From NCBI GenBank assembly GCA_018268595.1, contig JAFDWH010000026.1, positions 124,001 through 188,000 of the forward strand: DNA of 64,000 nt, read 5' to 3'. The notes under the pieces are model-generated. The model was not told where the DNA came from and did not search any database. It saw only the letters and a list, made by a program, of their open reading frames with translations. A program made the translations under genes and the position numbers. Shown here piece after piece: positions 1-64,000 of this stretch. The stretch's first letter is position 1, and every line of letters begins with the position of its first letter. The DNA is from Actinomycetota bacterium (lineage in GTDB: Bacteria; Actinomycetota; Thermoleophilia; Solirubrobacterales; Solirubrobacteraceae).

Positions 1-1296
1 TTCGTAGGCGGCGATCACGGAGTCGCCGTAGTTCCAGTAGAGGCGCGGCTCGGGGTTGAGCCAGAAGGTGCGGCCGGCCTTCGCGGCGATCGCGGCGAAC
101 ACGTCGTCGCGCGGCGGGCGGCCGTTCGTGCGCGCGTCGCCGAGCACGATCACGGTTGCGCGCGGGTGCAGGTCGTCCTCCACCTCGGTGAGGAACTCGG
201 TCCACACGCGGCCGTAGTCGGTATAGCCGGAGATGTCGGCGACGCCCGCATCGCGCGAGATCGCCTCGCTCGCTCTGCGGAAGTCGCGCTCGCGCTCGAA
301 CACGTCCGTCACCTCGGAGATCCGCTCGATGAAGACGAACGAGCGCAGCTTGCGGAACGAGTCGTGCAGCGCGTGCAGCACGGACAGGAAGAACACGCTC
401 GCCGACGTGACCGACGTGGAGACGTCGCACAGCACGAACAGCTCCGGGCGCCGCGGGCGCAGCGGCCGGTAGCGCAGCTCGACCGGCACGCCGCCGGTCT
501 GCAAGGACGCCCGCATCGTGCGCCGCACGTCCACGTGCGCGTGGCGTCTGCGGCCGCGCAGCTCCTTGCCCTGCGTCGCGAGTCGGCGCTTGAGCTGCGC
601 CACGACCCGATGCACGGCTGCCAGGTCCTGGATCGGCCCGCCCGGCAGGGAGCGGTCGAGCTCGCTCAGCGGCCGCGCCGGCGGCAGCTGTCTCGTGCGC
701 TCGATCTGGCCGCGCTCCAGCTCGCGCCGCAGCTGCTGCTCGAATCTGCGCAGCTGCTCGCGCGGCACGCCCTCGCGGCGCGGGTCGCCCTCCGGGTAGT
801 CCGGCTGCGGCTCGGCGCGCAGGCCGAGCGAGCGGCGGATCCGCTGCACGTCGACGCCGATCACGCCGGAGCCCTCGCCGCGCTCCCCGAAGGCCGCGAT
901 CGCCAGCCGCGCGAGGTCGCGCATCGCGCCCTCCGAGCCGTCCTGCATGGCCTGCGCGATCGCCTCCCGCAGCGCGTCGACGTCGATCGAGGCGGCGTCG
1001 TCGAAGCCTTCGCCCTCCTGCACGCCCTGCACGACCGCCTCCGCCTCGGCGGCGCGGAAGAAGAAGCGGTCGAACACCAGCTCGAACACGCGCCGGTCCT
1101 CCGGCGACTTCGCGAGTGTCGCGGCGAGCGCCTCCTTGAAGTCGGCGCGCACGTCCCACGGGACCTCCGCCAGCGCCGCGAACGCGTCGAGCAGCTCGGA
1201 CGTGCCGATCGCGACGCCCTCGCCGCGCAGCTCCTCGGTGAAGGAGATCAGCCGTGCGTCGAGCGACGACGGCTCAGCCGCGCGAGGCCGCGCCAT
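1..1296 (-). CDS. VWA-domain (CoxE-like) protein, C-terminus cut by window edge
   Basis: The reading frame runs from an ATG at 1296 to the left edge without a stop (432 codons seen), so the C-terminus is missing. The last third holds a von Willebrand A domain with a MIDAS motif, DVSTSV, preceded by the strand LFVLC. This is the arrangement of CoxE/YehP-type VWA proteins, which work with MoxR ATPases as metal-insertion or protein-maturation chaperone pairs. The N-terminal half is charged and helical, ending in an Arg-rich linker before the VWA domain. Its start lies 23 bp inside the upstream MoxR gene, so the two are almost certainly translated together. The family pairing is established; the client protein is not visible here. 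Confidence 0.88.
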   Translation of the reverse strand, partial: MARPRAAEPSSLDARLISFTEELRGEGVAIGTSELLDAFAALAEVPWDVRADFKEALAATLAKSPEDRRVFELVFDRFFFRAAEAEAVVQGVQEGEGFDDAASIDVDALREAIAQAMQDGSEGAMRDLARLAIAAFGERGEGSGVIGVDVQRIRRSLGLRAEPQPDYPEGDPRREGVPREQLRRFEQQLRRELERGQIERTRQLPPARPLSELDRSLPGGPIQDLAAVHRVVAQLKRRLATQGKELRGRRRHAHVDVRRTMRASLQTGGVPVELRYRPLRPRRPELFVLCDVSTSVTSASVFFLSVLHALHDSFRKLRSFVFIERISEVTDVFERERDFRRASEAISRDAGVADISGYTDYGRVWTEFLTEVEDDLHPRATVIVLGDARTNGRPPRDDVFAAIAAKAGRTFWLNPEPRLYWNYGDSVIAAYE

Positions 1297-2179
1297 CGGG
1301 CGCCCCCTCGGAGAGCCGCACGCCGACGCGCGCCGCGACCGTGTCGAGGTCGGTGCGGTGCTTGACGATGACGCTCATCGTCTCGCGGAACGTGCGCGCG
1401 TCGAGGTCCTCGGCGCCGAGCAGCAGCAGCGCACGCGCCCAGTCGATCGACTCGGCGATCGACGGCGGCTTCTTGAGGTCCAGCTCGCGCACCTCCTGCA
1501 CGATCCCGACGAGCTTGCGCGCGATCGTCTCGCTCAGCTCGGGCGTGTGGAGCCGCACGATCTGCAGCTCGTGCTCGACGTCCGGGTAGTCGAGCCACAG
1601 GTACAGGCAGCGGCGCTTCAGCGCCTCCGTCAGCTCGCGCGAGTTGTTCGACGTCAGCAGCACGACCGGCTGGGTGCGCGCCTCGACGCGGCCCAGCTCG
1701 GGGATCGAGATCTGGAAGTCGCTCAGCAGCTCGAGCAGCATCGCCTCGAACTCCTGGTCGGTCTTGTCGATCTCGTCGATCAGCAGCACGACCGGCTCGG
1801 GGCTCGCGATCGCCGTCATCAGCGGGCGGGCGAGCAGGAACTCCTCGCCGAAGATGTCCTCCTGCACGGCGTCCCAGCCGGTCCCGGACGCCTCCGCCTG
1901 GATCCGCAGCAGCTGCTTGCGGTAGTTCCACTCATACAGCGCCTTCGCCTCGTCGAGCCCCTCGTAGCACTGCAACCGCACCAGCTCGCGGCCGAGAAAG
2001 CGCGACAGCGCCTTCGCCAGCTCGGTCTTGCCGACGCCGGCCGGGCCCTCGACCAGCACCGGCTTGCCGAGCTTCGTCGCCAGGTAGGAGACGAGCGCGG
2101 TCGACTCGCCGGGCAGGTAGCCGACCGAGCGCAGCCCGTCGGCGACCTGCTCGACGGATGTGGGGTCGACCGGGGGCAT
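1274..2179 (-). CDS. MoxR-family AAA+ ATPase
   Basis: A 301-residue AAA+ ATPase. Walker A is GPAGVGKT at residues 45-52 and Walker B with its acidic pair is VVLLIDEIDK near 130-139. A sensor-type segment follows (VVLLTSNNSREL), then a helical lid domain. Length and motifs match the MoxR family, which remodels or activates a partner, usually the VWA protein encoded immediately downstream (23 bp overlap). A longer start at 2206 is possible, but ATG 2179 is preferred because a TATCGT hexamer lies at 2195-2190, ten bases upstream, the leaderless-promoter spacing seen across this window. Confidence 0.9.
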   Translation of the reverse strand: MPPVDPTSVEQVADGLRSVGYLPGESTALVSYLATKLGKPVLVEGPAGVGKTELAKALSRFLGRELVRLQCYEGLDEAKALYEWNYRKQLLRIQAEASGTGWDAVQEDIFGEEFLLARPLMTAIASPEPVVLLIDEIDKTDQEFEAMLLELLSDFQISIPELGRVEARTQPVVLLTSNNSRELTEALKRRCLYLWLDYPDVEHELQIVRLHTPELSETIARKLVGIVQEVRELDLKKPPSIAESIDWARALLLLGAEDLDARTFRETMSVIVKHRTDLDTVAARVGVRLSEGAPDGAASRG

Positions 2180-2222
2180 CGGACGGCGAACGATAGCGGC
2201 GAGCATGGCGCCGCCCGCCGGC

Positions 2223-2903
2223 TCAATCCTCGGCCGGCGGCAGCGGGATCGTGAGCTGCTCGTCGGGCGCGGCCGGCGCGCGCGGGCGCCGCGGCCGCTC
2301 GGGCGGCAGCACCTGCGTCGTCGTCGTGCCGGGCGGCGGCGGGGGGGAGGCGGCGACGGGCTCCTCGGCGCGCACCGGCGGGCGCGGCCGGCGGCGCGGC
2401 TCGCGCGCCGGCGGCTCAGGCCGCGCCGCGCTGCGCATGCGCGAGCCGGCGTACGTCAGCAGCCCGGCCGCGCCGAGCGCGAAGAAGATCCCCCACTGGA
2501 TCCCGACGTTCGCGGCCACGCCGCGCGTCGAGATGCCGGGCTTGTCGAACAGCCGCCACACGAGCAGCAGCACGACCCAGATGCCGGCGCCCATCACGAC
2601 GGTGCCGTCGCCGCCGGGCAGGTGGAAGGCGTGGTCCTCGGCGCGCGCGAACAGCAGCGCGAGCACCGCGAGCGCGACCAGCAGCACGGCCGCCTCGACG
2701 AACGTGAAGACCTGGAAGGCGGACAGGTCCCGGCTCACGAGCGGCTCGCCGCGCCCCGACACGACGGCGTTCTGCTGGTACCACGGCAGCAGCATCGTCA
2801 CGAACAGCGCGAGCGCGGCGCCGGCCGCGAGCCGGCCCTCCGGCGCGAGCGCGCGCCAGGCGCGGCTCAGGCGCGCGAGCGCACCGCCATGCCGCTCGCT
2901 CAT
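2223..2903 (-). CDS. Four-helix membrane protein with Pro/Arg-rich tail
   Basis: A 226-residue protein not assigned to a named family. Four hydrophobic segments are visible at about residues 21-42, 60-85, 95-115 and 125-145. They are followed by a cytoplasmic-looking tail very rich in Pro and Arg that ends in a short hydrophobic/acidic stretch. The start chosen is the ATG whose bases overlap the stop codon of the EVE-domain gene (ATGA, 4 bp). A longer 294-codon frame has only Arg/Ala-rich residues before this point, typical of shadow coding. Its position between the EVE gene and the MoxR/VWA pair suggests one operon; function unknown. Confidence 0.75.
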   Translation of the reverse strand: MSERHGGALARLSRAWRALAPEGRLAAGAALALFVTMLLPWYQQNAVVSGRGEPLVSRDLSAFQVFTFVEAAVLLVALAVLALLFARAEDHAFHLPGGDGTVVMGAGIWVVLLLVWRLFDKPGISTRGVAANVGIQWGIFFALGAAGLLTYAGSRMRSAARPEPPAREPRRRPRPPVRAEEPVAASPPPPPGTTTTQVLPPERPRRPRAPAAPDEQLTIPLPPAED

Positions 2904-3367
2904 GCGCGGGCCGCGTCGGCTGCGCGCAGGCGCGTCAGCAGGATGTCCGCGTCGCGCTCCGAGACGACGCGGATCTGGCCCTGGAACGCGAGCTTCCAGT
3001 GCGCTCTCGGCCACTTGCCGATGTGCTCCAGCTCGTCGACGAGCGTCTCGGCGCGCACCCACTCGTCGTCGGGCAGCACCAGCTCGGGCTCGGTCGCGAA
3101 GCGCCACGGGTACGCGTCGGGGTTGCCCGGCTTGCCGGGCCAGACTCTCGCGCGGTCCTCGTACAGCTCGCCGGTCACGCGGATCGTCGCGGCGAACGCC
3201 ATCACGCGCGTCAGGTAGAGCACGATGCGGTCGCCGGGGGCGATCTCGAGCGCGCGGTTGCGGTTGCGCTCCTTGAGCCCGATCACGCGAAAGTCGCGCT
3301 CCGCGGTGGCGGCGTGGTTCTCCGGCGAGCCGGTGAGGATCCAGGTGCGGTGCGCGTCGCCGGCCAC
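2900..3367 (-). CDS. EVE-domain (PUA-like) protein
   Basis: A 155-residue single-domain protein. The N-terminus (WILTGSPENH), the central pattern with GDRIVLYLT, and a late WKLAFQGQIR segment resemble EVE/PUA-like folds that bind modified nucleobases in RNA or DNA. The GTG start at 3367 is preceded by TAGAAT (3380-3375) with a 7-base gap, so the transcript is probably leaderless. It overlaps the next gene by 4 bp and would be first in the four-gene minus-strand unit. The family assignment is by motif recognition; whether it acts on tRNA or modified DNA cannot be told from sequence. Confidence 0.78.
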   Translation of the reverse strand: MAGDAHRTWILTGSPENHAATAERDFRVIGLKERNRNRALEIAPGDRIVLYLTRVMAFAATIRVTGELYEDRARVWPGKPGNPDAYPWRFATEPELVLPDDEWVRAETLVDELEHIGKWPRAHWKLAFQGQIRVVSERDADILLTRLRAADAARA

Positions 3368-3377
3368 GGCGCCGATT

Positions 3378-4880
3378 CTAGACCGCGGCGCGTCGTCTTC
3401 CTCTGCGCGGCAGCACCTCGAGCGTGCCTGTCGCGCGGCCGCTGTTCCCGGCCAGGTCGGTGCCGGCGAGCGTCACGTCGTAGACGCCGGGCGCGGCGGG
3501 CACGTTCCAGCTGTAGGCGTGCGTCCCGTACGGCACGCTCGCGCTCGTGCTGAGGACGACCTTGCCGTCGCGCTCGCGGCGGATCGTCATGCCCACGCGC
3601 GAGACCTTCGACAGCTCGAAGCGCACGAGCGCGTGTCTGCGGGCGCGCAGCCGTCTCGTCAGCAGCGACAGCGCCGGCGGCTGCTTCAGGTCGCGGCTGT
3701 AGGCGTCGCCCGTCGTGCAGTAGGTCGCGACGTGCGTGCGGTCGCAGAGGTTGTGCAGGAAGCCGGTCAGCAGCTCGTGGTAGGAGAGGTCGGACTCGGG
3801 GCCGCCGAGCTGGTAGAGCGACCAGGCGCCGGTGTCGCCGGCGCGCACGTCGAGCCGCGCCTGCCGGTCGCCGGCGCGGAACAACCGGCCGGCCGTGCTG
3901 CCGCCGCCGAGCTGCGCGAAGTCGTGCAGCGCGACGAGCGTCTGCACGGACGCGTTGACGACGATCTGGCTCGGCGCGAACGAGTACAGCAGGTAGCGCG
4001 CGCCGAGCGGCGTCGTCAGGCGCACGCCGGTCGGCGGCGCGAGCGTCAGCAGCTTCAGCGCGCGTCGCGCCGCGTCGAGATAGCGCGGCTCGCCGAGCCG
4101 CTGCCCGGCGCGCGCCAGCGCCTGGATGCCGGTCGCCTGCGCCATGCCGCTCGTCCACGGCGGCGTGCCGCCGCCGAAGTCGAAGTAGTACTCCCACGCG
4201 AGCGCCCCGCCGCGCTGGGACGCGAGCGCGAGCATCTCGTCGAGCAGCGCGCGCAGCTGGCCGTCGGCGCCGGCGCTCCACAGGCCGTTCGCCTTCCCGA
4301 ACGTGCCGAGCACCTGCAGCTGGATGCCCTCGCCCGGGTAGTACTGCCACACCAGCTCGCTGTCGGAGAACTCGACGCGCTGGCCGTAGCTGAGCAGGCT
4401 GCCGTGCGTCCACCACTCGCGGTTGCGCTCCAGCGTCGCGAACAGCGCCGGCAGGCGCGCGGCGGTCAGCCCGCCGCCCGCGGCGATGTCGTGCAGGTTC
4501 GCGACGACCCCTTCCAGCTCGCTGCGGCGCGTCCCGCTCAGCCGCCGCGCGGTGCGGATCGCGTCGTCGAACAGGCGCCGGTCGCGCGCCTGTGTCGCCG
4601 CGTCGATCTCGCCGCGCGTCAGCAGCCGCTTCAGCTCGCTGCGCACGGTGCGCTCGCGCGGGCGTCTGCCGCGGCGCGCGGTCGCGGCACGCGCCGCCGC
4701 CGTGACGGGGGCGGGCAGCGCCTCGGCGGGCGGCAGCGCGCGGTCGACGCGCGCGTGCACGCGCCCGTCGCGGTCGAGCACGAGCACCCGGCTCGCCGCC
4801 GCCGCGGCCGTTGAGTGAACGGTCACGACCAGGCCACCTGCGACGATGCATGCACACAGCAGGAGGAGCAGTGAGCGCAT
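3378..4880 (-). CDS. Exported D-glucuronyl C5-epimerase-like protein
   Basis: A 500-residue protein with a clear signal peptide (MRSLLLLLCACIVAGG, then an Ala-rich cleavage region near residue 28). The middle carries segments typical of the D-glucuronyl C5-epimerase C-terminal (alpha/alpha toroid) domain, such as QYYPGEGIQLQVLGTFGKAN and, later, GGGTPPWTSGMAQATG. The last 90 residues look like a beta-sandwich (SYSWNVPAAPGVYDVTLAGT-like pattern). C5-epimerases invert uronic acids in polysaccharides, so a role in cell-surface glycan editing is plausible but inferred. The frame stays open far upstream; the start at 4880 is fixed by the signal peptide and by TAGCAT at 4894-4889. AGA is used for many Arg codons. 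Confidence 0.7.
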   Translation of the reverse strand: MRSLLLLLCACIVAGGLVVTVHSTAAAAASRVLVLDRDGRVHARVDRALPPAEALPAPVTAAARAATARRGRRPRERTVRSELKRLLTRGEIDAATQARDRRLFDDAIRTARRLSGTRRSELEGVVANLHDIAAGGGLTAARLPALFATLERNREWWTHGSLLSYGQRVEFSDSELVWQYYPGEGIQLQVLGTFGKANGLWSAGADGQLRALLDEMLALASQRGGALAWEYYFDFGGGTPPWTSGMAQATGIQALARAGQRLGEPRYLDAARRALKLLTLAPPTGVRLTTPLGARYLLYSFAPSQIVVNASVQTLVALHDFAQLGGGSTAGRLFRAGDRQARLDVRAGDTGAWSLYQLGGPESDLSYHELLTGFLHNLCDRTHVATYCTTGDAYSRDLKQPPALSLLTRRLRARRHALVRFELSKVSRVGMTIRRERDGKVVLSTSASVPYGTHAYSWNVPAAPGVYDVTLAGTDLAGNSGRATGTLEVLPRRGRRRAAV

Positions 4881-4888
4881 GCGGGCTG

Positions 4889-4898
4889 ATGCTACGCT
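4889..4898. promoter_or_regulatory. Overlapping divergent -10 boxes
   Basis: Read leftward, TAGCAT (4894-4889) sits 8 bases before the epimerase-like ATG. Read rightward, TACGCT (4893-4898) lies about 40 bases before the lipoprotein start, which has its own ribosome-binding site. The two hexamers share two base pairs, so polymerase binding on one strand should exclude the other. Promoter calls are pattern-based. Confidence 0.5.
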
Positions 4899-4937
4899 CG
4901 CTCGCCGGGCCGCCACGTCGCACAAGGAGATTTGCAG

Positions 4938-6029
4938 GTGCTTTTCACCCATCGGTTCGTCCAACACCGAATCCGCGCGATCGTCGCGCTGCTCGCGCTC
5001 GCGACCGTCGCGCTCGTGCTCGCGGCGTGCGGCGGCGACAGCAGCGGCGGCTCCGGCAGCTCGTCCGACGCCACGACGCTGCTGAGACAGACCTTCACCG
5101 GCACGCACAACGTCAGAAGCGGCAAGGCGAACGTCCAGCTGAGAGTGAACGTCAGCGGCGACTCGTCGGTGAGAGGGCCGATCCAGCTGACGGTCGCCGG
5201 CCCGTTCGAGAGCGCGGGCGCGAACCAGATGCCGAAGTTCGACCTCGCGCTCGACGCCAACGCGCAGGGCCAGGGCTTCAGAGCCGGCATCACCTCGACG
5301 AGCGACGCGCTCTACGTCAACTTCGGCGGCACCGCCTACAAGGTGCCGGCGCAGCTGCTCGACAGACTGAAGGCGAGTTACAGGAGAGCGCAGCAGAAGG
5401 GCTCCTCCTCCAGATCGCAGATGAGCCTCGGCAGCCTCGGGCTCGACCCGCTGAGCTGGCTGAAGGACCCGACCGTCGAGGGCACCGAGACGGTCGGCGG
5501 CGTCGCGACCGACCACATCAGCGCCCAGCTCAACGTCAGCGCGCTGCTCGACGACGTCGACAAGATCCTCGCGAGAGTGAGCGCGCAGGGCCTGCCGACC
5601 GGCCAGTCGGTGCCGAGCAGCATCCCGGCGAAGGACCGCCGGCAGATCGAGGACGCCGTCAAGAGCGCCTCGGTCGACGTGTGGAGCGGCAAGAGCGACC
5701 ACACGCTGCGCAGACTGCACCTCGCGCTCCACGTCGACGTGCCGAGAAGGTCGACGTCGGTCGACCTCGCGCTGACGATCGAGCTGACGGACCTCAACCA
5801 GCCGCAGACGATCGCGGCGCCCACGGCGAGCCGTCCGCTCAACGAGCTGCTCGGCCAGCTGCAGGGCTTCCTCGGCGGCGCGCTCGGCGGGTCCGGCGCG
5901 CTCGGCGGCGGCTCCGGCAGCTCCGGCGGCGCCTCCTCCCAGCAGCTGCAGGCCTACTCCGACTGCATCCAGAGAGCCGGCTCGAACGTCACCGAGGCGC
6001 AGAAGTGCGCCGACCTGCTGACGAAGTAG
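4938..6029 (+). CDS. LppX/LprG-like cell-envelope lipoprotein
   Basis: A 363-residue lipoprotein: basic N-terminus, hydrophobic stretch and the lipobox LVLAAC, with Cys near residue 31 followed by a Gly/Ser linker. The body alternates beta strands and carries WLKDPTVEGTETVGGVATDH, a pattern familiar from the mycobacterial LppX/LprAFG family of lipid-binding lipoproteins. A Gly/Ser-rich run (about 315-330) precedes a two-Cys C-terminus. GTG 4938 is preferred over TTG 4932 because AAGGAG at 4924-4929 is 8 bases from the GTG but too close to the TTG. About half of its Arg codons are AGA, unlike the antiporter gene next door. Ligand unknown. Confidence 0.75.
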   Translation: MLFTHRFVQHRIRAIVALLALATVALVLAACGGDSSGGSGSSSDATTLLRQTFTGTHNVRSGKANVQLRVNVSGDSSVRGPIQLTVAGPFESAGANQMPKFDLALDANAQGQGFRAGITSTSDALYVNFGGTAYKVPAQLLDRLKASYRRAQQKGSSSRSQMSLGSLGLDPLSWLKDPTVEGTETVGGVATDHISAQLNVSALLDDVDKILARVSAQGLPTGQSVPSSIPAKDRRQIEDAVKSASVDVWSGKSDHTLRRLHLALHVDVPRRSTSVDLALTIELTDLNQPQTIAAPTASRPLNELLGQLQGFLGGALGGSGALGGGSGSSGGASSQQLQAYSDCIQRAGSNVTEAQKCADLLTK

Positions 6030-6063
6030 CCGCGCGCTCGCACCAGCTCGTCCCGCCCGTTCG

Positions 6064-6081
6064 CGCCCGCCGGCGCGGGCG
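6064..6081 (+). terminator. GC-rich hairpin after lipoprotein gene
   Basis: CGCCCGC and GCGGGCG form a 7-bp stem around a 4-base loop, 35 bases after the lipoprotein stop. No T-run follows, so termination here would need another factor or may not occur; the antiporter promoter begins 22 bases later. Confidence 0.35.
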
Positions 6082-6117
6082 GGCCGGCGCGGGGCTCGCA
6101 GGTATCGTTCCGCGCCC

Positions 6118-7251
6118 GTGAGCATCGAGCCAACCCAGCGGCCGGACGCGCGCCGCTTCCTGCTCAGCAGCCACGGCTGGCCGTACCTGCTCGTCCCCTT
6201 CATCCCGCTGGCGGTCGCGCTCGACGTGGCGCACGTCTCGCCGGTGCTGATCTTCTTCACCGCGGCGCTCGGCGTGATCCCCACAGCCGCGCTGATGGGC
6301 CGCGCGACGGAGGAGCTGGCGGCCCGCTCCGGGCCCGGGATCGGGGGCCTGCTGAACGTCACGTTCGGCAACGCGCCCGAGCTGATCATCGCGCTGTTCG
6401 CGCTCGGCTCGGGGCTGCACGAGGTCGTCAAGGCGTCGCTGATCGGCTCGGTGATCGGCAACGTGCTGCTCGTGATGGGCGCCTCGATGTTCGTCGGCGG
6501 CCTCGGTCGCGAGCGTCAGTACTTCAACCGCGTGAGCGCGGTCACGCAGTCCTCGACGCTGCTGCTGGCGGTCGCGGCGATGGCGATGCCGGCGATCTTC
6601 GAGCTGGTCGAGGGCAAGGGGTTGCCGAGCCCCGGCTCCGAGCGCGTCTCCTACGGCTCGACGGTCGAGCACCTGTCGCTCGCCGTCGCGGTCGTGCTGA
6701 TCCTCTCCTACGTGGCGGGCCTGATCTTCTCGCTGCGCACGCATCGCGACCTGTTCAACCCGCCGTCTGAGGAGGACGAGCACGGCGAGCCGTGGAGCGT
6801 GCGCCGCTCGGTCGCGCTGCTGGCGCTCGCCGGCGTCGCGGTGGCGGTGATGTCGGAGATCCTCGTCGGCTCGATCTCGGAGGCGGCGTCGTCGATCGGC
6901 CTGACCGAGTTCTTCGTCGGCGCGATCGTCGTCGCGATCGTCGGCAACGCCGCCGAGCACTGGGTCGCGGTGCTGGTCGCGCGCAAGAACAAGATGGACC
7001 TCGCGGTCAACATCTCGATCGGGTCGAGCGCGCAGATCGCGCTGTTCGTGGCGCCGGTGCTGGTGCTCTGCTCGTTCTTCATCGGACCGGGCCCGATGCC
7101 GCTCGTCTTCAACGGCTTCGAGCTGGGCGGGATCTTCCTCGCCGTGCTGATCGCCACGCACGTGACGGACGAGGGCGAGTCGACGTGGTTCGAGGGCGTC
7201 CAGCTGCTCGCCGTCTACGCCGTCCTCGCGCTGGCGTTCGCCTTCGCGTAG
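6118..7251 (+). CDS. Calcium/proton (CaCA-family) antiporter
   Basis: A 377-residue polytopic membrane protein with about eleven hydrophobic segments. It carries both alpha-repeat signatures of CAX-type cation exchangers: GLLNVTFGNAPELIIALFAL (near residue 80) and AIVGNAAEHWVAVLVARKNK (near residue 280). The acidic residues of GNAPE and GNAAEH are those used for Ca2+ binding in the family. It would export Ca2+ (or related cations) in exchange for protons across the plasma membrane. An acidic cytoplasmic loop (SEEDEHGE) separates the halves, as usual. The GTG start has TATCGT nine bases upstream and no Shine-Dalgarno. It converges with the small acidic gene downstream, with four bases between the stops. 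Confidence 0.93.
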   Translation: MSIEPTQRPDARRFLLSSHGWPYLLVPFIPLAVALDVAHVSPVLIFFTAALGVIPTAALMGRATEELAARSGPGIGGLLNVTFGNAPELIIALFALGSGLHEVVKASLIGSVIGNVLLVMGASMFVGGLGRERQYFNRVSAVTQSSTLLLAVAAMAMPAIFELVEGKGLPSPGSERVSYGSTVEHLSLAVAVVLILSYVAGLIFSLRTHRDLFNPPSEEDEHGEPWSVRRSVALLALAGVAVAVMSEILVGSISEAASSIGLTEFFVGAIVVAIVGNAAEHWVAVLVARKNKMDLAVNISIGSSAQIALFVAPVLVLCSFFIGPGPMPLVFNGFELGGIFLAVLIATHVTDEGESTWFEGVQLLAVYAVLALAFAFA

Positions 7252-7255
7252 TCCG

Positions 7256-7597
7256 TCAGAGCTCGTCCGGATCGGGGTCCGGCTCGAGCTCTTCGTCCTC
7301 GTCCTCGAAGTCCTCGTCGTCGGCCTCGTCCAGCTCGGCGTCGTCGCGGCCGCGAGCGCCCTCGCGGTAGGTGGCCTGGAAGCGCTCGAGCAGCTCGTCG
7401 CGCGCGGCCTCGTCGATCGGCGCCTCGTCGGACACGAGCACCCACTCGCCTTCGTCGCCGCCGCTGTCGCTCTCGAGCGTCGCCTGGTCGACCTCGGGCG
7501 TGTCGTCGACGACGATCAGGACCTCGGTCTGTGGGTTGAAGTACGTCCCCGGGCGGACAAGCAGCTCGTCGATCTCGAAGCGGCGCGCGCGGGCCAT
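7256..7597 (-). CDS. Small very acidic protein of unknown function
   Basis: A 113-residue soluble protein. Residues 1-50 look folded (FEIDELLVRPGTYFNPQTEV). The C-terminal third is almost only Asp/Glu with Ala and Pro, ending DPDPDEL, so the tail should be disordered and strongly negative. No family was recognised. ATG 7597 is preceded by TAGGGT (7609-7604) with six bases between, matching the leaderless pattern and supporting a real gene despite the low-complexity tail. Confidence 0.65.
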   Translation of the reverse strand: MARARRFEIDELLVRPGTYFNPQTEVLIVVDDTPEVDQATLESDSGGDEGEWVLVSDEAPIDEAARDELLERFQATYREGARGRDDAELDEADDEDFEDEDEELEPDPDPDEL

Positions 7598-7644
7598 GCG
7601 CCCACCCTATCCCACCGCGGGAACGGCTGTGGAACGGCTCCCGC

Positions 7645-7674
7645 TTGTGGCGGGGCGGGAGCGTTCGCTACCCT
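7645..7674 (+). promoter_or_regulatory. Promoter of acyl-CoA dehydrogenase gene
   Basis: TTGTGG (7645-7650) and TACCCT (7669-7674) are separated by 18 bases, an acceptable -35/-10 pair. The predicted start point near 7681 lies just before the palindromic operator at 7687, so a bound repressor would block polymerase at the start site. Confidence 0.45.
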
Positions 7675-7686
7675 TCGGGACACCGG

Positions 7687-7702
7687 TTGACTGACCAGTC
7701 AA
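7687..7702. promoter_or_regulatory. Palindromic operator, probably TetR-type
   Basis: TTGACTG and CAGTCAA form a perfect 7-bp inverted repeat around AC, 26 bases upstream of the acyl-CoA dehydrogenase start. Length and spacing are typical of TetR-family operators. The same core, in slightly altered form, lies upstream of the 3-hydroxyacyl-CoA dehydrogenase gene at 62602-62617. Confidence 0.6.
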
Positions 7703-7728
7703 TCTGTCTGCGCCACAAGGAGAACACG

Positions 7729-8901
7729 GTGGTTGACTTCACACTGACCGACGAGCAGAAGAACCTGCGCGAGATGGCGCACGACTTCGCCGAGAAGGAG
7801 ATCCGGCCGGTCGCCTGGGAGTACGACAGGGACGGCACCTGGCCGGAGGAGATCATCAAGAAGGCGTGGGAGGTGGGGCTCATGAACACCCACATCCCGG
7901 AGGAGTACGGCGGCCCCGGCGCCGGCTACCTCGACGGCTGCCTGATCGAGGAGGAGCTCTCGTGGGGCTGCTCCGGCATCCAGACCTCGCTCGGCTGCAA
8001 CGGCCTCGCGACCGCGCCGGTCGTGATCGCCGCCTCCGAGGAGCTCAAGAAGGAGTACCTCGGCCGCCTCACGGAGGCGCCGCTGCTCGCCTCCTTCTGC
8101 CTCACCGAGCCCGACGCCGGCTCCGACGTGTCCGGCATGAAGACCACTGCCGTCCGGAAGGGCGACAAGTGGGTCATCAACGGCTCGAAGTGCTTCATCA
8201 CCAACGGTGGCTACGCCAACTGGTACACGGTCTACGCGAAGACCGACAAGGAGGCCGGCCACCGCGGCATCTCCGCCTTCATCGTTCCGCGCGACGCCGG
8301 CGTCGTCGTGGACAAGAAGGAGGACAAGATGGGCCAGCGGGCGTCGAACACGGCGACCGTCTCCTTCAACGACGTCGAGATCCCCGCCGACCACCTGATC
8401 GGCGAGGAGAACAAGGGCTTCAAGATCGCGATGATGACGCTCGACCGCACGCGCCCGGGCGTCGCGGCGATGGCGACCGGCATCGCGCGCGCCGCGATGG
8501 AGTTCGCGATCGACTACTCGAAGGAGCGCGTCCAGTTCGGCGTGCCGATCGCGATGCACCAGGCGATCCAGTTCATGATCGCGGACATGGCGACCGACGT
8601 GGAGGCCGCGCGTCTGCTGACCTGGAAGTCCGCCGTCATGCTCGACCAGGGCCAGCGCAACACGCTGCTCTCCTCGCACGCGAAGCGCTTCGCCGCCGAC
8701 GCGGCGATGAAGGTCGCGACCGACGCCGTGCAGGTCTACGGCGGCTACGGCTTCATCAAGGAGTACCCCGTCGAGAAGCTCATGCGCGACGCGAAGATCA
8801 TGCAGCTCTACGAGGGCACGGCGCAGATCCAGCGCCTCGTGATCGCCCGCGAGACGCTGCTGCCGCGCCGCGTCGAGGAGCCGGCGACCGCCGGCGTCTA
8901 G
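7729..8901 (+). CDS. Acyl-CoA dehydrogenase
   Basis: A 390-residue flavoenzyme of normal family length that oxidises acyl-CoA to trans-2-enoyl-CoA, the first step of beta-oxidation. Visible hallmarks are CLTEPDAGSD (FAD/substrate loop, near residue 122), WVINGSKCFITNGG (near 145) and the C-terminal segment YGGYGFIKEYPVEKLMRDAK, followed by IYEGTAQIQ-type LYEGTAQIQRLVIAR, which carries the catalytic Glu. The start is GTG 7729, six bases after AAGGAG (7717-7722); an upstream frame extension lacks similarity. Most neighbours are leaderless, whereas this gene has a true leader with an operator, pointing to regulated expression. Confidence 0.95.
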   Translation: MVDFTLTDEQKNLREMAHDFAEKEIRPVAWEYDRDGTWPEEIIKKAWEVGLMNTHIPEEYGGPGAGYLDGCLIEEELSWGCSGIQTSLGCNGLATAPVVIAASEELKKEYLGRLTEAPLLASFCLTEPDAGSDVSGMKTTAVRKGDKWVINGSKCFITNGGYANWYTVYAKTDKEAGHRGISAFIVPRDAGVVVDKKEDKMGQRASNTATVSFNDVEIPADHLIGEENKGFKIAMMTLDRTRPGVAAMATGIARAAMEFAIDYSKERVQFGVPIAMHQAIQFMIADMATDVEAARLLTWKSAVMLDQGQRNTLLSSHAKRFAADAAMKVATDAVQVYGGYGFIKEYPVEKLMRDAKIMQLYEGTAQIQRLVIARETLLPRRVEEPATAGV

Positions 8902-8970
8902 CCCGTTCGATCGAGGGGCCCACGCGGCCCCGACCCCCTGCGCGCGCTCATCCCCCTTTGCGCGTCGCAC

Positions 8971-9011
8971 GCGACGGCCCCGGACTCCCCCTCCGGGGCC
9001 GTCGCCCTTTT
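8971..9011 (+). terminator. Strong intrinsic terminator after acyl-CoA dehydrogenase
   Basis: A perfect 14-bp stem (8971-8984 with 8992-9005) closes a 7-base loop and is followed by CCTTTT. It separates the dehydrogenase from the convergent FN3-like gene. Confidence 0.85.
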
Positions 9012-9029
9012 CGCACCCGCTGCCCGCGG

Positions 9030-10043
9030 TCAGCCGAAGCGCACGAGGTAGGAGCGCGCCCGGAAGGGCGTCAGGATCGCGTTGCCGCCGAACGCGACGT
9101 GCACGCGCAGCGCGTGGACGCTCGTCGAGCGCGGCAGTGCGCGCGTGCGCAGCCGGAACGAGCAGTGGCCGGGGGAGAGTCGCACGCGATCGCGCGCGAC
9201 GGTGCCGAAGCGCGACGTGAAGCGCACGGAGATCGTCCCGCCGCTGCAGCCGTAGGCGACCGAGACGCCGGAGCCCAGCACGAGCCGGCCGCTCGTCACG
9301 AACCAGGGGTGCGAGCGCGTCGCGTGCCGCCGCGGGCGCGTCGAGACCTCCAGTCTGCCCGGCGGGAACGGGCCCGTCTGCGCGAGCGCGTCCGGTCCGT
9401 AAGTGGTGCCGGCGCGGTTCGACGCGACGACGCGGAAGTGGTAGGTCGTGTGCGGCGCCAGCGAGTTGACGCGGAAGCTGACCGGCTGCGGCAGGACGCT
9501 CGCGCCGATCGACTTGCCGAACGTCTCCAGCCCGTAGGCGGTCGAGGTCCCGTACTGGAAGCGGTACGTCGTCGTCGCGGCGCCCGGGTTCAGCACCGCG
9601 GTGAACGTGACGCCGTTCGCCGTCGGGCCGAAGGGCGACGTGGCGAGGATCGCCGGCGGCTTGGCGGGCGGCAGCTCCGTCTTGAACGAGCGGTCGGCGC
9701 CGGTGCTCGTCCCGCCGGCGTTCGAGGCGATCACGCGGAAGTGGTAGCGCACGCCTGGGGTGAGGCCGGTGAGGCGGAAGCCGACGCGCTTCGCGGTCGT
9801 CCCGCTGCCGGCGCTGCGCGCCGGCGTCTGGGCGCCGTAGGCGGTCGTCCTGCCCCATTGGAAGGCGTACGTCGTCGCGGCGCCGTGCGGGTTGACGTCG
9901 GCGCGCAGGGTCGCGGCGGTCTGGCCGATCGACGTCGCGGCGACGGTCGAGACGGTCGGGCTGGCGGCCTGCGCGGTGTCCGCGAGCGCGAGCACGAGGA
10001 CCAATGCGCTCGCGGTCACGACGGCACTCAGGGATCTGCTCAT
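9030..10043 (-). CDS. Secreted protein with two FN3-like repeats
   Basis: A 337-residue exported protein. A signal peptide (MSRSLSAVVTASALVLVLAL, cleavage after AQA near 27) precedes two repeats of about 95 residues. Both show the pattern NP-G-A-TTY-FQ-G-T-AYG and end in a YHFRV(I/V)ASN strand, a fibronectin-III-like fold common in Thermoleophilia exoproteins. The last 110 residues form a third, Arg-rich beta domain with two Cys. No catalytic motif is seen, so adhesion or scaffolding at the cell surface is the most likely role. It converges on the acyl-CoA dehydrogenase with a terminator between. Confidence 0.75.
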   Translation of the reverse strand: MSRSLSAVVTASALVLVLALADTAQAASPTVSTVAATSIGQTAATLRADVNPHGAATTYAFQWGRTTAYGAQTPARSAGSGTTAKRVGFRLTGLTPGVRYHFRVIASNAGGTSTGADRSFKTELPPAKPPAILATSPFGPTANGVTFTAVLNPGAATTTYRFQYGTSTAYGLETFGKSIGASVLPQPVSFRVNSLAPHTTYHFRVVASNRAGTTYGPDALAQTGPFPPGRLEVSTRPRRHATRSHPWFVTSGRLVLGSGVSVAYGCSGGTISVRFTSRFGTVARDRVRLSPGHCSFRLRTRALPRSTSVHALRVHVAFGGNAILTPFRARSYLVRFG

Positions 10044-10182
10044 CTTGTCGCGCTCCCAGTTCGCGATGGGCTCTGCGCCCGGAACACTCCCCGCGCGAAG
10101 GAGTTGCCATGCGCCAGCTCCGTGCCATGTGCCAGCTCCGGCGGTCGGGCCGCGCGTCGCGCCGGCCCGTAGAATCGCGCGC

Positions 10183-10995
10183 ATGACCGCCGCAGACACA
10201 TCGACCGCCCCCCGGCCGGACGCCGGCTGGGAGGACAGCCCCGTCAAGCTCGAGACGCGGGACCGGATCGCGATCGCCTGGCTCGACCATCCGCCCGCGA
10301 ACGGCCTCTCGCCCGACACCGTCGCCGCGCTGGCGCGCGCGTGGGAGGCGATCCAGGGCACGGCCGTGCGCGCGCTCGTGATCGCCTCCGCCAACGCGCG
10401 CCTGTTCTGCGCCGGAGCCGACATCAAGGCGTTCACTGCACTCGACGAGGCGGCGGCACGGGAGTACATCGCCGGCATGCACGAGCTGCTGCGCACGTTC
10501 GAGCGCAGCTCGATCGTGACGCTCGCCGCCGTGAACGGCCTCGCGCTCGGCGGCGGCTGCGAGCTGGCGATGGCGTGCGACCTGCGGATCGCCGCCGCCT
10601 CCGCGCGCTTCGGCCAGCCCGAGGTGAAGCTCGGGATCATCCCCGGCTTCGGCGGGACGCAGCGGCTGGCGCGCCTCGTCGGGCCGGCGAAGGCGCTCGA
10701 GCTGAACCTCGTCGGCGACCCGGTCGGCGCCGAGGAGGCGCACGCGCTCGGGCTCGCAAACCGCGTCGTCCCGGACGACGAGCTGCTGCCGGCGACGCTC
10801 GAGCTGGCCGAGACGCTCGCCGCCCAGGCGCCGCTCGCGGTCGCGGCGATCAAGCGGGTGTCGGCGAACGCCGACCTCGACGCCGGCATCGCGGCCGAGC
10901 AGGCGGCGTTCGCCGAGGTGTTCTTCTCAGCCGACGCGAGAGAGGGCATCGCCGCCTTCATCGAGAAGCGACCGCCGAGCTTCGAGGGTCGCTGA
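10183..10995 (+). CDS. Enoyl-CoA hydratase/isomerase family protein
   Basis: A 270-residue crotonase-fold enzyme. The oxyanion-hole segments FCAGADIKAF (near residue 77) and GLALGGGCELAMACD (near 120) are intact. Glu residues are present in both catalytic positions (GGGCELA and QPEVKLGIIPGFGGTQRL), as expected for a true hydratase adding water to 2-enoyl-CoA in beta-oxidation. ATG 10183 follows TAGAAT (10170-10175) by seven bases. No copy of the GACTGAC operator was seen upstream, so it seems to be controlled differently from the acyl-CoA dehydrogenase. Confidence 0.92.
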   Translation: MTAADTSTAPRPDAGWEDSPVKLETRDRIAIAWLDHPPANGLSPDTVAALARAWEAIQGTAVRALVIASANARLFCAGADIKAFTALDEAAAREYIAGMHELLRTFERSSIVTLAAVNGLALGGGCELAMACDLRIAAASARFGQPEVKLGIIPGFGGTQRLARLVGPAKALELNLVGDPVGAEEAHALGLANRVVPDDELLPATLELAETLAAQAPLAVAAIKRVSANADLDAGIAAEQAAFAEVFFSADAREGIAAFIEKRPPSFEGR

Positions 10996-11025
10996 CGCCG
11001 CGGCGGGCTCGCTCGCGGGACCTAT

Positions 11026-11048
11026 CTAACGCTCAACCTGAGCGTTAG
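11026..11048. repeat. Perfect 10-bp palindrome between convergent genes
   Basis: CTAACGCTCA and TGAGCGTTAG are perfect inverted repeats around ACC. The element contains the stop codon of the minus-strand gene and lies 30 bases after the enoyl-CoA hydratase stop. It could be a bidirectional terminator, but it lacks T-runs and looks equally like a TetR-type operator. Confidence 0.6.
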
Positions 11049-11901
11049 ACTCGCTCGCGATCCGGGCGCGCAAGGCGGATTCGAGGCGCTGCAGCGTCGT
11101 CGCCAGCGTCTCCTCCGCGGCGGAGGTCGCCGCGCCCGTGAGGGCCGCGTCGGCCAGTGCCGGGCCCGTGAGCGCCGCGTCGGCCAGCGCCGCGACCGCG
11201 GGCCTGCCCTCCGCGAGCTCCGCGACGCGTCTCGCCAGCTCCGCCGAGCGGCTCGCCGCCGGCGCCAGCTGCACGAGCGCGGCGTCGAGCGCGGCGCGCA
11301 GCTGCAGCGCCGCCTCGTCCAGGCGACCGCCGTCGAGGTCCTCCCGCGCCCGCAGCGTCAGCTCCTCACAGGCGAGCGTGCGCGCGTGCCCGCCCAGCAG
11401 CGCGGCGACACGCTCCTGCGGTCGCAGGACGGCTGCGCGGCGCCGGCGCCCGCCGCGCGGCGGCGCCAGCTCGCGCGCGGCGCTCCAGCGCCCGTGCGCG
11501 ACCTGCTCGCCGGCGCCGTGTCCGGCGCGCACGACGAGCGCCTGCGCGAGCGCCGGCTCGTGCACGGACGGGTCGCCGCTCGCGAGCCGGTGCGCGCGCA
11601 CCGCCCGCGCGACCTGCGCCAGCGCCTGCTCGGCCTCCGTCGTCCCGGCGTCGGCGAGCCATCGCTCTGCCTCCGCGACGCTCACCGGCGCGGCGTCGAC
11701 GACCGTCGCGCGCGCCGTCGCGACCGGCGTGGGGGGCGGCTCGGGCGTGACGGTGCGCCCACGGCGCGCACCCAGCCGCCGGCGTTCGACCGCGCCGAGC
11801 GTCGTCAGCACCAGCACGTGCGTCGCGGGCGCCGCGGCCGCGTCGCGCACGACGTAGCGGCCGTCCGCGGGCCCGAGCGCCCACGGGAACTCGAACTGCA
11901 C
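11026..11901 (-). CDS. Uncharacterised Ala/Arg-rich helical protein
   Basis: A 291-residue protein not recognised. The first 40 residues (FEFPWALGPADGRYVVRD...HVLVLTTLGA) look like a small folded beta domain. The rest is Ala-rich and helical with a Pro-rich linker near 52-60. Near the C-terminus, ALADAALTG occurs twice ten residues apart. The GTG start at 11901 is uncertain: the frame remains open and sensible upstream (PPERAFRFV) into the end of the cell-wall hydrolase gene, so the true start may overlap it. It lies 25 bp after that gene on the same strand and is probably cotranscribed. Confidence 0.6.
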   Translation of the reverse strand: MQFEFPWALGPADGRYVVRDAAAAPATHVLVLTTLGAVERRRLGARRGRTVTPEPPPTPVATARATVVDAAPVSVAEAERWLADAGTTEAEQALAQVARAVRAHRLASGDPSVHEPALAQALVVRAGHGAGEQVAHGRWSAARELAPPRGGRRRRAAVLRPQERVAALLGGHARTLACEELTLRAREDLDGGRLDEAALQLRAALDAALVQLAPAASRSAELARRVAELAEGRPAVAALADAALTGPALADAALTGAATSAAEETLATTLQRLESALRARIASESNAQVER

Positions 11902-11926
11902 GAAGCGGAAGGCCCGCTCCGGCGGG

Positions 11927-14413
11927 TCAGTCGCCGCGGCCGTCCTTGATCGCGTACTTCGAGGCGTGGCGCGACACGACCGGGTTCTCGATCGATCCGA
12001 GCCGCTCGACCAGCTTGGTCCACTGGTGCGGCTTGAGGATCGCCTGCAGGCGCTGGTTGCCGAGCAGGTCGTCGACCGGACGGAAGCCGACGTGGATGTG
12101 ATTGGCGTGGTCGGGCAGCGCCAGCGTGTTGTCCGTGCCCGGGTAGGTCATCAGGCTGATGATCTGGTGCGGCTTCATCGCGCCCTGGAGCGTGAGCAGC
12201 CGCCGGATCGTGAGATCCGTGATCGAGCCCGAGCCCTGGTGGCCCGAGATCGGGATGCCGTTCACTGCGGCGATGTCGACCGCGTTGCCGCTCGAATGCT
12301 CGGAGACGTTGCCGGACGTCGTGTAGTAGCTGTGACCGCACTTCAGCGCCGTCACGGTCAGTCTCAGACCGCTCGCCGAGAGGAACTCGAGCGTCGCCAG
12401 CACGCGCCGGTCGACCTGGCCCGTGCGCACGTCCTGGCGCCCGCACTCGTAGATCGCGAGGCGCGGATCGTTCAGCACGATGCGCTGGAGCTGCTCCTTG
12501 CTCATCAGCATGATCTGCCCGATCGACGGGCCGGAGGCGTTGGCGGCCGTGAACGCGTTCTTGCCGTTCGCGCGGTAGATCGCCGTCGACTCGAGCAGCT
12601 TCCAGCCGTCGAGGATCGGCTTCGGGTCGATCTGCGGGGCGCCGCGGCCGGCGGGCCGGATCGCGAACTCGACGTGCGGCGCGAGCGTCGCGTCGGTTCT
12701 GCCGATGCGGCCGAGGATCGTGCCGGCGATCACGCTCGAGCCGCGCTGCAGCGGCTTGAGCAGGTAGTCATGCGGGTCGAGCGCGAGCGCCTCCGTGAAG
12801 TAGCCGTCGAAGCTCTCCAGCGGCTGGCCGAGCGCTTCGAGCTGGCGCTTGCCGCCGGCGGCGTAGGCGGCGGGGCGTTCGGGATGCGCGAACAGGCGCT
12901 CCTTCACGACCGCGTCGGCGCCCGTCTGGCTGCCGGCCTGGGGGGCGGGCGCGGCGGCGGCCCGCTGCTTGCCGGCATGCGCGACGCGGTCCGCGGCGAC
13001 GGGCTGTCTGCCGGCGGTCGCGGGCGCGGTCGGCTTGGCGTCGGTCTTCGGCAGCTCGACCTCGGGCGTCGCCGAGGCGGCGTCGCCGTGCGTCTTCGGC
13101 ACCGGGTACCTGCTCGCGAGCGAGGCGAGGTGGCTGTACGTGTAGCGGTTGCCGTAGACGTCCTCGAGGATCACGAAGCGGCCGAGCTTGGCGTTGCGGC
13201 CGAGCTTGACGATGCGCCCGTCGTTGACGGCGATCACCGGCGCGCCGGCTCTCGCGAAGATGTTGATCGAGCGGCGCTTGGGGTCGCCTTCGACCGGCAC
13301 CGCCGCGTTCGTGCCGTGGACGCGCTGCGTGGCGGCCTTCGCGTTGAGCCCGTCGGCGTAGGCGGCGCGCGCGGCGACGGGGAAGTGGCCCTGCGTGAGG
13401 CCCGTGAGCGAGCCGACGAGGTCGGCCGGCATGCCGCCGATCACGCGCGCCCGCAGCAGCACCGACTCGACGTACCAGTCGGCGTGGTTGTAGGCGAAGA
13501 TCGCGCGCGGCAGGTCGAGGTCGCCGCCGGCTGCCTTCAGGTAGCGGGCGGCGGCGAAGATCGCGTCGACCGGGTTGTACGGGTCCTTCACGCCGTCGCC
13601 GTTGGCGTCGACGCCGTACATCGCCCAGCTCGACGGCATGAACTGCATCCAGCCGAGCGCGCCCGCGCTCGAGACGGACAGGTTGCGGCCGTAGTCGGTC
13701 TCGATCTCGTTGATCGCCGCCAGCACCTGCCACGGCACCGAGTACTGGATGCCGGCCGCCTGGTAGATCGGCAGCAGGAACGGCGGGATGCGGAAGTTGT
13801 CGATGAAGAAGTTCGGGACGCCGATCGGCGCAGGGCCGCTCGGCGCGATCGTGAAGCCGGGCGTGCCGGGCGTCGGCGCCGCGCCTTCGGCCGGGGTGGT
13901 GGGCGTGGTGACGGTCGCGCCGTTCGCGTCGCTCAGGCTCGGCTGGCCGCCGGCGCTCGTCGTCGTGGGCGGGACCGCCGCCGAGTCGAGCGAGCCGGAA
14001 CCAGAACCCTCACCCTTAGGTTGACCCTTCGGCTTGACGATCCCACCGATTGCGTCCGGGCCGGTCGAGGTGGTCGCCGAGGTGGTCGACGGCGTGGTGC
14101 CGGTCGTCGGCGCGATCGTCGTCGGGGGGCCCGTGACGGTCGTCCCGGTCGTCGGCAGCGCGGTCGTCGCGGGCGCCGGCGCGGGGCTGCCGAGCTCCAC
14201 GACGTTCACGACGGGACCGCCGAGGTCCGGCAGCGGGATGCTGCCGACCGGCGTCCCGGGCGCGGCGTCGACGGTGATCGACACCTGCTTGCCGCCCAAC
14301 AGCGTCACCAGCAGGTGGCGCGGATCGGCGGTGGCGGGGCCCGCGAGGACGGCGACGAGGAGGAGTGCGACGCCTGCGATCAGCGCGGCGATGCGAAACG
14401 GCTTGCTCCTCAT
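11927..14413 (-). CDS. Three-module peptidoglycan hydrolase (transglycosylase, LytM-like, M15-like)
   Basis: An 828-residue exported protein: signal peptide, Thr/Pro-rich spacer (about 60-170), then three modules. Residues about 215-345 are a lytic transglycosylase (SLT/MltB type) with catalytic Glu in INEIETDYG (near 236) and GWMQFMPSSWAMYG. Residues about 400-600 resemble an M23/LytM fold (VIAVNDGRIVKLGR, RYTYSHLASL, PHVEFAIRP), but the HxxxD and HxH zinc ligands are replaced, so it is probably non-catalytic. Residues about 690-780 hold HSSGNAVDIA (near 705) and DHANHIHVGF (near 767), the zinc-ligand pattern of M15/VanY-like peptidases. Substrate would be murein outside the membrane. The start is set by the signal peptide, with GGAGG about a dozen bases upstream. 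Confidence 0.82.
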   Translation of the reverse strand: MRSKPFRIAALIAGVALLLVAVLAGPATADPRHLLVTLLGGKQVSITVDAAPGTPVGSIPLPDLGGPVVNVVELGSPAPAPATTALPTTGTTVTGPPTTIAPTTGTTPSTTSATTSTGPDAIGGIVKPKGQPKGEGSGSGSLDSAAVPPTTTSAGGQPSLSDANGATVTTPTTPAEGAAPTPGTPGFTIAPSGPAPIGVPNFFIDNFRIPPFLLPIYQAAGIQYSVPWQVLAAINEIETDYGRNLSVSSAGALGWMQFMPSSWAMYGVDANGDGVKDPYNPVDAIFAAARYLKAAGGDLDLPRAIFAYNHADWYVESVLLRARVIGGMPADLVGSLTGLTQGHFPVAARAAYADGLNAKAATQRVHGTNAAVPVEGDPKRRSINIFARAGAPVIAVNDGRIVKLGRNAKLGRFVILEDVYGNRYTYSHLASLASRYPVPKTHGDAASATPEVELPKTDAKPTAPATAGRQPVAADRVAHAGKQRAAAAPAPQAGSQTGADAVVKERLFAHPERPAAYAAGGKRQLEALGQPLESFDGYFTEALALDPHDYLLKPLQRGSSVIAGTILGRIGRTDATLAPHVEFAIRPAGRGAPQIDPKPILDGWKLLESTAIYRANGKNAFTAANASGPSIGQIMLMSKEQLQRIVLNDPRLAIYECGRQDVRTGQVDRRVLATLEFLSASGLRLTVTALKCGHSYYTTSGNVSEHSSGNAVDIAAVNGIPISGHQGSGSITDLTIRRLLTLQGAMKPHQIISLMTYPGTDNTLALPDHANHIHVGFRPVDDLLGNQRLQAILKPHQWTKLVERLGSIENPVVSRHASKYAIKDGRGD

Positions 14414-14788
14414 GCTGCTGTCCAGCTCCTCCCGCGCAGCCGCTGGCGCGGCCCGGTCGTGTGTCCGCCGCGTCGGCGATCTGTCCTGGACGCTACCGAG
14501 TGATCTCGACGTATGCAAAGAAGAACCCGCGTGTTTGCAGATGGTTGGGACCGCGCGTTGCACAGGTCCCAAGACCATCGGCCAACGCCGCGCCGCCCTT
14601 GAGTACCACACCCGCGCCACCGTGACCGTAAACGAGGCGTTAAAGGGCCTATGAAGTTCGGTCGGCCGATGTCGAGGAGACGCGCGACGCCGCCCGAAGT
14701 TGCGCTGCGCGCCTGCCGGCGAAGCCTCGCGAGACCCTGCGCTATGGTCAGCCGCGCCCGCGAACCCCGACCCTTCCAGGGGGATCCG
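14414..14788. other. Intergenic control region between divergent genes
   Basis: No gene was found in these 375 bases. They hold the leader of the cell-wall hydrolase (hairpin at 14541-14578) and, for the rightward gene, a possible -10 TATGGT at 14741-14746 with a purine-rich ribosome-binding site (AGGGGGA) just before ATG 14789. The 14500-14660 part is visibly less GC-rich than the flanks. Confidence 0.5.
14541..14578 (-). promoter_or_regulatory. Long hairpin in the 5' region of the hydrolase gene
   Basis: TTGGGACC (14545-14552) and GGTCCCAA (14565-14572) are inverted. The pairing extends outward through ATGGT/ACCAT (14541-14545 with 14574-14578) if two bases bulge. It sits about 130-165 bases upstream of the hydrolase ATG in a relatively AT-rich stretch (14500-14660). 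It could be an operator or a leader RNA structure. A c-di-AMP (ydaO) riboswitch was looked for, because such elements often precede actinobacterial cell-wall hydrolases; its conserved core was not found. Confidence 0.4.
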
Positions 14789-15379
14789 ATGACCAGCGAC
14801 ACCGCCACCGACGGGCTCCGCGCCCGCATCTCACGCCAGAGCGAGGACGCCCTCGGCCGCCTCGCGCAGGAGCTGCTGGACAGTCCGCTCGTCAGCGGGG
14901 CGCTGTCGCGCGCGTTCGAGGCGCGCGAGAAGGCGGCGCAGGCGCAGGAGGTCGCGATGGGCGCGCTCAACCTGCCGTCGGCCGGCGACCTCGAGCGCCT
15001 CACGCGCCGGGTGCGCTCGGTCTCGCAGCGTCTCGAGGGCGTCGAGGACGCGCTCGACCGCATCGATGAGCGCGTCGGCGCGATCGGCGGAGCCGGCGCG
15101 CTCGAGCGGCGCCTGGCGGCGATCGAGGGCCAGCTGACGGCGTTCGCCGGACAGCTCGCCGAGCTGTCCGAGCAGCTCGCGGCGCCGCCCGCACCCGCGG
15201 AGGCTTCCGCGCCCGCGGAGGCTGCTGCGCCGGCCGACGCCGACGCCGAGCTGGTCGCGACCGTCTTCGACACGCCCGACGTGGGCGGCGCGGAGGTGCG
15301 CGTCGCGCCCGACGTGCGCAGAGCCTCGCGCACGCGCGCCGCCGCCGCGAGAAAGCGCGCCGCCGCCAGAAGATCCTGA
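14789..15379 (+). CDS. Coiled-coil protein with basic tail
   Basis: A 196-residue protein not assigned to a named family. Residues 5-60 are helical (ALGRLAQELLDSPLVSGALS). Residues 68-130 form a long coiled coil with regular hydrophobic spacing (LTRRVRSVSQRLEGVEDALDR). An Ala/Pro linker follows, and the C-terminus is strongly basic (RKRAAARRS). The layout resembles phasin-like or histone-like scaffold proteins, but no specific function can be claimed. ATG 14789 is chosen over an upstream frame start at 14651 because a purine-rich site precedes it and the extra residues are Arg-rich noise. Confidence 0.6.
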   Translation: MTSDTATDGLRARISRQSEDALGRLAQELLDSPLVSGALSRAFEAREKAAQAQEVAMGALNLPSAGDLERLTRRVRSVSQRLEGVEDALDRIDERVGAIGGAGALERRLAAIEGQLTAFAGQLAELSEQLAAPPAPAEASAPAEAAAPADADAELVATVFDTPDVGGAEVRVAPDVRRASRTRAAAARKRAAARRS

Positions 15380-15386
15380 CGCCGCC

Positions 15387-16094
15387 TCAGGCCGCCAGCG
15401 CGGCCGCGGCGATCCGGCCGATCCGCTCGGCGGCGCGCTCCATCGCGGCCGCGTCGATGCGTCCGCGCGCCGGGCCGAGCAGGTCGCTGACCGCCAGCAC
15501 GCAGCCCGCCTGCACGCCGCGCAGCCGCGCGAGCTGGAACAGCGTCGCGGTCTCCATCTCGATCGCCACCGCCGGGCGGTCGGGGTCGGCGCCCGGGTCC
15601 GCGTGACTGCCGTCCTTGTCGTAGAAGAGGTCGGTCGTCACGACGGCGCCGCCGCGCGCGCCGCCGTCGCGCTCCGCCGCCGCCTCGAGCGCCGCCGTCA
15701 GCGCCGCGTCGGCCGCGACGCGCTCGCCGCCGCCGAGCGCGCGACTCGTGCCGTCGGCGCAGATCGCCTCGCGCGCGACGATCGCGTCGCCGAGCGCGAA
15801 GCCGCCGACGAGCGCGCCGCACGTCCCTACGCGCACGAGCCGGCGCGCGCCGAGCTGCACCAGCTCCTCGATCACGATCGCGGCGCTCGGGCCGCCCATG
15901 CCGGTGCTCTGGATCGTCAACGGCCGCCCGTCCGCGGCCATGCCCGTGTAGCCCCACAGGCCGCGGTTGTGGTTGAACATCTTCGGCTGCTCGAGCAGCG
16001 TCTGCGCGAGCAGCAGCGCCCGTCCAGGGTCGCCCGGCAGCAGCACGCGCTCGGCCAGCTCGGTCGTCGGATGGACGTGCAGGGCGGCGGTCAC
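15387..16094 (-). CDS. Purine-nucleoside/uridine phosphorylase family (NP-I)
   Basis: A 235-residue enzyme that cleaves nucleosides with phosphate to base and ribose-1-phosphate. Family signatures run in order: VLLPGDPGRALLLAQTLL (phosphate site), NHNRGLWGYTG, STGMGGPSAAIVIEEL, VRVGTCGALVGG and VAIEMETATLFQLA (ribose/base site, with the conserved Glu-Met-Glu). This is the DeoD/Udp hexameric type. Whether purine or uridine is preferred cannot be decided by eye. GTG 16094 has TATGCT at 16108-16103, eight bases upstream. It is transcribed divergently from the SCP2-like gene with 40 bp between the starts. Confidence 0.88.
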   Translation of the reverse strand: MTAALHVHPTTELAERVLLPGDPGRALLLAQTLLEQPKMFNHNRGLWGYTGMAADGRPLTIQSTGMGGPSAAIVIEELVQLGARRLVRVGTCGALVGGFALGDAIVAREAICADGTSRALGGGERVAADAALTAALEAAAERDGGARGGAVVTTDLFYDKDGSHADPGADPDRPAVAIEMETATLFQLARLRGVQAGCVLAVSDLLGPARGRIDAAAMERAAERIGRIAAAALAA

Positions 16095-16102
16095 GGGCGG
16101 CG

Positions 16103-16125
16103 AGCATAGAGATCGGCGGTACGCT
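16103..16125. promoter_or_regulatory. Divergent leaderless -10 boxes
   Basis: TATGCT on the minus strand (16108-16103) serves the nucleoside phosphorylase and TACGCT (16120-16125) the SCP2-like gene. Each lies 8-9 bases from its start codon, so the two predicted transcripts begin at the start codons themselves. Confidence 0.5.
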
Positions 16126-16134
16126 CCCGAACCG

Positions 16135-16557
16135 ATGAGCGCGTTCCGGTCCCCCAAGGAGTTCCGCGAGGTGATGGACCGCGTCTTCTCGCTGATGGAC
16201 GAGGACCCGGACATGGGGCCCCGGCTGCGCGACGCGGACGTCCCGCAGCGCTTCGAGTTCGAGGACCTCGACCTCGTCGTCAACATCCGCGCGGCGACGC
16301 CCGCCGAGGACGCGAACCTCGTGTGGGTCTGGAGCGACGACGTCGCGTGGGATGCGACCGTGCAGATGAAGATGTCCTCCGAGACGGCGAACCGCTACTT
16401 CCAGGGCAAGGAGAACGTCGCGCTGGCGATCGCGCGCCGTCGCATCAAGGCCGGCGGCGACGTGCGGGCGGCGCTTGCGCTGATGCCGATCACGAAGCCG
16501 GTGTTCGCGCACTACCGCGAGCTGGTCGAGCGCGAGTACCCGCACCTGGCGCTCTGA
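16135..16557 (+). CDS. SCP2 sterol-carrier-like domain protein
   Basis: A 140-residue single-domain protein. Residues 35-110 show the SCP2 pattern: alternating strands (LVVNIRAATP, NLVWVWSDD, ATVQMKMSSETANRYFQGKENVALAIARR split by a turn) and a closing helix with GGDVRAALALMPI. SCP2 folds bind hydrophobic ligands such as fatty acyl-CoA in a tunnel, so a role in lipid handling is reasonable. The start ATG 16135 is nine bases after TACGCT. No operon partner on this strand. Confidence 0.8.
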   Translation: MSAFRSPKEFREVMDRVFSLMDEDPDMGPRLRDADVPQRFEFEDLDLVVNIRAATPAEDANLVWVWSDDVAWDATVQMKMSSETANRYFQGKENVALAIARRRIKAGGDVRAALALMPITKPVFAHYRELVEREYPHLAL

Positions 16558-16857
16558 GGCGCGGTCTGCGGACTCCCACGGTTGACACCGGCGGGAGCCC
16601 GGAGTAGCCCTTCGAGGTGCATAGAGGCAACAGGCCGGACAGTGGACGGTCGCCGCGTCGCGTCGCGGCGGGCGCTCCGCCCGCAAGGTGCCGCCGTCCC
16701 GACGAGCGCCGCCGGCTGACGCAGCGGGCCGCTTCGCCCGCACGCGGCGGGATCTCCTGGGGTCCCGCCGCTCATGTGACGGGCGCTCGCTGCCGCCGCG
16801 CTCTCGCGTGTATGAGGCGCCGACGCTCGCGGCGCGCGGACCTACACTGCACCTGCG
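16558..16857. other. Intergenic, no gene recognised
   Basis: These 300 bases lie between the SCP2-like gene and tilS. Short frames on both strands are Arg/Pro-rich and unconvincing. Conserved cores of RNase P RNA, SRP RNA and tmRNA were looked for and not seen. The last 15 bases contain the TACACT box (16843-16848) of tilS. Confidence 0.5.
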
Positions 16858-17799
16858 ATGGACGCCGATCGCGTGCTCGAGCAGGTGCGCGCCGGGGGGC
16901 TGCTTCCCGCCGGCGGGTCCGTCGTCGTGCTGCTGTCCGGTGGGCGCGACTCGGTCTGCCTGCTCGACGTCGCCGTGCGCGCGGTCGGCGGGGAGGGCCG
17001 CGTGCGCGCCGTGCACGTCAACTACGGGCTGCGCGACGAGGCCGGCGACGACGAGCGCCACTGCGCGGAGCTGTGCGAGCGGCTCGCGATCGAGCTGACG
17101 GTCGAGCGGCCGAGACGCCCCGAGGCGGGCGGCAACATCCAGGCGTGGGCCCGCGACGTGCGCTACGCGGTCGCGACGAGGCTCGCGCTGGCGGACGGCC
17201 CGGCGGTCGTCGCGGCCGGCCACACCGCCGACGACCAGGTCGAGACGATCCTCTACCGGCTCGCGTCCTCGCCGAGCCGGCGTGCGCTGCTGGGCATGCG
17301 CCCGCGCGACGGGCTGCTCGTGCGCCCGCTGCTCGGCGTCACGCGCGCGCAGACGACCGCCTACTGCGAGCAGCGCGCGCTCGCCTGGTGCGACGACGCG
17401 ACGAACGGCGGCGACAGATACGCGCGCAACCGCGTCCGCAACCGACTCGTGCCGGCGCTCGAGCAGATCCACCCGGCGGCGGCCGCGAACGTGCTGCGCA
17501 CCGCGGCGCTGCTGCGCGACGAGGGCGAGGTGCTCGACGCGCTCGTCGGTGACCAGCTCGACGAACGCGGCGGCCGCTTCGAGATCCCGCTCGAGCGGCT
17601 CGCCGCGATGCCGCCGGCGCTGCGCCGGCTCGTCGTGCAGCGGCTCGCCGACGGCGCCGCCGGCAAGCTCGTGCCGGGTGCGGCGAAGCACGCCGACGAG
17701 GTCGCCGCGCTGCGCCGCACCGGGCGCGCGATGCTCGACCTCGGCGGCGGCGTGCGCGCGGTCGCCGAGCGTGGCGTGCTGCACGCGGAGCGCGGGTGA
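16858..17799 (+). CDS. tilS: tRNA(Ile)-lysidine synthase
   Basis: A 313-residue N-type PP-loop ATPase. VVVLLSGGRDSVCLLDV carries the SGGxDS ATP-binding loop (residues 27-32), followed by VHVNYGLRDEA and AAGHTADDQVETILYRL, the family's second and third signatures. The enzyme attaches lysine to C34 of the CAU-anticodon tRNA-Ile, allowing AUA reading, and is essential in most bacteria. The C-terminal domain is short, as in other actinobacterial forms. It has TACACT nine bases before the ATG. It is followed at once by hpt, the conserved tilS-hpt-ftsH order. Confidence 0.95.
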   Translation: MDADRVLEQVRAGGLLPAGGSVVVLLSGGRDSVCLLDVAVRAVGGEGRVRAVHVNYGLRDEAGDDERHCAELCERLAIELTVERPRRPEAGGNIQAWARDVRYAVATRLALADGPAVVAAGHTADDQVETILYRLASSPSRRALLGMRPRDGLLVRPLLGVTRAQTTAYCEQRALAWCDDATNGGDRYARNRVRNRLVPALEQIHPAAAANVLRTAALLRDEGEVLDALVGDQLDERGGRFEIPLERLAAMPPALRRLVVQRLADGAAGKLVPGAAKHADEVAALRRTGRAMLDLGGGVRAVAERGVLHAERG

Positions 17800-17816
17800 A
17801 TACACTGCGCGCCCTC

Positions 17817-18347
17817 ATGGGCGACGCGGCGATCGGCGAGATCCTGGTCCAGCCGGACGACCTGCAGCACCGCGTGCGCGAGCTGGGCGCCGAGATCACG
17901 CGCGACTACGCCGGCAAGCAGCCGCTGCTCGTGTGCGTGCTGAAGGGCGCCGTCTTCTTCCTGAGCGACCTGATGCGGGCGATCGAGCTGCCCTGCGAGG
18001 TCGACTTCATGGCCGTCGCCTCCTACGGCTCGGCGACGCAGTCCTCCGGCGTCGTGCGGATCCTCAAGGACCTCGACGCGGTGATCGCGGGCCGCGACGT
18101 GATCATCGTCGAGGACATCGTCGACTCCGGCCTGACGCTCCAGTACCTGCTGCGCAACCTGAAGGCGCGCGAGCCCGCCTCGCTGTCCGTCTGCGCGCTG
18201 CTGACGAAGCCGGAGCGCCTGAAGGTCGACCTCTCGCCGCGCTACGTCGGCTTCGAGATCCCGAACCGCTTCGCAGTCGGCTACGGGCTCGATCACGCCG
18301 AGCGCTACCGCAACTTGCCCTACGTGGCGGCGTTGCGGGAGGCGTGA
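17817..18347 (+). CDS. hpt: Hypoxanthine phosphoribosyltransferase
   Basis: A 176-residue purine-salvage enzyme making IMP/GMP from hypoxanthine/guanine and PRPP. The PRPP-binding signature [18 protein letters not shown] is intact, and [15 protein letters not shown] and the late [17 protein letters not shown] segment are standard. Two starts compete. GTG 17796 would overlap the tilS stop by 4 bp. ATG 17817 gives the usual N-terminus ([17 protein letters not shown]) and is preceded ten bases upstream by TACACT (17801-17806), so the ATG is preferred. Internal promoter or not, it belongs to the tilS-hpt-ftsH block. Confidence 0.93.
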
Positions 18348-18453
18348 GCGTCCGTTAAGGCTCTGCACGGCGGCTGTCGATGCAGCGGAAAGCCCGCTGC
18401 TACGCTTGGCAGCCCGTCCACGACCTCGCGCCTCGCGCGCCCGGGATCCCTAC

Positions 18454-20430
<1,977 letters not shown>

Positions 20431-20448
20431 GCGTGTAACGATGCGGCC

Positions 20449-21255
20449 GTGGAGCGGCCGTATCGGATCATGGGCGTGCTGAACGTCACGCCCGACTCGT
20501 TCTCGGACGGCGGGCTGTTCCTCGACGCGGACGCCGCGGTCGCGCACGGGCTGGAGCTGGAGTCCGAGGGCGCGGAGATCCTCGACGTCGGCGGCGAGTC
20601 GACGCGGCCCGGCGCTGAGCCGGTCGCGTGCGCCGAGCAGATCCGTCGCGTCGTGCCGGCGATCGAGCGGCTCGTCGCGCGCGGCGTGCGCGCGCAGATC
20701 TCGATCGACACGACGCGGCTCGCGGTCGCCGAAGCGGCCGTCGACGCCGGCGCGAGCTACGTCAACGACGTGACCGCCTTCCGTCAGGAGCCCGAGCTGG
20801 CCGGGCTCGTCGCCGACCGCGGCCTCGACTGCTGCCTCATGCACATGCGCGGCGAGCCGCGCTCGATGCAGCGCGACCCGGTCTACGACGACGTCGTCTC
20901 CGACGTGAAGGCGTTCCTGGAGGAGCGCCTGTCGGCGGCGGTCGCGGCCGGGGTCGCGGAGCAGCGGATCATGCTCGACCCGGGCATCGGCTTCGGCAAG
21001 ACCGTCGACCACAACCTCGAGCTGCTGCGCCGGCTCGACGAGCTGGTCGCGCTCGGCCGCCCGGTCGTCGTCGGCACCTCGCGCAAGTCGTTCCTCGGCC
21101 GCATCACCGGCCGTGAGACGGACGACCGCCTCGCCGGCACGATCGCCACGAACGTGCTCGCGTTCGAGCGCGGGGCGTCCGTCTTCCGCGTGCACGACGT
21201 GCGGCCGGTCGCCGACGCGCTCGCGGTGACGGCTGCTACGGTCCGCGGCCGATGA
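20449..21255 (+). CDS. folP: Dihydropteroate synthase
   Basis: A 268-residue TIM-barrel enzyme condensing p-aminobenzoate with 6-hydroxymethyl-dihydropterin pyrophosphate; it is the sulfonamide target. Signatures: IMGVLNVTPDSFSDGG at the N-terminus, EGAEILDVGGESTRPGA near residue 40, LDPGIGFGKTVDHNLELL near 178 and VGTSRKSFLG near 208. The GTG start at 20449 comes 18 bases after the ftsH stop, and the end overlaps folB by 4 bp, so the folate genes are one translational unit behind ftsH. Confidence 0.96.
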   Translation: MERPYRIMGVLNVTPDSFSDGGLFLDADAAVAHGLELESEGAEILDVGGESTRPGAEPVACAEQIRRVVPAIERLVARGVRAQISIDTTRLAVAEAAVDAGASYVNDVTAFRQEPELAGLVADRGLDCCLMHMRGEPRSMQRDPVYDDVVSDVKAFLEERLSAAVAAGVAEQRIMLDPGIGFGKTVDHNLELLRRLDELVALGRPVVVGTSRKSFLGRITGRETDDRLAGTIATNVLAFERGASVFRVHDVRPVADALAVTAATVRGR

Positions 21256-21695
21256 GCGACGACGACGAGTTCGAGCACGACGAGGAGCAGGACGAGCACG
21301 AGCTCGACGAGGACGACGAGCCCTCCGAGCCGCTCGTCACGATCGAGGTGACCGGCCTCTCGCTCTACACGCATCACGGCGTGACGGAGGCGGAGCGCGA
21401 GATCGGCCAGCGGCTCGTGATCGACCTGCGCATCGAGGTCGGCGCCTGCGACGCGACGGTGACCGATCGCGTGGAGGACACGGTCGACTACGGCGAGGTG
21501 TGCCAGACGGTGGCGCTCGTCGCGCAGCAGCGCTCCTACAAGACGCTCGAGCGCCTCTGCACCGCGATTGCCGACCGCCTGCTCGGCGACTACGAGGCCG
21601 AGTCCGTGTGGGTCAGAGCGGCGAAGCCCGAGCCGCCGATCCCGCTGCCCGTGCAGGAGGTCTCGGTCGAGGTCGTGCGCGACGCGAATGAGTGA
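21252..21695 (+). CDS. folB: Dihydroneopterin aldolase with acidic N-terminal extension
   Basis: A 147-residue protein. The core from residue 28 on is a standard FolB (VTIEVTGLSLYTHHGVTEAE, then VEDTVDYGEVCQTV, SYKTLERLCTAIAD and VRAAKPEPPIP), which makes 6-hydroxymethyl-dihydropterin in folate synthesis. The first 27 residues are unusual: nearly all Asp/Glu with a few His and Ser. The start is supported by TACGGT (21237-21242) nine bases upstream, inside the end of folP, so the extension seems genuinely translated. It overlaps folK by 8 bp. Confidence 0.94.
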   Translation: MSDDDEFEHDEEQDEHELDEDDEPSEPLVTIEVTGLSLYTHHGVTEAEREIGQRLVIDLRIEVGACDATVTDRVEDTVDYGEVCQTVALVAQQRSYKTLERLCTAIADRLLGDYEAESVWVRAAKPEPPIPLPVQEVSVEVVRDANE

Positions 21696-22239
21696 CGCGG
21701 CCGCGGCCGGCGACGCTGCCGGGCTGGCGCCGGGAGAGCGCGTCGGCTACCTCGGCCTCGGCTCCAACCTCGGCGACCGCCGCGCCCAGCTCACCGCCGC
21801 CGTCGCCGCGCTGCCGGCCCACGGCGTGCGCGTGCTGGCGTCCTCCGGCACCTACGAGACCGAGCCGGTCGGCGAGATCCTCGACCAGCCGGACTTCCTC
21901 AACGCCTGCCTGCGGATCGCCACCGCGCACGACCCGGAGGGCCTGCTGGACGCGTGCAAGGCGGTCGAGCGCGAGCTGGGGCGCGAGCACGGCCCGCACG
22001 TGCGCCGGCACGCGCCGCGGCCGATCGACGTGGACGTGCTGCTGCTGGGCGACCTCACGTACGCGTCACCGCGGCTGCGGCTCCCGCACGCGGAGGTCAC
22101 GACCCGCCGCTTCGTCCTGATCCCGCTGCTGGAGCTGGACCCCCGGCTCGCGACGCCCGACGGGCGCCCGCTCGCCGACGCGCTCGCCGCGCTCGACCCG
22201 GCGGTGCGCGTGACGCGCGCCGGCGATCCGCTGATCTAG
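21688..22239 (+). CDS. folK: 6-hydroxymethyl-dihydropterin pyrophosphokinase
   Basis: A 183-residue enzyme adding pyrophosphate from ATP to the pterin before FolP acts. YLGLGSNLGDRRAQL (near residue 20), QPDFLNACLRI, RRHAPRPIDVDVLLLG (metal-binding Asp pair) and LPHAEVTTRRFVLIPLLEL match the family throughout. The first 15 residues are Ala-rich and probably flexible. The start codon lies inside the end of folB, and the folate run ends here. No folE (GTP cyclohydrolase) is present in the window. Confidence 0.95.
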   Translation: MSDAAAAGDAAGLAPGERVGYLGLGSNLGDRRAQLTAAVAALPAHGVRVLASSGTYETEPVGEILDQPDFLNACLRIATAHDPEGLLDACKAVERELGREHGPHVRRHAPRPIDVDVLLLGDLTYASPRLRLPHAEVTTRRFVLIPLLELDPRLATPDGRPLADALAALDPAVRVTRAGDPLI

Positions 22240-22961
22240 GCGGCGGCCGGCAGCGCGCCCTGCGGCATGCGGCCGGCGTACGACGGGAACAGCCGCACCG
22301 CGAGCGCGAGCGCCGGGCGGCCCGCCAGCAAAGGCCGGACGTCCTCCATCGTCGCCAGCAGGCGGACGCTCGGCGCGATCTGCAGGTCGGCCGCGTTCGG
22401 CTCCGCGCCGCCCATCACGCCCTCGGCGATCCAGCCGTCGACGCGGTCGAGCTGGCCCGGCAGCGCCGCCAGGTCCTCACGCGCCTGCGCCTCGCCGCCG
22501 CCGTTGCGCCAGCGCGCGACGCGCGCGATGCGCGGGGCGGACAGCCGCTGCACGAAGCGCGGCAGCGGCAGTCTCGAGCCTTCGGCGTAGACGGGGATCG
22601 CGTCCGGCCGCGCGCACATGCCGGTCCACGCGAGCCGGCGCGGCACCGGCTGGAGCACCTCGTCGCCCCAGCGCTCGGCCTCGACGACGCGCGCGCGCCG
22701 CTCCGGGTCCTGCGGCAGCAGCGGCGGCTCCGGCACCAGCTCGTCGAGCCGGTGCACGATCGCGCGCGAGCCGACGACCTTCTCGCCGCTGCCGAGCTGC
22801 AGCGCCGGCACGGTCAACTTGCGGAAGCGCAGCCACTGCTCGGGGACGTGCAGCGCGGGCGCCATCTCGTGGACGCGGTAGGGCTGGCCCTTGAGCTGGA
22901 GCGCCCGCTCGGCGGTCAGGCATGGATGCGACCCGTGGATCGCGTAGAGCACGTGGGGCAT
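22236..22961 (-). CDS. Glutathione S-transferase-like protein
   Basis: A 241-residue protein with an N-terminal thioredoxin-like domain (VLYAIHGSHPCLTAERALQL, with VPALQLG and GSRAIVHRLDEL, the usual GST N-domain order) and a helical C-domain ending in ALALAVRLFPSY. Actinobacteria mostly lack glutathione, so the physiological thiol and substrate are unknown. ATG 22961 is favoured over ATG 22973 because TATGCT (22974-22969) lies seven bases upstream of it. The stop overlaps the folK end by 4 bp, in convergent orientation. Confidence 0.75.
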   Translation of the reverse strand: MPHVLYAIHGSHPCLTAERALQLKGQPYRVHEMAPALHVPEQWLRFRKLTVPALQLGSGEKVVGSRAIVHRLDELVPEPPLLPQDPERRARVVEAERWGDEVLQPVPRRLAWTGMCARPDAIPVYAEGSRLPLPRFVQRLSAPRIARVARWRNGGGEAQAREDLAALPGQLDRVDGWIAEGVMGGAEPNAADLQIAPSVRLLATMEDVRPLLAGRPALALAVRLFPSYAGRMPQGALPAAA

Positions 22962-23043
22962 GGTGAGGAGCATATGGCTGGCTGGCCAGCCGGTGCGCCG
23001 CTTCGCCGCGCCGGTCCGCCGCAGATGCGATGCTTCCGCGCCG

Positions 23044-23817
23044 ATGCTCCTCGTCGTCGACGTCGGCAACACGCAGACCCATTTCGGCACGTTCGACGGC
23101 AGCGAGCTGACCGAGCACTGGCGCTACGCGACCGTGCGCGAGTCGACCGCCGACGAGCTGGGCGCGAAGCTCGCGAACCTGCTCGCGCTGCGTGGCCTCG
23201 CCTTCGGCGACCTGCAGGGCTCGATCGTCTCCTCGACGGTGCCGCAGCTCGGCGCCGAGTGGCGCCAGGTCGGCGAGCGGTATCTCGGGCACCAGACGCT
23301 GGTGGTCGGGCCGGGGATCAGAAGCGGCATGCCGATCCGCTACGAGAACCCGCGCGAGATCGGCGCCGACCGACTCGTCAACGCCGTCGCGGCCTTCGAC
23401 AAGATCGGCGACGCCTGCGTCGTCGTCGACTTCGGCACCGCGATCACGTTCGACCCCGTCTCGGCAGAGGGCGAGTACCTCGGCGGCGTGATCGCGCCCG
23501 GCGTCGAGATCTCGATGGAGGCGCTGACCGAACGCGCCGCCGCGCTGCCAAAGATCGACCTCGTCCCGCCGCGCTCGGTGATCGGCAAGACGACCGTCGA
23601 CGCGATCCGCTCCGGCGTCGTCTACGGCTTCGCCGGGCAGGTCGACGGGATCGTCAGGCGCCTGCGCGCCGAGCTGGGCGCCGAGACGGCGACGATCGCC
23701 ACCGGCGGCCTCGCCGCCGCGATCGTCCCCTACACGGACGAGATCGACGAGGTCGACGACCTGCTCACGCTCACGGGCCTGCGCCTGCTGCACGAGCGCA
23801 ACGCCCCGTCCGCCTGA
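23044..23817 (+). CDS. coaX: Type III pantothenate kinase
   Basis: A 257-residue ASKHA-fold kinase catalysing the first step of coenzyme A synthesis. MLLVVDVGNTQTHFG carries the phosphate-1 motif with catalytic Asp. IGADRLVNAVAAFD and VVVDFGTAITFDPV are the type III signatures, followed by GGVIAPGVEISMEAL. Length is normal. A near-match -10 (GATGCT, 23029-23034) lies nine bases before the ATG. Its end overlaps the convergent alpha/beta-hydrolase gene by 47 bp. Confidence 0.95.
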   Translation: MLLVVDVGNTQTHFGTFDGSELTEHWRYATVRESTADELGAKLANLLALRGLAFGDLQGSIVSSTVPQLGAEWRQVGERYLGHQTLVVGPGIRSGMPIRYENPREIGADRLVNAVAAFDKIGDACVVVDFGTAITFDPVSAEGEYLGGVIAPGVEISMEALTERAAALPKIDLVPPRSVIGKTTVDAIRSGVVYGFAGQVDGIVRRLRAELGAETATIATGGLAAAIVPYTDEIDEVDDLLTLTGLRLLHERNAPSA

Positions 23818-24559
23818 GGAAGTCCTCCAGCAGCGCGTTGTAGGGCTCGCCGACGAGCGGGATCGAGTGCCCGCCGCCGGAGGCGGTCGCGCGCTCGGCG
23901 CCGATCCGCTCCGCCACCACGTCGCAGACGGCCTCGAACACCGGCGAGTGGCGGCCGGAGATCACGAGCTTCGGGAACGACGCCGCCGCGAGCTCCGCGA
24001 GCGGCGGGTCCGACTCCCACGGCGGGCGCTCCGCCATCACGTGCGCCGCGCCACGCGCGAGCCACTCCGGCATCTGCTCCGGCGTCGCGTGCGAGGAGCC
24101 GGCGCCGCCGCGGAACAGCTGCACGAAGTCGCGCGGGCTCAGCTCGTCGCGGTGCCGGTACAGCTGCTCGCCCCACGCGACGATCTGGTCGACCTGCGGG
24201 TCGCCAGCCGCGACGCGCAGCGTGCCCGGCTCGGTGACCGTCAGCGACCACACCGCCTGCGGACGCAGCGCCGCCGCGTGCAGGGCGATCACGGCGCCGT
24301 AGGAGTGCCCGACGAGATGCGCGCCGTCGCCGAGCAGCTCCGCGATCAGCGGCGCCTCCGCCTCGAAGTCGCCGCGCGGCAGCGGCGGCGAGGCGCCGAA
24401 GCCGGGACGGTGCGGCAGCACGAGCGTCCATCGCGCCGCCAGCGCGCGCTGCGCGCGCCACGTCTGCCGCGGGCCGACGATGCTGCCGTGCACGAACACG
24501 ACCGGCGGGCCGTCGCCGATCCGCTCGACGTCGAGGTCCGCCGCCCGCAGCCCGCCCAT
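23771..24559 (-). CDS. Alpha/beta-hydrolase
   Basis: A 262-residue soluble hydrolase. VVFVHGSIVGPRQTW holds the oxyanion HG, VGHSYGAVIALHAAAL the nucleophile elbow (Ser in GHSYG), and GGGHSIPLVGEPYN near the C-terminus the catalytic His. The nucleophile, His and an acidic residue in the SGRHSPVFE region complete a plausible triad. Substrate unknown. ATG 24559 has TAGCGT (24572-24567) seven bases upstream, on the opposite strand to the dus promoter. The last 15 codons overlap coaX. Confidence 0.88.
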   Translation of the reverse strand: MGGLRAADLDVERIGDGPPVVFVHGSIVGPRQTWRAQRALAARWTLVLPHRPGFGASPPLPRGDFEAEAPLIAELLGDGAHLVGHSYGAVIALHAAALRPQAVWSLTVTEPGTLRVAAGDPQVDQIVAWGEQLYRHRDELSPRDFVQLFRGGAGSSHATPEQMPEWLARGAAHVMAERPPWESDPPLAELAAASFPKLVISGRHSPVFEAVCDVVAERIGAERATASGGGHSIPLVGEPYNALLEDFLRRTGRCARAAGAGP

Positions 24560-24566
24560 CGCGCGA

Positions 24567-24582
24567 ACGCTACGCCTACCAT
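24567..24582. promoter_or_regulatory. Divergent leaderless -10 boxes between hydrolase and dus
   Basis: TAGCGT on the minus strand (24572-24567) and TACCAT on the plus strand (24577-24582) are four bases apart. Each is 7-8 bases from its start codon; the starts themselves are only 31 bp apart. Both transcripts would begin at the AUG. Confidence 0.5.
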
Positions 24583-24590
24583 TGGGCGCG

Positions 24591-25589
24591 ATGACGCGCT
24601 CGCTCCACGACAGCTGGCAGCTCGGCGGCCTGACGATCCCCAACCGCGTCGTGCTGGCGCCGCTGGCCGGGATCGGCAACTGGTTCGTGCGCCTGCAGGC
24701 CAAGCGCCACGGCGCCGGCTACGCGATCTCGGAGATGGTATCCAGCCACGCGATCCACCACGGCAACGAGCGCACGTGCACCGAGCTGCTGCGGATCCAC
24801 CCGGACGAGCAGGCGAGCGGACCGACCGCGATTCAGCTGTTCGGCGGCGACCCGGACGTGATGCGCAGTGCCGCCGCCCACGTCGCAGCGGTCGGCGGCG
24901 TCGACGTGATCGACCTCAACATGGGCTGCCCGGTGCCGAAGGTCTGCAAGACCGGCGCGGGCGCGGCGCTGCTCGACGATCCCGACCGCGCGGTCGCGGT
25001 CGCGCGCGCGGCGCGCGAGGGCAGCGGCCTGCCCGTGACCGTGAAGCTGCGACCGGGCCTGCGCCCCGGCCAGCAGACCGGCGTCGAGCTGGCGCACCGG
25101 CTCGTCGAGGAGGCGGGGATCGCGGGCCTCTGCATGCATCCGCGCGTGGCCAAGCAGCGCCACACCGGCAGAGCCGACTACGACCTCGTGCGCCGCATGG
25201 TCGAGGAGCTGCCCGTCCCGGTGCTGATCTCCGGCGGGCTCAGAAGCGCCGCGAAGGTGCACGAGGTGTTCGAGCGCACGGGCGCCGCGGCGGTGCTGCT
25301 CGCGCGCGGGTCGCTCGGCAACCCGTGGATCTTCGAGCAGGTGCTGGGCGCGCGCGAGGAGGAGCCGACGCGCGCCGAGATCCTCGCCGAGCTGGACTGG
25401 GTGCTCGAGCGCGCCGTCGAGCACCTCGGCGAGGCGCGCGCCGCGGGCTACCTGCGCAAGTTCTACCCCTGGTACGTCACGCGCCTGGGGGAGGGCAAGG
25501 CGCTGCAGGACCGGCTCCAGCGCACGCAGTCGATCGCCGAGGCGCGCGCGGCGCTGGGGATCGAGCGGGCCGAGGCGCTGGCCGCGTAG
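24591..25589 (+). CDS. dusB: tRNA-dihydrouridine synthase
   Basis: A 332-residue flavoenzyme reducing uridines in the tRNA D-loop. The FMN-barrel start VVLAPLAGIGNWFVR, the active-site loop DLNMGCPVPKVCKTGAGAAL with its catalytic Cys, VTVKLRPGL, MHPRVAKQRHTGRADY and VLLARGSLGNPWIF fit bacterial DusB. The start ATG 24591 follows TACCAT by eight bases; an upstream open frame has no similarity. It is upstream of greA but separated by 160 bases with their own promoter. Confidence 0.92.
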   Translation: MTRSLHDSWQLGGLTIPNRVVLAPLAGIGNWFVRLQAKRHGAGYAISEMVSSHAIHHGNERTCTELLRIHPDEQASGPTAIQLFGGDPDVMRSAAAHVAAVGGVDVIDLNMGCPVPKVCKTGAGAALLDDPDRAVAVARAAREGSGLPVTVKLRPGLRPGQQTGVELAHRLVEEAGIAGLCMHPRVAKQRHTGRADYDLVRRMVEELPVPVLISGGLRSAAKVHEVFERTGAAAVLLARGSLGNPWIFEQVLGAREEEPTRAEILAELDWVLERAVEHLGEARAAGYLRKFYPWYVTRLGEGKALQDRLQRTQSIAEARAALGIERAEALAA

Positions 25590-25632
25590 CGGAGCGGCGG
25601 CGCGCCCGGCGGGAGACGCGCTGAGCGGTCGC

Positions 25633-25638
25633 TATACT
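25633..25638 (+). promoter_or_regulatory. -10 box of greA
   Basis: TATACT is the most consensus-like -10 hexamer in this area. Transcription would start near 25645, giving greA a leader of about 105 bases, long for this genome. Confidence 0.5.
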
Positions 25639-25668
25639 TGCCCGCCGCCGAGCCCGTCTCGTCGGAGT

Positions 25669-25695
25669 CCCCGCCACGAGCGGGGTTCGTTCTTT
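25669..25695 (+). terminator. Attenuator-like hairpin in the greA leader
   Basis: CCCCGC (25669-25674) pairs with GCGGGG (25680-25685) around CACGA and is followed by TTCGTTCTTT. It has intrinsic-terminator form, yet lies between the promoter and the greA start, so it could stop transcription prematurely and control the gene. Confidence 0.55.
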
Positions 25696-25750
25696 CTCCG
25701 GCCGAGTTCGGTCCGTCACGCCCACCCTCGCACGGTTCAAGGTCACGATC

Positions 25751-26236
25751 ATGCCCAAGGACGTCATCCTCACGCCGGACGGTCTCGAGAAGCTCAAGAG
25801 CGAGCTCGAGCACCTCTCGACGGAGAAGCGGCGGGAGGTCGCCGCGCGCATCAAGGAGGCGCGCGAGTTCGGCGACATCTCCGAGAACGCCGAGTACGAC
25901 GACGCCAAGAACGAGCAGGCGATGCTCGAGGCGAAGATCGCCCAGCTCGAGGAGAAGCTGCGCGCCGCGACGGTGATCGACGCGAGAGCGGTCGGCACCG
26001 ACGTCGTCAGCGTCGGCTCGACCGTCCACGTCAAGGACCAGTCGAGCGGGAGAAGCGAGACCTACACGATCGTCGGCTCCTCCGAGGCGAGCCCCGCGGA
26101 GCGCAAGCTGTCGAACGAGTCGCCCGTCGGCAAGGCGCTGATCGGCGCCAAGCGCAACGAGATCGTCGCCGTCACGCTGCCGAACGGCAAGCAGCGCGAG
26201 CTGAAGATCACGAAGATCGACATCGGCCTGAAGTAG
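25751..26236 (+). CDS. greA: Transcription elongation factor GreA
   Basis: A 161-residue factor that inserts into the RNA polymerase secondary channel and triggers cleavage of backtracked RNA. The N-terminal coiled coil (residues 1-76) has the acidic tip GDISENAEYDDAK, with the Asp/Glu needed for Mg2+ positioning, and the FKBP-like C-domain ends in the family pattern SPVGKALIGAKRNE. Start ATG 25751. The leader carries a terminator-like hairpin, reminiscent of autoregulated greA genes. The stop TAG is also the first part of the lysS -10 box. Confidence 0.96.
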   Translation: MPKDVILTPDGLEKLKSELEHLSTEKRREVAARIKEAREFGDISENAEYDDAKNEQAMLEAKIAQLEEKLRAATVIDARAVGTDVVSVGSTVHVKDQSSGRSETYTIVGSSEASPAERKLSNESPVGKALIGAKRNEIVAVTLPNGKQRELKITKIDIGLK

Positions 26237-26248
26237 CCTCCGGCCGCG

Positions 26249-27736
26249 ATGGCTGGTTCCGACGACGCATCGACGGCGCCCGACGCCGAAGCGCTGCCGC
26301 AGGTGCTCGCGGCGCGCCGCGCCAAGCTGGAGCGGCTGCGCGCGGAGGGCGTCGAGCCGTTCCCGCATGCCTTCGAGGGCGTCGTGCCGATCACCGGCGT
26401 GCGCAACGCGCACGAGCAGCTCGAGGCCGGCGCCGAGACCGACGTCGCCTACCGCGTCGCTGGCCGCATCGCGGCCCGCCGCGGCCAGGGCAAGGCGGCC
26501 TTCATCGACCTCGTCGACCGCTCCGGGCGGATCCAGCTGCACGCGCGCGCGGACGTGCTCGCGCCGGACGCGTTCGAGCGCCTCGTGGGGCTCGACCTCG
26601 GCGACCTGATCGGCGTCGACGGGACGGTCTTCCGCTCGCGGCGCGGCGAGCTGTCGCTGCGCGTGGACGACTGGACGCTGCTGGCGAAGTCGCTGCGTCC
26701 GCCGCCGGAGAAGCACCACGGCCTGCAGGACGTCGAGACGCGCTTCCGCCACCGCGAGCTGGACCTGATCGCCTCGGAGGAGAGCCGCCAGCTGTTCATC
26801 GCCCGGGCGGCGATTGTCGCCGGCATCCGCCGCCACCTCGACGACGCCGGCTTCGTGGAGGTCGAGACGCCGGTCCTGCAGCCGCTCTACGGCGGCGCCA
26901 ACGCACGCCCGTTCACGACCCACCACAACGCGCTCGACCGCACGCTCTACCTGCGGATCGCGACCGAGCTCTACCTCAAGCGCTGCATCGTCGGCGGGCT
27001 GGAGAAGGTCTACGAGCTGGGCAAGGACTTCCGCAACGAGGGGATCTCGCACAAGCACAACCCCGAGTTCACGATGGTCGAGTGCTACGAGGCCTACGCC
27101 GACTACCGGGACATCGCCGCGCGCACAGAGCAGCTCGTCGCCGCCGCGGCCGCGCGGATGGACTACGACGGGCCGCTCGACCTGAGACCGCCGTGGAGAC
27201 GCGAGACGCTCGCCGACGCGATCCGCGAGCGGACGGGCGGGATCGACATCCTGGAGGCGCGCGACCGCGACGCGCTCGCCGCCGCGATGGAGGCGCGTGG
27301 ACTGCACGCCCCGCCGGGCGACACGTGGGCGCAGCTGGTCGACGAGCTGGTCACGAAGCACGTCGAGCCGACGCTGATCGAGCCGACGTTCCTGTTCGAC
27401 TACCCGGTCGAGCTGTCGCCGTTCGCGAAGGGCCACCGCGACGACCCGCGCCTCGCCGAGCGCTGGGAGGCCTACTGCCAGGGGATGGAGATCGCGAACG
27501 CCTTCACGGAGCTGAACGACCCGGACGAGCAGCGCCGCCGCTTCGAGCAGCAGCGCGCGCACGCCGAGGCGGGCGACGAGGAGGCGCAGCCGTACGACGA
27601 GGCGTTCGTGCAGGCGCTCGAGCAGGGGATGCCGCCGACGGGCGGCGTCGGCGTCGGGATCGACCGGCTCGTGATGGTGCTGACGGGACGCAGATCGATC
27701 CGCGAGGTCGTGCTGTTCCCGGCGATGCGCGACTAA
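26249..27736 (+). CDS. lysS: Lysyl-tRNA synthetase, class II
   Basis: A 495-residue class II synthetase. Residues about 65-165 form the OB-fold anticodon domain. The catalytic domain has motif 2 (GKDFRNEGISHKHNPEFTMV) and motif 3 (GVGVGIDRLVM, with the ATP-binding Arg), plus AFTELNDPDEQRRRF between. It charges tRNA-Lys. The first 15 residues are Ala/Asp-rich and variable. The ATG is nine bases after TAGCCT (26234-26239), which overlaps the greA stop codon, so lysS can be transcribed separately as a leaderless message. Confidence 0.96.
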   Translation: MAGSDDASTAPDAEALPQVLAARRAKLERLRAEGVEPFPHAFEGVVPITGVRNAHEQLEAGAETDVAYRVAGRIAARRGQGKAAFIDLVDRSGRIQLHARADVLAPDAFERLVGLDLGDLIGVDGTVFRSRRGELSLRVDDWTLLAKSLRPPPEKHHGLQDVETRFRHRELDLIASEESRQLFIARAAIVAGIRRHLDDAGFVEVETPVLQPLYGGANARPFTTHHNALDRTLYLRIATELYLKRCIVGGLEKVYELGKDFRNEGISHKHNPEFTMVECYEAYADYRDIAARTEQLVAAAAARMDYDGPLDLRPPWRRETLADAIRERTGGIDILEARDRDALAAAMEARGLHAPPGDTWAQLVDELVTKHVEPTLIEPTFLFDYPVELSPFAKGHRDDPRLAERWEAYCQGMEIANAFTELNDPDEQRRRFEQQRAHAEAGDEEAQPYDEAFVQALEQGMPPTGGVGVGIDRLVMVLTGRRSIREVVLFPAMRD

Positions 27737-27843
27737 CCGGTGTTCCTCCGCGGCAGATCCGTGACGACCACGTGCGTCGTCACGGCGGAATCTGCGCCGA
27801 CCTCTGCACCGAAGTGCTGTGCACCCTGTTGGTAGACTGGCGT

Positions 27844-27957
27844 ATGCCCGGCGAACGAACCCGACCGCTCAGTTCGACGGCCCGTCCGGCCGATGACCTG
27901 GGTGAGCGGGGGCGTCCGCGCCCCTCTCGACCATCCCGCCGCCTCACCGCCCAGTAG
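27844..27957 (+). CDS. Possible 37-codon leader ORF upstream of clpC
   Basis: ATG 27844 lies five bases after TAGACT (27833-27838) and opens a 37-codon frame, Arg/Pro-rich, whose stop is 18 bases before the clpC ATG. The arrangement resembles a leaderless leader peptide coupled to clpC, but the composition is what random GC-rich sequence gives, so it may be chance. Apart from this, 27737-27975 holds only the clpC promoter region. Confidence 0.25.
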   Translation: MPGERTRPLSSTARPADDLGERGRPRPSRPSRRLTAQ

Positions 27958-27975
27958 GGAAGGAACGTCGCACCC

Positions 27976-30534
<2,559 letters not shown>

Positions 30535-30565
30535 GCGCGCCGACCGTCACACAGGAACTGCCGGG

Positions 30566-30603
30566 CTCCGAGGCGACCAAGTGGTCGCCTCGGAGTGCTT
30601 TAC
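30566..30603 (+). terminator. Intrinsic terminator after clpC
   Basis: Arms at 30566-30579 and 30582-30595 (CTCCGAGGCGACCA and its complement) give a near-perfect 14-bp stem with a tiny loop, followed by TGCTTTAC. It isolates clpC from the compositionally odd gene downstream. Confidence 0.75.
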
Positions 30604-30680
30604 AAGAGGAGTAAGCGCTATTACCCTCTGGGCACCGGCTGTGAATGGGGGTTCACGGCCTCAAACGTAGGGGGAACAGC

Positions 30681-31328
30681 ATGGGCAAGCGAGGAGCGCT
30701 GCTCGCGCTCGCGGCTGTCGCGTGTCTCGCGGCGGTCCCGTCCGTCGCGTCCGCGAACAGGGCGATAGGCGTGGCGCCGGCAGGCGAAGTGACAAAATTC
30801 ACGCTGCCGGGGAGGCCGATGGTCATAACCGACAGCAACGGTGTGGTCATAGCGTGCAACGTCGTGTACAGGGAGGCGTGGGCACCGCGGATAGAAAAGG
30901 TCGTCGGGATGGCCGGTGGGGTCATCAGGGAAGGCATAGCCGAAGGCTGCGTCGGCGGCAACGGCATCGTCGAAGTCGAAGCCGTGATACTTCAGCTAGG
31001 GATGAACACACCCAAGCTGTACCAGTCGTTCAGGGGCATACTACCGAACATAACGTCGATACTATTCATCGCCAATCCGCTGCGGATACTAATCCGTTAC
31101 AAGGAAGTGCTGATGCCGCTGAACACCATAGGGTGCCTATTCCAGGGTCCTGTGGGCTTCGACACGGGTGAAGGCGTCAACAGGCTTGACAGGCTAATAA
31201 TCCAGAGGAACCAGTTCGTCCCGCTCATACTCCAGCTATTCGGGACGCTCCCGTGCCCGGCCAACATCAAGGTCGAAGGCACGTTCCAGATCGAACCCGC
31301 TCAGGCGCTGGTGCTACTCAACCAGTGA
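30681..31328 (+). CDS. Secreted protein with foreign codon usage
   Basis: A 215-residue exported protein of unknown family. The signal peptide is clear (GALLALAAVACLAAVPSVASA). The mature part has four Cys (possible disulfides) and many Ile, Leu, Asn and Val. The gene stands out in composition: about 8 of 12 Arg codons are AGG and about half of Ile codons are ATA, both almost unused in neighbouring genes, and it is visibly less GC-rich. GGGGAA precedes ATG 30681 by a few bases. The upstream 80 bases are also AT-richer. Flanked by the clpC terminator and a housekeeping gene, it looks like a single-gene insertion. Confidence 0.72.
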   Translation: MGKRGALLALAAVACLAAVPSVASANRAIGVAPAGEVTKFTLPGRPMVITDSNGVVIACNVVYREAWAPRIEKVVGMAGGVIREGIAEGCVGGNGIVEVEAVILQLGMNTPKLYQSFRGILPNITSILFIANPLRILIRYKEVLMPLNTIGCLFQGPVGFDTGEGVNRLDRLIIQRNQFVPLILQLFGTLPCPANIKVEGTFQIEPAQALVLLNQ

Positions 31329-31385
31329 CCGACGCTCGGGGCGGCCCCGCGTGGGTCGCCCCGTCCGCGGGGTAGATTCCCGCCC

Positions 31386-31625
31386 ATGGGCGATCCGGTC
31401 GAGATCAGAGTGCGTGACGACGGGCCGTACAAGGTGACGGGACCTGTGCGCCTGATCGACCCCGACGGCAAGGAGATCGCCTACGACCGCGAACGGCCGC
31501 TCGTGCTGTGCCGCTGTGGGCACTCGCGCACGAAGCCGTTCTGCGACAAGGCGCACCGCGACAGCGGCTTCTCCTCGTGCGTGCGCGCGGCGGCGCTCGC
31601 GCGCACGACGGACGCGTCGGGCTGA
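31386..31625 (+). CDS. CDGSH-type iron-sulfur protein
   Basis: A 79-residue protein with one CDGSH-like motif: CRCGHSRTKPFCDKAH, three Cys and one His that bind a 2Fe-2S cluster in this family. The N-terminal half is a small beta domain (GPVRLIDPDGKEIAYD) typical of the bacterial single-domain type. Likely electron transfer or redox sensing; no partner is evident. The start follows TAGATT (31373-31378) by seven bases. It is immediately upstream of radA, which has its own leaderless promoter. Confidence 0.88.
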   Translation: MGDPVEIRVRDDGPYKVTGPVRLIDPDGKEIAYDRERPLVLCRCGHSRTKPFCDKAHRDSGFSSCVRAAALARTTDASG

Positions 31626-31642
31626 GGCCGTACGCTGGCCGC

Positions 31643-33028
31643 ATGGCCCGCGCGACCTCCGTCCACGTCTGCTCGGAGTGTGGGCACGAGACGCCGCGCT
31701 GGGCGGGGCAGTGCCCCGGCTGCCGCGCCTGGAACACGCTTGTGGAGGAGGCGCGCGCCGCGCCCGGGCCGGCGGCGGGCGGGCGGCGGGGCGCCGGCGG
31801 CGGCAAGGCGCTGGCGCCGGTCGCGCTCGGTGACGTGAAGGCGGAAGCGGTCGCGCGCCTCTCGACCGGCGTCGGCGAACTGGACCGCGTGCTGGGCGGC
31901 GGCGTCGTGCCCGGCTCGCTCGTGCTGATCGGCGGCTCGCCGGGGATCGGCAAGTCGACGCTCACGACGATGGCGCTCGCGAACCTCGTCGCGGCCGGCC
32001 GCCGCACGCTCTACGTCTCGGCGGAGGAGTCGGCCGCGCAGATCAAGCTGCGCGCCGAGCGGCTGGGGGCGGCCGCGCACGCGCTGCGGATCCCGACGAT
32101 CGCCGAGACCGACCTCGCCGCGGTGCTGGCGACGCTCGAGCGCGAGCGCCCGGAGGTGTGCGTGGTCGACTCGGTGCAGACGCTCCACAGCGCGGCGCTC
32201 AGCGGCGCGCCCGGCTCCGTCGGGCAGGTGCGCGAGGTCGCGGGCGAGATCATGCGCGTCGCCAAGCAGCATGGGATCGCGGTGCTGCTCGTCGGCCACG
32301 TCACGAAGGAGGGCGCGCTCGCCGGCCCGCGCGTGCTCGAGCACCTCGTCGACTGCGTGCTGCAGTTCGAGGGCGAGCGCGAGCGCACCTACCGCACGCT
32401 GCGTGCGCTCAAGAACCGCTTCGGCTCCACCAGCGAGGCGGGCGTCTTCGAGATGCGCTCCGACGGCCTGGTCGAGGTCCTCGACGCCTCCGCGCGCTTC
32501 GTCGGCGAGGCGACGCGCGCGCCCGGGTCGGTCGTGCTGGCGGCGATGGAGGGCTCACGGCCGCTGCTCGTCGAGGTGCAGGCGCTCGTGTCGGCGTCCG
32601 ACCTGGAGATCCCGCGCCGCGTCGTCTCTGGGATCGACCGCAACCGCCTGGCGCTCGTGCTGGCCGTCCTCGCCCGCCACGGGGGCGTCGGCGTCGGCAC
32701 CTCGGACGTGTTCGTGAACGTCGTCGGCGGCGTGCGCGTGGACGAGCCGGGGGCGGACCTGGCGGTCGCGCTGGCGGTCGCGAGCGCGGCGCGCGGCGTC
32801 GCGCTGACGGACGCGCCCGACGATCCGCCGCTCGCCTGCTTCGGCGAGCTGGGGCTGACCGGCGAGCTGCGCACGGTCGCGCACGCCGAGCGGCGCGTCG
32901 CCGAGGCGCGCAAGTTCGGGCTGGCGACGATCGTCTCACCGGAGGCCGGCACGCTGCGCGCCGCGTTGCGCGCGCTGCGCGTGCGCGAGCGCGCGCGCGA
33001 GGGGCAGCCCGCGGTCGCCGCGCTCTGA
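31643..33028 (+). CDS. radA: DNA repair protein RadA
   Basis: A 461-residue branch-migration ATPase of recombination. Order: C4 zinc finger (CSECGHETPRWAGQCPGC, residues 9-26), RecA-like core with Walker A GGSPGIGKST (near 94), the RadA-specific KNRFGST loop (near 256) and a Lon-like C-terminal domain with GGVRVDEPGADLAVALAVAS. All key motifs are intact. TACGCT (31631-31636) precedes the ATG by six bases. It is followed by disA about 100 bases later, the conserved radA-disA pair linking DNA-integrity checking with c-di-AMP. Confidence 0.96.
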   Translation: MARATSVHVCSECGHETPRWAGQCPGCRAWNTLVEEARAAPGPAAGGRRGAGGGKALAPVALGDVKAEAVARLSTGVGELDRVLGGGVVPGSLVLIGGSPGIGKSTLTTMALANLVAAGRRTLYVSAEESAAQIKLRAERLGAAAHALRIPTIAETDLAAVLATLERERPEVCVVDSVQTLHSAALSGAPGSVGQVREVAGEIMRVAKQHGIAVLLVGHVTKEGALAGPRVLEHLVDCVLQFEGERERTYRTLRALKNRFGSTSEAGVFEMRSDGLVEVLDASARFVGEATRAPGSVVLAAMEGSRPLLVEVQALVSASDLEIPRRVVSGIDRNRLALVLAVLARHGGVGVGTSDVFVNVVGGVRVDEPGADLAVALAVASAARGVALTDAPDDPPLACFGELGLTGELRTVAHAERRVAEARKFGLATIVSPEAGTLRAALRALRVRERAREGQPAVAAL

Positions 33029-33130
33029 ACGCGCCCGTTCGTGCGATTGCGCACGCGTCGTCGCGCTTCGCGGCGAAATCCCTGCGCCGATGCCGAAAAT
33101 CACAGGAAAACCCGGTAGAATCGCGGCAGT

Positions 33131-34246
33131 ATGGCGCCACGCACCGGGGAAGAGCTCAAAGAGGAGCTCGAGTCTCGCCAAGAGCCCCGGCTCGTGAAGG
33201 CGCTCGAGATGGTCGCCCCCGGGACCGCGCTGCGGGAGGGGATCGACAACATCGTCCACGCCCGCACCGGCGCGCTGATCGTCGTCGGCGACGCGGACGA
33301 CCTCGCCTTCCTCTTCTCCGGCGGGCTCAAGCTCGAGATCGAGTACACGCCGGCGTTCCTGTACCAGCTCGCGAAGATGGACGGCGCGCTCGTGCTGAGC
33401 GCCAACGCGACGAAGATCGTGTGGGCGAACGTCCAGCTCACGCCGGACCCGACGATCCTCACGCTCGAGACCGGCACGCGCCACCGCACCGCCGAGCGCA
33501 TCTCCAAGCAGACGGAGGCGCTCGTGATCGCGATCTCGCAGCGCCGCGAGGTCGTCTCGCTCTACGTCGACGGCGCGAAGTACATCCTCGAGGACATCCC
33601 CGTCGTGCTGGCGAAGGCCAACCAGGCGCTGGCGACGCTCGACAAGTACCGCAGCCGCCTCGACCAGGTCTCGACGCGCCTGACCGCGCTCGAGTTCGAG
33701 GGCGGCACGACGCTGCACGACGTGCTGACCGTCCTCCAGCGCGCCGAGCTGGTGACGCGCATGGGCGTCGAGATCGAGCGCTACATCGTCGAGCTCGGCA
33801 CCGAGGGGCGCCTGATCGAGATGCAGCTCGACGAGACGATGGTCGGCGTCGCGGGCGACAAGGCCGCGCTCGTGCGCGACTATCTCGCCGAGGACTCCGA
33901 CGAGCGCTTCGCCGACGCGATCGACCAGCTCGTGCGCCTGCCGCACCAGGACCTGCTCGACTTCGGGCGCCTGTCCGAGCTGCTCGGCTACGACCGCAAG
34001 ACGAACACGCTCGACTTCCCCGTCTCGCCGCGCGGCTACCGCATCCTCGGGCGCATCCCGCGCCTGCCCCGGCTCGTGACGCAGCGCATCGTCGAGGAGT
34101 TCGGCGGGCTGGAGGAGCTGCTCGCAGCCGGCGACGGCGAGCTGGAGACCGTCGAGGGCGTCGGCGAGATCCGTGCGAAGGACATCCGCGAGGGCCTTCG
34201 CCGACAGCAGGAGATCAACCTCGTGGACCGCTACTTGCAGACCTGA
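33131..34246 (+). CDS. disA: DNA-integrity scanning diadenylate cyclase DisA
   Basis: A 371-residue octameric enzyme making c-di-AMP from two ATP while scanning DNA for branches. The DAC domain holds DGA (residues 84-86) and TGTRHRTAER with RHR at 117-119, both needed for catalysis. A helical linker follows, then a C-terminal HhH DNA-binding part (EEFGGLEELLAAGDGELETV and EGVGEIRAKDIREGL). TAGAAT (33116-33121) is nine bases before the ATG, so the message is probably leaderless. c-di-AMP usually controls K+ transport and wall hydrolases; no riboswitch for it was recognised in the window. Confidence 0.96.
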   Translation: MAPRTGEELKEELESRQEPRLVKALEMVAPGTALREGIDNIVHARTGALIVVGDADDLAFLFSGGLKLEIEYTPAFLYQLAKMDGALVLSANATKIVWANVQLTPDPTILTLETGTRHRTAERISKQTEALVIAISQRREVVSLYVDGAKYILEDIPVVLAKANQALATLDKYRSRLDQVSTRLTALEFEGGTTLHDVLTVLQRAELVTRMGVEIERYIVELGTEGRLIEMQLDETMVGVAGDKAALVRDYLAEDSDERFADAIDQLVRLPHQDLLDFGRLSELLGYDRKTNTLDFPVSPRGYRILGRIPRLPRLVTQRIVEEFGGLEELLAAGDGELETVEGVGEIRAKDIREGLRRQQEINLVDRYLQT

Positions 34247-34305
34247 ACAGACAATCGGGGGCTGCAGGACGGGCCCGCTTGGAGAAGGAGGCCACCATCA
34301 CCGAA

Positions 34306-34872
34306 TTGACCGAAGAGCAGATCGAGGACCTCGAGATCACCGTCGAGCTCGAGCACATCGAGTTCGAGATCGGCGACAACGTCGTGTATCCCCACCACGG
34401 AGCGGGGCAGGTCCTCAAGAAGGAGCAGAAGGACGTGCTCGGCGAGGTGCGCGAGTACCTCACGATCAAGATCCTCCACAACGACATGACCGTCATGGTC
34501 CCGACGGAGAACGCCGCGATAGCGGGCCTCCGGCGCGTGATCGACGAAGAGACGGTGAAGAGAGTGCTCGCCGTCCTCCAGGACGAATGCTCGGACATGC
34601 CGAAGAACTGGAACCGCCGCTTCAAGCACAACCGCGACAAGATCAAGACGGGCGACATCTACGAGCTCGCCGAGGTCGTGCGGAACCTCGCCATCCGAGA
34701 GGCGGAGAAGGGCCTGTCGACTGGCGAGAAGCAGATGTTCACGCGGGCGAAGAAGATCCTCGCCTCGGAGCTGATGTACGCGCTGGAGATGGGCGAGGAG
34801 GAGGCCGAGGAGCACCTCGACGAGCTGCTCGCCACCTCCGCGGACGGCAAGGTGACGCTCGCCACGAAGTAG
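34306..34872 (+). CDS. carD: CarD-family RNA polymerase-binding regulator
   Basis: A 188-residue protein that binds the polymerase beta subunit and stabilises open complexes, notably at rRNA promoters. The RID/Tudor domain begins FEIGDNVVYPHHGAGQVL. The helical DNA-binding domain contains PKNWNRRFKHNRDKIKTGD and GLSTGEKQMFTRAKKILASE, both hallmarks. The acidic C-tail ends in LATK. The start is ambiguous. AAGGAGG (34285-34291) is ideally spaced only to an ATC codon at 34297. TTG 34306 (14-base gap) and TTG 34279 are the conventional alternatives; 34306 is listed here. Position between disA and ispD is conserved in actinobacteria. Confidence 0.92.
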   Translation: MTEEQIEDLEITVELEHIEFEIGDNVVYPHHGAGQVLKKEQKDVLGEVREYLTIKILHNDMTVMVPTENAAIAGLRRVIDEETVKRVLAVLQDECSDMPKNWNRRFKHNRDKIKTGDIYELAEVVRNLAIREAEKGLSTGEKQMFTRAKKILASELMYALEMGEEEAEEHLDELLATSADGKVTLATK

Positions 34873-34894
34873 TCGCAGCACGGTCTGAGCGAAG

Positions 34895-35569
34895 ATGCCG
34901 GTCGCGCTGCTCGTGGCCGCCGGTCGTGGCGAACGCCTTGGCGCCGAGGGGCCCAAGGCGTTCGTCGTGCTGGCGGGCCGTCCGATGCTCGAGTGGAGCC
35001 TCGACGCGCTGCGGCTCGTGCCCGCGGTCTCGCGGATCGTCGTCGCGCTGCCGGAGGGCGCGGCCGCGCCGGCGGGCACGGTCGGCGTCGCCGGCGGGGC
35101 GGAGCGCTCGCACTCGGTGCGGGCGGCGCTCGACGCGGCCGGCGCGCTGCCGGACGACGAGCCGGTGATCGTGCACGACGCGGCGCGCCCGCTCGTCACG
35201 CCCGAGCTGTTCGAGCGGGCGCTGGGGGCGCTCGCCGCGCACGACTGCGACGCGGTCGTGGCGGCGGCGCGCGTGACCGACACGATCAAGCGCGCCGACG
35301 GCGCCGACCTGCGCGTCGCCGAGACGCTCGACCGCGCTGCGCTGTGGGCGGTGCAGACGCCGCAGGTGTTCCGCCGCGCGGCGCTCGCGCGCGCGCTCGC
35401 GCAGCCGGACGACGTGCTCGCCGCCGCGACCGACGACGCCGGCCTCGTCGAGCAGGCGGGCGGTCGGGTCCACGTCGTAGAGTCCCCGGCCGCGAACCTG
35501 AAGGTGACGACCCCGACCGACCTGCGGCTCGCCGAGCTGCTGCTGCGAGAGCGCTTCCCCCGATGCTGA
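34895..35569 (+). CDS. ispD: 2-C-methyl-D-erythritol 4-phosphate cytidylyltransferase
   Basis: A 224-residue MEP-pathway enzyme joining CTP to methylerythritol phosphate. The nucleotide-binding loop LLVAAGRGERLGAEGPKAF, the HDAARPLV motif (near 91), VAAARVTDTIKRADG and the C-terminal VESPAANLKVTTPTDLRLAE are family hallmarks, intact. It starts 22 bases after carD and its last codons overlap the PHP-family gene by 7 bp, which separates it from ispF. Confidence 0.95.
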   Translation: MPVALLVAAGRGERLGAEGPKAFVVLAGRPMLEWSLDALRLVPAVSRIVVALPEGAAAPAGTVGVAGGAERSHSVRAALDAAGALPDDEPVIVHDAARPLVTPELFERALGALAAHDCDAVVAAARVTDTIKRADGADLRVAETLDRAALWAVQTPQVFRRAALARALAQPDDVLAAATDDAGLVEQAGGRVHVVESPAANLKVTTPTDLRLAELLLRERFPRC

Positions 35570-36390
35570 CCGACTACCACGTCCACCTGCGCCCGGACGG
35601 CGCCGGCACGCCCGCCGCCGACTACTTCACCGCCGCGAACGTCGAGCGCTACCGCGCGGCGGCCGACGAGCGCGGGATCGCCGAGCTGGGCTGCTCCGAG
35701 CACGTCTACCGCTTCCGCCAGGCGCTCGACGTGTGGCAGCACCCGTTCTGGCGCGAGAACGCCGCCGACGACCTCGACGAGTACGTCGACTTCGCGCGCG
35801 CGCAGGGGCTGAAGGTCGGCGTCGAGGCCGACTTCGTCCCCGGCCGCGAGGACCGCATGGCCGCGCTGCTCGACGGCCGCGAGTGGGACTACGTGATCGG
35901 CTCGGTCCACTTCGTCGGCGACGAGGCGGTCGACCACCCGGACTGGGACATCTGGGCGACGCGCTCGGCCGACCCCGAGAAGGTCTGGAAGCGCTACTTC
36001 GAGTGGCTCGGCGAGGCGGCGCGCAGCGGGCTGTTCGACGTCCTCGCCCATCCCGACCTCGTGAAGGTGTGGGGGAGCGACCGGCCGCGGCCCGACGGCG
36101 ACCTGCGCCGCTTCTACGAGCTGGCGATCGAGGGGATCGCCGAGGCGGGCGTGGCGGTCGAGGTCTCCACGGCCGGCCTGCGCAAGCCGGTCGGCGAGCG
36201 CTACCCGGCGCCGCCGTTCCTCGCGATGTGCCTCGAGGCCGGCTGCCCGGTCGCGCTGTCGAGTGACGCGCACCTGCCCGAGCACGTCGGCTTCGAGTAC
36301 GCCTCGACGGTCGAGTGGCTGGCCGACCAGGGCGTGCGCGAGCTGTGCGTGTTCGAGCGGCGCGCGCGGCGGCTGGAGCCGATCGGGTGA
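35563..36390 (+). CDS. PHP-family phosphatase (HisJ/histidinol-phosphatase-like)
   Basis: A 275-residue metal-dependent PHP hydrolase. MLTDYHVHLRPDG supplies the first His pair, VEADFVPG and GSVHFVGD the next ligands, LAHPDLVKVWG and LSSDAHLPEHVG the last. The set matches HisJ-type histidinol phosphatases (three-metal site), so hydrolysis of histidinol phosphate or a related monoester is likely. No other his gene is nearby. It overlaps ispD by 7 bp and lies 37 bases before ispF, so it is embedded in the isoprenoid operon, an unusual position. Confidence 0.85.
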   Translation: MLTDYHVHLRPDGAGTPAADYFTAANVERYRAAADERGIAELGCSEHVYRFRQALDVWQHPFWRENAADDLDEYVDFARAQGLKVGVEADFVPGREDRMAALLDGREWDYVIGSVHFVGDEAVDHPDWDIWATRSADPEKVWKRYFEWLGEAARSGLFDVLAHPDLVKVWGSDRPRPDGDLRRFYELAIEGIAEAGVAVEVSTAGLRKPVGERYPAPPFLAMCLEAGCPVALSSDAHLPEHVGFEYASTVEWLADQGVRELCVFERRARRLEPIG

Positions 36391-36427
36391 GCGTCGTGCG
36401 CGCCGCCCGCCGCGGGGAGGCCCGCGG

Positions 36428-36913
36428 GTGATCGCGACCGGGATCGGCTGGGACGTCCACAGACTCGTGGCCGGCCGGCCGCTGATCCTCGGCGGCGTGC
36501 GGGTCGAGAGCGAGCTGGGGCTCGAGGGCCACTCCGACGCGGACGTGCTGACGCACGCGGTGATCGACGCGCTGCTCGGCGCGATCGGCGCCGGCGACGT
36601 CGGCGAGCACTTCCCCGACACCGACGAGCAGTGGCGCGGCGCGGACTCGCTCGAGCTGCTGCGCCACGTCGACGCGCTGATCGCCGAGCGCGGCTACCAC
36701 GTCGTCAACGTCGACGCGACCGTGATCCTCGAGCGCCCGAAGCTCGGCGAGCACAAGCAGGCGATGCGCGAGCGGCTCGCCGCGGCGCTCGAGCTCGGCC
36801 CCGACCGCGTGAACGTGAAGGCGACGCGCGGCGAGGGGCTCGGCTTCCTCGGCCGCGTCGAGGGCGCCGCCGCGCTCGCGATCGCGACGGTCGAGGCGCC
36901 GGCCGCGCAGTAG
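36428..36913 (+). CDS. ispF: 2-C-methyl-D-erythritol 2,4-cyclodiphosphate synthase
   Basis: A 161-residue trimeric MEP-pathway enzyme. GIGWDVHRLVAGRPL carries the zinc ligands Asp and His near residues 9-11. GHSDADVLTHAVIDALLGA, HFPDTDEQWRGADSLELL and VNVKATRGEGLGFLGR complete the signature. It acts two steps after IspD; ispE is not in the window. The GTG start at 36428 is chosen from the first conserved residues. Confidence 0.95.
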   Translation: MIATGIGWDVHRLVAGRPLILGGVRVESELGLEGHSDADVLTHAVIDALLGAIGAGDVGEHFPDTDEQWRGADSLELLRHVDALIAERGYHVVNVDATVILERPKLGEHKQAMRERLAAALELGPDRVNVKATRGEGLGFLGRVEGAAALAIATVEAPAAQ

Positions 36914-36927
36914 GTAGGGTGCGCCTC

Positions 36928-38294
<1,367 letters not shown>

Positions 38295-38295
<1 letters not shown>

Positions 38296-39035
38296 TGCCG
38301 TCGCCGCGCCGGTCCGCCGCACCAGCGCCGCCTGCGCCCGGCGGGCCGATGGTGCTCTACGGCCGCAACGCCGTGCGCGAGGCGCTGCGCGGACCGCGCC
38401 GCGTGCGTCAGGCGTGGGCGAGCGAGCGGGCGGCGCGCGAGCCGTGGCTGGCCGGCGTGCCGGTGCGGAGCGCGTCCGCCGACGAGCTGGAGCGCCGCTG
38501 CGGCTCGCCCGACCACCAGGGCGTGTGCGCCGAGGTCGAGCCGTACCGCTACGCCGACGCCGACGCGCTGCTTGCGCGCGAGGACGCGCTGATCGTCGCG
38601 CTCGACGAGATCCAGGACCCGCAGAACCTCGGCGCGATCTGCCGCACGGCCGAATGCGCCGGCGCGACCGGCGTCGTGATCCCCGAGCGGCGCAGCGCTG
38701 AGGTCACGCCGGCCGTCTGCAAGGCGTCGGCCGGGGCGGTCGAGCACCTCGCGATCGCGCGCGTGCGCAACCTCGCCGACTTCCTGCTCGACGCGCGCAA
38801 CGCCGGCGCCTGGTCGTACGGCGCCGACGGCGGCGCGCGCACCGGCTACGCGCAGCCGGACTACCGCGGCAAGGTCGTGCTGGTGATGGGCTCGGAGGGG
38901 AGAGGGCTGCGCCCGCGCGTCGCGAGCGCGTGCGACGAGCTGATCGCGCTGCCGCTGCGCGGGCGCATCGAGTCGCTGAACGTCTCCGCCGCGGCCGCCG
39001 CGCTGCTCTACGAGATCACGCGCCAGCGCGGCTGA
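38295..39035 (+). CDS. rlmB: 23S rRNA (guanosine-2'-O)-methyltransferase RlmB
   Basis: A 246-residue SPOUT methyltransferase (TrmH family). After a Pro-rich N-terminus, VLYGRNAVREALRGP is the family's substrate-binding domain. ALDEIQDPQNLGAICRTAEC, VLVMGSEGRGLRP and LPLRGRIESLNVSAAAAALLYE form the trefoil-knot AdoMet site. It methylates the ribose of G2251 (E. coli numbering) in 23S rRNA. It starts on the last base of the cysS stop, so translation is coupled. Confidence 0.92.
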
Positions 39036-39103
39036 TCCCGGTGCCGCTCTCGTTCGCTGGTCGCCGCGCGCGGACGGCCTCGGGCGCCGTCGCGACTTCG
39101 TGC

Positions 39104-39132
39104 TTGACACGGGGTCCATAACTTGGCAAGCT
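39104..39132 (+). promoter_or_regulatory. Promoter of sigH with consensus -35
   Basis: TTGACA (39104-39109), 17 bases, then CAAGCT (39127-39132). This is the only perfect TTGACA -35 noticed at the head of a gene in the window. The transcript would carry a leader of about 130 bases. The rest of the 39036-39270 gap holds a short hairpin (GGAC...GAGC/GCTC...GTCC, about 39151-39173) and no gene. Confidence 0.55.
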
Positions 39133-39270
39133 GCGCCGCTCATAAGGGTGGACCTGAGCTTTAGGCTCGTCCATCCGGCTCAAATAGCAACATCGGTGCG
39201 GCGCCAGGGGAGGTAACGCGCCACGAAGCGACGCTTCGCGGGTCACCGCGACGCGCGAAAGGACATGCTC

Positions 39271-39921
39271 GTGGCTCGAATCTCCCAGAACACTCATTCT
39301 CAGCTTCAGCTTGAGGATGGGTTCTTGATCGCCCTCGCGAAGCAGGGCAACCCCGACGCGTACGACCGTCTCGTGCGGCGCTACTACGGCTTCGTCCGCC
39401 TCAAGGCGTCCTCCTACTTCCTCGCCGGCGGCGACAGCGACGACCTCATCCAGGAGGGCCTCGTGGGCCTCTACAAGGCGATCCGCGACTACCGCACCGA
39501 CCGCGAGTCGAGCTTCCGCAACTTCGCCGAGCTGTGCATCACGCGCCAGATCATCACGGCCGTGAAGACCGCGACCCGCAACAAGCACACGCCGCTGAAC
39601 CAGTACCTGTCGTTCTCCGCCTCGCCGTCGAACGCGGCGGGCGACGGCGAGGCGACGCTCGACGAGGTGATCCCCGGCCCGAGCGTCCACGACCCCGTCA
39701 ACCAGGTGATCTCCTCCGAGGAGCTCCAGGCGCTCGTGGCGTGCCTCTCCAGCGTCCTGTCGGAGCTCGAGTCGCGGGTCCTGTCGCTCTACCTCGACGG
39801 CCACTCCTACGAGGACGTCGGCAAGCGGCTCGACTGCGACACGAAGACGGTCGACAACGCGCTGCAGCGCGTCAAGCGCAAGGTCGGCACGCACCTCGCC
39901 GCGCGCAACGTGCTGCTTTAG
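39271..39921 (+). CDS. sigH: RNA polymerase sigma factor, SigH-type
   Basis: A 216-residue sigma-70-family factor. Region 2 spans about residues 25-100 (RYYGFVRLKASSYFLAGGD, then DLIQEGLVGLYKAIRDYR, the core-binding helix, and SFRNFAELCITRQIITA). Region 4 is near 165-210 (LESRVLSLYLDGHSYEDVGK and the recognition helix with DTKTVDNALQRVKRK). This matches the SigH/Spo0H type that follows rlmB in many Gram-positives. GTG 39271 is seven bases after AAAGGA and preferred to ATG 39265, which is too close. A long leader with a consensus promoter suggests its own regulation. No anti-sigma gene is adjacent. Confidence 0.9.
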   Translation: MARISQNTHSQLQLEDGFLIALAKQGNPDAYDRLVRRYYGFVRLKASSYFLAGGDSDDLIQEGLVGLYKAIRDYRTDRESSFRNFAELCITRQIITAVKTATRNKHTPLNQYLSFSASPSNAAGDGEATLDEVIPGPSVHDPVNQVISSEELQALVACLSSVLSELESRVLSLYLDGHSYEDVGKRLDCDTKTVDNALQRVKRKVGTHLAARNVLL

Positions 39922-39955
39922 GACCGCTTCAGCGCGGCGGCAATAGGATCCGGGT

Positions 39956-40351
39956 ATGACCGTCGTCCTCGTCGTCGTGCTGGTCGTCCTCGGCGTGCTG
40001 TTGTTGCTGGCGGTCGTCGGCGCCGCGATGGCCTCGCGCCGCAACGCGCTCGGCGCGCTCGCGTTCGAGCAGAGGCTCGCGGAGGCTGACCGCGAGCTGG
40101 CGGCCGCGGTCGCCGCGGACCGCGGCTGGGAGCGGGGCACGCTCGAGGCGAGCGCGCGCAGCGCGTTTGGCGAGCAGCGGCCCGACCGCCGGATTGCCGA
40201 GCTGGAGCTCGTGCAGGTCGTCGACGAGCCCGGCACCGACCAGGACCTCGCGGTCTTCCTCGTGACCGCGGCCGACGGCGCCGAGAGCCGGCTCACGCTC
40301 GGCCGGCGCGACGGCGCCTGGTACGCGAAGGCGCTCGAGGACGAGCGCTAG
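39956..40351 (+). CDS. Single-pass membrane protein, unknown
   Basis: A 131-residue protein: residues 1-25 are one hydrophobic helix ([20 protein letters not shown]), followed by a small soluble domain with alternating strands ([20 protein letters not shown] and [19 protein letters not shown]). The soluble part is probably cytoplasmic by the positive-inside rule (Arg/Arg after the helix). Not recognised. TAGGAT (39944-39949) is six bases before the ATG. Ten bases separate it from purU, so the two may be cotranscribed. Confidence 0.65.
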
Positions 40352-40361
40352 CCGGCCCGCG

Positions 40362-41246
40362 ATGGCGCCCCCGCCGACCCGGCAGGAGCCGCCGCCGCAC
40401 GTCGCACGGCTGCTGATCTCCTGTCCGGACCGGCCCGGAATCGTCGCGGCCGTCTCGCGCTTCCTGTTCGAGCACGGCGCGAACATCCTCGACGCCGACC
40501 AGCACTCGACCGACCCGGCCGGCGGGACCTTCTTCATGCGGCTCGTGTTCCACCTCGACGGGCTCGACCTCGGCCGCGTCGAGCTGGAGCGGGCGTTCGG
40601 CGAGCAGATCGCCGCGCCGTTCGCGATGGAGTGGTCGATCGCCTACGCGACGGACCGCAAGCGCCTCGCGATCCTCGTCTCGCGCGAGGACCACTGCCTG
40701 CTCGACCTGTTGTGGCGCTGGCGCAGCGGCGAGCTGGACGCCGACGTCGGGCTCGTACTGTCCAATCACCGCACCGTCGAGCGGGACGTCGAGCGCTTCG
40801 GCGTGCCGTTCGCGCACGTGCCGGTCGCGCCGGCGACGAAGCCGCAGGCGGAGGCGGCGATGCTCGAGCGGCTCTCCGGCCGCTTCGACCTGATCGTGCT
40901 CGCCCGCTTCATGCAGATCCTCAGCGGCGGGTTCCTCGCCGCGGTCGGCGCGCCGATCGTGAACATCCACCACTCGTTCCTGCCGGCGTTCGCCGGCGCG
41001 GACCCGTACCGGCGCGCGAGCGAGCGCGGCGTGAAGATCATCGGCGCGACCGCGCACTACGTGACCGAGGAGCTCGACGCCGGGCCGATCATCGAGCAGG
41101 ACGTCGTGCGCGTCAGCCACCGCGACGACCTCGACGCGCTCGTGCGGCTCGGGCGCGACGTCGAGCGCACGGTGCTCGCGCGCGCCGTCCAGCGCCACCT
41201 GGAGGATCGCGTGCTGGTGCACGACAACCGCACGGTCGTCTTCTGA
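40362..41246 (+). CDS. purU: Formyltetrahydrofolate deformylase
   Basis: A 294-residue enzyme releasing formate from 10-formyl-THF, balancing the one-carbon pool. Residues 15-95 are an ACT-type regulatory domain ([20 protein letters not shown]). Residues 100-294 are the formyltransferase fold with [12 protein letters not shown] and [20 protein letters not shown], carrying the Asn, His and Asp of the active site. Length and order are those of PurU. It fits the folate genes earlier in the window functionally but not as an operon. Confidence 0.94.
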
Positions 41247-41266
41247 TCGGGCACGATGGAGGTGCG

Positions 41267-42196
41267 ATGGCCTACCGGCTGAGCAGCGCGGAGGACGTGC
41301 CGGGCGGCGTGCGGAGATGCGCGCGCGAACAGCTCGCGGGCGCGGCCGAGCAGCTCGAGGGCGCCGGGCGCGATCCCGTCACGGCCGTGCACGAGGCGCG
41401 CAAGCACCTCAAGAAGACGCGCGCGCTGCTGCGGCTCGTGCGGCCGGCGCTGGGCAGGAAGGCCTACCGCGCCGAGAACGACGGGCTGCGCGAGGCGGGG
41501 CTCGCGCTGTCCGGCACGCGCGACGCCGACGTGCTGGTCGCGACCGCCGGCGCGCTCGCCGAGCACGCGGTCGGTCGGCTGCCGGCCGAGGTGTTCGAGG
41601 CGCTCGGCGGGGCGCTCGCGGCGGAGGCGGCCGACGGGCGCGGCGCGGGCCTCGGCGACGCGCGCGACTTCGCGTCCGTGGTCGAGCAGCTGCGCGCCGC
41701 CGAGCTGCGCGTCGAGCGCTGGCCGCTCGACGGCGCCGACTGGGCCACGGTGGTGGAGGGCGTCACGCGCGCGTACGCGCGCGGACGCGAGGCGTTCGCC
41801 GCGGCGCGCGCCACGCCTGAGCCGGAGCTGCTGCACGCGTGGCGCAAGCGCGCGAAGGACCTCTGGTACCACCAGCGGCTGCTGACGCCCGCGTGGCCCG
41901 CGCTGCTCGAAGCGCAGGCGGAGGAGGCGCACGCGCTGACGGAGCTGCTCGGCGACGACCACGACCTCGCGGTGCTGACCGCGCGCCTCGCGGACGACGC
42001 GCGCCCGCTCGCGCCGGTGGTCGACGCGCGGCGCGCGGAGCTGCGCGCGCTCGCGCTCCACCGCAGCGACGAGCTGCGCGCCGCCGCCGTCCGGCTCGGC
42101 TGCCGCGTCTACGCGGAGTCGCCCAAGGCGTTCTCGCGTCGCCTCGGGCGCTACGTCGAGCTGGCGGTCGCCGAGGCGAGGGCCGAGGGCGGATGA
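41267..42196 (+). CDS. CHAD-domain protein
   Basis: A 309-residue alpha-helical protein. The diagnostic first helix carries AVHEARKHLKKTRALLRLVR, and a second conserved His/Arg/Lys cluster is HAWRKRAKDLWYHQRLL, with LLGDDHDLAVL near residue 232. CHAD domains bind polyphosphate and often occur beside CYTH phosphatases; none is present here. GGAGG lies four bases upstream of ATG 41267. Its stop overlaps the DedA-PAP2 start (ATGA). Confidence 0.9.
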   Translation: MAYRLSSAEDVPGGVRRCAREQLAGAAEQLEGAGRDPVTAVHEARKHLKKTRALLRLVRPALGRKAYRAENDGLREAGLALSGTRDADVLVATAGALAEHAVGRLPAEVFEALGGALAAEAADGRGAGLGDARDFASVVEQLRAAELRVERWPLDGADWATVVEGVTRAYARGREAFAAARATPEPELLHAWRKRAKDLWYHQRLLTPAWPALLEAQAEEAHALTELLGDDHDLAVLTARLADDARPLAPVVDARRAELRALALHRSDELRAAAVRLGCRVYAESPKAFSRRLGRYVELAVAEARAEGG

Positions 42197-43749
42197 GACC
42201 GGCCTGGCTCGCCGTGGCGGCGCTGCTCGTCGCCTACCTCGTCTGGAGACGCCGCCGGCTCGAGCCGGCGATGCTCGTCGGCGGCGCGCTTGCCGCGCTC
42301 GCGGCCGGCGCGTACGGGCTCGGGCTGTTCGCGCTGCCGAACCTCGACACGGTGCTGAAGGACGTCGGCTCGACGCTCGGCACGTGGACGTACCTGCTCG
42401 TCGGCGTGCTGTGCTTCCTGGAGAGCGGCGCCTTCGTCGGGCTGATCGTCCCCGGCGAGACCGCGATCGTGATCGGCGGCTTCGTCGCCGGGCAGGGCCA
42501 CATCGACGTGATCCTGGTGATCGCGATCGCCTGGTTCGCCGCCGTCGCGGGGGACCTCGTCAGCTTCGCGCTCGGGCGCCGGCTGGGTCGGGAGTTCCTC
42601 GTCGAGCACGGCGGCAAGGTGCAGATCACGGAGGAGCGGATCCATCAGGTCGAGCGCTTCTACGACCGCCACGGCGGCAAGGCCGTCTTCCTCGGCCGCT
42701 GGGTCGGGCTCGTGCGCGCCGTCTCGCCGTTCCTCGCCGGCTCCTCGGGCATGCCGCTGCGCCGCTTCCTGCCGTACGACGTGCTCGCCGCCGGCGGGAT
42801 GGTGACGCTGTTCGCGCTGCTCGGCTTCGTCTTCTGGCACTCGCTCGACAAGGTGCTGGCGCTCGCCAGAAAGGGGCTGCTGGCGCTGGGGATCACGATC
42901 GCGCTCGTGGTCGGGATCGTGTGGGCGGTCCAGTGGCTGCGCAGACCGCAGAACCGCGCGCGCCTCGCCGCCTGGCTCGCCGCGCACGAGCGCACGCCGC
43001 TGCTCGGCCTCGCGATCCGCGGAGGCCGCGCCGCCGCGCGGCGCCTGGAGCGGCCGGCGCGCTTCGCGTGGGATCGCCTCACGCCGGGGGAGCTGGGGCT
43101 GGAGCTGACGACGCTGCTGGCGGTCGCGGCGGTCGGCAGCTTCGTCTTCTTCGGCTACGTGATCGTGCTCGACCCGGTCACGCGCCTGACCGCCGGCGAC
43201 TTGCGCGGCGTCCACTGGTCGGCGGCGCTGCAGGCGCCGTGGCTGACCGACGTCGCGAAGGCCGTCACCTTGCTGGGCACGCTGCCGGTCGCCGGGGGCG
43301 CGCTTGCGCTCGCGGCCGCCGTGCTGGCCTGGAGAGGCCGCCGGCTCGAGGCGCTCGCGCTGCTCGGCGGGCTCGTGCTGACGTACACGGGGGTCCACGT
43401 CACGAAAGCGCTGATGGAGCGCCCGCGACCGCTCGCCCCGCTCGTCCACGCGACCGGCTTCGCGTATCCGTCCGGCCACTCCGCCTACTCCGTCTGCTGG
43501 GTCGCGGTGGCCGCCGCGTTGCGCCACGCCTTCCCGGCGCTGGCGGTGCGCGCCGGCCTGCTGGTCGCGGGGATCGCGATCGCGGTCGCGGTCGGGCTGA
43601 CGCGCATCTACCTGCGCGTGCACTGGTTCTCCGACGTCGCCGGTGGCTGGGGGCTGGCTGTGGCCTGCTTCTCGCTGGCCGGGATCGTCGCGCTCGTCGC
43701 CGGCTACCTGCGCGAGAGCCGCGACGCCGGCGCGCTCAGCGCCCGCTGA
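42193..43749 (+). CDS. DedA-PAP2 fusion membrane protein
   Basis: A 518-residue polytopic membrane protein joining two families in one frame. Residues about 50-250 are DedA/VTT (GVLCFLESGAFVGLIVPGET, then GDLVSFALGRRLG and GRWVGLVRAVSPFLAGSSGM), which translocate or flip lipids such as undecaprenyl phosphate. Residues about 330-510 are a PAP2 phosphatase with all three active-site motifs: KALMERPRP, YPSGHSAYS and RIYLRVHWFSDV. The pairing suggests dephosphorylation of a lipid diphosphate coupled to its movement, an inference from family knowledge. The start overlaps the CHAD gene by 4 bp. Confidence 0.9.
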   Translation: MRPAWLAVAALLVAYLVWRRRRLEPAMLVGGALAALAAGAYGLGLFALPNLDTVLKDVGSTLGTWTYLLVGVLCFLESGAFVGLIVPGETAIVIGGFVAGQGHIDVILVIAIAWFAAVAGDLVSFALGRRLGREFLVEHGGKVQITEERIHQVERFYDRHGGKAVFLGRWVGLVRAVSPFLAGSSGMPLRRFLPYDVLAAGGMVTLFALLGFVFWHSLDKVLALARKGLLALGITIALVVGIVWAVQWLRRPQNRARLAAWLAAHERTPLLGLAIRGGRAAARRLERPARFAWDRLTPGELGLELTTLLAVAAVGSFVFFGYVIVLDPVTRLTAGDLRGVHWSAALQAPWLTDVAKAVTLLGTLPVAGGALALAAAVLAWRGRRLEALALLGGLVLTYTGVHVTKALMERPRPLAPLVHATGFAYPSGHSAYSVCWVAVAAALRHAFPALAVRAGLLVAGIAIAVAVGLTRIYLRVHWFSDVAGGWGLAVACFSLAGIVALVAGYLRESRDAGALSAR

Positions 43750-43957
43750 GCGCGCGGCGCAGCAGCAGCCCGCAGACGACCGCGAGAATCGCGGCCAGCA
43801 CCGGGATCGTGCCGCCGATCGCGCCGGCGATCGCGAGCACGATGCCGACGACGGCGACGACGGCGAGCCCGCCGGTGGCGAGCACGAGCCGGTAGGCGCG
43901 CTGCTCGCGCTGCCGGCGCGAGAGGCGGGAGGGGGGACGGCGTTCGAGATCGGCCAT
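43736..43957 (-). CDS. Small two-helix membrane protein
   Basis: A 73-residue protein: Arg-rich first 25 residues (RRPPSRLSRRQREQR), then two hydrophobic helices (LVLATGGLAVVAVVGIVLAI and VLAAILAVVCGLLL) and a basic end. Unknown function. Its end overlaps the DedA-PAP2 gene by 14 bp (convergent), and its start lies only 40 bp from the mlaE-like GTG (divergent). An ATG three codons upstream is also possible. Confidence 0.55.
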   Translation of the reverse strand: MADLERRPPSRLSRRQREQRAYRLVLATGGLAVVAVVGIVLAIAGAIGGTIPVLAAILAVVCGLLLRRALSGR

Positions 43958-43997
43958 GCTGCGCATCATCGCAGGGGTGCGCTTTAGACTTCCGCGC

Positions 43998-44792
43998 GTG
44001 AGCTGGTTGGCGGTTCCACGCGGCTGGGTCGAGAGCTTCGGCGACATCGCCCGCTTCACGGCGCAGACCTTCCGCGAGGTGTACGGCGGCCGTGTCTTCC
44101 GCTTCTTCGGCGAGGCGCTGCGCCAGTCGGGGCTGCTGATCCTGTCCTCGACGATCGTCATCTGGGGCCTCGTGTTCATCATCGGGCTCCAGTGCGGGAT
44201 CGAGGGCGCGTACTTCACGCGCGCGGCCGGCACGCCGGCCTACTCGGGCGTCTTCACGGCGTGGTGCGACCTGCGCGAGCTGGTCCCGTACGCGTTCGGC
44301 TACATGATGGCCGCGAAGGTGGGGACGGGCATCGTGGCGGAGATCGGCTCGATGCGGATCACCGAGGAGATCGACGCGCTCGAGGTGATGGGCATCAGCT
44401 CGATGACGTTCCTGTGCGGGACGCGCCTGCTCGCCTCGTGGATGGTGCTGCCGTTCGTCTACATCGGCGGCGTGGGAGCGGCGTTCGTCGCCTCCTACCT
44501 GGCGGTCGTGATCCAGATCCACGAGGTCTCGCCAGGCGGCTACGACCTGATCTTCTGGGCGTTCCAGAACCCGACCGACCTGCTCTACAGCATGCTCAAG
44601 GGCGCCTTCATGGCGACCGGGATCGTGTGCGTCGGTTGCTACTACGGCTACACCGCGAGCGGGGGACCCGTGGGCGTCGGCACGGCGACCGCCAAGTCGA
44701 TGGTGCTGAACATCGTCTACGTGCACCTGATCGGCATGCTCGGCACACAGCTGTTCTGGGGCGCGAACCCGCGCGCGCCGATCGGCGGTTGA
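43998..44792 (+). CDS. mlaE: MlaE/YrbE-type ABC lipid permease
   Basis: A 264-residue permease with five or six membrane segments. The family core is evident: RFFGEALRQSGLLILSSTIV, VPYAFGYMMAAKVGTGIVAE, GSMRITEEIDALEVMGISSM and LYSMLKGAFMATGIVCVGCY. In actinobacteria YrbE pairs move lipids with MCE proteins. Here there is only one permease, with no MCE, ATPase or second YrbE adjacent. GTG 43998 follows TAGACT (43985-43990) by seven bases. Confidence 0.9.
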   Translation: MSWLAVPRGWVESFGDIARFTAQTFREVYGGRVFRFFGEALRQSGLLILSSTIVIWGLVFIIGLQCGIEGAYFTRAAGTPAYSGVFTAWCDLRELVPYAFGYMMAAKVGTGIVAEIGSMRITEEIDALEVMGISSMTFLCGTRLLASWMVLPFVYIGGVGAAFVASYLAVVIQIHEVSPGGYDLIFWAFQNPTDLLYSMLKGAFMATGIVCVGCYYGYTASGGPVGVGTATAKSMVLNIVYVHLIGMLGTQLFWGANPRAPIGG

Positions 44793-46081
44793 GCCGCCGG
44801 CGCGTCGGGCCCGGCGTGCCCGCGCTGTCGGCGTGGGCGCTGTCGGCGGTCGTCATCTCGGTTCTGCTGCGCGCGTGGCAGGGCGACGCCTACTGGGAGT
44901 ACTCGGACGGCGTGTACGCCTTGACCGGGCGGCTGGTGCTGCACGGCGCGTCGCTGTATCGCGACGTGGCGGCGGCGCAGCCGCCGCCGGTGTACCTGGC
45001 GGGGGCCGGGTTGCTGGGCACGCTCGGCGACTCGGTCGACGGCCTGCGGTGGGGGCTGAGCGCCGTCGCGCTGGTGACGTCGCTGCTCGTGCTCGTCTGC
45101 GTGTTGCGGCTGACGCGCTCGCGCGCGGCGGCTGCGGTCGCGGGCGCGCTCGCGCTCGTGACGCCGTGGGCGCTGCGCGAGCACGCGCAGCTCGTGCCGG
45201 AGACGTTCGCGGCGCCGCTGCTGCTGGGGGCCGCGCTCGCCGGGAGCCGCGACGACGCGCCGCTCGCGTGGCTCGCCGGCGCGCTCGCCGCCGCGGCGGT
45301 CGCGTTCAAGCTCGCGTTCGTCCTGCCCGCGGCGGCCGTGCTGCTCGCGGCGCGGCGGCGCGGGAGCGCGCTGGCGGGCTTCGTCGTCGCCGGCGGCGTG
45401 CTGGCGCCCGGATTCCTGCTCGCGTACGGCGAGCCGCTGCTCGACGGAGCGCTCCGCGCGCAGCGACAGACCGGCACCGCCGGCCTCCACTACGTCGGCG
45501 GCCTGTGGGCGCAGGCCGGCTGGAACCTGCTGCCGCTGCTGGCGGGCGCGGCGCTCGCCTGGCCGGCGCGCCGCGCGGTCACGGACCGCGACCTGCTGCG
45601 CAGCCTGGCGGCGGTCGCGCTCGGCAGCCTGCTCCTGCTGCTGACGCTGTTCAAGCGCGGCAGCTACCTGACGGTCATGGTCGCGATCGAGCCGCTGCTG
45701 CTGTGCCTGGCGGCGGCGGGCGTCGTGGCAGCGGTGCGCTCGCGCGCGGCCGGGGCGCTCGCGCTCGCCGGCGCGGCCGCGGCGCTCTGGGCGCTGCAGG
45801 TCGGCTCGCTGCTCGCGGCGCCCGCCGACCCGCGTCTCTTCACGCGTCCGCTGGCCGCGTCCGGCCCGGGCTGGACGCTGTCGCCGTCCGCGGTCGGGCG
45901 GACGGTCGCTGCCGCCCGGGCCTGCCCGCCGGGCGCGGCGCTCGACGGCCCGCCCTACCTCGCGTTCGCCGCGGGGCGGCGCATCGCCGGCGACCAGCCC
46001 GATCGGTTCATCGTCGAGCATGCCCCCGTGCTCGCGCGCTTCCGCGCGGCCGCCGCGCGCGAGCGGCCGCGCTGCCCGTAG
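44789..46081 (+). CDS. Polytopic membrane protein, glycosyltransferase-39/87-like
   Basis: A 430-residue protein with about ten hydrophobic helices. The first extracellular loop after helix 1 holds acidic residues (QGDAYWEYSDG), and the next loop YRDVAAAQPPPVYLAGAG resembles the mannosyltransferase-type (GT-C) signature (D/E in loop 1, PP in the following loop). The C-terminal domain is short and soluble. Sugar donor and acceptor are unknown. TTG 44789, overlapping the mlaE stop (TTGA), gives a basic N-terminus (SRRRVG) before helix 1; GTG 44816 is the alternative. Confidence 0.7.
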   Translation: MSRRRVGPGVPALSAWALSAVVISVLLRAWQGDAYWEYSDGVYALTGRLVLHGASLYRDVAAAQPPPVYLAGAGLLGTLGDSVDGLRWGLSAVALVTSLLVLVCVLRLTRSRAAAAVAGALALVTPWALREHAQLVPETFAAPLLLGAALAGSRDDAPLAWLAGALAAAAVAFKLAFVLPAAAVLLAARRRGSALAGFVVAGGVLAPGFLLAYGEPLLDGALRAQRQTGTAGLHYVGGLWAQAGWNLLPLLAGAALAWPARRAVTDRDLLRSLAAVALGSLLLLLTLFKRGSYLTVMVAIEPLLLCLAAAGVVAAVRSRAAGALALAGAAAALWALQVGSLLAAPADPRLFTRPLAASGPGWTLSPSAVGRTVAAARACPPGAALDGPPYLAFAAGRRIAGDQPDRFIVEHAPVLARFRAAAARERPRCP

Positions 46082-46471
46082 TCACCAGACGGCGACGCGG
46101 GCGTCGAACGCGCGGATCCGCTCGTCGCGCGTGACGAGGCGCGCGCGGTGGGCCTGCGCGGTCGCGTAGATGAAGCGGTCGGCAGGGTCGCCGGGGAAGC
46201 GATCCTCGTCGAGCAGCCCGGCAGCGACCGCGACGTCGGCCGTGAGCGGGTGCGCCGTCACGCGTCTCGGCGCGAGCGCCTGTCTGACCCACGTCGCGAC
46301 GTCTCGGTCGAGCGAGATGCGCCCGCGCCGGACGAGCATCGCCAGCTCCCATGCGCTGATCGCCGAGACGCCGATCGTCTCGGCGTCGTCGATCGCGTGG
46401 CGGGCGGCAGGCGAGAGCTTCGACGGCTCGGCGAGCCACCACAGCCACGCGTGCGTGTCGAGCACGATCAC
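46082..46471 (-). CDS. VapC-type PIN-domain toxin
   Basis: A 129-residue PIN-domain ribonuclease. MIVLDTHAWLWWLAEP carries the first acidic residue. VSAISAWELAMLVRRGRI supplies the Ser-Glu pair (WE), and DPADRFIYATAQAHRARLVT the DxxD cluster. All four acidic positions are present, so it should be active. The GTG start overlaps the antitoxin stop (GTGA). The type pairs with a Phd/YefM antitoxin, found directly upstream. Confidence 0.9.
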   Translation of the reverse strand: MIVLDTHAWLWWLAEPSKLSPAARHAIDDAETIGVSAISAWELAMLVRRGRISLDRDVATWVRQALAPRRVTAHPLTADVAVAAGLLDEDRFPGDPADRFIYATAQAHRARLVTRDERIRAFDARVAVW

Positions 46472-46689
46472 GACTGCGCGTCCCAGACGGCGTCGACGGG
46501 GGCGACCAACTCGTCGTCGGAGACGTGGAAGGACACCGAGCCGGCCAGCGGCTGCGGCTCCTCGATCGCGACGAGCTTGGCGACCGGCCGGCCGCGCTTC
46601 GTCACGACGATCTCCTCGCCGGTGAGCGCGACCTCGTCGAGCAGCGCGAGGCAGTGGGACTTGAAGTGGCTGGCGGTGATGAGTGGCAT
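46468..46689 (-). CDS. Phd/YefM-type antitoxin
   Basis: A 73-residue protein. Residues 1-45 are the DNA-binding Phd/YefM fold (ITASHFKSHCLALLDEVALT, then EEIVVTKRGRPVAKLV), which represses its own promoter. The acidic C-terminus (VSDDELVAPVDAVWDAQ) would wrap the VapC toxin. Two ATGs are possible. ATG 46689 is ten bases after TAATGT (46705-46700); ATG 46695 would be only four. The operator-like direct repeats lie across the start. Confidence 0.85.
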   Translation of the reverse strand: MPLITASHFKSHCLALLDEVALTGEEIVVTKRGRPVAKLVAIEEPQPLAGSVSFHVSDDELVAPVDAVWDAQS

Positions 46690-46692
46690 AAC

Positions 46693-46714
46693 CATGGTCA
46701 CATTAGCATGGTCA
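46693..46714. promoter_or_regulatory. Direct repeats at the toxin-antitoxin promoter
   Basis: CATGGTCA occurs at 46693-46700 and 46707-46714, 14 bases apart (one and a half helical turns), spanning the -10 TAATGT. Such spaced repeats at a Phd/YefM promoter are expected sites for antitoxin binding and autoregulation. Confidence 0.55.
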
Positions 46715-46789
46715 TGAACGGAAGCAAGTGCAGTCATGAACCGCTGAGCCTCCGAGGGCCCGACATTCGCCCCCGCTAGGCTCGATCGC

Positions 46790-47428
46790 ATGATCGTCAC
46801 GCCGGCAGTCCGCGACTACCTCGACGCCACGCGGCCGGCGGCCGACCCGCTGCTCGCGGAGATGCAGGCGCACGGCGCGCGCGAGCGGATCCCGATCCTC
46901 GACGCCCAGAGCGGTGCGCTGCTGCACGTGCTCGCGCACGCGATCGGCGCGCGCCGGATCGTCGAGGTCGGCACCGCGATCGGCGTCTCGACGCTGCAGC
47001 TCGCGCGGGCGCTGCCAGCGGACGGGGAGCTGGTGTCCTACGAGATCGACCCCGGGCGGCACGCCGCGGCGCAGGCGTATCTGGAGCGCGACGGGCTGGG
47101 CGCGCGCGTCGACCTGCGCCTGCAGGACGCGCGCGCCGGCCTCGCCGAGCTGGACGGTCCGTTCGACCTAGCGTTCCTCGACGGCGTCAAGGCCGAGTAC
47201 GAGGAGTACCTGGACCTCGTCGTGCCGCTGCTGCGGCCGGGCGGGCTGGTCGCGGTCGACAACGTGCTGATGTCCGGCACCGTCGCCGAGAACCGCAGCG
47301 ACGGCCACTGGACCGACGAGCAGATCGCGACCGCACGCGCGTTCAACGAGCGGCTGCTCCACCACCCGCAGCTGGTCGCGACGATCGCGCCCGTCGGCGA
47401 CGGGATCGCGCTGGCGGCGCGGCGCTGA
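46790..47428 (+). CDS. SAM-dependent O-methyltransferase (class I, COMT-like)
   Basis: A 212-residue enzyme. The AdoMet loop IVEVGTAIGVSTLQLARAL (near residue 58), the acidic SYEIDPGRH that binds ribose, DLAFLDGVKAEYEEYLDLV with the metal-binding Asp, and GGLVAVDNVLMSG with the second Asp-Asn pair identify the Mg2+-dependent catechol/caffeoyl-CoA O-methyltransferase family. Substrate unknown. TAGGCT (46777-46782) is seven bases before the ATG. It stands alone between the toxin-antitoxin pair and the frameshifted regulator. Confidence 0.9.
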   Translation: MIVTPAVRDYLDATRPAADPLLAEMQAHGARERIPILDAQSGALLHVLAHAIGARRIVEVGTAIGVSTLQLARALPADGELVSYEIDPGRHAAAQAYLERDGLGARVDLRLQDARAGLAELDGPFDLAFLDGVKAEYEEYLDLVVPLLRPGGLVAVDNVLMSGTVAENRSDGHWTDEQIATARAFNERLLHHPQLVATIAPVGDGIALAARR

Positions 47429-47434
47429 GGCGCT

Positions 47435-50256
47435 TCAGCGAGCCGCTTCCGGCGCGCGCAGCGCCTCCGGAAGCTGCTGCCGCGAGCGGATGCCGAGCTT
47501 GTCGTAGGCGGCTGCCAGGTGAGTCTCGACGGTCTTGACCGTCACGAACAGCGACTGCGCGATCTGGCGGTTCGTCATCCCGCTTGCCGCCATCTCGGCG
47601 ACGCGCCGCTCGCTCGGCGTGAGCGACTCGACGCCGATCGGCGTCCAGCGGCGCACCTTCTCGCCGGTCGCGAGCAGCTCGTCGTGCGCGCGCTTGGCGA
47701 GCCCGGCGGCACCGCAGCGACGCGCCAGCTCGAGGCCCTCCCGCAGCGGCGGGCGCGCGTCGGCGCGCTGGCTGGCGCGGCGCCGCGCCGCGCCAGCTCG
47801 ACGAGCGCCTCAGCGCGCACCAGTCGTACGGGCGAGCCGTCGAGCACGACGACGGCCTGCTCGAGCGCGGCGAGGCGCTCGGCGCCGGCCGTCGTCGTGG
47901 CCACCGCACGCAGCGCCTGCGAGTGGATCGACGGCGCGCCCCAGCGCTGCGCGTGGTCGAGCGCCGCGTCGGCCTTCGCGCGTGCACGCGCGCCCTCGCC
48001 CACGGCTGCGAGCGCCCGTGCGGCGCAGATGCGCGCCGGGGGCGCGGGGGCACCGATCACACCCCAGCCCTTCGCAAGGCGGTCCAGCTCGAGCAGGTCG
48101 GCGACGGCCTCCTCGAGCCGTCCCTGCTCGAAGCGCAGCTGACCGCGCGCCGCCAGCACGAGCGAGAACGCGAACACGTCCGGACCGGTCCCCGTCAGGC
48201 CGCCCGCCTCGAGCGCGGCCTCGGCTGCGTCGAGCTCGCCGCGCAGCACGAGCAAGCCAGCGAGCACCGCCCGCACCACCACCTCGGCGATGCGCAGCCG
48301 CCCGAGACGCGCGACGTCGAGCGCCTGGCGCGCGTCCGCCTCGGCGGCCGCGAGGTCGCCGCGCATCCACGGGACGCCGCCCTTCATCCACAGCGCGGCG
48401 ATCAGCTCGGGCGTCGCGCCGCGCTGCTGCGCATACGCGAGCGCCCGGTCGGCGGCGCGCTGCGCCTCGTCGAGCTGGTCGGCATGCAGCAGCGCGAGCA
48501 CCGGCCGGCCCGGCGAGAAGAACTCCGGCTGCTCGACGAAGATGCGCCCGTCGTGCGCGAGCGCGCGCCGGGCCGCCGCGATCGCCTCGCTGGCGGTGCC
48601 GTCGAACGCATGCCACTCCGACTCGAGCGCGGCTGCGAGACGGCTGCTCGGGCTGTCGGCCGGGATCCGGTCGAGGTACGGCAGCAGGCGTGCGCGCGCG
48701 GCGGGCAGCGACTGTCGTGTGAGCAGGTTCAGCTGCGCCTGCAGGCGGAAGGCGGCCTCGACGTCGCCCTGCCGGCCGGCGACCTCGATCGCCCGTTCCA
48801 GCAGCGGCGGCGCGTCCGCTGCGCGGCCGTTGAGGATCAGCCAGATCGTCAGCTTCCCGCCCCACCGCATGCGCAGGGAGGGGTCGCGCTCCAAGGCGTC
48901 CAGCACCTCCGGCAGGACGGCAGCGAACAGCGCCGGGTCGGATGCGCGGCTGCCGGCGGTGACGAGCGTGCTGAGGACAGCAGGTCGCAGGTCCGCCGGC
49001 GCCGGCTCGCGCAGCGCACGGCTCAGGTAGGCGAGCGCCGAGCGCGGGGCGCCGGCGGCGAGCGCCGCGCGGGCCGCCTGCAGCAGCGTCTCGGCGGTCG
49101 CGCGGTCGCCGCGCGCGTCGGTCGCCACCAGATGGGTCGCAAGCTGCTGCGCGCTCGCGCCGCGGGCGCGCAACAGCTCGGCTGCCCGCGCGTGCGCGGC
49201 GGCGCGCTCGCCGGTGGGCAGCTCGCGGTGCAGGGCGGTGCGCACGAGCGGATGCGCGAAGCGCAGCGCGGGAGCCTCCGGGTCGAGGATCGTGGCGGCG
49301 CGCAGCTCGTCGGCGCCAGCCGGCACGGCCGCGGCGGCGACGCCGGCGAGCTCGGCGACGAGGGCGTGGTCGGCGTCGTCCCCGAGCACGACGATCGCCC
49401 GCGCCACGGCCTGCGCATCGTGCGAGAGCCGCCCGAGCCGGACGAACACCGCGCGCGCGACCCGCTCCGGCGCCAGCTCCCGCACGCGCGGCGCCTGCTC
49501 GGCGTTGGGGCTGATCGCCTGGGCGGCGAGCGTCCGCGCCAGCTCGTGCAGCAGGAACGGGTTGCCGCCGCTGACCTCGTGGCAGCTTGCGGCGAACGCG
49601 GCCTCCGGTGTCGCGTCCAGCTCGTCCGCCAGCAGCGCGGTCGTGGCGTCTCTGCTGAGAGCGCGCGGCTCCAGGCGGCGGGCGACCGCGTCGGTCGCGA
49701 TGCGTACGAGCCGCTTGCCCGCGCCGGTCTCGTCCGGCCGGCAGGCCGCTGCGAGCAGCACGGGCAGCTCGTCGAGGCGCGGCAGCACGAAGCCGACGTA
49801 GTCGAGCGAGGCGGCGTCGGCCCAGTGCAGGTCGTCGATCGCCAGCAGCAGCGGCTGCTGCTCGGCGAGCGCGGCGGTCAGCCAGTAGAGGCCGTGCAGG
49901 ACGGCGAACGCGTCGGCCGGCGCTGCGACGCCGTCCAAGCCCAGCGCCCCGCGCGCCGCGCCCGCGGCGCCGTCGAGCAGCGCCTCCCGCGCCGCGGGGT
50001 CGAGCGCGCGCAGCGGCGGCTCGAACAGCTGCCGCACGAGCGCGAACGGGAAGTCCCGCTCGAGCTCGGTCGCGCGCGCGGCGAGCACGCGCATCCCCGC
50101 CGCGCGTCCCCGCTCACGTGCGGCCTGCAGCAGCCGCGTCTTGCCGAGCCCGGCGGCCGCCTCGATCACGGCGAAGCGGCCGTGTCCGGCCTTGGCCTCG
50201 GCGACGAGCGCGTCGATCGCGGCCAGCTCGCGCTCGCGCTCCAGCAGCCCGCTCAC
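47435..50256 (-). pseudogene. LuxR-type AAA regulator with a -1 frameshift
   Basis: A large transcription regulator of the LAL/MalT kind, interrupted. The first frame (GTG 50256, about 820 sensible residues) has an AAA core with Walker A AAAGLGKTRLL and LLLAIDDLHWADAASLDYV, then TPR-like helices. At about 47793 the frame breaks. Reading the next frame restores ASQRADARPPLREGLELARR, a conserved linker, and then a complete LuxR HTH (LTPSERRVAEMAASGMTNRQ, VKTVETHLAAAYDKLGI). One missing G after the CTG at 47796-47794 explains it. As given, the protein loses its DNA-binding domain. Either a real recent mutation or a sequencing error in a GC-rich run. Confidence 0.85.
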
Positions 50257-50396
50257 GCGCCCCCGGGGTCCGGTTCAGGGTGCTCGCCCCGCGGCGGCGG
50301 CGAACTCCGGCGCAGACGCTCGACCCACATCGAGTCAGGAGCGTGCCATGAAGCGGTCCGACGAGGCGCTGGTCGTCGTCCCTAATGCGCAAGATT

Positions 50397-50420
50397 GCAC
50401 TATTTTCGGTCTATTAGTGC
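50397..50420. repeat. AT-rich inverted repeat upstream of secreted-protein gene
   Basis: GCACTA (50397-50402) and TAGTGC (50415-50420) flank a 12-base AT-rich loop in the 208-base gap between the divergent LuxR-type gene and the secreted protein. A target site for the neighbouring regulator is possible but unproven. Confidence 0.45.
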
Positions 50421-50464
50421 GATCCTGTGACATAGGGGCATTCGCGTACGGGAGGCGTGTTGTC

Positions 50465-51214
50465 ATGACCAGGTTCCAAACGACCGCCGTGCTGGCGGCA
50501 GTGCTTGCCGTGCCGATCGTCGCCGCCGTCGCGCCGGCTGCCGTCGCGCCGGCGCCGCGACCGGTCGTGACGCTGTCCGCGCAGGTCTCGCCCGGGCAGC
50601 CTCCGATCCCTCGGGGCACCCCGCTGACGTTGCGGTTGAGCACGAGCTTCAAGAGCGTGCCCGCGGGCGGGAACTTCGTGCTCGAGCACGTCGACTACAG
50701 ATTCGGCAGCGGGGCGCGCTTCAACGGTGCGCAATTCCCGTCGTGCAGCGTGCAGAGGATCCTGCGGGCGCACGGCCGCCTGTCGGTCTGTCCGAAGGGG
50801 TCGAAGGTCGGGCACGGCGTCGCGACCGGCACCGCCGTCGCGATCGGCGTCACTTCGAGCGGGCGCGTGACGATCTTCAACGGCCCGCGCGGCAGGAGCA
50901 TCGTGCTGAACTTCCTCGTGGTCCAGCCGGCGTTGATCAACGAGACCTTCGAAGCGCCGATCAGACGGCTGCACGGCGGCAGATATGCATTCGAGCTGTC
51001 GCACTCCGTTCCGCCTTCGCTGCAAACGATTCTCGACGGCGACATCGTCGTGAAGCGACTCGACATCACGACCGGCGCGACACGTGTGATCGACGGGCGC
51101 AGACGCGGCTACTTCGAAGCCGTCGCCTGTCCCCGGCACGGCTCCAAGGTCCATGGTGACTTCGAGTTCAAGCAGGGTGCGAGAGCGAGCGCGGATCTGA
51201 CGGTGGCGTGCTGA
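50465..51214 (+). CDS. Secreted protein, paralogue of the 58094-58870 gene
   Basis: A 249-residue exported protein of no named family. Signal peptide (TTAVLAAVLAVPIVAAVAPA), then a beta-rich body with FPSCSVQRILRAHGRLSVCP, GTAVAIGVTSSGRVTIFNGP, QPALINETFEAPIRR and LQTILDGDIVVKRLDITTG. The same blocks in the same order occur in the minus-strand gene at 58094-58870, so the two are paralogues. Four Cys are positioned alike. AGA/AGG Arg codons are frequent. A frame extension to ATG 50348 exists, but the signal peptide favours 50465. Confidence 0.78.
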   Translation: MTRFQTTAVLAAVLAVPIVAAVAPAAVAPAPRPVVTLSAQVSPGQPPIPRGTPLTLRLSTSFKSVPAGGNFVLEHVDYRFGSGARFNGAQFPSCSVQRILRAHGRLSVCPKGSKVGHGVATGTAVAIGVTSSGRVTIFNGPRGRSIVLNFLVVQPALINETFEAPIRRLHGGRYAFELSHSVPPSLQTILDGDIVVKRLDITTGATRVIDGRRRGYFEAVACPRHGSKVHGDFEFKQGARASADLTVAC

Positions 51215-51319
51215 CCCCTCGCGCTGCCTATCACGGGTCGCGCAGACGAGTTCGGAACCAACCCCGCAGACCTGTGCTGTTGCGCTGAGGCGGTGTCGCG
51301 CGATGGAAAGAACGGTGTC

Positions 51320-51339
51320 GCACTTTGGTACCTGAGTGC
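51320..51339. promoter_or_regulatory. Palindromic operator of the second toxin-antitoxin module
   Basis: GCACT and AGTGC flank a central GGTACC palindrome (20 bp, two mismatched pairs). It ends one base before the TACACT -10 box of the antitoxin gene, a position suited to autorepression. Confidence 0.55.
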
Positions 51340-51352
51340 TACACTGACTCCG

Positions 51353-51610
51353 ATGCCGACGACTCGTCCGCGATACACGGTCACCGACACCGGACACACA
51401 GCAGAGCTGCTGGACCTCGCGCAGCGCGCTTGGCCGGAAGTCTCCGATCGGCGGCAGCTCCTGCTGCGGCTGACGGAGGTCGGTGGTGAGGCGGTGGAGA
51501 CGAAGCTCGCGGAGCAGGGGCAGCGACGTGAGCGCCAGCGCCTCGGGCTCGAGCGCGCGGCGCGGCTGGTCGACGTCGACGCGCTGCTCGGCGATCAGGC
51601 GTGGCGCTGA
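51353..51610 (+). CDS. VapB-type antitoxin
   Basis: An 85-residue protein. The N-terminal part (PRYTVTDTGHTAELLDLAQR) could be a small DNA-binding domain, and the rest is helical and charged, as in antitoxins that wrap PIN toxins. Family by context rather than motif: it overlaps a PIN toxin by 10 bp. TACACT (51340-51345) lies seven bases before the ATG, and a palindrome precedes it. Confidence 0.75.
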   Translation: MPTTRPRYTVTDTGHTAELLDLAQRAWPEVSDRRQLLLRLTEVGGEAVETKLAEQGQRRERQRLGLERAARLVDVDALLGDQAWR

Positions 51611-51969
51611 TCCTGCTCGACAAGTCCGCATGGGTGCGCGGGGGTGCGGACCTGCTCGACTACGGCGAGCTGTGCATGTGCGCGATCACGCGCATGGAGA
51701 TCCTCTACAGCGCTCGGTCCGCCGACGACTACGCCACGCTCCAGGAGGATCTCGCCGCCTACCGCGATCTGCGCATCGACTACGCGACCGTCTCTGCGGC
51801 GGAGTCGGCGCAGCGTGAGCTCGCCGTCTCGGGTCAACACCGCATCTCCCTGCCGGATCTCATCATCGGCGCGTGCGCGCAGCAACACGGTGCGGACGTC
51901 CTGCACGTGGATCGCCATTTCGACGTGATCGCCGAGACGTTCGGCTTCCGCAGCATTCGTCTGCCGTAG
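51601..51969 (+). CDS. VapC-type PIN-domain toxin
   Basis: A 122-residue PIN-domain ribonuclease. ALILLDKSAWVRGGADL (first Asp, with K following as in several VapC groups), MCAITRMEILYSARSADDY (Glu), and RISLPDLIIGACAQQHGADVLHVDRHFDVIA (Asp pair in LPDLII and HVDRHFD; quoted residues fall in two adjacent segments) give the full catalytic set. The GTG start lies inside the antitoxin gene, ensuring coupled synthesis. This is a different subfamily from the PIN toxin at 46082. Confidence 0.9.
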   Translation: MALILLDKSAWVRGGADLLDYGELCMCAITRMEILYSARSADDYATLQEDLAAYRDLRIDYATVSAAESAQRELAVSGQHRISLPDLIIGACAQQHGADVLHVDRHFDVIAETFGFRSIRLP

Positions 51970-52017
51970 CACGCGAGCCGCGATCCGAAGGATCTGGTCG
52001 CTGGCGCAGACCGAGAG

Positions 52018-52090
52018 AGCCGGAACCGGGACTCGAACCCGGGACCCCGTGTTTACAAGACACGTGCTCTACCAGCTGAGCTATTCCGGC
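52018..52090 (-). tRNA. tRNA-Thr (anticodon UGU)
   Basis: A full 73-base cloverleaf on the minus strand. The acceptor stem pairs GCCGGAA with TTCCGGC, the D arm is GCTC-AGCTGGTA-GAGC, the anticodon arm CGTGT-CTTGTAA-ACACG with anticodon TGT, and the T arm CCGGG-TTCGAGT-CCCGG. The discriminator is U and no CCA is encoded. Its 3' end faces the toxin-antitoxin module, a frequent integration layout; no duplicated 3' fragment was spotted. Confidence 0.97.
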
Positions 52091-52135
52091 GGGGCCGGTC
52101 CAGCGTAGTGGATCGCGCCGGGGCGGCGTGACCGC

Positions 52136-52417
52136 TCAGCGGCCCGCTCGCGCGGGGCCGGTCGCGCTGCCGCCGGGCATCCGCAGCCGCTCCTCGTAGA
52201 CGCGGATCAGCTCGGACAAGGGCACGTCGAGGCCGTTCGCGATGCCGACGAGCGCGGCGAACGAGGGCGTAATCTCGCCGCGCTCGATCTGTCCGACGTA
52301 CTTGCGCCCGACGCCGCCCTTGGCACCGACGCGCTCCTGCGAGAGCTGCTGGCGGGCGCGGATCTCGCGGATCGCGGCGGCGAGCGCACGCAGCTCGGCG
52401 TCGATGGTCGGAGGCAC
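52136..52417 (-). CDS. XRE-family HTH regulator
   Basis: A 93-residue Cro/C1-type repressor-like protein. The five-helix HTH is clear: IREIRARQQLSQERVGAKGG (helices 1-2), then VGRKYVGQIERGEITPSFAA (recognition helix and turn) and LVGIANGLDVPLSELI. The short C-tail is Gly/Arg-rich. GTG 52417 is chosen because upstream residues lack similarity. It sits just beyond tRNA-Thr in the accessory-looking stretch. Confidence 0.85.
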   Translation of the reverse strand: MPPTIDAELRALAAAIREIRARQQLSQERVGAKGGVGRKYVGQIERGEITPSFAALVGIANGLDVPLSELIRVYEERLRMPGGSATGPARAGR

Positions 52418-52560
52418 CGCGCGAACTCTTGTTTGGTTCCGGGTTGCTTTCCACCCGCCATAGGCAGCAAAATGTGTCGTGCAGGGGGTATTTGACCCTG
52501 TCCAAGGGGTCTGTCGGCGTTCCCTCGCTCGACTCGGCACGCCACACGGATCCCGGCGAC

Positions 52561-52636
52561 GAGCCCGCGATCCCCCAGCGGGCTCTCGACGCGACAGCGC
52601 CCCGGCCTCCCGAAGCCGGGGCGCTCTCGTGTCGCG
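52561..52636. terminator. Two adjacent strong hairpins
   Basis: GAGCCCGC/GCGGGCTC (52561-52568 with 52578-52585) is followed by an 11-bp stem AGCGCCCCGGC/GCCGGGGCGCT (52596-52606 with 52615-52625), extended by GCGACA/TGTCGC outside it. They stand just past the stop of the minus-strand gene at 52647 and probably end its transcript. The rest of 52418-52646 is AT-richer and holds only a small hairpin (GACCC/GGGTC, 52494-52511). Confidence 0.6.
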
Positions 52637-52646
52637 CCCGGCCCGC

Positions 52647-53138
52647 TCAACCCTGCGCCGGCTCGCCGTTGAGGCGCCGCTCCAGCGCGCCCATCACGAC
52701 GCCGAACAGCAGGTGCCGCCACGTCGCCTGCGCGAGTCCGCGGCGGTTCCCCCGCAGGCGCGGCAGCTCCGCGCGCGCGGGGTGGAAGCGGTCGCTCAGT
52801 CGCCCGAGCGGCCACAGCCCGAAGTTCTCCGCCTGCGCCACGAGCGGCGCGCGCGCCTCCGCAGGCACCCCGGCGCGAGCGAGCGCCGGCGCCAGCACGC
52901 CCGCGTGGACGGCGCCGAGGACGGCTCCGTTCTGCACGTGCAGCGCGAGGCCGAGCGGATACCAGCGGCTGCGCGGAGCGCGCGGCAGCAGCGCCCGCCC
53001 GAGCAGCTCCACGTCGTCGTAGCCGCCGCGGAAGACGCGCTTGTCGAGCGGCTGCTGCAGCGCCCACACCGCGGCTGCGAGCCCGCCCGCGAGCGCGCCG
53101 CGCGCCATCCGTCTCCGCTGCCCCGGCCCGAGCGCCAT
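52647..53138 (-). CDS. Uncharacterised membrane-associated protein
   Basis: A 163-residue protein with moderately hydrophobic segments (ARGALAGGLAAAVWALQQPL near residue 12, VQNGAVLGAVHAGVLAPAL near 68, ATWRHLLFGVVMGALERRL near the end). Conserved-looking polar residues include DKRVFRGGYDDVELLG. Not recognised. TACAGT (53151-53146) lies seven bases before ATG 53138, supporting a genuine leaderless gene, divergent from plsC-gpsA with 46 bp between starts. Confidence 0.65.
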   Translation of the reverse strand: MALGPGQRRRMARGALAGGLAAAVWALQQPLDKRVFRGGYDDVELLGRALLPRAPRSRWYPLGLALHVQNGAVLGAVHAGVLAPALARAGVPAEARAPLVAQAENFGLWPLGRLSDRFHPARAELPRLRGNRRGLAQATWRHLLFGVVMGALERRLNGEPAQG

Positions 53139-53184
53139 CGTCGCGACTGTAACGTGCCACCGCGCGGCGGGTACCTAACGCGGA

Positions 53185-54846
53185 ATGGATCTGCAGCGAC
53201 TCCATCGGCGTGCACGCGAGCGCGGCGTGAACCCGATCGTCTACTGGCTCGCCCGCGCGGTCCTGCAGCCGTTCTTCCACCTCTACTTCCGCCTCTCGCG
53301 GATCGGGCGCGAGCACATCCCGGTCGACGGGCCGGTGATCTTCGCCGCCAACCACCGCAGCTTCCTCGACCCGTTCGTGATCGGCACGATGATGCGGCGG
53401 CCGATCTACTACGTCGCCAAGAAGGAGCTGTTCGCCAACCGCGTGCAGGCGTGGCTGCTGAACGCGCTCGGCGCCTTCCCGGTCGACCGCGGCAACGCCG
53501 ACCAGGACATGGTCGAGACCGCCAAGGCGATCCTCGCGCGCGGCGACTGCGTGCTGATCTTCCCCGAGGGGACGCGCGTCCGGCCCGGTCCGCCCGGCCC
53601 CGCCAAGCGCGGCGTCGGCCGGCTCGCGTTGGAGACCGGCGTGCCGGTCGTCCCCGTCGCCGTGATCGGCACCACCGATGTGCGTCGCGGCTGGCGCGTC
53701 TGCCCCAGGAAGGTGCGCATCCGCGCCGGGCGTCCGCTCACCTTCCCGCGTGTCGAGTCGGCCTCGCGCGAGCTGGCGCAGGCGGTCACCGACCGCATCT
53801 GGCCGTGCGTGATGCTGCAGTGGGAGTGGCTCGGCGGGATCTCGCCTCTGCGCCGCGCCGCCGTCGTCGGGGCGGGCGCGTGGGGGACCGCGCTGGCGGT
53901 CGCGTTCGCGCGCGCCGGGCTCGACGTCGAGCTGGGCTGCCGCTCGCGCGAGCAGGCCGAGGCGCTCCGGCGCGAGCGCGTAAACATGCGTTACCTGCCA
54001 GGCGTGCCGCTGCCCGAGCGGGTGCGACCGTGTCACGCGGCGGAGCTGGAGCTGGCGGTCCACGACCTCGTCTGCCTCGCCGTGCCGGCGCGCGACCTGC
54101 CCGCCGTGCTCGCTGCGCACGGCAGCGAGATCCCCCAGCGAGCGGGCGTGCTGGTCGTCTCCAAGGGGCTCGTGCCGCCGCTCGGCACGTTGCCGTCCGC
54201 CTACGCGGCGGAGCGCGTGCACGCGCGCACGGTCGCCGCGCTCGCCGGTCCGAGCCACGCCGCCGACGCGCTCGCGTCGGGCGCCTCGGTCGTGCTCGCG
54301 ACGACCGACGACGCGTTCGCGCAGGAGCTGGGACACGCGCTCGCGAGCGCCGGCTTCGACGTGCAGGCCACGCGCGACGTGACCGGCGTCGAGCTGGCCG
54401 GCTGCGCCAAGAACGCCGCCGTGCTGGCGGCCGCCGCGGCCGCCGCGGCGGCCGGACCCAACGTCGCCGGCGCCGCCGCGGGCAAGGTCTTCTCGGAGAT
54501 CGACGGCCTCGCCCGCCGTCTTGGCGCTGCGCCCGACACGTTCGCCGGGCTGGCCGGCGCGGGCGACCTCGTCGCGACCGTCGTCGCCGACGGCAGTCGC
54601 AACCGCCGCGCCGGCGAGCTGCTCGCGCAAGGCGTCCCGGCCGCCGAGATCGCGCCGGCGCTCGGCCATGCGGTCGAGGCGGTCGACACCGTCCCGCTGC
54701 TGGCCGCGCTGCTGCGCGACGCGCAGCTGCCCGCGCCCGCGACGCTCGGCCTCGCCGCGCTCGTCGAGGGGCGCGTCGAGCCCGACCGCTGGACGGCCGC
54801 CGTGACCCAGCCGGCCCGCCGGCCGCGAAAGGCCCGCGCGGCCTGA
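53185..54846 (+). CDS. PlsC-GpsA fusion: acylglycerol-phosphate acyltransferase + glycerol-3-phosphate dehydrogenase
   Basis: A 553-residue single frame holding two complete enzymes. Residues 1-215 are PlsC-type: NHRSFLDP at 56-63 (catalytic His/Asp) and FPEGTR at 126-131. A linker of about ten residues (WEWLGGISPLRR) leads to GpsA: NAD-binding GAGAWGTALA at 229-238, AGPSHA near 354, catalytic Lys in LAGCAKN (409), GLAGAGDLV and SRNRR at 471-475. GpsA makes glycerol-3-phosphate; PlsC acylates the 1-acyl form, so non-consecutive steps of phospholipid synthesis are joined. plsX/plsY-type enzymes must act between. An internal start at ATG 53812 could also yield GpsA alone. Confidence 0.92.
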   Translation: MDLQRLHRRARERGVNPIVYWLARAVLQPFFHLYFRLSRIGREHIPVDGPVIFAANHRSFLDPFVIGTMMRRPIYYVAKKELFANRVQAWLLNALGAFPVDRGNADQDMVETAKAILARGDCVLIFPEGTRVRPGPPGPAKRGVGRLALETGVPVVPVAVIGTTDVRRGWRVCPRKVRIRAGRPLTFPRVESASRELAQAVTDRIWPCVMLQWEWLGGISPLRRAAVVGAGAWGTALAVAFARAGLDVELGCRSREQAEALRRERVNMRYLPGVPLPERVRPCHAAELELAVHDLVCLAVPARDLPAVLAAHGSEIPQRAGVLVVSKGLVPPLGTLPSAYAAERVHARTVAALAGPSHAADALASGASVVLATTDDAFAQELGHALASAGFDVQATRDVTGVELAGCAKNAAVLAAAAAAAAAGPNVAGAAAGKVFSEIDGLARRLGAAPDTFAGLAGAGDLVATVVADGSRNRRAGELLAQGVPAAEIAPALGHAVEAVDTVPLLAALLRDAQLPAPATLGLAALVEGRVEPDRWTAAVTQPARRPRKARAA

Positions 54847-54868
54847 GAAGGGGGATACTGCGCATGCG

Positions 54869-55435
54869 GTGTCCGATCCCCAGTCCCTCTCAAAGCCGGA
54901 CCTCGACCGCAGCTTCTCCGAGCTGTACCGCACCCATCTGCGCGACGTCTACTCCTACGCGTACTACCGCGTCGGCAACCACCACGACGCCGAGGACCTC
55001 ACGGAGCAGACGTTCCTGCAGGCCTACCGCCACTACGAGCGCGCGCTGCGCGAGTCGGACGGCCGCCCGCTGCGCCCGTGGCTCATCCGCATCGCGCACA
55101 ACCTCGCCGCCAACTACTACCGCGACCGCGCCCGCCGGCCCGAGTCCGCGATCGAGGACGCGGCCGTGATCAGCGCGCCGCACACGACCGAGACGCTCGT
55201 CGAGGGGCGCGAGGAGCTGGAGCAGATCCTCGCCGGCGTGCAGCAGCTGCCGGACGACCGTCGCGAGGCGCTGATCATGCGCTTCGCGCTCGGCATGGAC
55301 AACCGCGAGATCGCACGCGCGCTCGGGCGCAGCGACGGCGCCACGAAGGTGCTGCTGCACCGCGCGATCAAGCAGCTCGAGGGGATCGTGAGCGCGCACG
55401 ACGGCGCCCGGCCGGCCCCGGGGGGCGCGCGATGA
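54869..55435 (+). CDS. ECF-type RNA polymerase sigma factor
   Basis: A 188-residue factor with only regions 2 and 4. Region 2: LYRTHLRDVYSYAYYRVGNH, HDAEDLTEQTFLQAYRH and RPWLIRIAHNLAANYYRDR. Region 4: LPDDRREALIMRFALGMDNR, then EIARALGRSDGATKVLLHRA. GTG 54869 is nine bases after GATACT (54854-54859), a near-match to the leaderless pattern. It overlaps the next small membrane-protein gene by 4 bp, the usual arrangement for a sigma/anti-sigma pair, although that partner lacks a zinc motif. Confidence 0.9.
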   Translation: MSDPQSLSKPDLDRSFSELYRTHLRDVYSYAYYRVGNHHDAEDLTEQTFLQAYRHYERALRESDGRPLRPWLIRIAHNLAANYYRDRARRPESAIEDAAVISAPHTTETLVEGREELEQILAGVQQLPDDRREALIMRFALGMDNREIARALGRSDGATKVLLHRAIKQLEGIVSAHDGARPAPGGAR

Positions 55436-55779
55436 GCACGACCGAGTTCGAGGCGCGCCTGCGCGCGGCGCTGCACCCGGTCGAGCCGCCGGAGGACTTC
55501 GCCGTGCGGCTCGAGCGCGGGCTCGTCGAGCTGCACGAGATGGCGACCGACGAGCTGGAGGCATGGGAGCTGTCGGCGATGCGCGACCCGCGCAACTGGG
55601 CGCGCCCGGCGGCCGCTGCCGTCGTCGGCACGAGCGCCGGCGCGGCGCTGTTCGTGCTGCGCGCGCGGGCGCGGCACCGGCGCCGCCGCGCCCAGTCAGC
55701 CAACGTGCTCGACCTGGCCGAGCGCACGGTGCGCGAGCTGGCCGACGAGGCTCGTAGGCTGCTGCCCGGCGGCGACTGA
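55432..55779 (+). CDS. Single-pass membrane protein, possible anti-sigma factor
   Basis: A 115-residue protein. Residues 1-50 form a charged cytoplasmic-looking segment (EARLRAALHPVEPPEDFAVR). A helix around 58-75 (WARPAAAAVVGTSAGAALFV) could cross the membrane, and a basic stretch ([12 protein letters not shown]) and an amphipathic helix follow. There is no HxxxCxxC motif. Its coupling to the sigma gene (ATGA) suggests a regulatory partner of unrecognised type; direct proof is lacking. Confidence 0.6.
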   Translation: MSTTEFEARLRAALHPVEPPEDFAVRLERGLVELHEMATDELEAWELSAMRDPRNWARPAAAAVVGTSAGAALFVLRARARHRRRRAQSANVLDLAERTVRELADEARRLLPGGD

Positions 55780-55842
55780 GGCGTCGTCGCGGCCGGGGCG
55801 CTGATCCGCCTGCGCGCCTGGCGCGTAGGAACGCAGTGACCG

Positions 55843-56439
55843 ATGCCCGACCGTCGCGCCGCCCACACGCCGTCGCTCCGCGACCTCGCCGACGAGGACC
55901 TGATGCAGCTCGTGCAGCGCGCCGAGGCGGCTGCGTTCGAGGTCGTCTACGACCGTCACGCCGGCGCCGCCTTCTCGCTTGCGTACCGCATGTGCGGCGC
56001 GCGGCAGCTCGCGGAGGAGGTCGTGCAGGAGGCGTTCCTGTCGATCTGGCGCAGCGGCGCGCGCTACGACCGCCGCCGCGGCAGCGTGCGCACGTGGATC
56101 CTCGGCATCGCGCACCACCGCGCGATCGACGTGTTGCGGCGGGGCGTCGTGCAGGACCGCCACCGCGCCTCTGACGAAGGGCTCGAGGAGCGCTTCGAGG
56201 CGAACGACAGGACCGACGTCGAGGTCGCCCGGCGCGAAGAGGCGCTCGAGGTGCGCGGCGCGCTCGACGGGCTGCCGGACGAGCAGCGGCGCGCGATCGA
56301 GCTCGCCTACTACGGCGGCTTCACGCAGAGCGAGATCGCCGAGATGCTCGGCGTCCCGATCGGCACCGTGAAGGGCCGCATGCGGCTCGGGATGGAGAAG
56401 ATGCGCGACCGGCTCGCGCCGACCGAGGTGGTCCCGTGA
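55843..56439 (+). CDS. ECF-type sigma factor (RskA-regulated type)
   Basis: A 198-residue ECF factor. Region 2 includes LVQRAEAAAFEVVYDRHAGA, ARQLAEEVVQEAFLSIWRSG and VRTWILGIAHHRAIDVLRR. Region 4 includes LDGLPDEQRRAIELAYYGGF, then EIAEMLGVPIGTVKGRMRL. The sequence is of the SigK/SigL group whose members are held by RskA-like anti-sigma factors, and such a gene overlaps its 3' end by 4 bp. This second sigma gene is only about 60 bases after the preceding pair but shows little identity to the first. Confidence 0.92.
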   Translation: MPDRRAAHTPSLRDLADEDLMQLVQRAEAAAFEVVYDRHAGAAFSLAYRMCGARQLAEEVVQEAFLSIWRSGARYDRRRGSVRTWILGIAHHRAIDVLRRGVVQDRHRASDEGLEERFEANDRTDVEVARREEALEVRGALDGLPDEQRRAIELAYYGGFTQSEIAEMLGVPIGTVKGRMRLGMEKMRDRLAPTEVVP

Positions 56440-57179
56440 GCGAGCGCTGCACCCACGCCGAGACCGTCGCCGCCTACCTGCTCGGCGCGCTCACCGACGC
56501 CGAGCGGCGCGAGTTCGAGATGCATCTGACGGCGTGCGTCCCCTGCCGCGAGGATCTCGCCGGCCTGCGCGTCGTCGCCGATGCGCTGCCGCTCGCGGTT
56601 CCGCCGGTCGCCCCGTCTGCGGCGCTGCGCGACCGCCTGCTGGAGACGGTGCGCGCCGAGGCCGAGGTGCTGTCGGCGGCCGGGCCGACCGCCGACAGAC
56701 CGCCCGCGCAACGCCGCGGGCGCCGCCGCTTCGTCCGGCCGCTCGGCCGGCCGCTGGGGCTCACCGCCGCCGCGCTGGCGTTGCTGCTCGGCGTCGCGCT
56801 CGGCTTCGGCGTCGGCGCGGCGACGAACGAGCGCACGGAGACGCAGACGGTCGTGCAGGTGCGCACCGTGCAGGCGCGAGTCGACGCGACTGCGGCGCCG
56901 CGCGGGACGGCGGTGATCGTCGTGCGCGACGGCGTCGCGACGCTGCGCGTGCGCGGGCTGCCGGCGCCGCCGCCCGGGAAGGTCTACGAGGTGTGGCTGC
57001 TGCGGCGCGGCGCGGCCGCGCCGTCGCCGACCGACGCGCTCTTCAGCGTCAGCACGCGGGGCAGCGGCCGCGTCGCGCTGCCGAGCGTGCGCGGCGTCGA
57101 GGCGGTGCTGGTGACGGCCGAGCCGGACGGCGGAAGCCGGGCGCCGACGTCGCAGCCGTTCATCAACGCGGCGCTGTAG
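56436..57179 (+). CDS. RskA-type membrane anti-sigma factor
   Basis: A 247-residue protein. The N-terminal zinc-associated anti-sigma domain has His at HAETVAAYLLGALTDAE and the HLTACVPC motif (H-x3-C-x2-C, residues 30-37). A membrane helix follows at about 109-130 (LTAAALALLLGVALGFGVGA). The extracytoplasmic RskA domain begins near 150 (AVIVVRDGVATLRVRGLPA, then GKVYEVWLL). It would hold the sigma factor encoded just upstream until proteolysis releases it; the rhomboid gene next door is an unrelated intramembrane protease family but worth noting. Confidence 0.93.
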   Translation: MSERCTHAETVAAYLLGALTDAERREFEMHLTACVPCREDLAGLRVVADALPLAVPPVAPSAALRDRLLETVRAEAEVLSAAGPTADRPPAQRRGRRRFVRPLGRPLGLTAAALALLLGVALGFGVGAATNERTETQTVVQVRTVQARVDATAAPRGTAVIVVRDGVATLRVRGLPAPPPGKVYEVWLLRRGAAAPSPTDALFSVSTRGSGRVALPSVRGVEAVLVTAEPDGGSRAPTSQPFINAAL

Positions 57180-57228
57180 GCGCGACGCTCATCGGAGCGC
57201 AAGCTCCGGCTGCTACCGTCCGCGCCCG

Positions 57229-58029
57229 ATGCCCACCTGCTACCGCCATCCGACGCGCGAGACGGGCGTCGCATGCTCCAACTGCGGCCGGCCGATCTGC
57301 CCCGACTGCATGACGTCGACGACGGTCGGCATGCGCTGCCCGGAGTGCGCGCGCCAGCGCACGCGCGTCGTGCGGCCGCGCGCGATGAGCGCCGCGACGC
57401 CGGTCGCGACGCAGGCGATCATCGCGATCAACGTGGTCGTCTACCTGGCCGAGCTGTTCGGCGGCAGCGGCTTCGGCAGCGTCGGCGGGACCGTCTACCA
57501 GCACGGCGCGCTGTACGGCCCGCTCGTGGCCGCCGGCGACTGGTGGCGCGTCATCAGCTCCGGCTTCCTGCACGCCGGCTTCTTCCATGTCGCGCTGAAC
57601 ATGGTCTTCATCTGGTTCATCGGGCGCTCGCTCGAGCCGGCGATCGGCACCGCCCGCTTCGTCGTCGCCTACGGCGCGTCGCTGCTGTGCGGCTCGTTCG
57701 GCGTGCTGCTGCTCGAGCCCAACTCGATCGCCGTCGGCGCCTCGGGCGCCGCCTTCGGCCTGCTCGGAGCGCTGATCGTCGAGGCGCGCTCGCGCGGCAT
57801 CGACCTGTGGTCGACGGGGCTGATCCAGATCGCGCTGATCAACTTCGCGTTCACGTTCCTCGGCGCGAACATCGCGGTCGGGGCGCACCTCGGCGGCTTC
57901 GCCGGCGGCATCCTCGTCGGCGTGATCTACGACCAGTTCGACCGCCGCCGGCTCCCGCGCGAGGCCTCGCTCGCCGCCGGCGTCCTGCTCGGCGTCGTCG
58001 CCTTCGTCGCCTCGCTGGCGATCGCTTAA
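57229..58029 (+). CDS. Rhomboid intramembrane serine protease with zinc-finger N-terminus
   Basis: A 266-residue protein. Residues 4-45 form a B-box-like zinc finger (CYRHPTRETGVACSNCGRPI, then CPDC and CPEC). Six membrane helices follow. The rhomboid active site is GASGAAFGLLGAL (Ser near residue 180) with His in GAHLGGFAGG near 232; WWRVISSGFLHAGFFHVALN is the conserved region before. It should cut membrane proteins within the bilayer. TACCGT (57214-57219) is nine bases before the ATG. It follows the anti-sigma gene by 49 bases. Confidence 0.93.
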   Translation: MPTCYRHPTRETGVACSNCGRPICPDCMTSTTVGMRCPECARQRTRVVRPRAMSAATPVATQAIIAINVVVYLAELFGGSGFGSVGGTVYQHGALYGPLVAAGDWWRVISSGFLHAGFFHVALNMVFIWFIGRSLEPAIGTARFVVAYGASLLCGSFGVLLLEPNSIAVGASGAAFGLLGALIVEARSRGIDLWSTGLIQIALINFAFTFLGANIAVGAHLGGFAGGILVGVIYDQFDRRRLPREASLAAGVLLGVVAFVASLAIA

Positions 58030-58093
58030 CGAGCGGCGGCGGCGCGCTCTCGCACGCCGCCGCCGAAGTGATGGGATCTATCCAGTCGCGCCG

Positions 58094-58870
58094 TTAGTGG
58101 CAGGTGATGTTCGTGTCGGAGGACGAGGTGGCCGTCAGGCCGGTGTCCGTGTTGAACGACGTGTCCACGTGCAGCGGAGCCTTGTGGCTCTTGGGGCACT
58201 TGAACGCCTCGATGTAGCCGCGCTTGACGCCGTGCACCACGCGCGTGAGGCCGGTCGTGACGTCGATGCTGCGCACGATGATCGGCCCGTCGAGGATGTT
58301 CTGCAGCTCGGTCGGGATGACGTTCGTGAGCGTGTACCCGTACTTGCCCGAGGTCTTTCTGAGCGGCGCCTTGAACGTCATGTTGATGAGCGCCGGTCTC
58401 TCGATGTCGACGTTGAACGTGATGCTCTTGCCGCCAGGACCGTTGAAGAGCGTCAGCTTGCCGCTCGAGGTGACGCCGATGTCGACCGCCGTGCCGACGG
58501 CGATGCCCTTGCCGATCCTCGAGCCCTTCGGGCAGGCGCTGAGGCGGTTGTGCGCCTTCTCGAGCTGCGCGACGCTGCACGACGGGAACAGGTTCCCGTT
58601 CGGCTTGCCGACGCCGTTGGGGAACTTCACGACCACGTGGTCCAGCCGGTAGCGGCTCCCTGACGGGTGGGTGATGCCGAGGTGGAACTTCAGCGAGATC
58701 GGCATCCCGTGCTTGTTGGTGAGGCCCCGCACGAGGTGGTTCGGCGTGACGCTCGCCTTCACCGACGTGGTGGGGCCTCCCGGCGTGTTCGCCGCCGGCG
58801 AAGCCGCGGCGACGATGAAGGTGGCGGCGGCCGCTGCCACCGCGATGCGGCCTGTGCGAATGGATTGCAT
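58094..58870 (-). CDS. Secreted protein, paralogue of the 50465-51214 gene
   Basis: A 258-residue exported protein. The signal peptide (IAVAAAAATFIVAAASPAAN) precedes a body whose blocks match the 50465 gene: FPSCSVAQLEKAHNRLSACP, GTAVDIGVTSSGKLTLFNGP, RPALINMTFKAPLRK, LQNILDGPIIVRSIDVTTG and TRVVHGVKRGYIEAFKCP. There is no catalytic motif; a structural or adhesive surface role is possible. TACCAT (58882-58877) lies six bases before the ATG. It converges on the rhomboid gene. Confidence 0.8.
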   Translation of the reverse strand: MQSIRTGRIAVAAAAATFIVAAASPAANTPGGPTTSVKASVTPNHLVRGLTNKHGMPISLKFHLGITHPSGSRYRLDHVVVKFPNGVGKPNGNLFPSCSVAQLEKAHNRLSACPKGSRIGKGIAVGTAVDIGVTSSGKLTLFNGPGGKSITFNVDIERPALINMTFKAPLRKTSGKYGYTLTNVIPTELQNILDGPIIVRSIDVTTGLTRVVHGVKRGYIEAFKCPKSHKAPLHVDTSFNTDTGLTATSSSDTNITCH

Positions 58871-58924
58871 CCATCGATGGTAAACGTGCCTGTACCGGTC
58901 GTCCAGGAAGAAGCGAATCGACCG

Positions 58925-59818
58925 TCAGAGCTCGACTACCAGGGGATTTGCGACCGCAACTTCGGGGACCGCCCCGGGTTGCAGGACATGCGCGAGCAAC
59001 TCCAGCCCGTCGATCAGCCGCGGTCCGGGGCGCGAGAAGTAGGCCGATGCGTCAACCGCCACCACCTCGCCGGCGCCGAGCGCCGCGAGTTTCTCTCTGA
59101 AAAGCAGTGCCTCGGCGTGCGCGCGTGCGGCGTCGTAGCCGCACGGCATCGCCACGACGACGTCGGGCTCGGCCGCCGCGACCTCCTCCCACGAGCGCCG
59201 CTCGGAGTGCTCGCCCGGCATCCCCAGCACGTCGAGCCCGCCGGCGAGCTCGATCAGCTGCGGCGTCCAGTGGCCGGCCACGTAGACCGGGTCGAGCCAC
59301 TCGAGCGCGGCCACGCGCGGGCGTCTGCGGTCGCGCACCGCGAGTCGCACGCGGTCGATGCGGGCGGCGGCGTCCTGCACGAGCGCGACGCCCGCGTCTC
59401 TGCGGCCGGTCGCCTCCGCGAGCGTGCGCACGTCCCCGAGCACCTCGCCGAGCGTGCGCGGGTCGAGCGAGATCACGTGCGGCCGGCTCTCCAGCTCCTC
59501 GGCGATCGCGCGCACGTCCTCGAACGAGACGGCGCACACGGCGCACAGCGCCTGCGTCACGATCAGGTCCGGGGCGAGCTCGTGCAGCGCCTCGACGTCC
59601 AGCTCGTAGATCGCCTCGCCCTGGTCGGTGCGTGCGCGCACGGCGGCGTCGATCTGGCCCGCCGTGAGGTCGTGCGGAAGCGCGTCGCGCGTGACGTGTG
59701 GCAGCTCGCGCGCCGCGGGCGGATAATCGCACTCGTGCGTGACGGCGATCACCTCGTCCCCGAGCCCGAGCGCGAACAGGATCTCCGTCGCCGACGGGAC
59801 GAGACTGACGATTCGCAT
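58925..59818 (-). CDS. BtuF-like periplasmic-binding-fold protein without signal peptide
   Basis: A 297-residue protein of the helical-backbone metal-receptor fold. RIVSLVPSATEILFALGLGD is the standard N-terminus of cobalamin/iron-siderophore binding proteins. LAPDLIVTQALCAVCAVS, PHVISLDPRTLGEVLGDV and YVAGHWTPQLIELAGG fit BtuF. There is no signal peptide or lipobox, so it is predicted cytoplasmic, which is odd for a transport receptor; no permease or ATPase is adjacent. TATCGT (59830-59825) is six bases before ATG 59818 and overlaps the start codon of the divergent gene. Confidence 0.82.
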   Translation of the reverse strand: MRIVSLVPSATEILFALGLGDEVIAVTHECDYPPAARELPHVTRDALPHDLTAGQIDAAVRARTDQGEAIYELDVEALHELAPDLIVTQALCAVCAVSFEDVRAIAEELESRPHVISLDPRTLGEVLGDVRTLAEATGRRDAGVALVQDAAARIDRVRLAVRDRRRPRVAALEWLDPVYVAGHWTPQLIELAGGLDVLGMPGEHSERRSWEEVAAAEPDVVVAMPCGYDAARAHAEALLFREKLAALGAGEVVAVDASAYFSRPGPRLIDGLELLAHVLQPGAVPEVAVANPLVVEL

Positions 59819-59829
59819 GGGAGGACGAT

Positions 59830-60108
59830 ATGGCACTGCTGACCGACGCGCAGATCGCGGAGGCCCTCGAGGGGCGCGAGTGGCGCCGCGAGGGCGAGGC
59901 GCTCGTGCGCGACCGGCGCTTCCCCGACTTCGCCGCGGCGATCGCGTTCGTCGAGCGGGTGGCGGAGGTCGCCGAGGCGTCCAACCACCACCCCGACATC
60001 CTCGTGCACGGCTGGAACAAGGTGAAGCTCACGCTCTCGACCCATTCCGAGGGCGGCATCACCGCCGCCGACGTGGCGCTCGCGCAGCGGCTCGACGCCT
60101 TGAGCTGA
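59830..60108 (+). CDS. Pterin-4a-carbinolamine dehydratase
   Basis: A 92-residue protein of normal PCD/DCoH length. The motif EASNHHPDILVHGWNKVKLT contains the His-His pair and Trp of the active site, and REGEALVRDRRFPDFAAAIA the opening fold. It recycles 4a-hydroxy-tetrahydropterin after aromatic hydroxylation, or acts in molybdopterin-related chemistry. GGGAGGA precedes ATG 59830, so unlike its divergent neighbour it has a Shine-Dalgarno; only 11 bases separate the two starts. Confidence 0.93.
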   Translation: MALLTDAQIAEALEGREWRREGEALVRDRRFPDFAAAIAFVERVAEVAEASNHHPDILVHGWNKVKLTLSTHSEGGITAADVALAQRLDALS

Positions 60109-60145
60109 CGCCGGGGGCGGCTGCTACGGTTCGCCCCACCAGTCG

Positions 60146-60202
60146 ATGAGCGACGACGACCTGTCTCGAAGTAGCGGCCCACACGTCGCCGCGGTCTCAT
60201 GA
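60146..60202 (+). CDS. Possible 18-codon upstream ORF coupled to the CNNM gene
   Basis: ATG 60146 opens MSDDDLSRSSGPHVAAVS and its stop overlaps the next ATG (ATGA at 60199). TACGGT (60125-60130) lies 15 bases upstream. The arrangement would couple translation of the CNNM gene, which otherwise lacks a ribosome-binding site, to a leader peptide. It may be fortuitous. Confidence 0.35.
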   Translation: MSDDDLSRSSGPHVAAVS

Positions 60203-61515
60203 CCGCGCTGCTGCTCGTCGGCCTGCTGGGGCTCGTCGCGGTCAACGGCTTCTTCGTCGCGGCCGAGTTCGCGCTCGTGCGCGCCCGCCGCTCGCGCATC
60301 GAGGAGATGGCCGAGCAGGGCGAGTCGGGCGCGGAGACGGCGCTCGCCGAGCTGGAGGAGATCACCGAGTACCTGTCGGCCTGCCAGCTCGGCATCACGC
60401 TCGCCTCGATCGGCATCGGCTTCCTCGGCGAGCCGGCGATCGCGAAGCTGATCGAGCCGGCCTTCGGCGGCCTCTCGCACGGCGCCGCCGCGGCGATCTC
60501 GATCGCGATCGCGTACGTGTTCGTGACCGCCGTCCACATCACGGTTGGCGAGCAGGTGCCGAAGGTGTGGGCGATCCAGCGCGCCGACCGCACGGTGCGG
60601 CGGATCGCGCGGCCGCTGCACCTCTTCGCCCGCACGTTCCATCCCTTCGTCGTGTTGCTCAACCGCGCTTCGAGCGGGATCCTGCGGCTGCTGAGAGTCG
60701 ATCCGAACGTCGGCGAGGAGGCGGGCGGGACGCCGGAGGAGCTGAAGCTGCTGATCGCCGAGTCCTACACCGGCGGCAAGCTCGACGCTGGCGAGGCGGG
60801 CATGCTGGCGGGCGTCTTCCATCTGCACGAGCAGGAGGCGCGCCAGGTGATGACGCCGATCCCGGCGGTCGTCACGTGCGACGTCTCTGAGACGGCCGAA
60901 GCGGCGCTGCGGCGCTGCGTCGAGTCGGGCCACACGCGCCTCGTGGTGACCGAGGACGAGAACACCGACCGCATCAAGGGCCTCGTGCACGCCAACTCGC
61001 TCGCGCGCCTGCTGATGGAGCAGGGCTCCGACGCGACGATCGAGGGGCTCGTGCGGGAGGCCCCGATCGTCCCGGAGACGAAGCCGCTCGACGACCTGCT
61101 CGCCGACCTGCAGCGCCAGCGCAGCTCGCTCGCGGTCGTCGTCGACGAGTACGGCCGCACGGCGGGCGTCGTGACGGTCGAGGACATCGTCGAGGAGGTC
61201 GTCGGCGAGATCGCCGACGAGACCGACCCGACCGCGGGCGCGATCCGCCGCCTGCCGAACGGCGACTGGTTCGTGCGCGGGCACGTCGCGGTCACCGACC
61301 TCGAGGACTACGGCCTCTCGCTGCCGGTCGACACCGACGCCTACAACTCCGTCGGCGGCTTCGTCTTCGCCGAGCTCGGGCGGCTGCCGAAGCGCGGCGA
61401 CACGATCGCCGCCAACGGCTTCTCGATCCGCGTCGAATCGGTGCGCGAGAACCGCATCGAGGCGGTGCGGATCAGCGAGCGCGGCGCGCGCCGCCCCGAA
61501 GCGATCGCGCGCTGA
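60199..61515 (+). CDS. CNNM/CorC-family (hemolysin-type) membrane protein with CBS pair
   Basis: A 438-residue protein. The N-terminal CNNM (DUF21) domain has three to four helices (LLLVGLLGLVAVNGFFVAAE, then LGITLASIGIGFLGEPAI and AVHITVGEQVPKVWAIQRAD). A CBS pair (about 205-330: RQVMTPIPAVVTCDVSETAE, VVDEYGRTAGVVTVEDIVEE) and a C-terminal CorC/HlyC domain (WFVRGHVAVTDLEDYGLSLP, GGFVFAELGRLP) follow. Members export Mg2+ or Co2+. There is no Shine-Dalgarno at ATG 60199; its start overlaps a short upstream ORF stop. Confidence 0.92.
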   Translation: MTALLLVGLLGLVAVNGFFVAAEFALVRARRSRIEEMAEQGESGAETALAELEEITEYLSACQLGITLASIGIGFLGEPAIAKLIEPAFGGLSHGAAAAISIAIAYVFVTAVHITVGEQVPKVWAIQRADRTVRRIARPLHLFARTFHPFVVLLNRASSGILRLLRVDPNVGEEAGGTPEELKLLIAESYTGGKLDAGEAGMLAGVFHLHEQEARQVMTPIPAVVTCDVSETAEAALRRCVESGHTRLVVTEDENTDRIKGLVHANSLARLLMEQGSDATIEGLVREAPIVPETKPLDDLLADLQRQRSSLAVVVDEYGRTAGVVTVEDIVEEVVGEIADETDPTAGAIRRLPNGDWFVRGHVAVTDLEDYGLSLPVDTDAYNSVGGFVFAELGRLPKRGDTIAANGFSIRVESVRENRIEAVRISERGARRPEAIAR

Positions 61516-61638
61516 CCTCACCAAACCTCATCAGAACGCACCAAAGCTCACGACGCGCTACCGTGCGCGCACGATCGCCGGGTCGCTCCGGCGGTTGGAG
61601 GAGGAGAGGCAGTGGTGGACTGGTGGGTCCGCCTCGCA

Positions 61639-61672
61639 ACGAAGCCGGCCCGCTCGCGCGGGCCGGCTTCGT
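61639..61672. terminator. Bidirectional hairpin between convergent genes
   Basis: A perfect 14-bp stem (ACGAAGCCGGCCCG, 61639-61652, with 61659-61672) around a 6-base loop, roughly midway in the 273-base gap between the CNNM gene and the 3-hydroxyacyl-CoA dehydrogenase gene. No other feature was recognised between 61516 and 61788. Confidence 0.75.
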
Positions 61673-61788
61673 GCTTCTGGGAGGAGGTGCTGCTGTGAGG
61701 TACGTCGCACGCCGGAGTATGCGCACGCGCCATGAAGCGACCTTAAGCGGTCCCTGAGAGTCCTCTCATCACGCGGTGCGGCGGCGCG

Positions 61789-62586
61789 TCAGGCGTAGTC
61801 GAGCAGGCCCTTGCCGGTCTTCTTGCCGAGATGCCCTTCGGCGACGAGCTGCTGCACCGTTCTCGGCACGGGCGACTCGATCGCCTCGCCGATCGCCTGC
61901 GAGACGTCGAGGCCGACGTAGTCGAGCAGCGCCAGCGGCCCCATCGGGTGGCCGGCGCCGAGCCGCATGCAGGTGTCGATCGACTCCGGCGGAAGCCCCG
62001 TCTGCTCCATCAGCTCGACGGCGCTGAAGAGGTACGGGAACAACAGGCGGTTGACGACGAAGCCGGAGACGTCCGGCACCTCGACGGCGGTCTTGCCGAG
62101 CGCCGCGCACAGCGCGCGGGCGCGCGCGCGAACGTCCTCGACCGCCTCCGGCGCGTACGCCAGCTCGACGAGCGCCATCTTCGGCACCGGGTTGAAGACG
62201 TGCAGGCCGACGAAGCGGTCGGGACGCCCCGACGCCTGCGCCAGCCGCGCGACCGACAGCGACGAGGTCGTCGTCGCGACGACCGCGTCCTCGGCGGAGA
62301 CGCGACCCAGCTCGGCCAGCACGCCGCCCTTGACGTCGTAGTCCTCGGCCGTCGCCTCGACCAAGAACGTCGCGGACGCCAGCTCGCCGAGGTCCGACAC
62401 GACCGTCACCCGGTCGGCGATCGGCTCCTCGCTCAGCTTGCCGCACCACTTCGCGACGGCGCCCCGCGCCCGCTCCGCCGAGGCGTCGGAGCGCGCCCAC
62501 AGCAGCACCTCGCCGTGCTGCGCCGCAGTCGCGGCCAAGCCGCATGCGATCGCGCCCGAGCCCGCGATTCCCAGCCGTTCCTCCAC
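61789..62586 (-). CDS. 3-hydroxyacyl-CoA (3-hydroxybutyryl-CoA) dehydrogenase
   Basis: A 265-residue NAD-dependent enzyme oxidising 3-hydroxyacyl-CoA (or acting in reverse in butyrate metabolism). The nucleotide loop is GIAGSGAIACGLAATAA, a variant of the usual GxGxMGxG. FVGLHVFNPVPKMALVEL carries the catalytic His, DVSGFVVNRLLFPYLFSAVE the substrate helix and GAGHPMGPLALLDYVGLDV the C-domain signature. GTG 62586 is six bases after AAGGAG. A promoter (TAGTGT, 62627-62622) and a GACTGAC-type operator precede it, as in the acyl-CoA dehydrogenase gene, so the two are probably co-regulated. Confidence 0.93.
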   Translation of the reverse strand: MEERLGIAGSGAIACGLAATAAQHGEVLLWARSDASAERARGAVAKWCGKLSEEPIADRVTVVSDLGELASATFLVEATAEDYDVKGGVLAELGRVSAEDAVVATTTSSLSVARLAQASGRPDRFVGLHVFNPVPKMALVELAYAPEAVEDVRARARALCAALGKTAVEVPDVSGFVVNRLLFPYLFSAVELMEQTGLPPESIDTCMRLGAGHPMGPLALLDYVGLDVSQAIGEAIESPVPRTVQQLVAEGHLGKKTGKGLLDYA

Positions 62587-62601
62587 CGAAAGCTCCTTGA
62601 T

Positions 62602-62627
62602 TCGACTCGTCAGTCGGGCGAACACTA
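62602..62627 (-). promoter_or_regulatory. Promoter and operator of 3-hydroxyacyl-CoA dehydrogenase
   Basis: Read on the minus strand, TAGTGT (62627-62622, containing the stop codon of the DUF192 gene) is followed by an operator, CCGACTGACGAGTCGA (62617-62602), whose GACTGAC(G)AGTC core matches the acyl-CoA dehydrogenase operator at 7687-7702 in all but the central base. The operator covers the expected start point. Confidence 0.6.
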
Positions 62628-62951
62628 CGCGCCCCTCGGCGAAGGCAGCTCCACCACCGCACGCGCCGCGCGGCAGCCGCGCACGCGCCACGGCGGGACG
62701 CCACGGTCGACCCGCACGACCTGCCCGGCGCCGTCGAGCCACAGCAGGTCGAGCGCGAAGCGCATCCCGCAGGTGTGGATCGAGCGCGTCCGCGGCAGCA
62801 GCAGTGCGACGCCCGGCGGCAGCCCGCGCAGCCCGGCGAGCCCGAGCAGCCGCGCGCGCGGGCCGGCGGCGAGGCGGACGTCGTGGCCGTCCAGCTCCGC
62901 GACGGCGACCGCGGCGCGGGGCAGCCGCCGCAGCCGGCGCGGCAGGATCAC
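62625..62951 (-). CDS. DUF192-family protein
   Basis: A 108-residue protein. ALLLPRTRSIHTCGMRFALD is the DUF192 hallmark (R-S-I-H-T-x-G-M-R-F), followed by LLWLDGAGQVVRVDRGVPPW and a CRAARAVVELP strand. The family is a small beta fold, often secreted elsewhere, of unproven function; this copy has no signal peptide. GTG 62951 overlaps the stop of the enolase-superfamily gene (GTGA, 4 bp), so the two are coupled. A longer upstream frame is shadow coding. Confidence 0.82.
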   Translation of the reverse strand: MILPRRLRRLPRAAVAVAELDGHDVRLAAGPRARLLGLAGLRGLPPGVALLLPRTRSIHTCGMRFALDLLWLDGAGQVVRVDRGVPPWRVRGCRAARAVVELPSPRGA

Positions 62952-64000
62952 TCGGCCCAGCGGAAGCCGGTCGCGGAGGGACGCGCCGCGAGCGGGCTGG
63001 CCGGCAGGCCGTCCGGCGGCTCGTTGAGGTTGTAGCCGCCGGGCGCGAGGTCGTTCGGCGTGCCGGGGTGGAACAGCGACGCGAGCAGCTGCGCCTGCCC
63101 GCGCCCCGGGCCGAGCTCGAACTGCCCGCCGCCGTAGGCGCCGATGCCGTGCTGGGCGCAGTAGTCGTAGCCGGCGCACAGGCGCTCCAGCCCGCCGAAG
63201 CGCGACGGCTTCACGTTCACCATCCGCGGCGCGAACGGCAGCGCCTCGATGTCGGCGATCGAGTGGATCGGCGCGTCCCACGTGATGCGGTCGCGATGGG
63301 GGCGCAGCGCCTCGTCGATGCCGTCCGCCGACAGGTCGGGATCCTCGAGCCACGCGTCTGGGAACGCCTCCGCGATGCGGCGGTAGAAGCCCGGCTCGGC
63401 GGGGTTGTCGACGACGGTCCCTCTGTAATGACCCTTGAAGTCGACCGAGTCGACGGCGCCGCTGGCGACGAGCGCCGCGATCGTCTGCTCGCTCCACGCG
63501 GGCGTCGGGTCGAGTTTGAAGCGCAGCGTCGGATAGCGCTCGATCAGCGCCAGCAGTGGCGCGACGTCGGCGACGCCGTCCTGCTCGGGCAGGCGGCGCG
63601 AGTTGACGAACGTCACCGGGCGCGGCTCGCGGCCGAGGACCGCGTGCAGCGGCTTGCCGGCCTGGCGCAACGCGAGGTCGAGCGCGGCGGAGTGGAAGGC
63701 CCAGCGGCGGTACAGGCGCGAGACCTCGCCGCGGACCGGCTCGACGGGGAACAGGTCGAGCGCGTCGATCCGCGCGCAGAAGTCACCGAGCGTGGTCTGC
63801 CCGGTGAGGTCGAGCACCGGCCCCGCCGCCTGCAGCGCGTCGTGGTCCTCCGCGTCGTAGACGACGTCCTCGCCGACGCCCTCCTCGCCGCCGCCGTGCA
63901 GGTGGATCACCGTCGTCTGCCGGCGGAAGCCGCTCGAGACGTCCATCACGAGCGGCTCGAGCGCGTACGACTCGACGACGAGCGGCAGGCCGGCGAGCAG
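62948..64000 (-). CDS. Enolase-superfamily enzyme, N-terminus cut by window edge
   Basis: 350 codons are seen; the frame is open to the right edge, so the capping domain start is missing. The TIM-barrel part shows LRFKLDPTPAW (catalytic Lys, second half of the KxK site), FPDAWLEDPDLS and ITWDAPIHSIADI (metal-ligand Asp/Glu), and VNVKPSRFGGLERL (opposite-face Lys), the arrangement of mandelate-racemase/muconate-lactonising-type enzymes. The reaction (racemisation, lactonisation or dehydration) cannot be read from this part; an o-succinylbenzoate-synthase-like role is one possibility. It is coupled to the DUF192 gene. Confidence 0.85.
   Translation of the reverse strand: MLAGLPLVVESYALEPLVMDVSSGFRRQTTVIHLHGGGEEGVGEDVVYDAEDHDALQAAGPVLDLTGQTTLGDFCARIDALDLFPVEPVRGEVSRLYRRWAFHSAALDLALRQAGKPLHAVLGREPRPVTFVNSRRLPEQDGVADVAPLLALIERYPTLRFKLDPTPAWSEQTIAALVASGAVDSVDFKGHYRGTVVDNPAEPGFYRRIAEAFPDAWLEDPDLSADGIDEALRPHRDRITWDAPIHSIADIEALPFAPRMVNVKPSRFGGLERLCAGYDYCAQHGIGAYGGGQFELGPGRGQAQLLASLFHPGTPNDLAPGGYNLNEPPDGLPASPLAARPSATGFRWAE

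What the first reader, a model, noticed from the sequence alone, without database searches (positions are those of the whole stretch)
53185..54846. Single-frame fusion of PlsC acyltransferase and GpsA dehydrogenase
Both enzymes are complete with intact active sites (NHRSFLDP, FPEGTR; GAGAWGTALA, Lys 409, SRNRR) and joined by about ten residues. GpsA makes glycerol-3-phosphate and PlsC performs the second acylation, so the fusion joins the entry and third steps of phospholipid synthesis and could tether the soluble dehydrogenase to the membrane. An internal ATG might also release free GpsA.
Basis: partly seen in the sequence, partly recalled or inferred. Interest (0 to 1): 0.68.

Follow-up and report, generated by a model that had tools for sequence, protein, structure and literature searches.

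The report
PlsC–GpsA fusion in Solirubrobacterales
Two enzymes that build membrane lipids, normally made from separate genes, are one protein in a whole order of soil bacteria, and in this genome the fused copy is the only recognisable version of one of them, so it is probably a real two-in-one enzyme.

Summary
Window 53185-54846 is one 553-aa frame: a PlsC-type acyltransferase (model residues 16-219) runs into a glycerol-3-phosphate dehydrogenase, GpsA (220-543), with about 8 linker residues. It is no assembly error: full-length orthologues occur in dozens of Solirubrobacterales genomes from four families, including complete Conexibacter woesei. None was seen in 24 genomes from the rest of the class or in 358 from other classes of the phylum. 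Neighbouring genes are conserved. The fused GpsA is one clade, sister to a separate GpsA that many relatives also carry. In this genome (98.9% complete), two whole families and one further genus, the fused copy is the only GpsA found. There its catalytic residues are intact and purifying selection is about as strong as on the PlsC half. In many relatives that keep the separate GpsA, the fused GpsA domain has decayed or been deleted in place, leaving PlsC alone. So the fused GpsA is very probably an active enzyme here, and losable when redundant. Unexpectedly, PlsY, the usual first acyltransferase, is undetected here and in 90 of 101 genomes, so the exact step of the fused acyltransferase is open.

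The parts
53185..54846 (+). plsC-gpsA fusion gene, 553 aa plus stop
53185..53832 (+). PlsC-type acyltransferase half (residues 1-216); HX4D motif NHRSFLD, FPEGTR
   Evidence: PF01553; above the TIGR00530 cut-off, 107.8 against 102.95 bits; 5KYM Z 20.4 over residues 16-219
53833..53853 (+). linker GGISPLR (residues 217-223) between the PlsC C-terminal helix and the first Rossmann strand
   Evidence: Secondary structure of the model; junction comparison
53854..54843 (+). GpsA half (residues 224-553): NAD(P)-binding and C-terminal domains; K327, K409, N410, D461, T465, R472, N473 kept
   Evidence: PF01210, PF07479; 3k96 GpsA Z 40.6 over 220-543; residue table; invariance
53812..53814 (+). internal ATG (M210) considered as an internal start: not conserved, no ribosome-binding site
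54869..55435 (+). ECF-type sigma factor gene; conserved downstream neighbour, not part of the enzyme
   Evidence: PF04542/PF08281; same strand and downstream in 102 of 117 loci
52647..53138 (-). divergent upstream gene of unknown function; conserved neighbour, not part of the enzyme
   Evidence: No Pfam match; opposite strand and upstream in 83 of 117 loci

Best explanation
A bifunctional phospholipid-synthesis enzyme specific, as far as seen, to Solirubrobacterales. The N-terminal PlsC half sits on the membrane and acylates a glycerol-phosphate acceptor (most likely lysophosphatidate to phosphatidate). The C-terminal GpsA half reduces DHAP to sn-glycerol-3-phosphate with NAD(P)H, so the precursor is made at the membrane where it is used. 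Shown by sequence: one frame, both folds predicted with high confidence, intact catalytic residues, order-wide distribution, single origin of the fused GpsA, no other GpsA found in this genome, purifying selection where it is the sole GpsA. Inferred: that one uncleaved protein is made, both activities, membrane location. In this genome it would be the only GpsA, with glycerol kinase as a second source of glycerol-3-phosphate. In relatives that keep a separate GpsA, the fused GpsA domain is redundant and is often lost.
For: Single GpsA in the own genome. Fused copy is the only GpsA in families f3 and f4, in genus g24, and in G090. Catalytic residues intact in all 27 complete fused copies of genomes without another GpsA other than the three exceptions named below, out of 81 genomes with an assessable locus. 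Among 27 genomes with a decayed or deleted fused GpsA, 24 have another one (Fisher p = 0.0006, not corrected for kinship). dN/dS of the GpsA half is 0.016-0.10 in five of seven sole-GpsA pairs (0.13 and 0.25 in the other two), about equal to or below the PlsC half, and 0.35-0.47 in two of three decaying pairs. Fused GpsA is a clade (support 92) sister to the separate GpsA (97). Model pLDDT 91, pTM 0.85; GpsA half like 3k96 (Z 40.6), PlsC half like 5KYM (Z 20.4). Synteny. GlpK present.
Against: No biochemical or proteomic data. Three genomes (G051, G059, G084) have a decayed fused GpsA and no other found; two are incomplete. The kinship-corrected pair test has only 4 supported pairs and shows nothing either way. 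Both GpsA copies of the order have an unusual GxNxAGAAAGxxF stretch in place of the usual GDNA/TKAAxxxRG, and the window's GpsA is below the NCBIfam subfamily cut-offs (205.8 against 257 bits). Genus g25 (G030, one contig; G059) has no GpsA found at all, so GpsA is not indispensable in the order.
Confidence: 0.75

Rival explanations
1. The fused acyltransferase acylates glycerol-3-phosphate itself (as the PlsC-like PlsM of mycobacteria does), so the protein carries out two consecutive steps, DHAP to G3P to lysophosphatidate, in place of the missing PlsY. G3P would pass directly from one half to the other.
For: PlsY (PF02660) undetected in this genome and in 90 of 101 genomes searched, while PlsX is present in all 14 tested. 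Only three PF01553 proteins in the genome. A PlsC homologue that acylates G3P is documented (PlsM, PMC10593935).
Against: The fused half passes the TIGR00530 1-acylglycerol-3-phosphate acyltransferase cut-off. The stand-alone relative at C18:27427 has a PlsB-like EGGRSR motif and is at least as good a candidate for the first step. PlsC survives alone where GpsA was lost, so it does not depend on a fused G3P source.
Confidence: 0.2
2. The fused GpsA domain is a paralogue with a changed substrate or a structural role, not a G3P dehydrogenase.
For: Divergent GxNxAGAAAG stretch, sub-threshold NCBIfam scores, frequent decay, GpsA-less members of genus g25.
Against: All tested catalytic positions kept, strong constraint where it is the sole GpsA, closest fold is GpsA/GPD rather than PanE (Z 40.6 against 25.8). 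The separate GpsA shares the same unusual stretch.
Confidence: 0.1
3. Two proteins are made: free GpsA by internal initiation or by proteolysis at the linker.
For: An ATG stands exactly at the boundary in f4 (5 of 5) and most f3 genomes (10 of 16).
Against: In the window that codon is CTG; M210 is not conserved; no GGAGG is enriched upstream. Short linker and pTM 0.85 suggest a compact junction.
Confidence: 0.08
4. Assembly or sequencing artefact.
For: None found.
Against: Dozens of independent genomes, one complete isolate genome, conserved neighbours.
Confidence: 0.01

Closest known systems
Stand-alone bacterial GpsA (NAD(P)-dependent G3P dehydrogenase; Coxiella 3k96, T. maritima 1z82)
   Same: Fold and catalytic residues
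   Different: Fused behind PlsC; GxNxAGAAAG stretch in place of GDNA/TKAA
Stand-alone PlsC (T. maritima 5KYM)
   Same: HX4D and FPEGTR motifs, fold over residues 16-219
   Different: Carries GpsA at its C-terminus
Dunaliella salina DsGPDH (6iuy), a longer GPDH chain; known from the field as a phosphatase-GPDH fusion (own knowledge)
   Same: A GPDH domain within a longer chain, joined to another glycerol-phosphate enzyme
   Different: Other partner (phosphatase, not tested here) and eukaryotic
Mycobacterial PlsM (Rv2182c), PMC10593935
   Same: PlsC-like acyltransferase in an actinobacterium without PlsY
   Different: Not fused; shown to act on G3P, untested here; mycobacteria also lack PlsX, which is present here
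plsC-der-(plsY)-gpsA gene cluster of the same class
   Same: Same two genes close together on one strand
   Different: Separate genes with der, and in one genome plsY, between them

Membership tests
GpsA / NAD-dependent G3P dehydrogenase | PF01210 and PF07479 above cut-off in order | tested here: met
   92.8 and 86.9 bits against 23.1 and 25
GpsA / NAD-dependent G3P dehydrogenase | Catalytic Lys pair, Asp, Thr, Arg-Asn (K327, K409, D461, T465, R472-N473) | tested here: met
GpsA / NAD-dependent G3P dehydrogenase | NCBIfam GpsA subfamily/equivalog cut-off | tested here: not met
   best 205.8 against 257 bits; a divergent member by score, though the predicted fold is unambiguous. This is a naming threshold rather than a defining chemical feature
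GpsA / NAD-dependent G3P dehydrogenase | DHAP reduction | not testable with these tools
   Needs an assay
PlsC / 1-acylglycerol-3-phosphate acyltransferase | HX4D and EGTR motifs, PF01553 | tested here: met
   (H57, D62, E128, G129, R131 invariant)
PlsC / 1-acylglycerol-3-phosphate acyltransferase | TIGR00530 cut-off | tested here: met
   107.8 against 102.95 bits in the window; the C. woesei orthologue scores 94.0, below it
PlsC / 1-acylglycerol-3-phosphate acyltransferase | Acceptor is lysophosphatidate, not G3P | not testable with these tools
   Open because PlsY is undetected
PlsM-like G3P sn-2 acyltransferase | Orthology to Rv2182c | not tested
   No M. tuberculosis sequence was compared

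The most novel reading that the evidence does not exclude
The fusion is a two-step enzyme that makes glycerol-3-phosphate and acylates it on one polypeptide, replacing PlsY in an order of bacteria that keeps PlsX but has mostly lost PlsY: a rewired first committed step of phospholipid synthesis.
Probability: 0.18. Interest if true: 0.75.

Novelty: new variant of a known kind. Interest (0 to 1): 0.45.

Why it matters
It would tie G3P supply physically to acylation at the membrane, an arrangement for which no published account was found in the papers searched. The order is a natural experiment: lineages keep the fused GpsA, the separate GpsA, both, or (genus g25) apparently neither. That makes it possible to test whether co-localisation has a benefit. 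The near absence of PlsY with PlsX kept leaves an open question, which enzyme does the first acylation, and names two testable candidates in this genome.

Tried and rejected
Internal start for free GpsA: rejected for the window. Assembly error: rejected. Fused GpsA as a dead domain in this genome: not supported. A second GpsA in the own genome: none found with PF01210, PF07479 or the C. woesei separate GpsA; two genomes first counted as lacking a second GpsA (G043, G100) proved to have fragments of it and were moved, giving the corrected table. Kinship-corrected sister-pair test: too few supported pairs to decide. Literature searches for a PlsC-GpsA fusion found nothing on it. Two family scans failed on wrong coordinates and were repeated without the faulty entry.

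Full report
What is there. The window encodes one uninterrupted protein of 553 residues at 53185-54846. Pfam finds PF01553 at 41-160, PF01210 at 226-376 and PF07479 at 398-535. An AlphaFold2 model from 41 fused relatives has pLDDT 91 and pTM 0.85. Its residues 16-219 match T. maritima PlsC (5KYM, Z 20.4, rmsd 2.9) and residues 220-543 match Coxiella GpsA (3k96, Z 40.6, rmsd 2.1). The last PlsC helix ends at 215 and the first Rossmann strand begins at 224.

It is real and old. A search of 101 related genomes found full-length fused frames in families f1 to f4 of the order at 50-80% identity, including C. woesei, recognised by its exact genome length (G003, PMC3035278), and C. arvalis (L034). 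In a 396-genome sample of the phylum, 14 genomes come from the order. All listed matches from the 24 genomes of the rest of the class and from the 358 of other classes cover one half of the query, apart from a few that run a short way over the boundary, as expected of separate plsC or gpsA genes (its list is cut, but full-length matches rank first). In class relatives the two genes can lie close together with der, and in one genome also plsY, between them. In the order, the gene keeps a divergent upstream neighbour (83 of 117 loci, some of which are cut short or duplicated between collections) and a downstream ECF sigma factor (102 of 117).

Two GpsA lineages. Many genomes carry a second, separate GpsA, 43-50% identical. 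In a tree of 84 sequences the fused GpsA domains form one clade (SH-aLRT 92), the separate ones another (97), sister to each other and apart from the class outgroup. The simplest reading is one duplication in the ancestor of the order and one fusion. The PlsC halves, fused or alone at this locus, are also one clade (98/97).

Natural test of function. I scored catalytic positions (K327, K409, N410, D461, T465, R472, N473) for 81 genomes with an assessable locus; loci cut by contig ends were set aside by eye. After correction with the separate-GpsA search, 54 have an intact fused GpsA, 27 of them with no other GpsA; 27 have a decayed, truncated or deleted fused GpsA, and 24 of these have another GpsA (Fisher p = 0.0006; for genomes at least 90% complete 26/23 against 18/2, p = 0.005). 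Three genomes (G019, G039 and the other S-for-T465 cases) were counted as intact because the remaining positions are kept. These p-values ignore kinship. On the PlsC tree the fused state changes 16 times and the separate state 9 times; a sister-pair test on supported branches has four pairs and is uninformative. The three exceptions, decayed and without another GpsA, are G084 (84% complete), G051 (440 contigs; its two nearest relatives G017 and G037 have the separate gene) and G059. G059 and G030 (genus g25; G030 is a single contig) appear to lack GpsA altogether but have glycerol kinase.

Selection. Rough Nei-Gojobori dN/dS of the GpsA half is 0.016-0.10 in five of the seven pairs where it is the sole GpsA (G029/G045, G063/G072, G063/G069, G066/G069, G079/G081) and 0.13 and 0.25 in the other two, similar to or below the PlsC half. 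It is 0.16-0.41 in pairs where the fused copy is intact and at least one genome has a second GpsA, and 0.47, 0.35 and 0.28 in the three pairs that include a decaying copy. High GC makes dS unreliable, so I rely on the contrast between the two halves of the same protein.

This genome. G000 (98.9% complete, 31 contigs) has one GpsA by PF01210, PF07479 and the C. woesei separate GpsA, three PF01553 proteins, glycerol kinase and PlsX, and no detectable PlsY. PlsY is found in only 11 of 101 genomes. Which protein does the first acylation is therefore open. The fused half passes the LPA acyltransferase model TIGR00530 (the C. woesei orthologue falls just below it). The stand-alone relative at C18:27427 has an EGGRSR motif that resembles PlsB (the PlsB comparison is from general knowledge). 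Mycobacteria lack PlsY too and use a PlsC-like enzyme, PlsM, on G3P (PMC10593935).

Junction. Where GpsA is deleted, PlsC still ends in LQW(D/E)WLGG or a variant, followed by an unrelated tail, in the same gene neighbourhood: GpsA was lost in place. The window's internal ATG (M210) is not conserved. The boundary codon is ATG in f4 and most f3 genomes, perhaps a relic of the old gpsA start, but CTG in the window, and GGAGG is not enriched upstream.

Conclusion. A genuine, order-wide fusion, most likely active in both halves here. The roles of the residues are taken from general knowledge of the GPD family; activity, membrane location and absence of processing are inferred. Fusions outside the phylum were not searched.

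Noticed in passing
whole genome G000 and relatives: PlsY undetected in this genome and in 90 of 101 genomes searched (most of them only counted, not listed), while PlsX is present in all 14 tested; the first acyltransferase of the order is not identified.
   Followed up: partly
G030, G059 (genus g25): No GpsA of any kind found although G030 is a single contig; both have glycerol kinase.
   Followed up: partly
G034:C1:1728318, G023:C28:1289, G025:C1:1860999 and others: A third GpsA type, scoring 177-191 bits with PF07479 against about 70-112 for most of the order's own copies, in scattered genomes; possibly acquired.
   Followed up: no
G061 (L143), G064 (L140), G010 (L095): The frame stays open through the fused GpsA domain although catalytic residues are lost: possible pseudoenzyme domain.
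   Followed up: partly
window 51601-51969 (+): PIN-domain protein (PF01850), probably a VapC-type toxin with a small upstream partner at 51293-51610.
   Followed up: partly
window 55843-57179 (+): Second ECF sigma factor followed by an RskA-like anti-sigma factor.
   Followed up: partly
window 52017-52090 (-): tRNA-Thr (TGT).
   Followed up: yes
window 52207-54933 (-) and 52479-55169 (+): Mechanical open frames of about 900 aa overlapping the fusion in other frames; expected from high GC, no sign of coding.
   Followed up: partly
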